From NCBI GenBank assembly GCA_003564135.1, contig PWNZ01000214.1:1-40253 (forward strand): 40,253 bases of DNA. Reading direction: 5' to 3'. A model generated the notes under the pieces. It saw only the letters and a program-made list of their open reading frames with translations, made no database searches and had not been told where the DNA came from. This document shows positions 1 through 40,253 of this stretch, in pieces. Made by a program: the position numbers and the translations under genes. Numbering within the stretch: the stretch's first letter is position 1; every line of letters starts with the position of its first letter. The stretch is from Candidatus Cloacimonadota bacterium (GTDB taxonomy: Bacteria; Cloacimonadota; Cloacimonadia; Cloacimonadales; PWNZ01).

Positions 1-2
1 CT

Positions 3-560
3 GATGCAGAAAGAAAAACTACAACTGTTAGTTATGATGAGAAGCCCGGTATTCAGGCAATTAAGAACATTGGAGCACAACTATCTCCGGTTCCCGGTAT
101 TTATCCTACTATTGGCAGAGAACCTGAATATAAAAGGTTGGGAACAGTCTCGCTTTTATCAGGGATAGACCTACATACCGGAATCGTTCATTCCATAGTT
201 AGAGATAGGCATCGTAGTAGAGAGTTCATTGAATTTTCGGAAAAAATCGATTCAAGTTATCCATCAGACTGGACAATCAAATTAGTTTTAGATAATCATT
301 CCTCTCATACCTCAAAAGAGACAAGAAGATATTTGTTAAGCAAACCCGGAAGATTTGAATTTACATATACACCAAAACATGGCTACTTGCTTAATATGAT
401 TGAAATGTTCTTTAGTAAAATATCACGTTCATTTATAAGGCACATAAGAGTAGAATCGAAAGAAGAACTGATAAACCGTATCTATAAAGGTATTGATGAA
501 ATAAACCAAACTCCAGTAATCTTCAAATGGAAGTACAAGCTTGACGAAGTAATACTATGA
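3..560 (+). CDS. IS630-family transposase, 3' part (5' end outside window)
   Basis: This is the C-terminal catalytic part of a DDE transposase of the IS630/Tc1-mariner type, which cuts and joins the insertion sequence ends. The reading frame is open from the first bases of the window and ends at TGA 558-560, so the gene starts upstream. The motif VSYDEKPGIQAI near the left edge matches the first catalytic Asp region of IS630 enzymes. LVLDNHSSHTS supplies the second Asp, and YTPKHGYLLNMIEMFFSK supplies the tail where the third acidic residue (Glu) sits. A TTG at 138 is only an internal codon. The protein is intact across the visible part, but I could not locate terminal inverted repeats, so I cannot say whether the element is still mobile. 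Family assignment is firm; activity is unknown. Confidence 0.85.
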   Translation, partial: DAERKTTTVSYDEKPGIQAIKNIGAQLSPVPGIYPTIGREPEYKRLGTVSLLSGIDLHTGIVHSIVRDRHRSREFIEFSEKIDSSYPSDWTIKLVLDNHSSHTSKETRRYLLSKPGRFEFTYTPKHGYLLNMIEMFFSKISRSFIRHIRVESKEELINRIYKGIDEINQTPVIFKWKYKLDEVIL

Positions 561-561
561 T

Positions 562-855
562 ATGTTAATTAATGTACGGACTACTCCCCAGCAAATACTG
601 CTTGAATTTTATATTGAGATTGAGGGAGTAGCATTAGATGCCCTCCTACAGTTGATATTCGTTAGCCAAGTAACAGATTTTTTAATAGATTTTTTAAAAG
701 TAGCTAAGAGACATGGGTGCAAAACAATTGAAGAACTGCTAAAAAACGTAGATATCTTACTGATAAAGTTCTTTGAACATCAATGGCAAAAAAACAATGT
801 TGAAGAAATTGATATTGGCAGTTTCCGAAAGAAACGGTATGATATTGCTTCATAG
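562..855 (+). CDS. Doubtful small ORF after the transposase (97 aa)
   Basis: This open frame starts two bases after the transposase stop and encodes a hydrophobic, Leu/Ile/Lys-rich peptide with several predicted helices (LIDFLKVAKRHGCKTIEELL). No ribosome binding site is visible, because the bases before the ATG are the end of the transposase. I recognise no family. It could be a passenger ORF of the insertion element, a remnant of a gene interrupted by it, or a chance frame in AT-rich DNA. A short inverted repeat (CTACTCCC at 581-588, GGGAGTAG at 624-631) lies inside it and could belong to the element instead. Confidence 0.25.
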   Translation: MLINVRTTPQQILLEFYIEIEGVALDALLQLIFVSQVTDFLIDFLKVAKRHGCKTIEELLKNVDILLIKFFEHQWQKNNVEEIDIGSFRKKRYDIAS

Positions 856-955
856 TCACTTGAATAATGATTTGCTGAAAGCCTTACACTGTCCCACAAT
901 GAGTTACGTACCGGAAATATCAGTATTTATTGACAAGAATAGAAGGCTATAAATA

Positions 956-1231
956 ATGTTGCCGATTGTTGAGGCAATTAGTACCTTATCAATAATATTC
1001 TGCTTTTTTTTGGCAGAATATTGTCCGTACATAATTTGGTTCCGGCTTGTCCGGGTTAGGATACAGGAATTAAAAGTAGATAGAAAAACCTTAGCTAGCC
1101 TGAGAAAAAACCTGCGGATGCAACAGCAAGTATATTCGGAGCAAAACAGAGTTTATTTACCACCGAACAATACCGAGGTCACCGAAGGAAACTTTCAGCA
1201 GCAATCAAAAGGAAATCAGTCTCCTAAATAA
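956..1231 (+). CDS. Doubtful small ORF (91 aa)
   Basis: The frame encodes a hydrophobic N-terminus (about residues 8-30) followed by a basic, Gln-rich stretch (RKNLRMQQQVYSEQNRV). The N-terminal half spans a perfect 10-bp inverted repeat whose loop is a run of eight T and one G, so part of the 'membrane segment' is simply poly-T read as Phe. No ribosome binding site stands out before the ATG. I recognise no family. It may be a degraded remnant at the edge of the insertion element; I give it low weight as a gene. Confidence 0.2.
   Translation: MLPIVEAISTLSIIFCFFLAEYCPYIIWFRLVRVRIQELKVDRKTLASLRKNLRMQQQVYSEQNRVYLPPNNTEVTEGNFQQQSKGNQSPK
994..1022. repeat. Perfect 10-bp inverted repeat with poly-T loop
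   Basis: AATATTCTGC (994-1003) pairs perfectly with GCAGAATATT (1013-1022), and the loop is eight T plus a G. There is no T-run after the second arm, so it is not a standard terminator. It lies inside the doubtful ORF at 956-1231 and argues against that ORF being a real gene. Confidence 0.6.
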
Positions 1232-1232
1232 C

Positions 1233-1260
1233 TTGCCTTACCGTTATTTTGTCTTATATT
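1233..1260 (+). promoter_or_regulatory. Possible promoter of the flavodoxin-like gene
   Basis: TTGCCT (1233-1238), 16 bases, then TATATT (1255-1260), about 40 bases before the start codon at 1302. The layout resembles the TTGCTC-17-TATATT pair in front of the ferritin-like gene at 8350. Judged by eye only. Confidence 0.4.
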
Positions 1261-1301
1261 TAAAAATAAAAGCTGGTTAAGATCACAAGAAGGGAGCCGA
1301 C

Positions 1302-1778
1302 ATGAAAACAATTATTATTTATGCCACCAGATACGGCAGTGTCGAAAAAGCCGCAATGAAACTCAAGTCTCATTTAGAAGGTGAAGTTGATATAGTAAAC
1401 GTAAAAAGCGATCCCGATATTTACCATTATGAGAGGGTAATTCTGGGCGGTTCGATCTATGACGGAAAAGTTCAGCGAGAGTTGGGCAAATTTTCAGAGG
1501 ACAATCTCCAGGATCTCCTGAAGAAAAAGACAGGGCTTTTCATCTGTGCCCGGATCGAAAAAGAAGTTGCGACAGAATCCTACCTCTCAAAGAGCTTACC
1601 CCGGCAGCTTTATGATGCTGCGATTGCTAAAGCCAATCTGGGACATGAGATCGATCTCGATAAACTGAGTGACAAAGACCTGGCATTCGTCCGCAAGGGT
1701 GGCATAGAAGAGAGTATCTCGGTATTTCATGAAGGCAGAATGAAGAAATTTGCCGAAGTGATGAACCGTTTCGTTTAA
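1302..1778 (+). CDS. Flavodoxin-domain protein (HemG-like)
   Basis: A 158-residue cytosolic protein of the flavodoxin-5/protoporphyrinogen-oxidase-HemG group, expected to bind FMN and carry electrons. The first strand and phosphate-binding loop are clear (IIIYATRYGSVEKAA, residues 4-18), followed by a typical short strand with VILGGSIYDGKVQ (about 47-59) that contacts the flavin ring. The length fits a single flavodoxin domain with no fusion. The start at 1302 is supported by AGGGAG about eight bases upstream. It stands alone, with no haem biosynthesis genes beside it, so a role as a haem enzyme is not supported here. A general anaerobic flavodoxin or menaquinone-linked HemG-type role is equally possible. 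Confidence 0.75.
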   Translation: MKTIIIYATRYGSVEKAAMKLKSHLEGEVDIVNVKSDPDIYHYERVILGGSIYDGKVQRELGKFSEDNLQDLLKKKTGLFICARIEKEVATESYLSKSLPRQLYDAAIAKANLGHEIDLDKLSDKDLAFVRKGGIEESISVFHEGRMKKFAEVMNRFV

Positions 1779-2532
1779 CCTGGTCTTCAATAAAGAATAT
1801 ATCCTGAAAAATTTAATAAATGTTTTCTCTTATCTGACCGAAGAATAAATATTCTTAAAAAATACTTGATTTATTTCTATTCAGGAGTCCTTCTATAAAT
1901 TTAATATGATGATGTCGTCAAAAGCCAATTATGAAAATTTTTCAAGGCTGCTCCACCCTGTGCGGCTTACAGCCAATCAGTAATAACATTAGTTTGGCAG
2001 AATGGGACATAGTATATGCTGTAGAATGTAATTGTAGTTATGTTCATCATTCTAACCTTAGATATTACAGTGGAAATATTCTTTGGTATAACCGTGCCAA
2101 ATTTAATTTCGGATGTGCGGAAATCAGCCTCTGTCGGCGATATAAATAAGGGTTATCCTTATGTGCCAAGACCAGCTCCCCAAAATCTACTATTAACTAC
2201 AACAATCAATGTCGAATCAGTAAACTCAAATAGCCAAACTACAAGAGAGGTCAGGGTCTAAAGCTCTTATACAGGATTCATTGGAAGGTACGGTTGTGAA
2301 CGACTGATCAATATAAGATGAAGTATGACAGTACGTTGGACAATAACTCTTTTACTGCTCGGATTAACTGTTAAATGTTTCCGGACAGATCAGGTCTTCG
2401 CCATTGGTGTTGAAAAGAAAGTTTTAGTTGATTCCCTGATAAACCTTATGATAGTCAATACAGTTTATAACTTGTTTGAGGGTGGGTTTGATTATCAACA
2501 GCCTTTTATCATGAAAAAAAAGCTAAAAAAGA
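1779..2532. other. Gene-poor stretch before tRNA-Asp
   Basis: About 750 bases with only short frames (72-88 codons at 1931-2149, 2040-2261 and 2325-2591). None has a ribosome binding site or a recognisable family, and the last runs into the tRNA. The plus-frame peptide around 2130-2220 (DINKGYPYVPRPAPQNLL) has a fairly normal composition and may be a remnant, but nothing supports a functional gene. Confidence 0.5.
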
Positions 2533-2560
2533 TTGACAGAAAAACCGGCTTTATTTCTAT
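2533..2560 (+). promoter_or_regulatory. Possible tRNA-Asp promoter
   Basis: TTGACA (2533-2538), 16 bases, then TTCTAT (2555-2560), ending 21 bases before the tRNA. The same weak '-10' form, TTCTAA, lies in front of tRNA-Leu. Judged by eye. Confidence 0.45.
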
Positions 2561-2581
2561 GGCGGTACTTCGCAAGTTTGC

Positions 2582-2659
2582 GGGGGCGTAGTTCAGTTTG
2601 GTCAGAACGCCTGCCTGTCACGCAGGAGGTCGCGAGTTCGAGTCCCGTCGCTCCCGCCA
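2582..2659 (+). tRNA. tRNA-Asp (GTC), CCA encoded
   Basis: Full cloverleaf. The acceptor stem GGGGGCG pairs with CGCTCCC (one G-T), discriminator G73 is the Asp identity base, and the CCA end is encoded at 2657-2659. The anticodon stem CCTGC/GCAGG holds the loop CTGTCAC with anticodon GTC. The T arm has the loop TTCGAGT with one A-C mismatch and one G-T pair in its stem. A run of eight T follows immediately and could end transcription. Confidence 0.95.
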
Positions 2660-2680
2660 TTTTTTTTGCCTAAATCACCA

Positions 2681-2755
2681 TTACTAAAAAACAACCCCCT
2701 CGCCATATTAACGTCCACTATTAAATAGTCGGGATATTACCATAGCGAAGAGGTT
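2681..2755 (-). terminator. Directional terminator of the phosphofructokinase operon
   Basis: Read on the minus strand, the RNA arm from 2755 to 2742 pairs over 14 positions with the arm from 2706 to 2693. Three of these pairs are G-U wobbles, and a U-rich run follows (2692-2681). On the plus strand the same three positions would be A-C mismatches, so the structure works only in the direction of the minus-strand operon. A small internal hairpin (ACTAT/ATAGT) sits in the loop. Confidence 0.7.
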
Positions 2756-2771
2756 TTTTAATACATGAAAA

Positions 2772-4001
2772 TTACTTCTCAGAACCGTTTCTCAGCAGTT
2801 TATCAGGTTTAGGGGCTCTGATTCTGTGCGGAGTAGGTAACCCTGAACCGAGCAGTGGTCGGACATAAAACTTGAAAGCATCGGTAACATTATTTGCTTC
2901 ACTGTTAATAAATTCATCAGGCATTAGCCTGGTTTTACCTCCGATGTCTTCTAATTTAACAAGTTTATAATCAACCGAGTAGAAACCGGTTCTCTCGATA
3001 GCGATAGATCCGTCCCGATTATGCCAAATAGCATATTGAACCGCTTTTTCACCAACCTCTCTAGCCTCATATTGGTCAATATCAGAAACACACCCTAAAA
3101 AAGATCGTTGCAGATAACCAAAAGTATCTGAACGAACTCTTTTTATAGGTAGATTCTCTCTGACATAAGAGACTAACAGATCACCCAAGGAGCCTGATCC
3201 TGATAATTGAACATTGCCGTGAGCATCTTTTTCGATGGATTTACACAATTTAGTTGCTATAGGAATACCTTTATCATCTTGAATACCTTCAGATACTGCT
3301 ACTACACAACGTCCATATTTGTCATAAACCTGTTTGATCTCTTTGAGAAATTTTTTACGATTAAAAGATTTCTCCGGGAAGTAGATAAGGTGCGGCCCAT
3401 CATCAGGATACTTTTGAGCTATAGCAGAAGCTCCTACCAAAAAACCGGCATGTCTGCCCATAACTACTCCAATATATACGCCCGGCAAGGCTCTGTTGTC
3501 TAAATTAGCTCCCATAAAAGCTTGGGCGACAAATCTGGCTGCTGACCCGTATCCGGGTGTGTGATCGTTAAGGACTAAGTCATTATCAATAGTTTTGGGA
3601 ATATGAATTGCGCGGAACTCATAGTCTGATTTTTTTGCTTCATTATTGATAATTGATACAGCGGCTGATGAATCATTACCTCCAATGTAGAAGAAGTAGC
3701 GAGCGTCATGAGCTTTAAGTACTTTGAAAATTTCGCGGCAATACTTTACATCCGGTTTATCACGGGTTGAAAGCAGAGCCGATGAGGGCGTGATAGCAAC
3801 TTGCTCTAAATTGTGCTTGGTCTCCTGTGTGAGGTCATAGAAATCTTCCTCTAAAATACCTGCTAAACCGTGTACAGCGCCATAAACCCGGCTCACCTGT
3901 TGGAACTTTCTTGCTTCTAAAGCTGCACCGACTAATGACTGGTTAATGACAGCTGTAGGGCCACCACCTTGTGCTACTACAACCTTTCCTCTTAACTCCA
4001 T
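2772..4001 (-). CDS. pfp: 6-phosphofructokinase, PPi-dependent type
   Basis: Phosphorylates fructose 6-phosphate to the 1,6-bisphosphate in glycolysis; with PPi as donor the step is reversible and also serves gluconeogenesis. The 409-residue length fits the 400-aa PFP group. Visible motifs: AQGGGPTAVINQSL at the N-terminus, GGNDSSAAV at the donor site, IPKTIDNDL (the Lys next to the catalytic TIDND, where ATP enzymes have PGTIDND) and VVMGRHAGFL for substrate binding. The Lys after Pro is the family hallmark of PPi enzymes; the donor loop carries Asn in GGNDS rather than GGDGS, also seen in non-ATP clades. AGGAG lies shortly before the ATG. It follows the cyclase gene by 20 bases in the same direction, so the two are probably co-transcribed. 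PPi use is an inference from motifs. Confidence 0.92.
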   Translation of the reverse strand: MELRGKVVVAQGGGPTAVINQSLVGAALEARKFQQVSRVYGAVHGLAGILEEDFYDLTQETKHNLEQVAITPSSALLSTRDKPDVKYCREIFKVLKAHDARYFFYIGGNDSSAAVSIINNEAKKSDYEFRAIHIPKTIDNDLVLNDHTPGYGSAARFVAQAFMGANLDNRALPGVYIGVVMGRHAGFLVGASAIAQKYPDDGPHLIYFPEKSFNRKKFLKEIKQVYDKYGRCVVAVSEGIQDDKGIPIATKLCKSIEKDAHGNVQLSGSGSLGDLLVSYVRENLPIKRVRSDTFGYLQRSFLGCVSDIDQYEAREVGEKAVQYAIWHNRDGSIAIERTGFYSVDYKLVKLEDIGGKTRLMPDEFINSEANNVTDAFKFYVRPLLGSGLPTPHRIRAPKPDKLLRNGSEK

Positions 4002-4021
4002 TTAGTTTCTCCTTTCTATTT

Positions 4022-7000
4022 CTATTTCTTGTTTAAATTTCCAATATATTCGTTAGTTATTTCGATGTAATATTCCGCTTTAATGCTCTCAAAGATCTGC
4101 AATGCTTTTTTCAGACGGGTCATTGCTAAATCGTATTGATCAGTTTCGATAGCTATCATCGCCATATTGAACCATGCTCTGCCTTCTCCTTCCTTGTCTC
4201 CGTTCTCTGCCAGAATTTGCTGCTGTTCTTTATAATAGCTCATGGCTAATTCATAGTCTTTTTTCATTTTGGCTATGTTCCCCAAATTACCGTAGGTATG
4301 AGCAACTCCTTCAAGATCAGCAATTTTCTGCTGCAAAGCCAGGTTCTTCCTGTATGTTTTCTCCGCTTCGTTATAATTGCCTGATTGAAATGTGCAGTCA
4401 CCGATGGCGTCCCAGCAGTATGCTATCTGTACCTCATCTCCGATGGCAGTTGCTATAGCTAAAGACTTGCGGAAATAAGTCAAGGCTTTTTCAAAATTAC
4501 CTGATTCGTGGTAAATCATCTCACCGATATTGTATAAATTCACGGATTCTTGTTCCTTATTCAGAGTCTGTTTAATCAGTTTGAGGCTCTTGCTGTAGTA
4601 ATCTTTAGCCTCTTTATAGTTGCCTTCGTTTCTAGCAAGAGTCCCCAGGTTGGTCAGTATCCTGATTATTCCGTTTTTGTCACCCATTTTTTCAGCAATA
4701 TCGCAAGCTTTAAGGAAGTATTCCTTGGCCTGATCCCGATAACCTTCTCTTGTATAAGTTACTCCTATACTGTTTAATGCCTGCCTGACCATTATCTGAT
4801 CATTAGCAGTTTCAGCAGCTGCCAACTTATCTTTGAAATAATAGCGGGCTTGTCTGTATTCACAAAGGTCTAAGTAATACTGCCCTAATACCGAGGATAC
4901 CATAGCCTCCAGTATCTGGTCATTGTTTTTTCGGGCAGACCATGATAGTTCTTCCGCTCGTTCAAGAAATTCATCCTTTCTTTTCAGGAAGCGAAGACTG
5001 TCTAATCTGTATATTTGGAGTTCTGTCAAAAAGCCTTTATTTGAGATGTTATCGATGTTATTTTCTATCTCTTTAAGTGCTGATTGATAATCGGACTGAT
5101 ACATTATAATTTTCGTTTTCACAAAGAACAGATACTCTTGTAACTTCCTGAGCGTTTCGTGAGCACAATAATCGCCGGCAGCTAACATATCGACGTTCTC
5201 GGAGATAATATCGTATCTGGAAACAGCGTCTTTCATGTTACCTTGTAACAGCTGCAGTACAATCTTGTCCAACTCCATTTCGAGCTTTAGAGGTTTGTCA
5301 TTACAAGCTCTGATGGCCTGATCATAATAAAAGATGCTGTCATCAAAGAAACGAAGCATGATATTCTTTTTGGCAGCTTTGAGGCAATAGTGGACGATAT
5401 TTTCATAGTCGTCTGTTTGGATGTAATGGTTGGCAATGATCTCGATATAATTATTTAGACTGCCGGCATATTTCTTTTCATAATGACGGGCAATTATACG
5501 GTGGAGTTCTCTTTTCTCGGTCATTAGGATCGTTCTATATATCGACTCACGCATGATGGTATTAGTAAACATGTATTCCAACTCAGGATCGAGGTCTCTT
5601 TGATTAACTATCTCTCCCTGATTGAGATTCTCCAAAACACTAATTATGTCTACCTTGAGTTGTTCACGGTCGGTTGCTATCAGGTCATTGACGGAGAAGG
5701 AACTACCGATGATAGACGCAATAGTCAATGTGTAGCGAGATTTGCTGTCAAGTTCCTCAAACTGATTAAGAAACAGTGTTTCTAAAGTAGCAGGCATGGT
5801 CCCTGACCTTTGCATGTTGTTTATGTCACCGGCATTCAACATGTTATTACTGAAGTCAAAAGTGTTTTTTAATATCTTAACCAATTCTAATACAAAGAAA
5901 GGGTTTCCTGAAGTTATCTCATAAATCCTGTTTATTGCCGACTGTCGGATACTGGTTAGATGATCTTCTTCAGTCTTTTTATCATGTTTCTTAAACTCGT
6001 CACGGATAAGCATATTTGTCTGCTCCCCGCTCAAGTTTTCTAAAACTATTTCTTCCTTTTCACTGTCATCGAAAGAGCGCAGGATGTCCTGATAAGGATT
6101 GTGCTTACCTTTTGTATTGTCTATTGATGTTTTGTCGATAGTGATAATTGATTTTAAGCCGCTTTCTTTCAATTCGACCAAGCTTTTAGCTAAAATTTTT
6201 CCGGAAGTATGGTCAATCCATTGAAAGTTATCTATAACTAAGATATCTGTATTTTTCAGTACGATAGTCAGTATCTGCTGCAAGTAACTGAAAAATATTT
6301 CATTGATGCTCTGCTGTTTATCGCTATCAAAAGAAGCGATGTTTTGACTGCTGCCACTATTTTCGGTCTCATTACCGGAATAGGCTTTGAGTTGCATTCC
6401 CAGCAGCTCTTCATCAACACTGACACCGTGCTCCTCACACCACCTGAGAAGGTCATTGAGATGAAGTTCCAGGGAGTCAAACCCAAGTTTTTTAGATATT
6501 AATTTGAAGATGAACCCGAGATTGCTGAGACAACTGTATTCTTCCAAGACCTTAATCTCTATCTTGAGGTCATTACACCACAGATGCTTCAAAACCGAAT
6601 AGACGAAAAAGGATTTACCCGTACCCGTATTACCGGAGAAAACAACCAATGCGAGCTTGTTATTTCTTAGCTTGCCAGAGATATCAGTTAAATGCTGTTC
6701 AGCTTTGACTAATGTCCGCTCCTCAAACTGGGATCTAAACAGCTGCCAATTTTCAGGTAATTCGCCAACAAGCCTGTAAGTCTTCAAAGGCTTGTCAAAG
6801 CCTTTGACTTTCGCCTCTGTTACAAACTCGCTTTCGAATCTTGAACTGATCCGCTTGAGGATCTGTTCAGAAAAAGTTATCTGCCCGGAGTCTGCGATTT
6901 GCATCAAACGTGCAGCAGCATTGACACCATTGCCGATTATACCGAACTCGAACCTATCCTTAGACCCGAAATTACCCGCAAATATGTTGCTGTAGGTTAT

Positions 7001-7978
7001 CCCGCAACGCATTTTAATATTCGGGAATGATTCTTTTGACAGACGGAAACAACAGATGAAGGCTCGTTCAATATCATCTATATGAATATTAGGCACACCA
7101 AAAGTGAGGATTATCATATACCCTTTATCGTTTACATCTACTTTATTTATATTGCCACCCAGAGAATAAACAACATCCTGAACACGACAATACATCTGAT
7201 GGTAATCCTTATAGTTGATGTTAGATTTTCCAGTAGTTTTCTGTTTCGTTTCGACACTGATAAAAACAATGGCAGCATACTTTAACTCTGCCTTAAACTG
7301 GATTTGCTGTTTCATCCTTTGTCTTATTTTTTTTGATATGAACCGAGATTCTACTTCTTCAATCTGTTGCGGTGGTAGTGGTTTGACAAGATTTTCAAAC
7401 TTGTCTGACATAGATGCAGCCATGAATTTTTTGGGATCAAAAGCAAAGTTAACACTGCCAGGCTTTGCCCTTTCCTCTCGAGCAAGGGCTTGATCAAGAC
7501 CGTCGCCCTCGAAATAGTAGTCAAAATGATACTTAGGATCACCAACGATAATAGTGGAAACTTTGCCATAAGCAGCACCACCACGAAACAGCAGATCGGC
7601 ATCATACTTTTTTTTTAGGCCGGTATTTAAATCGCCAAGACTCTCCAACATATCTTCCGAGCATCTTATGAGATTGGTAACAGCTTCCTGCTTATTGCCA
7701 GGGAAGAAAGCAAGAATGGAGTCACCACCTAACTTTACTAACGACCCCTGATTATTGTGAATACAGGGGATCATTTTGTCAAAATAGTTTTGCAGGATGT
7801 TGGTTATTACTTCTACTCCATAGTGCCCCGAGGAGCTATAACGGTTGGTTAGTTTGGTGAATGAGCAGATATCGGTAAAAAGAACTCCCGCTTGATTATA
7901 ACTGCAAAATGGCGTTGTAAGGGTTTCTTCTACGATATTCGTAATGTACCATGGTACTAGTTTAGAGGTACCTTTCAT
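4022..7978 (-). CDS. ADCY10-like adenylate cyclase: two cyclase domains, ATPase, TPRs
   Basis: A 1318-residue cytosolic class III nucleotide cyclase with the architecture of the bicarbonate-responsive soluble adenylyl cyclase. Cyclase domain 1 (about 28-200) carries both metal Asp residues (D36 in LFTDICSF, D86 in KLGGDSILAFF). Cyclase domain 2 (about 233-405) lacks both (FISVE; DKGYMII) but has the transition-state Asn/Arg pair (N353 and R357 in GNGVNAAARLM), which domain 1 lacks. The domains therefore probably form one composite active site. A P-loop ATPase follows (Walker A GNTGTGKS, 449-456; Walker B ILVIDNFQWID, about 579-589), then a long helical region and about seven TPRs to the C-terminus. 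I choose the ATG at 7978 because AAGGAG lies seven bases upstream; an ATG 30 bases earlier has no such site. The phosphofructokinase gene follows at once. Confidence 0.92.
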   Translation of the reverse strand: MKGTSKLVPWYITNIVEETLTTPFCSYNQAGVLFTDICSFTKLTNRYSSSGHYGVEVITNILQNYFDKMIPCIHNNQGSLVKLGGDSILAFFPGNKQEAVTNLIRCSEDMLESLGDLNTGLKKKYDADLLFRGGAAYGKVSTIIVGDPKYHFDYYFEGDGLDQALAREERAKPGSVNFAFDPKKFMAASMSDKFENLVKPLPPQQIEEVESRFISKKIRQRMKQQIQFKAELKYAAIVFISVETKQKTTGKSNINYKDYHQMYCRVQDVVYSLGGNINKVDVNDKGYMIILTFGVPNIHIDDIERAFICCFRLSKESFPNIKMRCGITYSNIFAGNFGSKDRFEFGIIGNGVNAAARLMQIADSGQITFSEQILKRISSRFESEFVTEAKVKGFDKPLKTYRLVGELPENWQLFRSQFEERTLVKAEQHLTDISGKLRNNKLALVVFSGNTGTGKSFFVYSVLKHLWCNDLKIEIKVLEEYSCLSNLGFIFKLISKKLGFDSLELHLNDLLRWCEEHGVSVDEELLGMQLKAYSGNETENSGSSQNIASFDSDKQQSINEIFFSYLQQILTIVLKNTDILVIDNFQWIDHTSGKILAKSLVELKESGLKSIITIDKTSIDNTKGKHNPYQDILRSFDDSEKEEIVLENLSGEQTNMLIRDEFKKHDKKTEEDHLTSIRQSAINRIYEITSGNPFFVLELVKILKNTFDFSNNMLNAGDINNMQRSGTMPATLETLFLNQFEELDSKSRYTLTIASIIGSSFSVNDLIATDREQLKVDIISVLENLNQGEIVNQRDLDPELEYMFTNTIMRESIYRTILMTEKRELHRIIARHYEKKYAGSLNNYIEIIANHYIQTDDYENIVHYCLKAAKKNIMLRFFDDSIFYYDQAIRACNDKPLKLEMELDKIVLQLLQGNMKDAVSRYDIISENVDMLAAGDYCAHETLRKLQEYLFFVKTKIIMYQSDYQSALKEIENNIDNISNKGFLTELQIYRLDSLRFLKRKDEFLERAEELSWSARKNNDQILEAMVSSVLGQYYLDLCEYRQARYYFKDKLAAAETANDQIMVRQALNSIGVTYTREGYRDQAKEYFLKACDIAEKMGDKNGIIRILTNLGTLARNEGNYKEAKDYYSKSLKLIKQTLNKEQESVNLYNIGEMIYHESGNFEKALTYFRKSLAIATAIGDEVQIAYCWDAIGDCTFQSGNYNEAEKTYRKNLALQQKIADLEGVAHTYGNLGNIAKMKKDYELAMSYYKEQQQILAENGDKEGEGRAWFNMAMIAIETDQYDLAMTRLKKALQIFESIKAEYYIEITNEYIGNLNKK

Positions 7979-8037
7979 AAAAATCTCCTTATCGAATATT
8001 AAAAACATCTCTTCAGAGCCTGAACTTCAAGATGATT

Positions 8038-8066
8038 ATGAATATTTATAGAAGCTATATTGTCAA
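8038..8066 (-). promoter_or_regulatory. Possible promoter of the cyclase-pfp operon
   Basis: On the minus strand, TTGACA (8066-8061) is followed after 17 bases by ATTCAT (8043-8038), about 60 bases before the chosen start codon. The -35 is perfect and the -10 weak, as at other starts in this window. Confidence 0.4.
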
Positions 8067-8205
8067 TAAATAAAGGTTCTGAGCCACCCTCAGTGATAAG
8101 ATCGAATACTAGAAAGAATTAAAAAAGCGAGCCGAATCCTAACTTTAAGTCAGAACCAATAAACTCTCTGTTATTGTGTTAAACTATGCTGGATTCTGAT
8201 TTTTC

Positions 8206-8235
8206 TTGACTTTCAAGCTTAGATTTATTTTCTAA
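8206..8235 (+). promoter_or_regulatory. Possible tRNA-Leu promoter
   Basis: TTTTTCTTGACT, with the -35 hexamer TTGACT at 8206-8211, then 18 bases and TTCTAA (8230-8235), ending seven bases before the tRNA. The T-rich sequence in front of the -35 recurs at three other starts in the window. Confidence 0.5.
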
Positions 8236-8242
8236 CCGGCAA

Positions 8243-8330
8243 GCTGAAGTGGTGAAATTGGTAGACACGCTAGGTTCAGGGTCTAGTGAGCGATTAGCTC
8301 GTGGGGGTTCGAGTCCCCCCTTCAGCACCA
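8243..8330 (+). tRNA. tRNA-Leu (CAG), CCA encoded
   Basis: Class II tRNA with a long variable arm. The acceptor GCTGAAG pairs with CTTCAGC, discriminator A73 precedes an encoded CCA (8328-8330), and the T arm GGGGG-TTCGAGT-CCCCC is perfect. The anticodon loop TTCAGGG gives anticodon CAG. The variable arm (around TGAGCGATTAGCTCG) folds on itself as expected for Leu. Confidence 0.95.
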
Positions 8331-8349
8331 TTTATTCTTTTCTAATTAC

Positions 8350-8378
8350 TTGCTCACTAAGTCCCAATGCATTATATT
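8350..8378 (+). promoter_or_regulatory. Possible promoter of the ferritin-like gene
   Basis: TTGCTC (8350-8355), 17 bases, TATATT (8373-8378), about 55 bases before the start codon. A small hairpin (AGAGA/TCTCT) lies in the leader just before the ribosome binding site. Confidence 0.5.
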
Positions 8379-8432
8379 AAATCATATAGAGAATAATAAC
8401 AAAACAGAGATACAGTCTCTGAAGGAGAAACA

Positions 8433-8939
8433 ATGAGTAAAGAGCAACTATTGTTAGAAATCAAGAAAGGTATGAAAGCCGAGATGGATAGCGTAATTAT
8501 CTATCAGAAAGCTTTGGATGATGCTGACGACCAAGAGGTCAAGGACTTTTTTTCAGAGAGAATCGAGGAAGAAAAAAAACACTACAACTATTTATTAAAC
8601 TACTATAATGCTGTCGATGCCGGTAGAGAAATGGTTGACTTCACTGAAGGATTAGAAGTAGAAACCACCGAAGACCGTGAATCAATATTCTCTGACAATT
8701 TCTTGAAGCGAATAGGTGAAAAACAAACTTTGTTTTCTGCAATATCTACGTCGGTACTTCTGGAAAAAGAAGCCATGCAATTCTATAAAAATTTGGCTCA
8801 GGATGTCGATGATGTAGAACTGAAAAGCTTTTTCAATAAGATGGGTCACTGGGAAACAGAGCATTATCTTGATGTACTTCACATTCAAAAAGAAGCCGAA
8901 CGGCATTATTGGGAAATAAATCAGTTCGAACCATTTTAA
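8433..8939 (+). CDS. Ferritin-like (rubrerythrin-type) diiron protein
   Basis: A 168-residue four-helix protein of the rubrerythrin/ferritin-like superfamily, expected to hold a diiron centre and to reduce peroxide or handle iron in an anaerobe. The iron ligands are visible as a duplicated pattern: E17 in helix 1, E47-x-x-H50 in helix 2, E113 in helix 3 and E141-x-x-H144 in helix 4. There is no Cys in the protein, so the rubredoxin domain of classical rubrerythrin is missing and electrons would have to come from a separate partner. GAAGGAG sits just before the ATG. It stands alone after tRNA-Leu with its own promoter candidate. The exact reaction cannot be told from sequence. Confidence 0.85.
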   Translation: MSKEQLLLEIKKGMKAEMDSVIIYQKALDDADDQEVKDFFSERIEEEKKHYNYLLNYYNAVDAGREMVDFTEGLEVETTEDRESIFSDNFLKRIGEKQTLFSAISTSVLLEKEAMQFYKNLAQDVDDVELKSFFNKMGHWETEHYLDVLHIQKEAERHYWEINQFEPF

Positions 8940-8945
8940 ATAATT

Positions 8946-9052
8946 AAGCTATCCTTCATTAAATGCCTGCCCGGAATCAATATTAAACTGACCATTGTTG
9001 GTGTCATACAACACAAAAGAGAACAAGTTTAGGCTGGATTGAAGGATAGCTT
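8946..9052. repeat. 13-bp perfect inverted repeat, 81-base spacer
   Basis: AAGCTATCCTTCA (8946-8958) and TGAAGGATAGCTT (9040-9052) are exact reverse complements. No T-run follows either arm. The left arm includes the stop codon of the minus-strand remnant described below. Confidence 0.6.
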
Positions 9053-9131
9053 CATTGATGATAAGTATATAGTTCTTGACTACATTACCGCTGTCAATTT
9101 CTCCTGTTAGCCTGTTGATTATCAGCAAATC
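8949..9131 (-). pseudogene. Possible 3' remnant of a gene (60 codons, no start)
   Basis: On the minus strand an open frame of 60 codons runs from an upstream TAA (9134-9132) to TAG (8951-8949). The peptide has an ordinary protein composition, with phrases such as RLTGEIDSGNVVKNYILI and VLYDTNNGQFNIDSGQAF and a repeated IDSG motif. It has no ATG and no ribosome binding site, and its 5' side abuts the leader of the next gene, so I read it as a truncated gene end. I do not recognise the family. A chance open frame cannot be excluded. Confidence 0.3.
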
Positions 9132-9151
9132 TTAACAGAAGGATGTTTTAT

Positions 9152-10624
9152 ATGCGATTACCAGTGATTAGAAAGCCTAACCGGTTTCATCCCGATTTTC
9201 GCAGGGTGATTATCCGGTTTCTTGAACATAACCCTGACCAGACAAGGTCTGTCGTGCAAACCATTTTATCGATGGATGATAATGCTGTTCAAAAAGCATT
9301 GACCTATACCCTTAGAGAGTTTGCCAAAAGGCATCGCAATATTACCAAGATATTTTACCGTCATTTCCAAAAAGTTCAATTACTGAATGCTGCCAAAGAC
9401 TTAAATTTAAACGAGTTGACACAAGCTAAACAGCTTTTAATTGGAGCCTATTTTTCTCAAGAATATTCGATTGAATCGGCTGCTTTTTTTAATCCGTCTA
9501 TGATTGAATCACCCGATCAGACAGGCTTGGAAGAAGGTAGTAAAAGAGTTATTGTTAGCTTTCGAGCTACCGGAGAAGGTCATATTTCTTCTATCGTTTT
9601 TCGGTCAGGGATAATCGACAGAGCAGGCAACCTGACGTTTGAAAAAGTTGGCAGATATATTGAAGGTGCTGACCTGATTAAACGCAATAAGTACTGCAAG
9701 AAAGATTTCATCAGCAAACTAGATGAGATGGATATCGATAAATCGGTGCTCTACTCCGTTATGGATAGGTTGAATGATCCGTTTATCTATGGCGAGCTTA
9801 GGCTAGCTGTCGAGCAGGCCTTAGAGGAAAATAATGACCCATCATCTCATAAAAAAAATATTATAGAAAAGATCGTCTGGCTAGCTGATTCCCATTATGA
9901 GATAGTCTTCTCTAAAGATACACACATAACTGAGAGGGTGATTTTCCCGATTTCTTACACCGAAAGAAATGGGATTGAGGATGCCAGGTTTGTAAAGTTC
10001 ACAGATGAAAACGGGAAGGTGACTTACTATGCTACATATACTGCCTATAGCGGGACTACAATACTGCCAAAACTGATAGAAACTGAAGATTTTTATCACT
10101 TCTTGATTAAACCGCTTCATGGGCAGGGAGCTCAAAATAAAAACCTAGCTCTTTTCCCGAGAAAGATCAATGGTAAATATGCTATGATATCGAGAATTGA
10201 TGGGATCAATAGCTATATTGGCTATTCGGACAATATTAACATATGGGAAGAATCAAAACCACTGCATAAACCTAAATACTTCTGGGAATATATCAAGGTT
10301 GGAAACTGCGGATCTCCGATAGAAACCCCTTACGGATGGTTAGTCATAACTCATGGAGTAGGACCTATGAGACAGTATAGTTTAGGAGCTATCCTCTTAG
10401 ACATAGATGATCCGGCCAAGGTTGTAGCAACACTCTCGGAGCCTTTACTTGTACCTAATGATGAAGAGCGTGAAGGGTACGTTCCCAATGTTGTCTATAG
10501 CTGTGGAAGCATTATTCATAATGAGAACTTGATTATTCCTTATGGTATATCAGATATAGCTTCCGGTTTTGTAAGCATTGAACTTGATAATCTGATTCGT
10601 AAGCTTAAAGATAATCCCTGCTAA
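9152..10624 (+). CDS. GH130-type glycosidase / mannoside phosphorylase
   Basis: A 490-residue enzyme of glycoside hydrolase family 130, a five-bladed beta-propeller family that phosphorolyses or hydrolyses beta-mannosides. Family signatures are visible from about residue 120 on: FFNPSMIESPDQTGL, SFRATGEGHISSIVFRSG, IEDARFVKF (the Asp region for acid catalysis), KNLALFPRKINGKYAM and GNCGSPIETPYGWLVITHG. The first ~100 residues form a helical extension that short GH130 members lack. I place the start at the ATG 9152 because GAAGG (9138-9142) has correct spacing to it and touches the earlier ATG at 9143. No signal peptide is seen, so it is probably cytosolic. The substrate cannot be assigned. 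No transporter or second glycosidase is adjacent. Confidence 0.8.
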   Translation: MRLPVIRKPNRFHPDFRRVIIRFLEHNPDQTRSVVQTILSMDDNAVQKALTYTLREFAKRHRNITKIFYRHFQKVQLLNAAKDLNLNELTQAKQLLIGAYFSQEYSIESAAFFNPSMIESPDQTGLEEGSKRVIVSFRATGEGHISSIVFRSGIIDRAGNLTFEKVGRYIEGADLIKRNKYCKKDFISKLDEMDIDKSVLYSVMDRLNDPFIYGELRLAVEQALEENNDPSSHKKNIIEKIVWLADSHYEIVFSKDTHITERVIFPISYTERNGIEDARFVKFTDENGKVTYYATYTAYSGTTILPKLIETEDFYHFLIKPLHGQGAQNKNLALFPRKINGKYAMISRIDGINSYIGYSDNINIWEESKPLHKPKYFWEYIKVGNCGSPIETPYGWLVITHGVGPMRQYSLGAILLDIDDPAKVVATLSEPLLVPNDEEREGYVPNVVYSCGSIIHNENLIIPYGISDIASGFVSIELDNLIRKLKDNPC

Positions 10625-10726
10625 TCTGGTAGAAATGCATAATTAAAGATAAAATATATATCATATAAATATATAGGATATAGTAAATGTTGAGGTATTA
10701 AATAAAACTAATAATTGAGGTTAGAT

Positions 10727-12523
10727 ATGATGATTAAAGTACGGGTTAACAATGTTGAAGTAGAAGTTCAACATGACACTAAGATATTGCATGCAGCAAA
10801 AAAAGCAGGCTTTGAAATACCGGCTTTATGCTATGTACAGGATTTACCGGCCACCGGCGGTTGTGGAGTATGTATCGTAGAAGCTAATGGGAACTTGGTC
10901 AGAGCATGCACCACATCTTGTGAAAAAGACATGAAAATTAAGACTCATTCAAAAGAACTGATGGAGCTCAGGCAGTACGCTTTACAGCTTGTTTTGAGCA
11001 ATCACCCCAATAACTGTCCGGAATGTGTCAGGAATGGTAAATGTGAGCTGCAACAGTTAGCTGAGCAACTCGGAGTTAGAGAATTGCCGGTAAACACCTT
11101 ACCGCGTCCCTACTCAGATCAGGACACTTCTTCTTCTGCTTTAGTATTAGATCCCCGCTACTGCATACAATGCGGTAGATGTGTTCAAGTCTGCAATGAT
11201 GTACAAGCCGTTCATGCACTGACTTACTCCAACCGTGGATTTGATACTTTTGTAGGACCTTCTTTTGAAAGAGAACTAGATGATTCGGAATGCGTCAAAT
11301 GTGGTCAATGCTCTGCATACTGTCCCGTAGCGGCAATTTTTGAAAAAGATGCTACCGCAGATGTCTGGCAGGCTTTGGATGATCCGGACAAGATCGTCAT
11401 TGCCCAAGAAGCTCCGGCTGTAAGAGTTGCTTTAGGTGAGGAATTTGGTTTAGAACCGGGTACAAACGTAGTGGGTGAGATGTACACAGCCCTTAGAATG
11501 TTAGGGTTCGATTATATATTTGATACTAATTTCGGGGCTGATCTTACAATCATGGAAGAAGCTATGGAGTTTGCTACAATTTTGACAGAAAAACCGGAGG
11601 AGTTACCACTTATAACATCTTGTTGCCCTGCGTGGGTTGACTACTTAGAAAAATACTACCATGATCTTATACCTCATTTCTCAACTGCTAAGTCTCCACA
11701 TCAGATGTTGGGGACAATGGTTAAAACCTATTGGTCAGAAAAGATGCAGGTTCCCCCGGAAAATATATTCTTAGTATCAATAATGCCTTGCACAGCTAAG
11801 AAATACGAAATCGAGAGAATGAAAGATATGTATGCTTCCGGACATAAAGATGTTGATGTTACTTTGACTACCCGAGAATTCGCCCGTATGCTTAAACAAA
11901 GAGGGATTGATCTCAATGGACTGCCTAAAGGAAAGGCCGATAATCCACTCGGACAGTATTCAGGAGCCGGTACAATTTTTGGTGCTACCGGGGGAGTTAT
12001 GGAGGCTGCTATTCGTACTGCCTATTATTTTGTTACCGGGGAAGATATGCCTAATCCTAATGTCGAGTTTGTACGTGGCCATAAAGCTATCAAAACCGGA
12101 GAAGTGGAAGTAGCCGGAAATAAATTACGTATAGGGGTGGCTTCAGGGTTAGCTAATGTAGCTGAAATACTTGATAAAGTCCGCAAAGCCAAAGAGAATA
12201 ATGAAGAAATGCCCTATCATTTTATCGAAGTTATGGCCTGTAGAGGTGGCTGTGTTGGTGGTGGAGGACAGCCATATAAATCCTTGAATGTAATCAGAGA
12301 TAAAAGAGCAAAAGGACTTTACCAAGAGGATGCAACCCTGGAACTTAAGCATTCGCATCATAACCCTTCCATAAAGATCGTATATGATGAATTTTTAGAC
12401 AAACCTAACTCGAACAAAGCTCATAAACTGCTGCACACCAGCTATATTGCTAGACCATTATGCAAGAATAGTTCGGTGCCATGCGAAGAAGACTATAATC
12501 CTGAGATAAAAAAAGTTAGGTAA
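10727..12523 (+). CDS. [FeFe]-hydrogenase catalytic subunit, NADH-linked type
   Basis: Reversible H2 production or oxidation, probably in the cytosol. Domains of the 598-residue protein: N-terminal [2Fe-2S] domain (C35, C46, C49, C61), His-Cys3 cluster (H93, C97, C100, C106), two [4Fe-4S] clusters (CIQCGRCVQVC at 146-156 and CVKCGQCSAYC at 189-199), then the H-cluster domain with all three signatures: TSCCPAW (297-303), MPCTAKK (353-359) and EVMACRGGCVGGGGQP (501-516). All expected ligands are present. The start ATG 10727 is preceded by TGAGG at six bases; ATG 10730 is also possible. The architecture matches the HydA/HndD subunit of multimeric NAD(P)H or bifurcating enzymes, yet no diaphorase (NuoE/NuoF-like) or maturase gene is adjacent. 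Partners must be elsewhere. Confidence 0.95.
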   Translation: MMIKVRVNNVEVEVQHDTKILHAAKKAGFEIPALCYVQDLPATGGCGVCIVEANGNLVRACTTSCEKDMKIKTHSKELMELRQYALQLVLSNHPNNCPECVRNGKCELQQLAEQLGVRELPVNTLPRPYSDQDTSSSALVLDPRYCIQCGRCVQVCNDVQAVHALTYSNRGFDTFVGPSFERELDDSECVKCGQCSAYCPVAAIFEKDATADVWQALDDPDKIVIAQEAPAVRVALGEEFGLEPGTNVVGEMYTALRMLGFDYIFDTNFGADLTIMEEAMEFATILTEKPEELPLITSCCPAWVDYLEKYYHDLIPHFSTAKSPHQMLGTMVKTYWSEKMQVPPENIFLVSIMPCTAKKYEIERMKDMYASGHKDVDVTLTTREFARMLKQRGIDLNGLPKGKADNPLGQYSGAGTIFGATGGVMEAAIRTAYYFVTGEDMPNPNVEFVRGHKAIKTGEVEVAGNKLRIGVASGLANVAEILDKVRKAKENNEEMPYHFIEVMACRGGCVGGGGQPYKSLNVIRDKRAKGLYQEDATLELKHSHHNPSIKIVYDEFLDKPNSNKAHKLLHTSYIARPLCKNSSVPCEEDYNPEIKKVR

Positions 12524-12547
12524 AACTTTAGCAAAATTATAACAGCA

Positions 12548-12575
12548 TAGGGTTCCCGGTTACCCGGGAACCCTA
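12548..12575 (+). terminator. Strong hairpin terminator after the hydrogenase
   Basis: A 12-bp perfect stem (12548-12559 with 12564-12575, core GGGTTCCCGG/CCGGGAACCC) with a four-base TTAC loop, followed by a T-rich tail (TCTTTATT). It starts 24 bases after the hydrogenase stop. Confidence 0.85.
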
Positions 12576-12585
12576 TCTTTATTCT

Positions 12586-13303
12586 CAGAAATTGGGTAGA
12601 TCTCCAAGCTGCTAACCAATGAGACTGATCAAGTAAGCGTTATCTTTAGAAAGTACTCTCATGTAAATTTATAGATAACTAGCAGAGATCATAAGTAAAG
12701 CATCATTCATTGAGTTAAAAAAAACACGATTTCCACTTTATCTCACTCCCAAGCATTCCATCCTCAGCTTTGAACCTTACCATGCATCTCGTGTGTAGTT
12801 CACTGCATCCCGCAGTGTGAATTAAAAAAGGATTTCCCAGGGCAGGCCGACTCTGAAATTTTGTAAATTTCTTCATCCATTGGCTAAGTTTTTCTCCAGA
12901 CCTGGAAAGTCTGAACTCACAGATTTTGCGATGGACATCCCCGAGGTGCTTTTGTAGGAGCAAATATCATTTGCCTAAAAGGTCTTCTGAAACGGCCGTG
13001 ACGAAGATGACGCTATGTAGCTACCAGTTTCTATATATAATCTGCACTTCAATGATGAGCTTGATACCACGTCAGAGCCACGTTTGTTAGGTAGTTGATT
13101 GGTAAATTAGTATAACAGCAAAATAGTGCTTAATCCATGGTTCTTGGTTACTTGATGGTTGGTTCTTAATCTAAAGAGACGTGATTTCGTGGTGATGTGG
13201 TTTCTGAAGACGTGAAAAGAGTATTCAGCGCTTGGCCAAGTTTGAGCATAGGGCGAAGAGCTGAAAGCATAGAGCAGATAGTTAAGAGAAAAGAGTTTTA
13301 GGG
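12586..13303. other. Gene-poor stretch with an 82-codon minus-strand frame
   Basis: About 0.7 kb without a convincing gene. The interval 12715-12963 is visibly richer in G+C than its surroundings and stays open for 82 codons on the minus strand from a TTG. The peptide (phrases KFQSRPALGNPFLIHTAGC and RCMVRFKAEDGMLG) is not AT-biased, but there is no ribosome binding site and an in-frame stop sits just upstream. Two near-copies of a short unit, AGCATAGGGC (13245-13254) and AGCATAGAGC (13266-13275), lie at the right end. This may be a dispersed repeat or the remnant of one. Confidence 0.4.
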
Positions 13304-13332
13304 TTGACTTTTGTGGTTTTTCTTGACAGAAT
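13304..13332 (+). promoter_or_regulatory. Overlapping promoter candidates before the coiled-coil gene
   Basis: TTGACT (13304-13309), 17 bases and CAGAAT (13327-13332) form one pair. TTGACA at 13323-13328, within TTTTTCTTGACAGA, is a second -35 without a good -10. The 14-base string is identical to the one before the gene at 36101. Confidence 0.35.
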
Positions 13333-13394
13333 ACAGGTCAGGATGAACTTAATTAGATCATAATATAGTGTAATTAACCGTTAAGGAGGTTATT

Positions 13395-13724
13395 ATGGAT
13401 ACTAAAGCACTGTTGGAAAACGTAAGGAAAGAGGTGCAGTCAGCCTTGTCTAAGACTTTTGATAAAGTCGAGGAGTTTTCAAAGCATCAACGACTCAAAC
13501 TGAAGATCAGCTCCATTAAGGGTGACATCAAAGATATTAAGGCTCATATTGGAGACTATGTCTATCAGCACAGTCAAGATTTTAAGGACCTTCCGGTGAT
13601 AGAGAAAAATCTCCAGCGGATTGAAGATCTTCACAATAGTATACAAGACTTAGAAAAAGAAATCGAATCTCTTAAAGAAGAGGAAGAAGAGGAAGAAGAC
13701 CAAGAAGAGAAAGATCAAGAGTAG
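13395..13724 (+). CDS. Small coiled-coil protein with acidic tail
   Basis: A 109-residue soluble protein with no recognised catalytic motif. The N-terminal two thirds are amphipathic helix with heptad spacing (about residues 1-95, e.g. KLKISSIKGDIKDIKAHIGDY), so it is probably a helical hairpin or dimer. The C-terminus is a run of Glu, Gln and Asp. No Cys, signal peptide or membrane segment is present. AAGGAGG lies at ideal distance before the ATG, which makes translation likely. It precedes two lipoprotein genes (43 bases to the next start), so it may share their transcript. Small coiled-coil proteins of this layout are common and mostly uncharacterised; no function is proposed. Confidence 0.7.
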   Translation: MDTKALLENVRKEVQSALSKTFDKVEEFSKHQRLKLKISSIKGDIKDIKAHIGDYVYQHSQDFKDLPVIEKNLQRIEDLHNSIQDLEKEIESLKEEEEEEEDQEEKDQE

Positions 13725-13766
13725 CCGAGTCATTAAGCGGATTGCATTATCGGAGATGGAGCATAG

Positions 13767-14318
13767 ATGAAAGCACTGACACTTACAACTGCAGTAATTT
13801 CTGTTCTCTTATGCTTCGGATGTAATCTGTTTGATACCCGTAATCCGGATGAACCCAAAGGTCAGGCAGACTGGAACTACTTTCCCATAACATCGGAACA
13901 GACATTGGAGAACCTCATGAATGTGTTTATCTATAATGCAAACGTTGATAAATACGGGTCGATTTTATCCGAGAATTTTCAGTTCTATTTCGATGCCAGG
14001 GACGTTCAGGATTACAGTCTGCCTTCATATTGGGACAAAGAAACTGAAATATCCATGCGTAACCTTATGAGTATTGAGGTAGAGATAGAAATGCAGGAAA
14101 TTGATGAGCAGGATGATATTATTCAAGCTGATAGAGTTACTTTTAACAGGCACTATGAGATAACTGCAGGTTCAGAGGATATCCAGAAATTTGCCGGTAG
14201 TATGACTCTTAATTTGATCCGTGAGGAAGACGGTTTTTGGCGGATTGATAAGTGGAAAGATTATCGTATTGACGATGAAGATAGCTGGGGTAGATTGAAA
14301 TATGAATATGCACCATAA
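13767..14318 (+). CDS. Putative lipoprotein (183 aa), paralogue of the next gene
   Basis: An exported lipoprotein of unknown function. The signal peptide MKALTLTTAVISVLLCFGC ends in a lipobox, with C19 as the predicted lipidated Cys, so the mature protein is anchored in the envelope. The mature part begins NLFDTRNPDEP, then has a helix-rich region (SEQTLENLMNVFIYNANVDKYGSILSEN is split across about residues 43-70) and an acidic beta-rich C-terminal half ending in WRIDKWKDYRI. The layout resembles NTF2-like small domains, but this is only a structural guess. GGAG lies five bases before the ATG. It overlaps the next lipoprotein gene by 17 bases and shares its plan: Cys, NP-rich linker, 'VLENL/TLENL' helix and a final 'DGFW/DGWKI..W' strand. 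Confidence 0.75.
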   Translation: MKALTLTTAVISVLLCFGCNLFDTRNPDEPKGQADWNYFPITSEQTLENLMNVFIYNANVDKYGSILSENFQFYFDARDVQDYSLPSYWDKETEISMRNLMSIEVEIEMQEIDEQDDIIQADRVTFNRHYEITAGSEDIQKFAGSMTLNLIREEDGFWRIDKWKDYRIDDEDSWGRLKYEYAP

Positions 14319-14940
14319 AATTGATATGATTAATGCTATGGAAAATAGTATAGCTTTTAGATTAGTATCAATACTGATTATCCTGGTTTCATGTATTATT
14401 TTTCTTTTCGGATGCGATAATCCTTTCAACCCGGAAACCATCAAAATTAATGATGAGCCTATTACCAGATCAAATAATACACCCCGTAAGGTGTTGGAAA
14501 ACCTTGAGGATTCTTATAATCAACAAGATTTAGACCTTTTTGAAAGGTGTCTGTCGCAATCGTTTCGATTTGAAGTAATATCGGTCGAAATAGATGAGAT
14601 TGGTGTTGATATGGATGGTGACGGTATTAAGGACAGTTGGTGGGATTACACCGAAGAGGTTGAATATCATCGTAATCTTTTCAGTACCGGCTCATCTGAC
14701 GGAACTGTACCTGCACCTGATAATATATATCTGAGCCTGCAAATTCCGCAGGAAGAAGCGTGGCAAAAAGATAACCAGCAAGGACGTGAGGACTGGGTAA
14801 TAATTCCAGTGTATTTTAATCTTATTTTAACATTATATGGATCTGCAAACATAACAGCCGATGGATATGCTCGCTTTTACCTTCGACCTGAAGGTGATGG
14901 ATGGAAAATTATAATTTGGCGGGACGAATCGAATATCTGA
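14302..14940 (+). CDS. Putative lipoprotein (up to 212 aa), paralogue of the preceding gene
   Basis: Second of two related lipoproteins. A hydrophobic segment (LVSILIILVSCIIFLFGC) ends in a lipobox with the lipidated Cys at residue 38 counted from 14302. An internal ATG at 14338 would put that Cys at 26, a more usual signal length, but neither start has a clear ribosome binding site. Translational coupling from the overlapping upstream gene may explain this. The mature part starts DNPFNPETI and contains a DMDGDGIKDSWWDY segment that looks like a calcium-binding Asp loop. The final strand GDGWKIIIWRDE resembles the end of its neighbour. Function unknown. Confidence 0.7.
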   Translation: MNMHHKIDMINAMENSIAFRLVSILIILVSCIIFLFGCDNPFNPETIKINDEPITRSNNTPRKVLENLEDSYNQQDLDLFERCLSQSFRFEVISVEIDEIGVDMDGDGIKDSWWDYTEEVEYHRNLFSTGSSDGTVPAPDNIYLSLQIPQEEAWQKDNQQGREDWVIIPVYFNLILTLYGSANITADGYARFYLRPEGDGWKIIIWRDESNI

Positions 14941-14969
14941 CCTAAGTTGAGCAGGCTGGTTGGCTTAGG
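14941..14969 (+). terminator. Weak hairpin between lipoprotein and ruvX genes
   Basis: CCTAAG (14941-14946) pairs with CTTAGG (14964-14969), starting right after the lipoprotein stop and followed by ACTTCTT. The stem is only 6 bp with a 17-base loop, so termination would be partial at best. Confidence 0.2.
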
Positions 14970-15001
14970 ACTTCTTAATACCTTGCGAATATAGAGTTTG
15001 A

Positions 15002-15433
15002 ATGAGCAGAATATTAGCGATTGACTACGGTGCAAGCAGGATAGGAATGGCTTTGAGTGATAGCTTAAAGATGTTTGCCGTTCCGTATAAAACTATCAGT
15101 AACGAAAATATTGAACAGACAATCTCTATTATATCAAACATAACTGTTGAACATGATATTGATACCGTGATTGTTGGGTATCCCACATTTTATGACGGCA
15201 CACCCAGTGATCAGACAAAGCAAGTATTAAGGTTTATTAAGACCTTAGAACGGAGGATAGCGGTTACTATCATACCATACGATGAAAGGTACTCCTCTAA
15301 GGAGGCTCAAGATATTATCAAGTCAAAAAGAAGGCGTAAAACCTCTTTAAGACATAAAGGCAGTGGTAAAAGTGAAGTTGACCGAGTAGCTGCTTCTATC
15401 ATTCTGCAAAATTATTTAGATAGCACCAACTGA
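15002..15433 (+). CDS. ruvX: Holliday junction resolvase-like RuvX/YqgF
   Basis: RNase H-fold nuclease of the YqgF/RuvX family, linked in other bacteria to pre-16S rRNA 5' end maturation and to junction resolution. The family's acidic active site is visible: AIDYGASRIG (first Asp, residue 7), TVIVGYP (about 57-63), PYDERYSS (about 98-105) and VDRVAASIIL near the C-terminus (last Asp). The length, 143 residues, is normal. The basic run KSKRRRKTSLRHKG (about 110-123) is a family trait in the loop before the last helix. No strong ribosome binding site is visible before the ATG. It is six bases from mltG, a common bacterial pairing, and appears to head the operon that runs to 21070. Confidence 0.92.
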   Translation: MSRILAIDYGASRIGMALSDSLKMFAVPYKTISNENIEQTISIISNITVEHDIDTVIVGYPTFYDGTPSDQTKQVLRFIKTLERRIAVTIIPYDERYSSKEAQDIIKSKRRRKTSLRHKGSGKSEVDRVAASIILQNYLDSTN

Positions 15434-15439
15434 TAAATT

Positions 15440-16447
15440 ATGAAATTAGTAATTGCCATAGTTATAGCGTTATTGTTGATAGTATCCTTAGTGACAGGGA
15501 CAATATACTTTCCCCTTAATAGTCCGGAAGCAATAGTAGAGATACCTCAAGGAGCGCCGGCAATCGTTATTGCTGAATCTTTGCATAATAAAGGGGTTAT
15601 AAGAAATAAGTTGCTGTTTAGACTCTATATTAAAGCTATAGGAGTTGAAAAATATTTGAGTTATGGAGAGTTTCACTTTGGCGAGAATAAGTCTCTTAAA
15701 GGTGTCGTTGACCAGTTACTGGAAGGAAGAGTCAAACTTCATCCCGTTACGATTATTGAAGGTTTGACTATCAGTCAGACTGCTGATCAGATTGCCAATG
15801 CCGGATTTATTGACAGGGATAGATTTAGTGCTTTATGTCGTGATTCGCTGCTTGCTGAAGAGCTAACGGGACTTCAAGTAGGGAGCTTAGAAGGGTTTCT
15901 CTATCCTGACACTTATATGCTGCCTGCAAGCGTTACAGAAGAATATGTTATAAGAACTATGGTTCAGAAGTTTTTCAGAAAGCTTTCAAGTATCGAAATC
16001 GACCACAAAGATAATGAGAATGATAGCAAAAGCATTCTGGATAACTACAAATACGACATGCTCAAATTGGCCTCTATTATAGAAAAAGAGGCTACTTTTA
16101 GTGACGAGAAGCCTTTAATTTCCGGTGTTTACCATAACCGCATGCGGATTGGTATGAGACTACAGGCTGATCCCACTGTAGCTTATGTGCTAAGTAAAGA
16201 CGATATTTTCAGGTCTGTTATCCTGTACAGAGATTTGGAGATAGATTCACCCTATAACACTTATCGAAAAAAAGGTTTACCACCGACGCCGATTTGCAGT
16301 CCGTCAATAGCTTCCATTGAAGCCGCATTTCATCCTGAAGAAACCGATTATCTGTTCTTTTTTGCTAACCGCTATGGCCGGCATATCTTTTCGCGAACTT
16401 ACCGCGATCATCTACAGGGACTAAGAGCACTTAGGTCGGGAAGTTAA
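15440..16447 (+). CDS. mltG: Endolytic murein transglycosylase MltG
   Basis: Cleaves nascent peptidoglycan strands and is thought to set glycan chain length. The 335-residue protein has one N-terminal transmembrane helix (residues 1-24) and a periplasmic YceG domain. A LysM-like subdomain (about 32-100) precedes the catalytic region, where ASIIEKEA (211-218) contains the expected catalytic Glu at E215. LQADPTVAYVL, SPYNTYRKKGLPPTPICSP and ADYLFFFANRYGRHIFS-type C-terminal motifs follow (here DYLFFFANRYGRHIFS). It is coupled to ruvX upstream and 28 bases from the first EIIA-like gene. Nothing is missing relative to the family. Confidence 0.95.
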   Translation: MKLVIAIVIALLLIVSLVTGTIYFPLNSPEAIVEIPQGAPAIVIAESLHNKGVIRNKLLFRLYIKAIGVEKYLSYGEFHFGENKSLKGVVDQLLEGRVKLHPVTIIEGLTISQTADQIANAGFIDRDRFSALCRDSLLAEELTGLQVGSLEGFLYPDTYMLPASVTEEYVIRTMVQKFFRKLSSIEIDHKDNENDSKSILDNYKYDMLKLASIIEKEATFSDEKPLISGVYHNRMRIGMRLQADPTVAYVLSKDDIFRSVILYRDLEIDSPYNTYRKKGLPPTPICSPSIASIEAAFHPEETDYLFFFANRYGRHIFSRTYRDHLQGLRALRSGS

Positions 16448-16475
16448 CTACAAGGTGTAACCTAAAGGAGTTACA

Positions 16476-17303
16476 ATGCTTTCTCACTATACCAATAAAG
16501 AGCTTATTTTCATCAATCCAAAAGTTAATACAAAGGATGATCTTTTTGAAAAGATGGTGAATCATTTGTATAATTTGGATTATGTTTTAAACCGTAAAGA
16601 GTTTCTTAAAACACTAAAGAAGAGAGAAGATTTATCAAACACTGAGCTAATGCCCGGTATAGCACTACCTCATGCCCGGTCTGAGACTGTAGAGAAACTC
16701 TTTCTAAGTGTAGTAATCATTAATGAAGGTTTGGATTATGGAAATCCCGAAATGGGCAAGGTCAAAATAGTATTCTTCTTCGGGACATCAGATAAATATA
16801 ACAAAGAATATCTACAACTTCTTGCAAAATCGGCCAGGATATTGAAAAATGAAGTCTTTACTCAAAAATTAGTCGAAGCCAAAACAGCAGTACAAATAAT
16901 CGAGATACTCGAAGAGTTTGATAAGGATGAAGAAGATAGCCAAGAACCACGACATTTATATCAGTTATTAATTACTTTTCATAAATCAGATCGCTTAAAC
17001 GACGTGCTTTCTTCGCTTGTGGAAGTAGGGATAACTAATGCATCAGTGATTGAAGCGACCTCTTTGAGCAGTCATATATCGCATGATATTCCGGTGTTTG
17101 CCGGCCTCTATCATACTGAACCCGATAAGAATAAAATATCTCATCTTATAACCTGTCACGTCGAAGAGATGAAAACGGTCTATAGCTTGGTAAGATATCT
17201 CAAGGAAAGTGGGATTGATTTTCAAAAGAAAGGTACCGGTTTTATCCAAGTAATTGAAGCTCAAGAGATGATCGGTAACCACGAAGAGAATATCGATCTT
17301 TAA
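16476..17303 (+). CDS. EIIA (fructose/Ntr-type) domain fused to a PII-like domain, copy 1
   Basis: A 275-residue soluble regulator. Residues about 1-145 form a PTS EIIA domain of the fructose/nitrogen type with the phosphorylatable His in GIALPHARSE (H66). After an acidic linker (about 148-158), residues about 160-265 look like a PII/ferredoxin-fold domain (LLITFHKSDRLNDVLSSL, EVGITNASVIEATSL, then a final strand GTGFIQVIEA). This is close in layout to GlnB-like domains, which bind nucleotides. No sugar-specific EIIB or EIIC is present nearby, so a regulatory rather than sugar-uptake role is likely. AAAGGAG precedes the ATG. It lies 23 bases before the antiporter gene and has a paralogue after it. 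The control of the antiporter is inferred from context. Confidence 0.85.
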   Translation: MLSHYTNKELIFINPKVNTKDDLFEKMVNHLYNLDYVLNRKEFLKTLKKREDLSNTELMPGIALPHARSETVEKLFLSVVIINEGLDYGNPEMGKVKIVFFFGTSDKYNKEYLQLLAKSARILKNEVFTQKLVEAKTAVQIIEILEEFDKDEEDSQEPRHLYQLLITFHKSDRLNDVLSSLVEVGITNASVIEATSLSSHISHDIPVFAGLYHTEPDKNKISHLITCHVEEMKTVYSLVRYLKESGIDFQKKGTGFIQVIEAQEMIGNHEENIDL

Positions 17304-17326
17304 TTATAAAGGTTTAGCTTAAGCTT

Positions 17327-18496
17327 ATGCATTACACTACTCAGATAATTTTCAATCTTGCAATTATTCTTTTTGCGACAAATATTATTCGCGCCTTATC
17401 TACTAGGTATAAAGTACCACCCGTTATTGGCCTGTTGCTTATTGGTTTTGTGTTCGGGCCAAGCTTGTTTAATATTATTAAGCTTGACGTGACGATTAGT
17501 TGGATAGCTCAGGTAGGTGTGTTGTTTCTGATTTTCAGTGCCGGTGTACAGACTAACCTAAAGCGACTGAAGGACGATTCAAGGCAGGCAAGCTTACCTT
17601 CAGTCGGTGCTATTGTTTTTCCATTCGCTTGTGGTTATCTGCTGACTTTTCTGTTCACTTACAGTTTTGTCAGTAGCTTGGTGACAGGAACGATTTTTGC
17701 GGCAGCAAGTATAAGCATCCCCTTGATGACGCTGATTGAAATAGACAGGTTCAAAAGCACAGAAGGACGGTGCATAGTAAATGTTGCGATCATCAATGAC
17801 ATAGTCAGCATAGTATTGATATCGGTTTTGATGAGTGTATCAATTAACGAAGGCTCTATATACTATGTTGCCTTACTGCCTCTGCTGCAGATAGCTTTTT
17901 TCTTTTTTGTGACTTTTGTGATTGGAAAGTTCATTTTACTTAATATATATGCAAATTCTAAACGCTTAAATCTCGAGAACTCTCTACTTTCATTCAGCAT
18001 AGCCTTGATTCTGTTATATGCTTGGTTTGCCGAACTGTTGGGATTGGAAGCAATTATGGGCGCTTTGATCTGTGGCTTCTTTATAGGCCAGACAAGTGCT
18101 CGCCACTCAATAGATTCCGGTATAACTCAACTAGGGAAATCTTTTTTTGTTGATGTTTTTTTTGTTAGTATCGGGTTGGGAGTCAACTTAAGAGAGTTGA
18201 GTTTTAATCCCTTGTTCTTAGCCCTTTTTATAATGATAGCTATGATCAGTAAATTTGCCGGCAGTTTCACCGGAGCACTACTTACACGGTTTGATGTGAC
18301 CAGATCCCTCAGGATTGGTGTTGGGCTAATACCACGAGGAGAGGTGTCGTTAATTATCAGTGCTGCTGCTTTTAACAGAGGACTAATTTCTATGGAGATA
18401 CAGTCAATGGCTATACTTTTAGTCGTAATTAGTTCGATAATTGCTCCCTTTTTAATCAAATTGAGCTACACTTCAACCAAGAAAGAAACCTTCTGA
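17327..18496 (+). CDS. Cation:proton antiporter, CPA2-type, membrane part only
   Basis: Exchanges Na+ or K+ for protons across the inner membrane. The 389-residue protein is nearly all membrane helices (about 11-13). Family motifs include PPVIGLLLIGFVFGPS (about 31-46), VLFLIFSAGVQTNLKRL, a helix with Asn-Asp (VAIINDIVSIVL) at the place of the ion-binding pair, GLEAIMGALICGFFIG and GLIPRGEVSLIISAAAF. Unlike KefB/KefC it stops after the last helix and has no RCK/TrkA domain, so any cytosolic control must come in trans. It is enclosed by two EIIA+PII-like genes at 23 and 13 bases, which makes them the obvious candidates for its control. Ion specificity cannot be told. Confidence 0.88.
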   Translation: MHYTTQIIFNLAIILFATNIIRALSTRYKVPPVIGLLLIGFVFGPSLFNIIKLDVTISWIAQVGVLFLIFSAGVQTNLKRLKDDSRQASLPSVGAIVFPFACGYLLTFLFTYSFVSSLVTGTIFAAASISIPLMTLIEIDRFKSTEGRCIVNVAIINDIVSIVLISVLMSVSINEGSIYYVALLPLLQIAFFFFVTFVIGKFILLNIYANSKRLNLENSLLSFSIALILLYAWFAELLGLEAIMGALICGFFIGQTSARHSIDSGITQLGKSFFVDVFFVSIGLGVNLRELSFNPLFLALFIMIAMISKFAGSFTGALLTRFDVTRSLRIGVGLIPRGEVSLIISAAAFNRGLISMEIQSMAILLVVISSIIAPFLIKLSYTSTKKETF

Positions 18497-18509
18497 CAAG
18501 GGAATTGAG

Positions 18510-19325
18510 ATGTTGAAAGATTATCTAAAAAAAGATCTGATATTTATAGACCCTGAAGTGAAAGGGAAAAAAGAACTCTTTAAATACCTATCTAATGAAT
18601 TAGAAAAAAACGGGATAGTTAAAAGTAAGAAGCAGTTTTTTAGCTCATTAGTCAAACGTGAAGAATTAGGGAACACAGAATTACAGCCGAACATCGCTAT
18701 CCCCCATGCTCATTGCTCGACTGTTAATAAGCTTTTTTTATCTATCGTTGTATCAAAAAAAGGCATAGAATATGGAAAGGATAACTTAGGGCCGGTAAAA
18801 CTGCTTTTTTTAGTTGGTTGTTCATCTGCTAGCCCCCGGGAATATATCAAGCTTTTAGCTACGGTTGCCCGCATTACCAAGATACCGGAAATAATTGACC
18901 GCATGACATCTTGTACACAGCCGGAGGATGTTTTAGCTATACTGAGCGAGCATGATTTATATGAAAGCCCACTTTATAAGAAAGAGCATTTCATGATGAA
19001 GGTTACCCTTTACAAAAATGATATACTTAGCGATGTATTGGCTGCTCTGATAGAATTAGGAGTTAACAATGCTTCGGTAGTTGCTTCAACCTCATTGGCA
19101 CAACTAATTTCTTCCAATATCCCTGTTTTTGCAGGACTTAAATTGTATAGCATAGCTGATGATGTCAGAACAAGCACAGTTTTTGCTATTATTTCCGATG
19201 AAACCACAGCCGGTAAATTATACTCGATATTAAAGGATGAAGGTGTTGATTTAGAACAGGCTGGGAATGGATATATAAAGACCTTCAAAGTGAAAGAAGT
19301 TATAGGACATTCCGACGAATTATAA
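18510..19325 (+). CDS. EIIA (fructose/Ntr-type) domain fused to a PII-like domain, copy 2
   Basis: A 271-residue paralogue of the protein at 16476, collinear over its whole length. The EIIA half has the phospho-His at the identical position (H66 in NIAIPHAHCS), and the PII-like half starts at about 155 (MKVTLYKNDILSDVLAAL, ELGVNNASVVASTSL) and ends GNGYIKTFKVKEVIG. Residues differ mostly at surfaces, so the two may form a heteromeric or opposed pair. The ATG is 13 bases after the antiporter stop and the histidine phosphatase gene begins 17 bases downstream. The duplication around one antiporter looks like a tandem gene duplication with retention, not a recent copy, because the two are clearly diverged. 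Confidence 0.85.
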   Translation: MLKDYLKKDLIFIDPEVKGKKELFKYLSNELEKNGIVKSKKQFFSSLVKREELGNTELQPNIAIPHAHCSTVNKLFLSIVVSKKGIEYGKDNLGPVKLLFLVGCSSASPREYIKLLATVARITKIPEIIDRMTSCTQPEDVLAILSEHDLYESPLYKKEHFMMKVTLYKNDILSDVLAALIELGVNNASVVASTSLAQLISSNIPVFAGLKLYSIADDVRTSTVFAIISDETTAGKLYSILKDEGVDLEQAGNGYIKTFKVKEVIGHSDEL

Positions 19326-19342
19326 AAAGACTACACTATTAC

Positions 19343-19918
19343 ATGCAAGCATTATTCCTCAGGCACGGGACGGCATCTCATCTTCTGGAAGACTATAGGC
19401 GAAAGCTTACCTATGATCAGTTTTGTGATTTATTGGAAGATTGGGTACATGCTTCACTGACACCTGAAGGTGTTGAGGAAATAAAATCGGGCGCTAAGAA
19501 GTTCACTAATAAAAAGTATCGACTATTTTATAGCCCACTGATCCGGACTAAGCAGACGGCTAAATCTTTAGTAGAAATAGCAAAGCCCATTACGCAGCAT
19601 GAGTTGGCTGCTTTATCCGAAATATTTATCTATCCACCCGGTTTCTCAAAAAAGATTAAGATTTCTATTGGAGTCTGGATATTCTTGTGTATCTTCAAAT
19701 CTATCTATACTTTGAAGATTATTAGGTATGTAAAAGAGGCCAGACATATAATGAAGGTGATTAAAAAATATGGAGATGACGCTATAGTTGTCAGCCACCA
19801 AGCCCGCATTTTAACCATAATTATTAGTTGCCTTATAAGTCCTAAGTGGAGAATCTTAAAAATAGATGTTCGTCCAGCCGGCTATACAATAGTAGAATCT
19901 GATAAAAGTTATCAATAA
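19343..19918 (+). CDS. Histidine phosphatase superfamily protein (SixA/PGAM-like)
   Basis: A 191-residue phosphatase of the RHG superfamily. The catalytic core is visible: ALFLRHGTA (R7, H8, G9), SPLIRTKQTA (R68) and IVVSHQARI (H152, with Ser in place of the usual Gly). The acid/base loop is likely near the ELAALSEI segment (about 87-94). A hydrophobic stretch (SIGVWIFLCIFKSIYTL, about 108-124) lies in the helical insert and is unusual for a soluble enzyme, so membrane contact is possible. Relatives act on phosphohistidine (SixA), small phosphometabolites or phosphoproteins. It directly follows the second EIIA-like gene, and removal of phosphate from those His residues is an attractive but untested role. 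Confidence 0.8.
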   Translation: MQALFLRHGTASHLLEDYRRKLTYDQFCDLLEDWVHASLTPEGVEEIKSGAKKFTNKKYRLFYSPLIRTKQTAKSLVEIAKPITQHELAALSEIFIYPPGFSKKIKISIGVWIFLCIFKSIYTLKIIRYVKEARHIMKVIKKYGDDAIVVSHQARILTIIISCLISPKWRILKIDVRPAGYTIVESDKSYQ

Positions 19919-19948
19919 CAAATAGAATAGAATATTTAATAGGTACTC

Positions 19949-21070
19949 ATGGCTACTCTTAGTATCAATAATGTCAGCAAAACTTATCACAATGGGCATA
20001 AAGCTTTGACCAATATCTGTCTCGATGCGGCAGATGGTGAGTTTATCGTTATTGTGGGACCTTCAGGGTGCGGTAAAACAACTCTGCTTAGAATCATTTC
20101 AGGACTCGAAGATCTAACGGAAGGTGAGATCTTAATGGATGGAGTTAAGGTTAATGATGTTCCTCCCAAAAAAAGAGAGATATCTATGGTGTCTCAAAAT
20201 TTTTCTCTATTTCCTAATATGAGTCTATATAAAAACATTGCTTTCCCTCTAATAATTTCAGCTGAAAAAAGTCAAATCATCAAAGAAAAAGTCACAGAAG
20301 TTTCTCGACTGCTGGGACTTACACACTTGCAGGAAAGAAAACCATCACAACTTTCCGGTGGCGAAAAACAAAGAACAGCGCTTGGAAGAGCTATCATCAG
20401 GCATCCTAAATTGTTTCTGTTCGATGAGCCTTTATCGGGTCTTGATGCTGGGCTTCGCCAGGATATCAGACAAGAAATCGCAAAGATACAGAGATACCTG
20501 AAAACCACCACAATATATGTAACTCATGATCAGGATGAAGCTATGAGCTTGGCTGATAGGGTCATAGTTATGAAAGATGGCCTTATACTTCAATCTGGTA
20601 AGCCTATGACCTTATACTCTCGCCCTAATTCTTTATTCGTAGCTAACTTCACAGGAAAGTTGAACACTTTGCGAGGGATTTTTTCTAATCTTGATGGGCA
20701 ATTAGTTTTTTTTCCTGTTGAAATGAATAACGGTAATGAGGCACTTTTCAAGGAACCTTCCCAGCATTTAACAGGAGTTAATGGTTTATCTGTTAACAAA
20801 GAGGTTACTTTAGCTTTCCGGCCTGAAGATTTAACAGTCCGTAAACCTTTGCGACAGGGCAGCCACATTAGCTTTACAGCTTTGGTTTCCTCGATTGAGT
20901 ATAAAGGATATGAGAAAATAGCTTTGATTAAGCCTTGTATTGTCAAACATCATGAGATAAATGATATCTATTCATGTATTCTATTTATGAGGTTATCGCA
21001 AGATCAATATATTGAACGCGAATCATTAATAACAGTATACATGTATATAGATAGATTAAGTATATTTTAA
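19949..21070 (+). CDS. Orphan CUT1-type (MalK/UgpC-like) ABC transporter ATPase
   Basis: A 373-residue ATPase subunit of a carbohydrate-type ABC importer. All nucleotide-binding motifs are present: Walker A GPSGCGKTT (37-45), Q-loop Gln 83, signature LSGGEKQ (135-141), Walker B LFLFDEP (155-161) and switch His in YVTHDQDEA (about 190-198). The C-terminal part (about 235-373) fits the TOBE/OB regulatory domain of MalK-like proteins (LAFRPEDLTV), though its end is more diverged. No permease or binding-protein gene lies nearby, so it may serve transporters encoded elsewhere, as MsmX does in Bacillus. It is the last gene of the 15002-21070 run; its presence beside EIIA-like proteins suggests, but does not show, that PTS-type regulators also touch transport. 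Confidence 0.9.
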   Translation: MATLSINNVSKTYHNGHKALTNICLDAADGEFIVIVGPSGCGKTTLLRIISGLEDLTEGEILMDGVKVNDVPPKKREISMVSQNFSLFPNMSLYKNIAFPLIISAEKSQIIKEKVTEVSRLLGLTHLQERKPSQLSGGEKQRTALGRAIIRHPKLFLFDEPLSGLDAGLRQDIRQEIAKIQRYLKTTTIYVTHDQDEAMSLADRVIVMKDGLILQSGKPMTLYSRPNSLFVANFTGKLNTLRGIFSNLDGQLVFFPVEMNNGNEALFKEPSQHLTGVNGLSVNKEVTLAFRPEDLTVRKPLRQGSHISFTALVSSIEYKGYEKIALIKPCIVKHHEINDIYSCILFMRLSQDQYIERESLITVYMYIDRLSIF

Positions 21071-21191
21071 CAATACATACTTCATCTTTGCAGGTTTCAT
21101 TAATTGCTTGGCAAGTAAAAAAAGCTTTACACAATAGGTCATTCCTGATGACTGTCAATAACAGACAAGCAAATTATAATAAGGAGTATCC

Positions 21192-22643
21192 ATGAGCGGC
21201 TTTCTAATGAAAGTTAAGCGGTTTATTGCCGAACACAACCTTTTCAGACCTAGCTCCAAAGTCTTAATCGGCTTTTCAGGAGGTGCAGACTCAACTGCTT
21301 TATGCTACTGTTTGCATACGATTAAAGACGAATTAGGGATTGAACTGGAAGCAGCTCATGTTAATTATAACCTAAGGGGTGAGGAATCTCAGAATGATTG
21401 TCTATATGTTGAAGATTTTTGCCAAAAAATCGGTTTGCATTTAACAGTTAAAGAAGCAATTATAGACCGTAAAGCGAATTTGGAGGCATACCTGAGAGCA
21501 ATAAGATACCGTTTTTTTTATGAAACAGTAGAGATTCGTAACTTGGATTATATAGCCTTAGGTCACAATAAGAATGATGTTGCCGAAACTGTTTTGATGA
21601 ACCTATTTCGAGGTTCCGGGCTAACCGGCCTTAAAGGCATCACATCATTATCAGGTTTCGTCAGGAGGCCATTACTCTGTTGCAGTCGTGCGGAAGTTGA
21701 AGAGTACTTGCTGGGAGAGGGTATTGATGATTGGCGTGAAGACAGAACTAACTATGAAAACATTTATACCCGCAATAGAATTAGAAACGAATTGATACCT
21801 TATATTCAGGAGCAAATCAATCCAAAGGTTATCGAGACTATTTATCATAACGCATCAATTATAAACCGAATAGATATCTTTCTCAGCAAAGAAGCTAAGC
21901 GCTTAATAGGCAAAATGAAGGTTATTAAATCAAGATATAGTATTGAGATCAATTTACCAAGCCTCATGCAATTTGATGAGGCAGTAGTTTATTATGTTTT
22001 GATCACCTTAATAAGAGAAATAACGAGCCGAGATTATTATTTGACGGGCAACAGTTTTCAGGCCATAATAGATTTGTATTCGGCCGAAGGTAGTAAAGAA
22101 ATAATTATTACTTCCGGACTTATCGCCAGAAAAGAATACGATAAGCTAACATTTATTGCACCTAAAGAAAGCTCATTTAACATTAGTAAAAAGAGCTATG
22201 AAGATAACTATAAAGTCAGAATTGAACCTGACATAATAGAGAAGTTTTTACAAATTGGAGATGTTGAAATATCATATCGTATTTGTGACTATACCACCAT
22301 AAAGAATCCTGATTATGATAAAGCTGTTGCCATTTTCGACTACCGGAAAATAGTATTACCAATCTACGTAGGATACAGAGTTCCCGGTATGCTGTTTAGC
22401 CCTTTAGGGATGAAGGGTACTAAGAAAGTGAAGAAATATTTTATTGACGAAAAAATCAGTAAATTTGAAAGGGATAGGATACCTATCATCAGCGATAGTG
22501 AAAAAGTTCTGTGGATTGTTGGTCACAGGCTTGACTCAAGAGCGAAGGTCAACCAAGATACTACTCAGGCATTAGTTCTGAAGGTAATAAAAGATAACCG
22601 GAAGATCAGAAAAGATAAAAGAGCGAGGTACAATGTTACATAA
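21192..22643 (+). CDS. tilS: tRNA(Ile)-lysidine synthase
   Basis: Converts C34 of tRNA-Ile(CAU) to lysidine, changing its codon from AUG to AUA; essential in bacteria. The N-terminal PP-loop ATP pyrophosphatase is clear: LIGFSGGADSTAL with SGGADS at 29-34, and GHNKNDVAETVLMNLFRGSGLTG split across about residues 119-141. A helical middle region and a C-terminal domain (about 345-465) complete the long, 483-residue form. AAGGAG (21181-21186) lies five bases before the ATG. It overlaps hpt by 11 bases. It is likely the first gene of an operon continuing to hslU, and tilS-hpt-ftsH is a widely conserved order. Confidence 0.95.
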   Translation: MSGFLMKVKRFIAEHNLFRPSSKVLIGFSGGADSTALCYCLHTIKDELGIELEAAHVNYNLRGEESQNDCLYVEDFCQKIGLHLTVKEAIIDRKANLEAYLRAIRYRFFYETVEIRNLDYIALGHNKNDVAETVLMNLFRGSGLTGLKGITSLSGFVRRPLLCCSRAEVEEYLLGEGIDDWREDRTNYENIYTRNRIRNELIPYIQEQINPKVIETIYHNASIINRIDIFLSKEAKRLIGKMKVIKSRYSIEINLPSLMQFDEAVVYYVLITLIREITSRDYYLTGNSFQAIIDLYSAEGSKEIIITSGLIARKEYDKLTFIAPKESSFNISKKSYEDNYKVRIEPDIIEKFLQIGDVEISYRICDYTTIKNPDYDKAVAIFDYRKIVLPIYVGYRVPGMLFSPLGMKGTKKVKKYFIDEKISKFERDRIPIISDSEKVLWIVGHRLDSRAKVNQDTTQALVLKVIKDNRKIRKDKRARYNVT

Positions 22644-23169
22644 GATATCCGCTATCCTTTTCGATGAAAACAAAATTCAAAGAAGAGTAAGCGATTTAGC
22701 AGCACAAATATCTAAAGATTATGAAGATAACGATTTAGTGATAATAGCAGTATTGAAGGGAAGCTTCGTTTTTTTGGCCGATCTTTGTCGCTGCTTTACC
22801 ATACCCATCGAGATAGACTTTATTGCGATTTCCAGTTATGGAGACTCTGCGGTATCTTCAGGTAAGGTCACGGTAAAAAAAGATATTGACATTGATATCA
22901 AGGGCAAACATGTCCTGATCGTTGAGGATATAGTAGATACCGGTATTTCGTTGCAATATCTTTGTGATCATCTGCTAAGCAGGATGCCGGCGTCAATCAA
23001 GTCTTGCACCCTGCTAGATAAGTGTATGAAACACGAAGCAGATATAAAGATTGACTATAAAGGGTTCGATATTGATGATGAATTCGTTGTCGGTTATGGT
23101 CTTGACTACGCAGAGCAGTTCCGTAACCTACCATATATAGGCATACTAAAAGAGGAGTTTTATAAATGA
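22633..23169 (+). CDS. hpt: Hypoxanthine phosphoribosyltransferase
   Basis: Purine salvage enzyme that joins hypoxanthine or guanine to PRPP. The 178-residue length is standard. LVIIAVLKGSFVFLADL (about 35-51) and the PRPP-binding signature VLIVEDIVDTGISL (94-107) are intact, and the C-terminal FVVGYGLDYAEQFRNLPYIG forms the purine-binding region (about 150-169). It starts inside tilS (11-base overlap) and its stop overlaps the ftsH start (ATGA), so the three are translationally coupled. A similar tilS-hpt-ftsH order is seen in many bacteria. Confidence 0.95.
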   Translation: MLHKISAILFDENKIQRRVSDLAAQISKDYEDNDLVIIAVLKGSFVFLADLCRCFTIPIEIDFIAISSYGDSAVSSGKVTVKKDIDIDIKGKHVLIVEDIVDTGISLQYLCDHLLSRMPASIKSCTLLDKCMKHEADIKIDYKGFDIDDEFVVGYGLDYAEQFRNLPYIGILKEEFYK

Positions 23170-25247
23170 ACAATAAGCCGGACAAGAATAAACGACCAAT
23201 CAGGAAAAATGATAATAAAAACGGAAAAAATGACGATAAGCAACCGAATAAAATGAAATCTCCCCAGTCGATAACACTGTGGATAATCCTGATTTTGTCA
23301 ATAATCCTGATCTATCAGATTTACTCTTCAGGTAGGGGCGCTGTCCAAGAGATATCTCTGTCTGAATTTATCAATAAAGCTGAAGAAGGTGTAATCAAAA
23401 AGGCAACCTTTGAAGATCTAAATATTACTGTTGAAGATGTTCAAGGTAATGAATACCGAACACACCTCCCCTATCAAGATCCGGATCTCGTTAAGATGCT
23501 TAATGAGAAGAATGTGGAAGTTGTCTCACAAAGACCGTCGAGGTTTTTATCTATTTTCTTAGGTTGGTTACCGTTTCTGATTTTCATAGCAATATGGGTG
23601 TTCCTTATCAGGTCTATGCAAGGGGGTAGCGGTAAAGTCTTTAGTTTTGGGAAAAGTAAAGCACGATTGTTTGTTGGCGGTAAAACCAATGTGACATTTG
23701 ATGATGTTGCCGGAGTTGTCGAGGCTAAAGAAGAATTGGAAGAAATTGTCGAGTTTTTGAAAGCTCCCGGAAAGTTTCAAAAATTAGGTGGCAGGATACC
23801 GAGAGGAGTACTGCTGCTCGGTCGTCCGGGAACAGGTAAGACCCTGTTAGCCAAGGCAGTTGCGGGTGAGGCAGGTGTTCCTTTCTACAGTATAAGCGGT
23901 TCTGATTTTGTCGAGATGTTCGTCGGTGTAGGTGCTTCACGAGTTAGAGATTTGTTTGAACAGGCTAAAAGGACAGCACCCTGTATAGCGTTCATAGATG
24001 AAATTGATGCCGTCGGAAGACATAGAGGGACAGGCCTAGGAGGTGGTCATGATGAAAGGGAACAGACTTTAAACCAGTTGCTAGTAGAGATGGACGGATT
24101 CGAAAAAAATGATTCTGTGATAATCATTTCGGCAACAAACCGCCCCGATGTTCTTGACCCTGCTTTATTAAGACCCGGCAGATTTGACCGTCAGGTAGTC
24201 GTCGATTTACCTGACATTAATGGTAGGACGGAGATACTCAAAGTTCATGCGAAGAACTTGCCGATCGGTGAAGATATCAACTTTAGCATTATAGCCCGAA
24301 GCACACCGGGTTTTAGTGGTGCTGATTTAGCTAACTTGGTGAATGAAGCAGCACTTTTAGCGGCACGTAAGGAAAAGAAAAAAATCGAAATGGATGACTT
24401 TGAAGAAGCTAAAGATAAAGTTACGATGGGCAAAGAGCGAAAAAGTAGGGCAATTGATGATGACGAGAAGAAAATTACAGCCTATCATGAGATTGGACAT
24501 GTACTATGCTCAGTGTTCTTAGATAAAACCGAACCGGTTCATAAAGTAACTATTATCCCCCGAGGTTTTTCCGGAGGAGCTACTCATTTCCTGCAAAAAG
24601 AACGTTCGAATTATGCTAAAAAATATCTGATGCAAAAAATCGTCGAGCTTTTAGGAGGCAGGTCAGCTGAAGAAATAGTATTTGATGAAATATCAACCGG
24701 AGCTGGAATGGATATTGAAAGAGCTACATCCTTAGCTAAAAAGATGGTTTGTCAATGGGGTATGAGCGAAAAAGTGGGCCCGATGACTATCGGAAAAGAT
24801 GAAGAGAATCCCTTCTTAGGTAAAGAGATGCAGCATCGTGATTTCTACAGTGAAGAAACTGCGCAGCTCGTGGATTCGGAAATTAGGAAAATTATTAACG
24901 ATTCACATGATAAGTCGAGAGAAATACTTTCTAATAAGCAACCGCTACTAAAGGCCTTAGCCGAGGAGCTTCTGGAAAAAGAAACATTGAATGTTGACGA
25001 CGTATATAGCATAATCCTTGAGCATGTTAATGTTGAAGAAAAAGAATACGTCAATAAACAGTACGAGATGGCTCGAGAGATTAAAATGGATTCATCTCAC
25101 GCTAAAACACCCGAGATGAAAAAGAAGCAAGATGGGAAAACAGATAATGAAGGCTCGGAATCATCAAGAAACGATCAAAAAACAAAAGAGGTTGATAAAC
25201 AATCTCTAAATAATCAAAAACCGACTGATACAACTGAGGAGAAGTAA
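23166..25247 (+). CDS. ftsH: ATP-dependent zinc metalloprotease FtsH
   Basis: Membrane-anchored AAA+ protease that removes misfolded membrane proteins and regulators. The 693-residue protein has a charged N-terminus, TM1 (about 36-53), a periplasmic domain, TM2 (about 127-149), the AAA module (Walker A GRPGTGKT, 219-226; Walker [12 protein letters not shown], about 273-283; [23 protein letters not shown] split over 323-342) and the protease domain with HEIGH (441-445) and the third zinc ligand Asp in GAGMDIERA (D516). Two family positions differ: Walker A usually reads GPPGTGKT and the zinc motif HEAGH. Both changes leave the catalytic residues intact. The last ~55 residues are a Lys/Glu/Asn-rich tail. 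It overlaps hpt (ATGA) and hslV (TAATG). Confidence 0.96.
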
Positions 25248-25783
25248 TGGATAAAATCATTGGGACGACCATCCTAGGTGTTAGACGAAATAATAAGATT
25301 TCGATCGGTGGTGATGGACAGGTGACATTAGGGCATTCGGTTTTGAAAAGCAAAGCATCTAAAATAAGAAAACTTTTTGAAGGGAAGGTTATAGCCGGTT
25401 TTGCCGGATCCACAGCTGATTCTTTTACCCTGTTTGAAAAGTTTGAAGAAAGATTGAAATCCTATAAAGGTAACCTCAAAAGAGCTGCGGTTGAAATGGC
25501 AAAAGATTGGAGGTCAGATAAAATTCTCCGCAGATTGGAAGCCATGATCGTAGTTGCGGATAAAGAAAATTTATTGGTATTAACTGGGATGGGCGATGTG
25601 CTAGAACCTGATGACGATGTAATAGCTATAGGATCAGGTGGAAACTATGCTAGATCAGCCGCTTTAGCATTACTGCAGCACACAGAGATGAAACCGAAAC
25701 AGATCGTCGAAGCATCGTTAAAGATAGCTGCTGAAATATGCGTTTATACTAATAGTAATTTTGTCATCGAAGAGGTTAAATGA
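25247..25783 (+). CDS. hslV: HslV protease subunit of HslUV
   Basis: Proteasome-like threonine protease, dodecameric, working with HslU in the cytosol. The 178-residue protein begins MDKIIG before TTILGVRR, so maturation must remove six residues to expose the catalytic Thr at position 7. E. coli HslV has only Met in front of its Thr. [23 protein letters not shown] follows in two parts (about 22-44), with the Lys of the active site (K36 region) present. [14 protein letters not shown] (about 128-141) is the typical C-terminal half motif. Its ATG overlaps the ftsH stop and hslU starts 39 bases downstream. Confidence 0.95.
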
Positions 25784-25822
25784 CCTCAAGATTTAATGTG
25801 ATAATTATGATAAGGAAGTAAC

Positions 25823-27193
25823 ATGACATCAGTTAGCAGATTAACTCCGACTAAGATAGTTCAGGAATTAGATAAATATATTATCGGACAAGGAAAAGCA
25901 AAGCGAACAGTGGCTGTCGCTCTTAGAAACCGCTGGAGAAGGCTAAAAGTAAGAGGTGAATTACAGGATGAAATAGTGCCTAACAATATCATTCTCATTG
26001 GCCCAACGGGTGTAGGCAAAACAGAGATTGCCCGAAGAATAGCTCACATAACTAACGCTCCCTTTATTAAAGTAGAAGCTTCTAAGTTCACAGAAGTCGG
26101 ATATGTGGGGCGGGACGTGGAGTCTATGGTAAGAGAATTGATGGATATAGCAGTTAGTCAGATTAAAGCCGAAACAGCTGCTAAGGTTATAAAAAAAGCG
26201 ATTGCAGCCGCTGAAGAGAGGATTCTCGATTTATTGATCCCACCACCAAAAAAGAGCTATAGTTCCATCGAAGATGAGACCTCAGACGCAGAAAGTCAAG
26301 AAAGATATCTTCGCAACCGTCAAAAAATGAAAGAGATGCTTCGCAGGGGTAAACTTAATGATCGAGAAGTAGAAATTACACCCCAGCAAGGTAAGCCTCC
26401 CCATATTGAATTGCTATCCAATATAGGTTTAGAAAGCTTAGACCTGAATATAGGTGAAATGTTTAGCTCGTTATTAAGTCCCAAACAACGTAATCAAAAG
26501 AAAAAAATGAAAGTGCCTGAAGCGATGAAACACCTCATAGCCGACGAACAAAACAGAATGATTAAAAACGAAGAGGTCATGGATAAAGCTAAGAAACTGG
26601 TCGAGAATAACGGAATAATATTTATTGATGAAATAGATAAGATAGCCATAAGCGATAAGAAAGGAGGGCTCGATGTCTCCAGATCGGGTGTCCAAAGAGA
26701 CTTGCTTCCTATCGTTGAAGGTTCTAATGTCCCAACAAAATATGGTGTAATTGACACCAGACATATACTTTTCATTGCTGCCGGAGCTTTCCATACATCT
26801 AAACCTTCAGATTTGATTCCCGAACTACAAGGGAGATTCCCTTTGAGAGAAGAGATGAATAGTCTGACCCAGTCAGATTTTGTTAAAATCTTATTATACC
26901 CACAAAACTCACTTATCAAACAGTATAAGGCTATCTTTCAAGCCGAAAAAACCGATCTGGATTTTGATGATGACGCTATTGAAGAAATAGCTGGATTCGC
27001 ATCGAAAGCGAATGAAAAAATGGAAGATATAGGAGCCCGAAGGCTACACACTATTATTACAACCCTATTAGACGAATATTTGTTTAATATGCCGGAAAAA
27101 AAGTATAATAAGGTAGTAATTACCCAAGATATCGTACAGCAAAAACTCAACCGAATTATTCAGGACGAGGACTTGGCTAGATATATCCTATAG
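25823..27193 (+). CDS. hslU: HslU ATPase subunit of HslUV
   Basis: Hexameric AAA+ unfoldase that feeds proteins to HslV. In 456 residues: LTPTKIVQELDKYIIGQ at the N-terminus, Walker A GPTGVGKT (60-67), KFTEVGYVGRDVESMVREL with the GYVG pore loop, the inserted I domain (about 110-230, charged and variable), Walker B GIIFIDEIDKI, SGVQRDLLPIVEGS and ALFEGRF-type sensor region (here ELQGRFPLRE), then the C-terminal IIQDEDLARYIL tail that inserts into HslV. AAGGAAG precedes the ATG. It is the last gene of the tilS-hpt-ftsH-hslV-hslU run and faces a convergent minus-strand gene 41 bases away. Confidence 0.96.
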   Translation: MTSVSRLTPTKIVQELDKYIIGQGKAKRTVAVALRNRWRRLKVRGELQDEIVPNNIILIGPTGVGKTEIARRIAHITNAPFIKVEASKFTEVGYVGRDVESMVRELMDIAVSQIKAETAAKVIKKAIAAAEERILDLLIPPPKKSYSSIEDETSDAESQERYLRNRQKMKEMLRRGKLNDREVEITPQQGKPPHIELLSNIGLESLDLNIGEMFSSLLSPKQRNQKKKMKVPEAMKHLIADEQNRMIKNEEVMDKAKKLVENNGIIFIDEIDKIAISDKKGGLDVSRSGVQRDLLPIVEGSNVPTKYGVIDTRHILFIAAGAFHTSKPSDLIPELQGRFPLREEMNSLTQSDFVKILLYPQNSLIKQYKAIFQAEKTDLDFDDDAIEEIAGFASKANEKMEDIGARRLHTIITTLLDEYLFNMPEKKYNKVVITQDIVQQKLNRIIQDEDLARYIL

Positions 27194-27234
27194 TCTCTTG
27201 TTTGCCAGAAACTCAGTTCTGTCAACAAATACGC

Positions 27235-28269
27235 TTACTGCTGTAGATATTGCTTGATCACTTCAGCGCATCGCTTACCGGATTGCCCATCGAGTTTGTC
27301 AAAAAAGGTATTATTGAAGCAAGCACGCTCTTTAGTCAACTCAGAGCGATTCTTAATTGAATACTCAATAGCAAGTATTAACTGCTCGAAGTAGTTTATA
27401 CGATAAGATATCTTGTCGATGATTTTGATGGTCTGCGGGTAAAGTTTCTTAGTGTGAGGTATCCTGAAGGTGATTATAGGTTTATCAAGCGCCGAAAATT
27501 CGGCAATGATTGAGCTGGTATCACTTACGCAGACATCTGAGATCATTATGTAGGGCAGGATATTATCATCTTCGATAAAAACAACACTATCCTGTCTTTT
27601 TATACGGCTAACGAACCTTCTGTCCATTTTACTATGAAGTGTGACCAATACGTTGTAAAATTTGGTCAACTCATGTAGCTTTTTATACCACTCAGTAATG
27701 GCAGAAGCATCGGAACGATACCAAGTAGCACTTAGCAGGATTGTAGTTTTATCTCTATCCATACCAATGCGGTCTTTTAACCGGCAAAGTTCATTATCAT
27801 CATAAGTTCCGTCGAATGCGGGGTCTAACTTTGGAAAACCCCCGACTTTACCACAGTCTATACCTTTGGCTTGAGCAGCTTCTAAGTCGGCTTGACTGGA
27901 GAAAAGATAAAGATCAAAATGGTTAAAAAATGATTTCTTAAACTCCTTAAAATGATAGGCACCATACCTTACACCTATCATTTTTATAGATTTACAAGGG
28001 AATATACCGGTATGGTTATTACACATTATTACCGATTTAGGGAAAACCAATCCTCTTTTCAGCTTTATATTTTTTTCGGCCAGCCTAAAAGTGGTTGATC
28101 TGTTTCCAATAACAATTGTATCTTCCGGTAGATGCTTATGAATTGGTTCCATAACGTACCATTCTGTTAGATCTTTACAATAAATTATCAGAGGCAAATC
28201 TCTGCTGAGTAGATTTACTAAATGCCACAATATTGTATACGGGATAGCTAGTAAAGTTTTTATTAACAT
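27235..28269 (-). CDS. CDP-glycerol glycerophosphotransferase-like protein (TagB/TagF type)
   Basis: A 344-residue GT-B-fold protein of the CDP-glycerol:glycerophosphotransferase group, expected to move glycerol- or ribitol-phosphate (or a related group) onto a surface polymer. The donor-binding C-terminal half carries ILPYIMISDVCVSDTSSI (about 234-251) and the following EFSALDKPIITFRIP, which match the family. A middle segment ILLSATWYRSD corresponds to the strand that begins this half. The N-terminus (MLIKTLLAIPYTILWHLV) is hydrophobic and may anchor it to the membrane. It is 39 bases downstream of the kinase gene on the same strand, so the pair likely modifies a lipopolysaccharide core or other envelope glycan. 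Substrate unknown. Confidence 0.75.
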   Translation of the reverse strand: MLIKTLLAIPYTILWHLVNLLSRDLPLIIYCKDLTEWYVMEPIHKHLPEDTIVIGNRSTTFRLAEKNIKLKRGLVFPKSVIMCNNHTGIFPCKSIKMIGVRYGAYHFKEFKKSFFNHFDLYLFSSQADLEAAQAKGIDCGKVGGFPKLDPAFDGTYDDNELCRLKDRIGMDRDKTTILLSATWYRSDASAITEWYKKLHELTKFYNVLVTLHSKMDRRFVSRIKRQDSVVFIEDDNILPYIMISDVCVSDTSSIIAEFSALDKPIITFRIPHTKKLYPQTIKIIDKISYRINYFEQLILAIEYSIKNRSELTKERACFNNTFFDKLDGQSGKRCAEVIKQYLQQ

Positions 28270-28308
28270 GTATAACCTATACTATTATTTATTCAATATG
28301 AAATAGTG

Positions 28309-29094
28309 TTAATTGCCATATGTATTAAAGCCGATGCTACTATTAAAATATTTTCTCTTAAAATATTTCCAGCTTTTTAGCCATTTGTAATAAGTTGTAG
28401 CAATAAAGATGACTAGTTTGCTGAACTCTGTCAAAGTCTCTTCATGCCGTAACAATAAAGATCTATCTGTATTCTTGTTATAATGAAAATAGACCATTTC
28501 ATAGGCACATCCTAAACTGCCCAGCAGGTTCTTGCGGAAAGTGGTGTCTAAGAAGAAGATTTTCCCGTCTTGAGTAATGAAGTTTTTACTGTGAAAATCT
28601 CCATGAAGATAGCCTTGATTATGCAGTCTTTTTATCTCTCCGATAAGGTGAGGGTACTCGGCTTTTCTAATAGGCCTCCCATCAATATAAGAGTATATCA
28701 AATAAGAATCGATCACCATCCCGTTAACTCTTTTTTCTCCACAGACGACAGGGGTATTGGTGTTGATTTTCATAAACTTGATTTTTATCAAATTATCAAA
28801 CATCTTTTTTACTTCTGACCGACGGTAGAGAGTAGTAAATCTGATCCATTGACGTCGGTTTTTATCTCTCGGGACCTTTAATACATAGGATTTATCATAG
28901 CGCTCGAATATCGCTACATAGCTTCTTTTATCGTCTTTAAGTGTTACAACCGGGTTTAGTTTGCTTATAAGCTTATCCGGATCATATCTCATTATCTCTT
29001 CAGTAAAAACAGGAGCGTTATCAATTACATAATAGCATATCTTACTACCGTTATTACTGCGAGATTTTCTCGTTATTTTCTGAGAACCCATCAT
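28309..29094 (-). CDS. Lipopolysaccharide core sugar kinase-like protein (WaaY/RfaY-type)
   Basis: A 261-residue protein-kinase-fold enzyme. YLHGDFHSKNFI (about residues 156-167) holds the catalytic Asp and the metal-binding Asn, and IFFLDTTFRK (about 173-182) stands where protein kinases have DFG, here with Thr after the Asp. Upstream, KSYVLKVPRDKNRRQW supplies the ATP-binding Lys. This pattern fits the WaaY/RfaY heptose kinase and related Kdo/WaaP-like enzymes, which phosphorylate inner-core sugars. The ribosome binding site is weak (CAGGTAAC). It is the upstream member of a two-gene minus-strand unit with the CDP-glycerol transferase-like gene. A role on another glycan or on a protein cannot be excluded. 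Confidence 0.7.
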   Translation of the reverse strand: MMGSQKITRKSRSNNGSKICYYVIDNAPVFTEEIMRYDPDKLISKLNPVVTLKDDKRSYVAIFERYDKSYVLKVPRDKNRRQWIRFTTLYRRSEVKKMFDNLIKIKFMKINTNTPVVCGEKRVNGMVIDSYLIYSYIDGRPIRKAEYPHLIGEIKRLHNQGYLHGDFHSKNFITQDGKIFFLDTTFRKNLLGSLGCAYEMVYFHYNKNTDRSLLLRHEETLTEFSKLVIFIATTYYKWLKSWKYFKRKYFNSSIGFNTYGN

Positions 29095-29572
29095 ATATAG
29101 TTACCTGATTAGGCATTTACATTATTAGCTTACGAAGATCTCTTACATGCTGTTTCCCACCACTATACCGATAATCAATATACTGTTCACAGTTATTTGG
29201 AGCTAGGCATTGATCACTTAATAGGGGACAGCTATTTTTTAACGACTTTTTTACCTTTACATGGGCTATAAGCCCTAATCTAAGCTTTCCAGCCAACTAC
29301 ACATCTCCTTTTTTAGTTACATTAGCTATGTTTTTTCATGAATGAACTATTCAAGGTTGCATGCTTTAGCGGTCTAGTATTCTTGGCAAGGAAAAAGAAC
29401 TTTTTTGCAGGGATCATGCAGTTAACTTGTCTTAAGGGTAGATACAAACATAATGCGGAGAAACTGTTAACAATGCGTTTCTATACCAATAAAATCATTA
29501 TTCTTGTGGCCTTCGACCGCCATAAGAGATATAGATCTAAAGCTGAGACACAATATAATTAAGGAGATGAGA
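29095..29572. other. Intergenic region between divergent operons
   Basis: About 480 bases between the divergent kinase and efflux genes. It contains a small hairpin (GGGCT-ATA-AGCCC, about 29264-29276) and several T-runs. A 74-codon plus-strand frame (29338-29562) has no ribosome binding site and no recognisable family; I regard it as chance. Promoters for both directions must lie here but I could not pick them out. Confidence 0.5.
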
Positions 29573-30739
29573 ATGAAGTCGGTTTTAAGTATGTTTGCAG
29601 CTATATCTTTACTGCTGCTGTTAGGTTGCGGAGCTAAAGAAGCTTCTAATCAAGCTGAAATGTCTGCTCGAAGTACCTTTGAAGTTAGAAAAAATAGTAT
29701 AGCTGCTACCATAGAAGAAGAGGGTGAAATTGTACCTCAGATCAGCGTGGAGGTCAAATCGAGTATAAGTGGACGTGTAGAACGAGTTTTCTTAGAAGAA
29801 GGAGAGTATGTAGAACGAGGACAGCAATTAGCCCAGATAGTTGCTGATAGAGATCAGACACGTTCGATCAACCAGATTATCAACAGTTATCAAGAAGCAA
29901 AGATCAATTATGAAAATGCAAAGGATGATTATGAATACGCGCTGGATCTTCATGAAAACAACTTTATTCCCGAAAGAGAGGTGAAAGATGCCTTGAATAG
30001 ATTTCGTTTGGCCGAAATGAGATTTGAGTCTGCTCAACAGGAATATAGGTTAGCCCTTAAGGAGATAGATTTTAATACTGACGGCTCGGAAAATATATCT
30101 AATGTAGTATCTCCTCTGACCGGTATTGTTTTAGAACGATTAATTGAAGCGGGAGAATTAGTGTCTGCTGAAACTACAGCACGAAGCGGGACGATACTTT
30201 TCAATATAGCCGATCTTTCGGGATATGTAGTCAAAGTAGAGATCAATGAGTTTGATATTGATCGAGTGAGGCATGGTCAAGAAGTAGTTATCACCAGAGG
30301 AAGAACCGGTGAGCAGCGCTATCAAGGTGTCGTCTCTAAGATAGCACCTTTAGCTGTTCAGAGTGATGGTGTCAGAGTATATCCGGTTGAGATTAAAATA
30401 GACGGCCAAACAGAGGCCTTGAGATTTGGAATGACTGCAGCTGTTGAAATAATCACCGCCCGTTCTGATGATGCATTAGTTATTCCCGTTACTTCACTTT
30501 TTGCCGACAATCGAGGAGAAGAGTACGTAATGATCAAGAAGCCCGATGGTGATTTTGAAAGAAGGCTGGTTGAAAGAGGGATAAATACCGTCTTTTTTGT
30601 TGAGATTATTTCAGGTTTGAAAGAAGGTGATATAGTCCTAAGCAATGCGGAGAACAGGATGGCTGCAGGTAGTGGATCCGGTAGAGGAGGTACAAGCCTT
30701 CCCGGGATGCCGTCTACTAATGTGGGACACAGGAGATAA
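29573..30739 (+). CDS. MacA-like periplasmic adaptor, lipoprotein
   Basis: Periplasmic adaptor of a tripartite efflux or lipoprotein-export machine (HlyD/RND-MFP family). The signal peptide MKSVLSMFAAISLLLLLGC makes it a lipoprotein (C19). A split lipoyl domain flanks a coiled-coil hairpin: SSISGRVERVFLEEGEYV before, helices from about 85 to 150, then SPLTGIVLERLIEAGELV after. A beta-barrel and membrane-proximal domain follow, and the C-terminus is Gly-rich (SGSGRGGTSLPG). I place the start at ATG 29573, six bases after AAGGAG; the ATG at 29567 touches that site. The following ATPase starts 3 bases after the stop and the permease lies next, the order of macA-macB units. Confidence 0.9.
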   Translation: MKSVLSMFAAISLLLLLGCGAKEASNQAEMSARSTFEVRKNSIAATIEEEGEIVPQISVEVKSSISGRVERVFLEEGEYVERGQQLAQIVADRDQTRSINQIINSYQEAKINYENAKDDYEYALDLHENNFIPEREVKDALNRFRLAEMRFESAQQEYRLALKEIDFNTDGSENISNVVSPLTGIVLERLIEAGELVSAETTARSGTILFNIADLSGYVVKVEINEFDIDRVRHGQEVVITRGRTGEQRYQGVVSKIAPLAVQSDGVRVYPVEIKIDGQTEALRFGMTAAVEIITARSDDALVIPVTSLFADNRGEEYVMIKKPDGDFERRLVERGINTVFFVEIISGLKEGDIVLSNAENRMAAGSGSGRGGTSLPGMPSTNVGHRR

Positions 30740-30742
30740 TTG

Positions 30743-31432
30743 ATGCTGATAAGGTTAGAAAATATATGGAAGACATATTGCATGAGCGATATCAAAGTCC
30801 ATGCTTTAAAAGATGTTTCCTTAACAATCGATAAAGGTGAATATATTGCCATCTTGGGACCTTCGGGAAGCGGTAAATCAACTTTGATGAACATAATTGG
30901 CTGTTTAGATACCCCCACAACGGGCAAATTTTTTTTAGATGATATTGATGTTAGCAAAACTGATGCCAACTTTTTGGCTGATGTTCGCAATCAAAAGATT
31001 GGTTTTGTGTTTCAGAATTTCAATTTGCTATCCAGGTACAACGTGTTTAATAATATTGAATTGCCATTAGTATATTCCGGCTTGAGTGCTTACGAGAGAA
31101 GGAGGTTAGTTTATGAAGTTATCGAACTTGTCGGACTTGAATCTCGGATTAAGCATAAGCCTAATGAGCTTTCGGGAGGGCAAAGACAACGAGTAGCTAT
31201 TGCTAGAGCGTTGGTAAATAAACCTCAAATTTTGATCGCAGATGAGCCTACCGGAAACTTAGATAGTGTTACCGGTCAGGAGATCTTGTCAGTTTTTGAT
31301 AATCTGTCGGAAGCCGGGAATACCTTGTGCATGGTTACCCATGATGAGAATGTTGCTAAACATTCTAATCGCAGGATTGTTATTAAAGATGGTCAGGTAC
31401 AACCAGAAAAGTCACCGCAAATAGTATCATAG
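30743..31432 (+). CDS. MacB/LolD-type ABC ATPase
   Basis: The 229-residue nucleotide-binding subunit of the MacAB-like system. Walker A GPSGSGKST (about 39-47), Q-loop FVFQNFNLLSRYNVFNNI (about 92-109), signature LSGGQRQRVAIARALVNKP (about 140-158), Walker B ILIADEPTGNLDS and switch VTHDENVA are all present. The insert pattern (NIELPLVYSGLSAYERR) is typical of the LolD/MacB/FtsE-like group. AGGAGA lies in the end of the adaptor gene, seven bases before the ATG; a TTG three bases earlier is less likely. In E. coli MacB this domain is fused to its permease; here they are separate. Confidence 0.93.
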   Translation: MLIRLENIWKTYCMSDIKVHALKDVSLTIDKGEYIAILGPSGSGKSTLMNIIGCLDTPTTGKFFLDDIDVSKTDANFLADVRNQKIGFVFQNFNLLSRYNVFNNIELPLVYSGLSAYERRRLVYEVIELVGLESRIKHKPNELSGGQRQRVAIARALVNKPQILIADEPTGNLDSVTGQEILSVFDNLSEAGNTLCMVTHDENVAKHSNRRIVIKDGQVQPEKSPQIVS

Positions 31433-31453
31433 ATTCATAAAGGTATAATATCA

Positions 31454-32812
31454 ATGAAAAAAAGAAAAAAGAACTTGTATAAACTGAGAGAGTCCCTATT
31501 AACTGGAATAAAGGAGATAAGATACAATAAAATGCGGTCGTTTTTGACGCTTTTTGGTATTATGTTAGGTGTTGCATCATTGATAGCTATGATGAGTATA
31601 ACCGAAGGGTACAAAAGAGACTATATCGAATTCATGGATGCTTGGGGTGGATTAGCCCGAATTTCGGTTAATAATGTCGATAGTGAAACCTTGAATGAGC
31701 TTAAAACCCGCTACAATGCAACCGGACTGGTTGTAGATGATGTTGATACAATATTCCAGCAGAACAGCGACATAATTGAGACTATTAGTCCCCAGAAAAG
31801 TGGAGGGAGGTTTCTTATTCGCTACGATAATAAAAGTATTAGACTGTGGGGTAGGGCAGTAGTAGGTGCTACTGGGTCATTTAGAGAAATCAATGACCTT
31901 AATCATGGTGAAGGCAGAAATCTAACTTCATTCGATGAGATCAATCAATCAAGAGTTGTAGTTATCGGGTCTATTATCAAAGATATTCTTTTTGGCGACA
32001 ATATCGATCCAATTGGCCAGAATATCTCCATTAATGGAAACTATCTAACGGTGGTTGGTACTTTTGCCCAATATAGAGGGGATGAGGACGAAACGGTAAC
32101 CGTAAATAATGAACACCAACAAGCAATAGTTACTGATGATACCGCCGAGCATGTTTCCGGTAGGGAGCTATGGCGAAGATATGGTACAACAGATCCCTTT
32201 TGGCGGAAAAACATGAATTTAGTGATGCCGATATCAACTTTTAGCAACTTGTATCGTCCCGACAATACAATCACTTCCATAGAAATAAGGTTCAAAGATT
32301 CCGTCAATTTAGATGACTATATTGAAAGAGTCCGAAAGTCTCTACTTAACACCCGGCGAGGCTATGAAGATTTTGAGATTGATACCCGAGCCGATATGTT
32401 TGAAGAAAGCCAAAGACAGATGAGAACGATGAGTTTAGTGTTCGGAGCGATAGCAATTATTTCGCTATTTGTCGGTGGAATCGGGATTATGAACGTAATC
32501 CTCGCCTCCATCTCTGAGCGTATCAGAGAAATAGGCGTAAGGAAAAGCGTTGGAGCACGTAAGGCAGATATATTTGTTCAATTCTTAATTGAGACGATAG
32601 TCTTATCCTCCATTGGTGGTCTGTTAGGCGTATCAGCCGGTTCAGGCCTTTCCATTTTAATTGCCAATTTAGCGGACATGGAGACAATGGTGTCGCCATT
32701 TGCCATAGTATTGGCTCTGGTTTCGTCGTTTATCATCGGGCTCATATTCGGAATATACCCTTCAATGAGAGCCGCTAAACTCAATCCGATCGACGCTTTA
32801 AGGTATGAATAG
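31454..32812 (+). CDS. MacB-like permease
   Basis: The 452-residue membrane subunit, MacB_PCD plus FtsX domains. One membrane helix near the N-terminus (FLTLFGIMLGVASLIAMMSI, about 30-49) is followed by a ~270-residue periplasmic domain and three C-terminal helices: FGAIAIISLFVGGIGIMNVI, then a motif ASISERIREIGVRKSVGAR on the cytoplasmic side, then IETIVLSSIGGLLGVSAG and a final helix, ending PSMRAAKLNPIDALRYE, a hallmark of this family. It transmits ATP-driven motion to the periplasm (mechanotransmission) and does not form a conventional channel. Substrates range from macrolides to peptides and lipoproteins; none can be assigned here. No outer-membrane TolC-like gene is adjacent. Confidence 0.92.
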   Translation: MKKRKKNLYKLRESLLTGIKEIRYNKMRSFLTLFGIMLGVASLIAMMSITEGYKRDYIEFMDAWGGLARISVNNVDSETLNELKTRYNATGLVVDDVDTIFQQNSDIIETISPQKSGGRFLIRYDNKSIRLWGRAVVGATGSFREINDLNHGEGRNLTSFDEINQSRVVVIGSIIKDILFGDNIDPIGQNISINGNYLTVVGTFAQYRGDEDETVTVNNEHQQAIVTDDTAEHVSGRELWRRYGTTDPFWRKNMNLVMPISTFSNLYRPDNTITSIEIRFKDSVNLDDYIERVRKSLLNTRRGYEDFEIDTRADMFEESQRQMRTMSLVFGAIAIISLFVGGIGIMNVILASISERIREIGVRKSVGARKADIFVQFLIETIVLSSIGGLLGVSAGSGLSILIANLADMETMVSPFAIVLALVSSFIIGLIFGIYPSMRAAKLNPIDALRYE

Positions 32813-32871
32813 CCTCAACAATTACCGACCGATTTTAATAGCTGAAAAATGACTACGATTTGACACTTGAA

Positions 32872-33120
32872 TTAGATCGGGTCAATATGTTTGTGACATC
32901 CTTCACAAATTATTTCGCAATTGTCCAAAGAATTGTCTCCACCTTCAATAATTGAAACCTTGTGGTGGGCTACCCAGCCACCGAATTCTTTGCTGAATGT
33001 CCTGGGGCATCTTTCATCAAGATGCGGAGCATTAACATCTCCTTCATGATCACGTGAGCATTCACACCTACCACCTGATCTTTTAAAAGCCTGTTCGATT
33101 ACATCTTCAGGAAACGGCAT
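32872..33120 (-). CDS. Small HNH-like zinc protein (82 aa)
   Basis: A compact protein with the Cys/His spacing of an HNH nuclease. Cysteines come as CxC near the N-terminus (GGRCECSRDH) and then a single C (ERCPRTF). WVAHHKVSIIEGGDNSLDN supplies the His-His core and the Asn, and CEIICEGCHKHI the closing C-x4-C-x2-CH set. I choose the ATG 33120 because GGAGG lies eight bases upstream; a longer frame upstream has no site. It stands alone, convergent with the MacB-like permease gene, with no methylase or restriction partner. It could be a nuclease, a homing remnant or a structural zinc protein; catalytic function is not shown. Confidence 0.65.
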   Translation of the reverse strand: MPFPEDVIEQAFKRSGGRCECSRDHEGDVNAPHLDERCPRTFSKEFGGWVAHHKVSIIEGGDNSLDNCEIICEGCHKHIDPI

Positions 33121-33313
33121 AATCCTAACCTCCATTATCGTATTTATTTTTATAAATTCAGTTAATTTCAGTTTAGATACACGCACAATCAGCAATTCTC
33201 AAAGCAACCATTGTATCTATAATGCCAACTATCCGAGTGACCGTTAACCTGTCAACCAAAATTTTATACCGGACTGTTATTTTTTGGTATTTATCAAGTT
33301 TATAGATCAAAAT

Positions 33314-33349
33314 TCATTCTCATCGCTTGTCATCAAGCGATGAGAATGA
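33314..33349 (-). terminator. 16-bp perfect hairpin after the symporter pseudogene
   Basis: The arms TCATTCTCATCGCTTG (33314-33329) and CAAGCGATGAGAATGA (33334-33349) pair perfectly around a TCAT loop. On the minus strand the hairpin starts 32 bases after the pseudogene stop and is followed by a short T-run (ATTTTGATC), so it is best read as that gene's terminator. Confidence 0.65.
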
Positions 33350-33381
33350 TCTGGTTAACGAAAGGTTTCTTGGTTTCTGCT

Positions 33382-34749
33382 TTAAAAGCGATCAATCAGT
33401 CCGAAGATCATAACTAATGCTATGGCTACCGGTAACACATATCTGATGAAAAATACAGATGAAAAAATCGTACCATTTCCCGATACTGAAACCGCAGGGC
33501 GGATCATTGGCTACTTTTCTGGAACGATGTGCTTTCCAGATATAACCCACAAATATTGATATCAATAGACCACCTAAAGGTAGTAAGATACTTTCCTGAA
33601 GGAAATCTAAAAAGTCAAAAAAGTTCATTCCGGCTATCGCAAATCCGCTCCAAGTACCAAAAATTAAACTTGCCGGGACACCTAAAAGAAAGATCAAGAA
33701 CCCCCATTAAAACAGAAGCTTTTTTACGACTCCAGTTATGTTCATCAATTAGCCAAGAAAAAACAACCTCTAACAGCGATAAAGCAGAGGTTAAAGCAGC
33801 GATTGAGAGCAACAAGAAGAACAAAGATCCGAAAACAATTCCGCCGGGTATTTGGGCAAATACACCCGGTAATGTAATGAATGTTAACCCTGCACCGGCA
33901 GAAGGGTCTAAAAATTAAGAGCAAATACGGCCGGGAAAATGATAAAGCCCGCAACTAAAGCCATCAAGGTGTCTATGCCGATAATGCCCAAAGCATTGCC
34001 CGGGATTTTTGATTTATTATCTAAATAGCTGGCGTAAGTTATCATTACGCCCATACCCAAACTGAGAGTATAGAAAACTTGACCTATAGCGCTCAGTATT
34101 GTTTGCGGTGTTAAAACGCTGAAATCAGGTTTCAGATAGAATGTGAGTCCGGCTGCCGATCAGGGTAAAGTCAGTGCTCTGACCACTAAGACGATCAGCA
34201 ATACCGACAGTAAGGGCATCATAACCTTTACTGATCTTTCGATACCCTTAACTACTCCACAACAAATTATTCCAACAGTTATTATCATGAAGATCAAATG
34301 CCAGATAAGTGGTGCAATCGGAGATTCAATGTGGTTAACAAATACTCCTGTAAAATCAGTATTTACAGCAAACAATCCACAGACAGTCTTGAAAAAATAG
34401 GACATAGCCCATCCGGCAACGACCGAGTAAAATGATAGAATCACAAAGCCGGTTATCACAAAGATCATACCGCTAACCACCATTTTGTGTCCGGAACTAA
34501 AGCCTTGAAATCTGAAACTGGGCTTTTGCCGGTATGCTTTCCTATGGTTAATTCAGCGAGAAGTAAGGGCAATACTATGATAGTAACCAGTAACAAATAG
34601 ATAATTAAAAACGCTGCTCCACCATTATTACCAACCACATAAGGGAATCTGCAAATGTTACCTAATCCGACGGCAGAGCCCGTGGCCGCTAATAAAAAAA
34701 CCTAAAGATGATTTCAAGAACCTCTCGGGAAGCTATTTGATTCGTTCAT
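33382..34749 (-). pseudogene. Decayed sodium:neurotransmitter-symporter-family transporter
   Basis: A full-length SNF-family (LeuT-like) gene of about 455 codons broken at several places. Family motifs survive in shifting frames: AATGSAVGLGNICRFPYVVG near the N-terminus, VILSFYSVVAGWAMSYF, LTFITLPGVFAQIPGG, SLLEVVFSWLIDE and a C-terminal helix FFIRYVLPVAIALVMIFG that ends at TAA 33384-33382. Lesions seen: a frameshift giving TGA after about 11 codons (34714-34716), one extra base in a run of seven A (34694-34700), an in-frame TGA for Gly at 34160-34162, indels at the A-run 33910-33914 and the C-run 33701-33705, and a shift near 33485-33530. A good ribosome binding site (AAAGGAGG) remains. Such proteins import amino acids with sodium. 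It cannot encode a working transporter as read. Confidence 0.85.
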
Positions 34750-34804
34750 TTTTCCTCCTTTCGGTCATTTTTATGTCAGGTTATTATGTCTTTTATTTAT
34801 AGTC

Positions 34805-35563
34805 TCAAGATTCATCATTTTTTTTAAATAGTTTTGGATTTTCCTGAATAAACTCGTCTTTCAATCGTCCAAAAGTACTGTCTTTTTTCATTCTATTTCG
34901 ACAATATAAATAGCCTATTATTGAGACAAATAGAGCTCCAACTGTATTGACTATCAGGTCTTTCATAGTGTCAATTACTCCCAAACGAGTATCGAACTCG
35001 CCATATACTAACTCTAAATCACGAGCTTTCTGCATATTATAACCCAAAAACTCATCAACTGAGAATTCAAATATCTCCCAGATAACTCCTATCGCCATAG
35101 CAAAGCAGAAACTAAATAGGGCTATGAAGAAGGGACTAAGTTTAAGGTGTATATTCTCATCTTTGTTCAAGGCATAGATCAAGACAAAACCTATGTATCC
35201 TAAAACCACAGCTGAACTGGAGTGGAGCATGCTATCCCACCAGGTGAATCGGTAATAAAAATCTCGCATCTCACCTAAATACATTGCAGCAAATATGAAT
35301 AGTAGAATAAAAATTTGGAAGGATACGGGTATAAAAATCTTTGTTTTACGAGAAAAGATCGTGGGGAGGCAAAACAGAGTTAAAGTAAGTACAGCTATCA
35401 TCAACCCTTCCCATATGCGATGATAGAAATTATAAATTACTGCCAATGCTGATAAAGTGATGAAAGAATACTGCATTAAAAGAAGCAATAGGTCGGCTAC
35501 ACTTTTCTTTTTTTTTGTGCTACCATTGTCAGGTTTTTGAGCATTATTAACGTTATTTTTCAT
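34805..35563 (-). CDS. DUF2238/YjdF-type membrane protein
   Basis: A 252-residue inner-membrane protein with six to seven predicted helices. The family-defining polar segments lie between them: RFTWWDSMLHSSSAVVLGY (about 105-123), IGVIWEIFEFSVDEFLGYN (about 158-176) and VIDTMKDLIVNTVGA (about 196-210). Function is unknown for the family. The N-terminus is soluble and Asn/Lys-rich and the C-terminus charged. The ribosome binding site is weak (GTGAGG, ten bases from ATG). It sits 55 bases upstream of the symporter pseudogene on the same strand and may have been co-transcribed with it. The T-rich -35 motif at 35644-35655 lies about 80 bases before its start. Confidence 0.75.
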   Translation of the reverse strand: MKNNVNNAQKPDNGSTKKKKSVADLLLLLMQYSFITLSALAVIYNFYHRIWEGLMIAVLTLTLFCLPTIFSRKTKIFIPVSFQIFILLFIFAAMYLGEMRDFYYRFTWWDSMLHSSSAVVLGYIGFVLIYALNKDENIHLKLSPFFIALFSFCFAMAIGVIWEIFEFSVDEFLGYNMQKARDLELVYGEFDTRLGVIDTMKDLIVNTVGALFVSIIGYLYCRNRMKKDSTFGRLKDEFIQENPKLFKKNDES

Positions 35564-35643
35564 GTCTTAAAAGCCTCACATTATTTCTAACTGATCACGC
35601 AAAACTAATCAATTGACCGGCAAAATGAGGATTGAGGGATCAA

Positions 35644-35655
35644 GGTCAAGAAAAA
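35644..35655 (-). promoter_or_regulatory. T-rich -35 element upstream of the DUF2238-type gene
   Basis: On the minus strand the sequence reads TTTTTCTTGACC, the same T-rich string and hexamer found at 8201, 13317 and 36045. No clear -10 was found at the usual distance. Confidence 0.35.
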
Positions 35656-35746
35656 TTTTATCCTAAATGTCAAAGCATGCGACAAAAATCTTAAAAAATG
35701 CCTTAGAATCCATATCTTTTCTTTCTGTAAAATAACCCTAATTGGA

Positions 35747-35810
35747 GGTATTTCATTGGTTTATCCCGCAGTCGGATCAATATGACTACGGGATAAACCA
35801 ATGAAATATC
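35747..35810. repeat. Near-perfect long hairpin between divergent genes
   Basis: The arm 35749-35768 (TATTTCATTGGTTTATCCCG) is the exact reverse complement of 35789-35808. After one mismatch a further four pairs (AGTC/GACT) close onto a ten-base loop, and two more pairs can form outside (one G-T). No T-run follows on either strand. It may be a palindromic repeat element, a protein-binding site or a structured RNA. Confidence 0.75.
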
Positions 35811-35827
35811 AGGGGTCTGTTGCTGGT

Positions 35828-36061
35828 TAGATTTTGACATAACTCGTAATATAGTCATGCTGTGGAGGATGACTAGTTTTTGAAAGTCATTTCTAATTCA
35901 GGAGAAACTCTACACACTTGTAAATGAGCGGGGTTAATAATACCTTCCGGTTTATCGATACTGATGACCATCATGCTTTGCGTTGAATAATTATTACTAA
36001 TTGCCAACGGTATAGCTGTCTCAGTTTTGCTATTGTTTATCAATTTTTCTTGACAGATTTT
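35828..36061 (-). pseudogene. Possible truncated gene, 77 open codons
   Basis: On the minus strand a frame of 77 codons runs from just after a TGA (36064-36062) to TAA (35830-35828). Its composition is that of ordinary protein, with phrases such as TETAIPLAISNNYSTQS, MMVISIDKPEGIINPAH and VCRVSPELEMTFKTSHPP. The only starts are a TTG at 36043 with a poor site and internal ATGs. The upstream side falls inside the promoter region of the next gene, so I read it as the 3' end of a gene cut off by a deletion. I do not recognise the family. A small intact protein of 71 residues from the TTG remains possible. Confidence 0.4.
36045..36055 (+). promoter_or_regulatory. T-rich -35 element before the formylglutamate hydrolase gene
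   Basis: TTTTTCTTGACAGA with the hexamer TTGACA at 36050-36055, 45 bases before the start codon. No good TATAAT follows at 16-18 bases; TGAATAAGG is nearby but too close. Confidence 0.4.
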
Positions 36062-36100
36062 TCATGAATAAGGTTTTGATGATCAAAAAAAGGAAAATGC

Positions 36101-36889
36101 ATGAACGCTGAATTTTCTTTCCGTTTCGACGAACCAATAGTGTGTACTGCCATTCATAATGGGCACAATATGACACCTTTAGCTAAAGATAACTTAGGAA
36201 TCGATGAAGCTGTAAGGTTTAGAGAAGAAGACCCCAGAACGGCATTTTTTTCCGATATCTGTAATAACAGGATAATTGGTTTGCAAAGCCGCTTTGAAGT
36301 TGACCTTAACAGACCTCGTCACAAGGCTGTGTATTTAAAGCCTGAAGATGCCTGGGGTTTGGAGGTTCGCAAAGATAATCCCGATCCAAAGCAATTGATA
36401 AAGGCTCTTGAGATGTATGACAATTTTTACCGTCGTGTAGGAAGATTATATGAAGATATGTCTTCAACCTTTGGATTTTTCTTAATATATGATATTCATT
36501 CTTATAATCATCATCGCTTAGGTCCGGAAGCACCGTTCGATGATCCTGAAAAAAATCCGGAGATTATACTCGGTACAAGCAATATGGATCAACGGTGGTC
36601 TTTGATGATTGATAAGATTGAAAAGAAAATGAAAGAGTTTGATTTTTTCGGTAAAAAGATAGATGTAAGGCAAAATGTCAAATTTCCCGGTGGCAATTTA
36701 TCCAAATGGACTCATAATAGATTTCCTTTGAATGCTTGTTCTGTAGCGATAGAATTTAAGAAAATCTTTATGGACGAATGGAGCGGAGAATTTTACCCTG
36801 ATGTTATGGAAAAACTTAGAGACCTATTAGAATCTACAAAGCCAGTTATCCTTGAACATCTAAAGATAATGATGAAAGGACTAGCATAA
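36101..36889 (+). CDS. N-formylglutamate amidohydrolase-like protein
   Basis: A 262-residue zinc-dependent hydrolase of the FGase (HutG-type) family, which frees glutamate from N-formylglutamate in histidine breakdown and acts on similar acyl groups. Family motifs are visible: a first His in TAIHNGHNM (about 17-25), REEDPRTAFFSDI (about 41-53), EVDLNRPRHKAVY (about 66-78), YDIHSYNHH (about 128-136, a metal Asp-x-His) and a late RFPLNACSVAIEFKKIFMDE with the catalytic-region Glu. No other hut genes are present, so the natural substrate is open. AAAGG lies just before the ATG. The S8 protease gene starts 26 bases downstream on the same strand. Confidence 0.85.
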   Translation: MNAEFSFRFDEPIVCTAIHNGHNMTPLAKDNLGIDEAVRFREEDPRTAFFSDICNNRIIGLQSRFEVDLNRPRHKAVYLKPEDAWGLEVRKDNPDPKQLIKALEMYDNFYRRVGRLYEDMSSTFGFFLIYDIHSYNHHRLGPEAPFDDPEKNPEIILGTSNMDQRWSLMIDKIEKKMKEFDFFGKKIDVRQNVKFPGGNLSKWTHNRFPLNACSVAIEFKKIFMDEWSGEFYPDVMEKLRDLLESTKPVILEHLKIMMKGLA

Positions 36890-36915
36890 CCGGCTATAAA
36901 AATATTGGAGACTTA

Positions 36916-39900
36916 ATGATAAAAAAAATAACGATAACAATGTTGATCATGTTCATGACAGGAATGATACAATTAGCAGCCATTCAAAGAGCTGACGACT
37001 CTTTAACCGAAGTGCTTGAATCGATATCATACCAAGATGAGCAGATACCCGTTTATATACTGTTGAAAGATCAATATGATGCTCAGGAATTGTATTATGA
37101 AGTAAAAAGGTTGCCGCTTAGTGAGAGGAGACAGATGACTATCAATACTCTCAGAGAACACAGTGATCAAAGCCAATTCTCGCTACGAAACACAGTGCAG
37201 CAATTGGAGTCAGATAATCAGGCTGATAATGTCAGATATTACTGGATAGTTAACATGATTGCTTTAAGCGTTTCTTACGAGGCATTACAAATCATAGATA
37301 GTCATGAAGAGATCGAAACCATAGTTTATGACAGCGAGCAGATAGTTCTGTTTCCCGATCCGGACGAAAAAGAAAGGGCTCTGCGGAGCGATGATGTCAG
37401 GCAAAAAACGGTTTACCAGGATCGCAATGTAGCTGCTAATGTTAATCGAATTAGGGCTCCGGAGATCTGGGATCAAGGTTATAGAGGAGAAGGTATTACC
37501 GTAGCTGTACTCGATACCGGTGTTAACTATAATCATCGTGACATAGTGAACAATATGTGGACGCACGTCGATTATCCCAATCATGGATATAATTTCGTAG
37601 GTAACAACAAAGACCCCATGGACAATAATAGTCATGGAACTCATTGTGCCGGGACTGTGGCCGGCGATGGAACGAGCGGCACAATCACCGGTGTGGCAAC
37701 TAATGCGTCAATAATGGCAGTCAAAGTTTTAGCTGATAATGGTGGAGCTCAATTGCCTCATACTGTCAGTGGTATTCAGTTTGCTGTTGAAAACGGTGCT
37801 GACGTTCTTAGTATGTCATTCGGTTGGAGATCCGCACCTGCGAATATAAAGAATACTTTAAGAACCGCTATGAATAACGTCCTTTCGGCGGGGGGTGTTG
37901 CTAGCGTAGCAATTGGTAATTTCGGTAGGCAGCAGAACCAATATCCACCTCCTAATAATGTGGGTACACCGGGAAGCTGTCCTGCTCCATGGTTACATCC
38001 TGATCAGACTTTAAGAGGTGGCTTAAGTTCGGTTATATCTGTAGGTGCAACCGATAATAACGATAGGATAGCCAACTTCTCATCAAGGGGCCCGGTGACC
38101 TGGTCTAATGTTAATCCTTTCAACGACTATGCCCATAATCCGGGTATGGGATTGATAGTTCCCGATGTAGTAGCACCGGGAGTTGATGTGGTTTCATTGA
38201 ACCACAACAATAATACAGGTTATACGCCAAAAAGCGGTACTTCGATGGCAGCACCGGCAGTGGCAGGAATAATTGCATTGATGCTTTCCAAAGAAGCTGA
38301 ATTGACTCCTGAGGAGATTTCCCAAATTTTAGAAGAGACGACAGTGGCTGCTCCCGACACTAAAAATAATACTTTTGGTTCAGGCCGGGCAGATGCTTAC
38401 AATGCTGTTGAAGAAGTTGTAGGCACAACTCCACCAAATCAAGCTATCCGCCCCACACCACAAGTTGGAGCACAGTTTATTGGCAGCCGACCGACTTTAG
38501 AGTGGTCAAATGGTGGTGGTGCCCGCTCTTATCGTGTGTATATAGGTACCGACAATCCTCCCTCTAATACAGTTGCAGGTGACAATACTGATGACAGAGA
38601 TTATACTTTAACCGTCGATCTAGAGCCACAGCAGACTTATTATTGGCGGATCGATTCGGTCAATGATAATGGAGTCACCGCAGGTGAAGTATGGCATTTT
38701 GAGACTAGTGTTCCCCATGGTGTTAGGGATCCTGAGCCATCTGATGGTGCCGACGATATACGACTTTTACCACTGTTACGCTGGATAGAACAGGGCGGTG
38801 CTGATAGTTATAGGGTTTATGTAGGCACTGATAATCCCCCGACTAATTTTTTGAATGGGGTAGAGGCAGCTGAAACCAGCTATCATTTGGAACTGAGCTT
38901 AGATAGCACAACACTATATTACTGGCGAGTTGATGCCATCAATGTTAACGGAGTAGCGGAAGGTGAGGTTTGGAGTTTCACCACCGGCCAATCTGCAGGT
39001 GAAACGTTTGCGAGCGGCGATTTTTCCGCTAATCCTTGGGATCTTTCTTATACCGGTGATATAGAGGCTTATTGGCATATTGACGACACGGAACGTTTTA
39101 GTGGTGATTATTCTGCTCGTGCGGGTCATATAGTTAATAATGCAACAACAACTATAGCCATTACCTTAGAGATATATGAGTCTGGTAGTATTTCTTTTGC
39201 AAGAAAGGTTTATTCAGCTTCTAACCATCATTTGACCTTTTATATTGATAATAACAACATCGCCAGTTGGTCTGGTGATCATGACTGGGATGAGGTAACC
39301 TTTGATGTCAGTCCCGGTATTCGTACATTCAGGTGGGTGTACGATAAGACCCGTCCTGACTATCTTGAGGATGATGGAGCGTGGATTGATCACATCACAT
39401 TTCCTTACTTAGGTGTTCCCTCACCGCAGCTCAGTCCGCCTATTAATATTTCTTCTGAGCTAGCTTATGATCGTATCAATCTAAGCTGGGAGTTGCCATT
39501 AGAACGTCCGGTAATCTTAGGGCATAATATCTACCGCTCATTTGACGGTGAAGACTTTGAAAAAATTAATGAACGAATTTACCGGCGCAACTATTTCCAT
39601 GATGATTTAACTACTACAGGCACTTACCACTACTATGTAACTTCACTATTTGAGAATGGAGAATCGGGTCCCTCTGAGACAGTATCTGTTAATGTTGGAG
39701 AGGCTGTAGCAGATCCGGAGTTTTCTCATGCTGAGGGTGAGTATCCTGAAGGGTTTGAGCTGTCGATTGATATAGCAGATGAAGAGTCGGTTATTTATTA
39801 CACAATCGATGGCACTGAGCCTGATCCGGAGGCTATTTTATACGATGGCGTCATTGATATAACCGAGTCCACGCTTGTACGGGCTCAAGGTTATAAACTG

Positions 39901-40253
39901 GGTCATTTACCCAGCGACGTGGTAGAAGCGGATTATGTTATCAGTTTGGCATTGGAAGATGAAACCCATACTGTCGGCAGTGAAATAAGAGTATATCCCA
40001 ATCCTTTGCTGTCCCAAGGTAATGTACGTATCGCCTATAGTTTAGGCCCTGCTCAGGATGTCTCAATCGGCATCTACAATATTAAAGGTCAGTTAGTCAG
40101 GTCTTTCGATATGAGAGAAGCTGGGGCAGGTAATAATTCCTTAGTCTGGGATATGAGGGATGAACGCGGCAGTAAGGTGGGAACAGGTATCTATCTGATA
40201 AATGTTCGGACACTAGACCGACAAGAAACTAAGAGATTAATGATAATGAAATA
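36916..40253 (+). CDS. Secreted subtilisin-like (S8) protease with C-terminal sorting domain
   Basis: A 1112-residue secreted serine protease; the final codon lies across the window edge (last bases TA). A signal peptide (MIKKITITMLIMFMTGMIQL), an I9-like propeptide (to about 150) and an S8 domain (about 175-505) come first. The triad is D200 (VAVLDTGV), H240 (NNSHGTHCAG) and S443 (SGTSMAAPAVAG), with oxyanion Asn N335. Next are two tandem fibronectin-III-like repeats (about 510-695, both with YRVYIGTDNPP-type and YYWRIDSVN-type phrases), a jelly-roll domain (about 697-835), another Fn3 (about 840-930), a chitobiase/HEX C-terminal-type domain with YYTIDGTEPDP, and a FlgD/T9SS-like tail: VYPNPL, IYNIKGQLVRSFD, GSKVGTGIYLINV. 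Such tails direct export and surface attachment in Bacteroidota and relatives. TTGGAG precedes the ATG. Confidence 0.92.
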   Translation, partial: MIKKITITMLIMFMTGMIQLAAIQRADDSLTEVLESISYQDEQIPVYILLKDQYDAQELYYEVKRLPLSERRQMTINTLREHSDQSQFSLRNTVQQLESDNQADNVRYYWIVNMIALSVSYEALQIIDSHEEIETIVYDSEQIVLFPDPDEKERALRSDDVRQKTVYQDRNVAANVNRIRAPEIWDQGYRGEGITVAVLDTGVNYNHRDIVNNMWTHVDYPNHGYNFVGNNKDPMDNNSHGTHCAGTVAGDGTSGTITGVATNASIMAVKVLADNGGAQLPHTVSGIQFAVENGADVLSMSFGWRSAPANIKNTLRTAMNNVLSAGGVASVAIGNFGRQQNQYPPPNNVGTPGSCPAPWLHPDQTLRGGLSSVISVGATDNNDRIANFSSRGPVTWSNVNPFNDYAHNPGMGLIVPDVVAPGVDVVSLNHNNNTGYTPKSGTSMAAPAVAGIIALMLSKEAELTPEEISQILEETTVAAPDTKNNTFGSGRADAYNAVEEVVGTTPPNQAIRPTPQVGAQFIGSRPTLEWSNGGGARSYRVYIGTDNPPSNTVAGDNTDDRDYTLTVDLEPQQTYYWRIDSVNDNGVTAGEVWHFETSVPHGVRDPEPSDGADDIRLLPLLRWIEQGGADSYRVYVGTDNPPTNFLNGVEAAETSYHLELSLDSTTLYYWRVDAINVNGVAEGEVWSFTTGQSAGETFASGDFSANPWDLSYTGDIEAYWHIDDTERFSGDYSARAGHIVNNATTTIAITLEIYESGSISFARKVYSASNHHLTFYIDNNNIASWSGDHDWDEVTFDVSPGIRTFRWVYDKTRPDYLEDDGAWIDHITFPYLGVPSPQLSPPINISSELAYDRINLSWELPLERPVILGHNIYRSFDGEDFEKINERIYRRNYFHDDLTTTGTYHYYVTSLFENGESGPSETVSVNVGEAVADPEFSHAEGEYPEGFELSIDIADEESVIYYTIDGTEPDPEAILYDGVIDITESTLVRAQGYKLGHLPSDVVEADYVISLALEDETHTVGSEIRVYPNPLLSQGNVRIAYSLGPAQDVSIGIYNIKGQLVRSFDMREAGAGNNSLVWDMRDERGSKVGTGIYLINVRTLDRQETKRLMIMK

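Follow-up and report, generated by a model that had tools for sequence, protein, structure and literature searches.

Organization of the locus

We analysed a stretch of 40,253 nucleotides from a Candidatus Cloacimonadota bacterium (contig PWNZ01000214.1; hereafter the window). The list of open reading frames places four adjacent, co-directional genes at positions 16476-19918, separated by 23, 13 and 17 bases, in agreement with the earlier note, which had described four such genes with gaps of 13-23 bases. They follow the genes for RuvX and MltG; the six genes share a strand and are 6-28 bases apart:

15002..15433, + strand: RuvX; conserved context 5' of EIIA–PII-like protein 1, outside the proposed switch
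15440..16447, + strand: MltG; conserved context 5' of EIIA–PII-like protein 1, outside the proposed switch
16476..17303, + strand: EIIA–PII-like protein 1, 275 aa; EIIA domain at about residues 1-148, PII-like domain at about 158-275; H66 codon at 16671-16673
17327..18496, + strand: NapA-like CPA2 cation/proton antiporter, 389 aa, without RCK domain; N157-D158 codons at 17795-17800, K309 codon at 18251-18253
18510..19325, + strand: EIIA–PII-like protein 2, 271 aa, the faster-evolving paralogue of protein 1; H66 codon at 18705-18707
19343..19918, + strand: branch-1 histidine phosphatase (RHG), 191 aa; catalytic residues kept

Promoter and terminator scans of the window gave signals close to shuffle levels. 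At the far end of the window, a large open-ended reading frame (36916-40253) resembles long proteins found at many Cloacimonadota loci and perhaps encodes a surface protein.

Domains of the flanking proteins

Both proteins flanking the antiporter passed the Pfam EIIA_2 profile PF00359, with 113.4 and 112.7 bits (cut-off 27). The NCBIfam equivalog model for PtsN/EIIA-Ntr, TIGR01419, was missed by both (37.9 and 47.7 bits, cut-off 138.7). An alignment of 30 members of the EIIA–PII family shows no variation at H66, R50, E51 or T56, which bears out the intact H66 initially described for each of the two paralogous proteins. In Foldseek searches, the top match of the AlphaFold2 model of EIIA–PII (pLDDT 86.7) was EIIA-Ntr 2a0j (E = 4.5e-11), and the PII structure 1hwu_B was matched as well (E = 2.6e-5, probability 1.00). 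The pTM of the model was 0.56, and the relative placement of the two domains carries no confidence.

The Pfam PII profile, PF00543, did not match either window fusion protein, while stand-alone PII-like relatives passed it with 32.9 and 31.2 bits (cut-off 25). Judged by the modelled fold together with these relatives, the C-terminal domain of both flanking proteins is PII-like. We aligned one stand-alone relative (locus L150) with solved PII chains. The canonical GDGK aligned to GTGL, so that the B-loop lysine is not kept, and the canonical QKGHTEIYRGAEY aligned to ILAHDIPIFAGLRHL, with loss of the T-loop residues. As this relative has lost the loop residues that serve ATP and 2-oxoglutarate in canonical PII, the sequence does not reveal the ligand, and the nucleotide sensing proposed in the earlier note is a putative role. 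Two further candidates were set aside: the Borrelia 'PII-like' protein (PMC6516651) is an unrelated DUF2179 protein, and a suspected PII-like N-terminus in a 268-aa EIIA protein (L143) received no profile support.

Two Spirochaetes (L125:4509-4982 and L126:4497-4982) and one Cloacimonadota family (L070:3248-3715) have a gene for a small protein between those for the antiporter and EIIA–PII. Pfam assigns two CBS domains to the Cloacimonadota protein, and the Spirochaete counterparts look alike. The CBS-domain protein of the Cloacimonadota family hints further at control by nucleotides.

The antiporter and its ion site

The antiporter reached 193.8 bits with PF00999 (cut-off 26.2), and Pfam detected no TrkA/RCK domain in it. 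Among solved structures the closest is NapA (E = 1e-36). All of its roughly 385 residues aligned, and it likewise consists of the antiporter domain alone. The absence of RCK, reported in the earlier note as a departure from the usual architecture, is thus real but not unusual.

In this alignment, N157-D158 corresponds to NapA D156-D157 and K309 to K305. The electrogenic NapA type is defined by D-D at positions 6 and 7 of the CPA motif; with N157-D158, the window antiporter does not belong to it. The D-D pair was found in 14 of the 16 aligned antiporters, and N-D only in the window protein and in copy a of a sister genome (G001). The same two proteins carry AAASI in the unwound helix, in place of the ATSV or ATSI of the others. 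A model of the CPA superfamily expects CPA2 members without an acidic residue at motif position 6 to be electroneutral (PMC6181914). Because it has N-D where all but one of the sampled relatives have D-D, the window antiporter is predicted to be electroneutral, exchanging one cation per proton. The single substitution D163N inactivates E. coli NhaA (PMC6181914), so the accompanying changes matter for this prediction. According to the trees, the antiporter was duplicated within the family of the window, and the N-D change would most simply have arisen on the branch leading to copy a. The second antiporter of the sister genome (copy b, L045:7209-8411) lies after EIIA–PII 2 and has the D-D site.

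Conservation of the antiporter and EIIA–PII pair

We compared 39 Cloacimonadota loci taken from named genomes. In 37 of them the antiporter lies directly 5' of EIIA–PII; the other two are at contig edges. The phosphatase is present at 3 of the 39. The conserved unit is the antiporter with EIIA–PII and not the whole four-gene set: the order first proposed as a unit is shared by relatives as far as this pair is concerned, but does not extend to the phosphatase. Surrounding neighbourhoods differ, which indicates that the linkage survives relocation. A second, distant antiporter subfamily (about 412 aa, about 20% identity) is paired elsewhere in Cloacimonadota genomes with its own EIIA–PII-like protein of about 271 aa (L071, L072 and L074-L077). 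A 568-aa reading frame at L086 was considered as a fusion of antiporter, EIIA and PII; its antiporter part ends at about residue 260 and unrelated residues follow, and we took it as an assembly or frameshift artefact.

Most Cloacimonadota loci carry a single EIIA–PII gene, and the double copy is confined to two families, that of the window and a sister to it. In the tree, the first copies all fall together (100/97), as do the second copies (99/99), indicating one duplication that preceded the separation of the two families. Branches are longer for the second copies, whose EIIA domains share 42% identity, compared with 68% among first copies.

Outside the phylum, EIIA and PII-like domains are usually encoded by separate neighbouring genes accompanied by one or two antiporters. 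Such loci were found in Latescibacterota, WOR-3, Aminicenantes, Gemmatimonadota, Spirochaetes and Endomicrobiales, among other groups. An antiporter was present at 19 of the 25 loci with both EIIA and PII-like genes versus 2 of the 12 with EIIA only (Fisher p = 0.001, an indicative value, as the loci were retrieved through their similarity to the window family, are not independent samples and in several cases share a phylum). No antiporter was in view at the remaining six EIIA and PII-like loci, two of which have a CNNM transporter instead. In Deferribacteres, a CNNM/CBS/CorC_HlyC transporter gene lies directly 5' of the EIIA and PII-like genes (L153:3321-4592 and L158:120-1421). A literature search, which had most subscription papers outside its reach, found no paper joining EIIA, PII and antiporter gene neighbourhoods.

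The PTS chain of the genome

EI and HPr, the phosphodonors on which the original model depended, are encoded in the window genome and in every relative searched (40 genomes in all), and an HPr kinase gene adjoins the HPr gene. Profile searches of the genome, which is 92% complete, found no EIIC (PF02378) and no EIIB (PF02302). Because neither family was found, the PTS is likely regulatory rather than dedicated to sugar uptake, against which the earlier note had argued from the immediate neighbourhood. The window genome encodes six EIIA_2 domains. One belongs to a 621-aa amino-acid permease fused to EIIA_2 (L080:14343-16208, G000:C73), another link between a transporter and EIIA, and one to a 219-aa HTH_17–EIIA_2 protein (L079:6412-7071, G000:C232).

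Proposed control of the antiporter

In E. coli, the K+/H+ antiporter YcgO is inhibited by the binding of unphosphorylated PtsN, which becomes weaker when PtsN is phosphorylated (PMC11808508). By analogy, we consider it fairly probable that the EIIA–PII-like proteins control the adjacent antiporter, the unphosphorylated form being inhibitory, with PTS phosphorylation of H66 as one input and the PII-like domain as another. The EI–HPr chain would phosphorylate His66, with HPr gated by HPr kinase, and the phosphorylation would report the PEP/pyruvate and ATP status of the cell. EIIA–PII would bind the cytoplasmic face of the antiporter's membrane domain, perhaps through its PII-like part, and, following PtsN–YcgO, the unphosphorylated protein would most likely inhibit. 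YcgO binds PtsN through its C-terminal CorC domain (PMC11808508); this domain is absent from the window antiporter, so the docking site must differ. The PII-like domain would add a second input and is probably oligomeric and ligand-binding. EIIA–PII 2, which diverges faster with His66 kept, may give a second set-point. Of the control scheme first put forward, in which the EIIA/PII-like proteins set the antiporter and the phosphatase resets it, the first half gains from genetic coupling across phyla, whereas the reset step finds no support.

Gene neighbourhood alone can reflect shared regulation only, and EIIA–PII might be co-transcribed with the antiporter for ion or pH homeostasis while acting, without contact, on something else, for instance a kinase or a metabolic enzyme. 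The trimeric state of canonical PII proteins does not match the dimeric state of CPA antiporters, a difference in symmetry that counts against contact between EIIA–PII and the antiporter. Some PII-like genes stand alone, with no antiporter (L147, L150 and L156), or lie beside the CNNM transporters described above, and more than one target of EIIA-Ntr proteins is known, several having been described (PMC13104625). We nevertheless regard this alternative as rather unlikely, given that antiporters from two distant subfamilies are repeatedly paired with EIIA–PII at different genomic places and that EIIA–antiporter binding is established in E. coli.

A different possibility is that EIIA–PII 2 is a leftover from an ancestor with two sets of antiporter and EIIA–PII, of which the window lineage lost one antiporter. 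The sister genome with two antiporters has the order expected of such an ancestor (EIIA–PII 1, antiporter a with N-D, EIIA–PII 2, antiporter b with D-D), and a search of the window genome for the D-D copy b found none. The sister family (G006 and G014), however, has two EIIA–PII genes around a single antiporter, with a D-D site in G014; the trees place the EIIA–PII duplication earlier than that of the antiporter, and H66 is still kept in EIIA–PII 2. The reading of EIIA–PII 2 as a leftover appears improbable.

The adjacent histidine phosphatase

The gene after EIIA–PII 2 encodes an RHG histidine phosphatase, as first reported: it passed PF00300 (35.9 bits, cut-off 21.7), and its RHG motif, second Arg, Glu and second His are invariant in four orthologues. 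The SixA profile TIGR00249 was missed, with a partial match of 16.3 bits (cut-off 74.5). A PDB sequence search with the phosphatase returned no match, and an AlphaFold2 model built from four sequences had a pLDDT of 53.5. The phosphatase is present in 8 of 59 relatives. In three of these it follows RuvX–MltG directly, with neither EIIA–PII nor antiporter at the locus, and its co-occurrence with EIIA–PII does not exceed chance (Fisher p = 0.46). On this pattern it belongs to the RuvX–MltG neighbourhood and is most likely a bystander to the switch.

A four-gene phosphorelay, in which the EIIA–PII proteins set the antiporter and the phosphatase strips the phosphate from H66 to reset it, is accordingly very doubtful: the four window genes are adjacent and co-directional, the catalytic residues are kept and the order of EIIA–PII, antiporter, EIIA–PII and phosphatase is seen again in two genomes of one sister family, but scarcity at the antiporter loci, chance-level co-occurrence, the RuvX–MltG association and the missed SixA cut-off all stand against it. 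A role on H66 confined to the two families with the phosphatase behind a bracketed antiporter is conceivable.

Wider implications

The recurrence of antiporter and EIIA/PII-like sets across phyla suggests an uncharacterised control of ion balance, in a little-known phylum and beyond it, that would read the energy state of the cell through the phosphotransfer chain. More tentatively, antiporters of several phyla may share a widespread, so far undescribed ion-homeostasis switch, in which paired EIIA and PII-like inputs join PTS phosphorylation, from a purely regulatory PTS, with a small-molecule signal. This signal is possibly c-di-AMP, as a DAC-domain protein is present. If true, EIIA control of antiporters would extend from one case in E. 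coli to a module conserved in several phyla, a PII-family sensor would be added to the EIIA–antiporter switch, and PTS chains without a sugar permease would gain a target function. The concrete prediction is that antiport activity changes with EIIA phosphorylation.

Comparison with known systems

In GlnK–AmtB and SbtB–SbtA, a PII-family protein controls the transporter encoded with it. The window locus resembles them in having a PII-family protein encoded beside a transporter, with control proposed here. It differs in that the PII-like domain is fused to EIIA, the transporter is a cation/proton antiporter, and a stand-alone relative of the PII-like domain lacks the canonical PII ligand residues.

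The window antiporter shares with Thermus thermophilus NapA a similar length, the lysine (K305 in NapA, K309 here) and the lack of RCK, whereas NapA has D156-D157 and ATSV-type residues where the window protein has N157-D158 and AAASI. KefB and KefC, described as electroneutral (PMC11150392), are CPA2 proteins in which a non-acidic residue likewise precedes the essential Asp (Q-D); they have a lysine as well (K307). In contrast to the window antiporter, KefC carries RCK domains at its C-terminus, which glutathione adducts gate, and the match between them is much weaker (E = 7e-14).

The closest functional parallel to the proposed control is PtsN–YcgO/CvrA of E. coli (PMC11808508). Both involve an EIIA-fold protein; its phosphorylation by a PTS chain and its direct binding to the antiporter are established there and proposed here. 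YcgO is a CPA1 protein with RCK and CorC domains, whereas the window antiporter is NapA-like and has no cytoplasmic domain; the window EIIA, for its part, forms one protein with a PII-like domain, has its gene beside that of the antiporter and is present in two copies.
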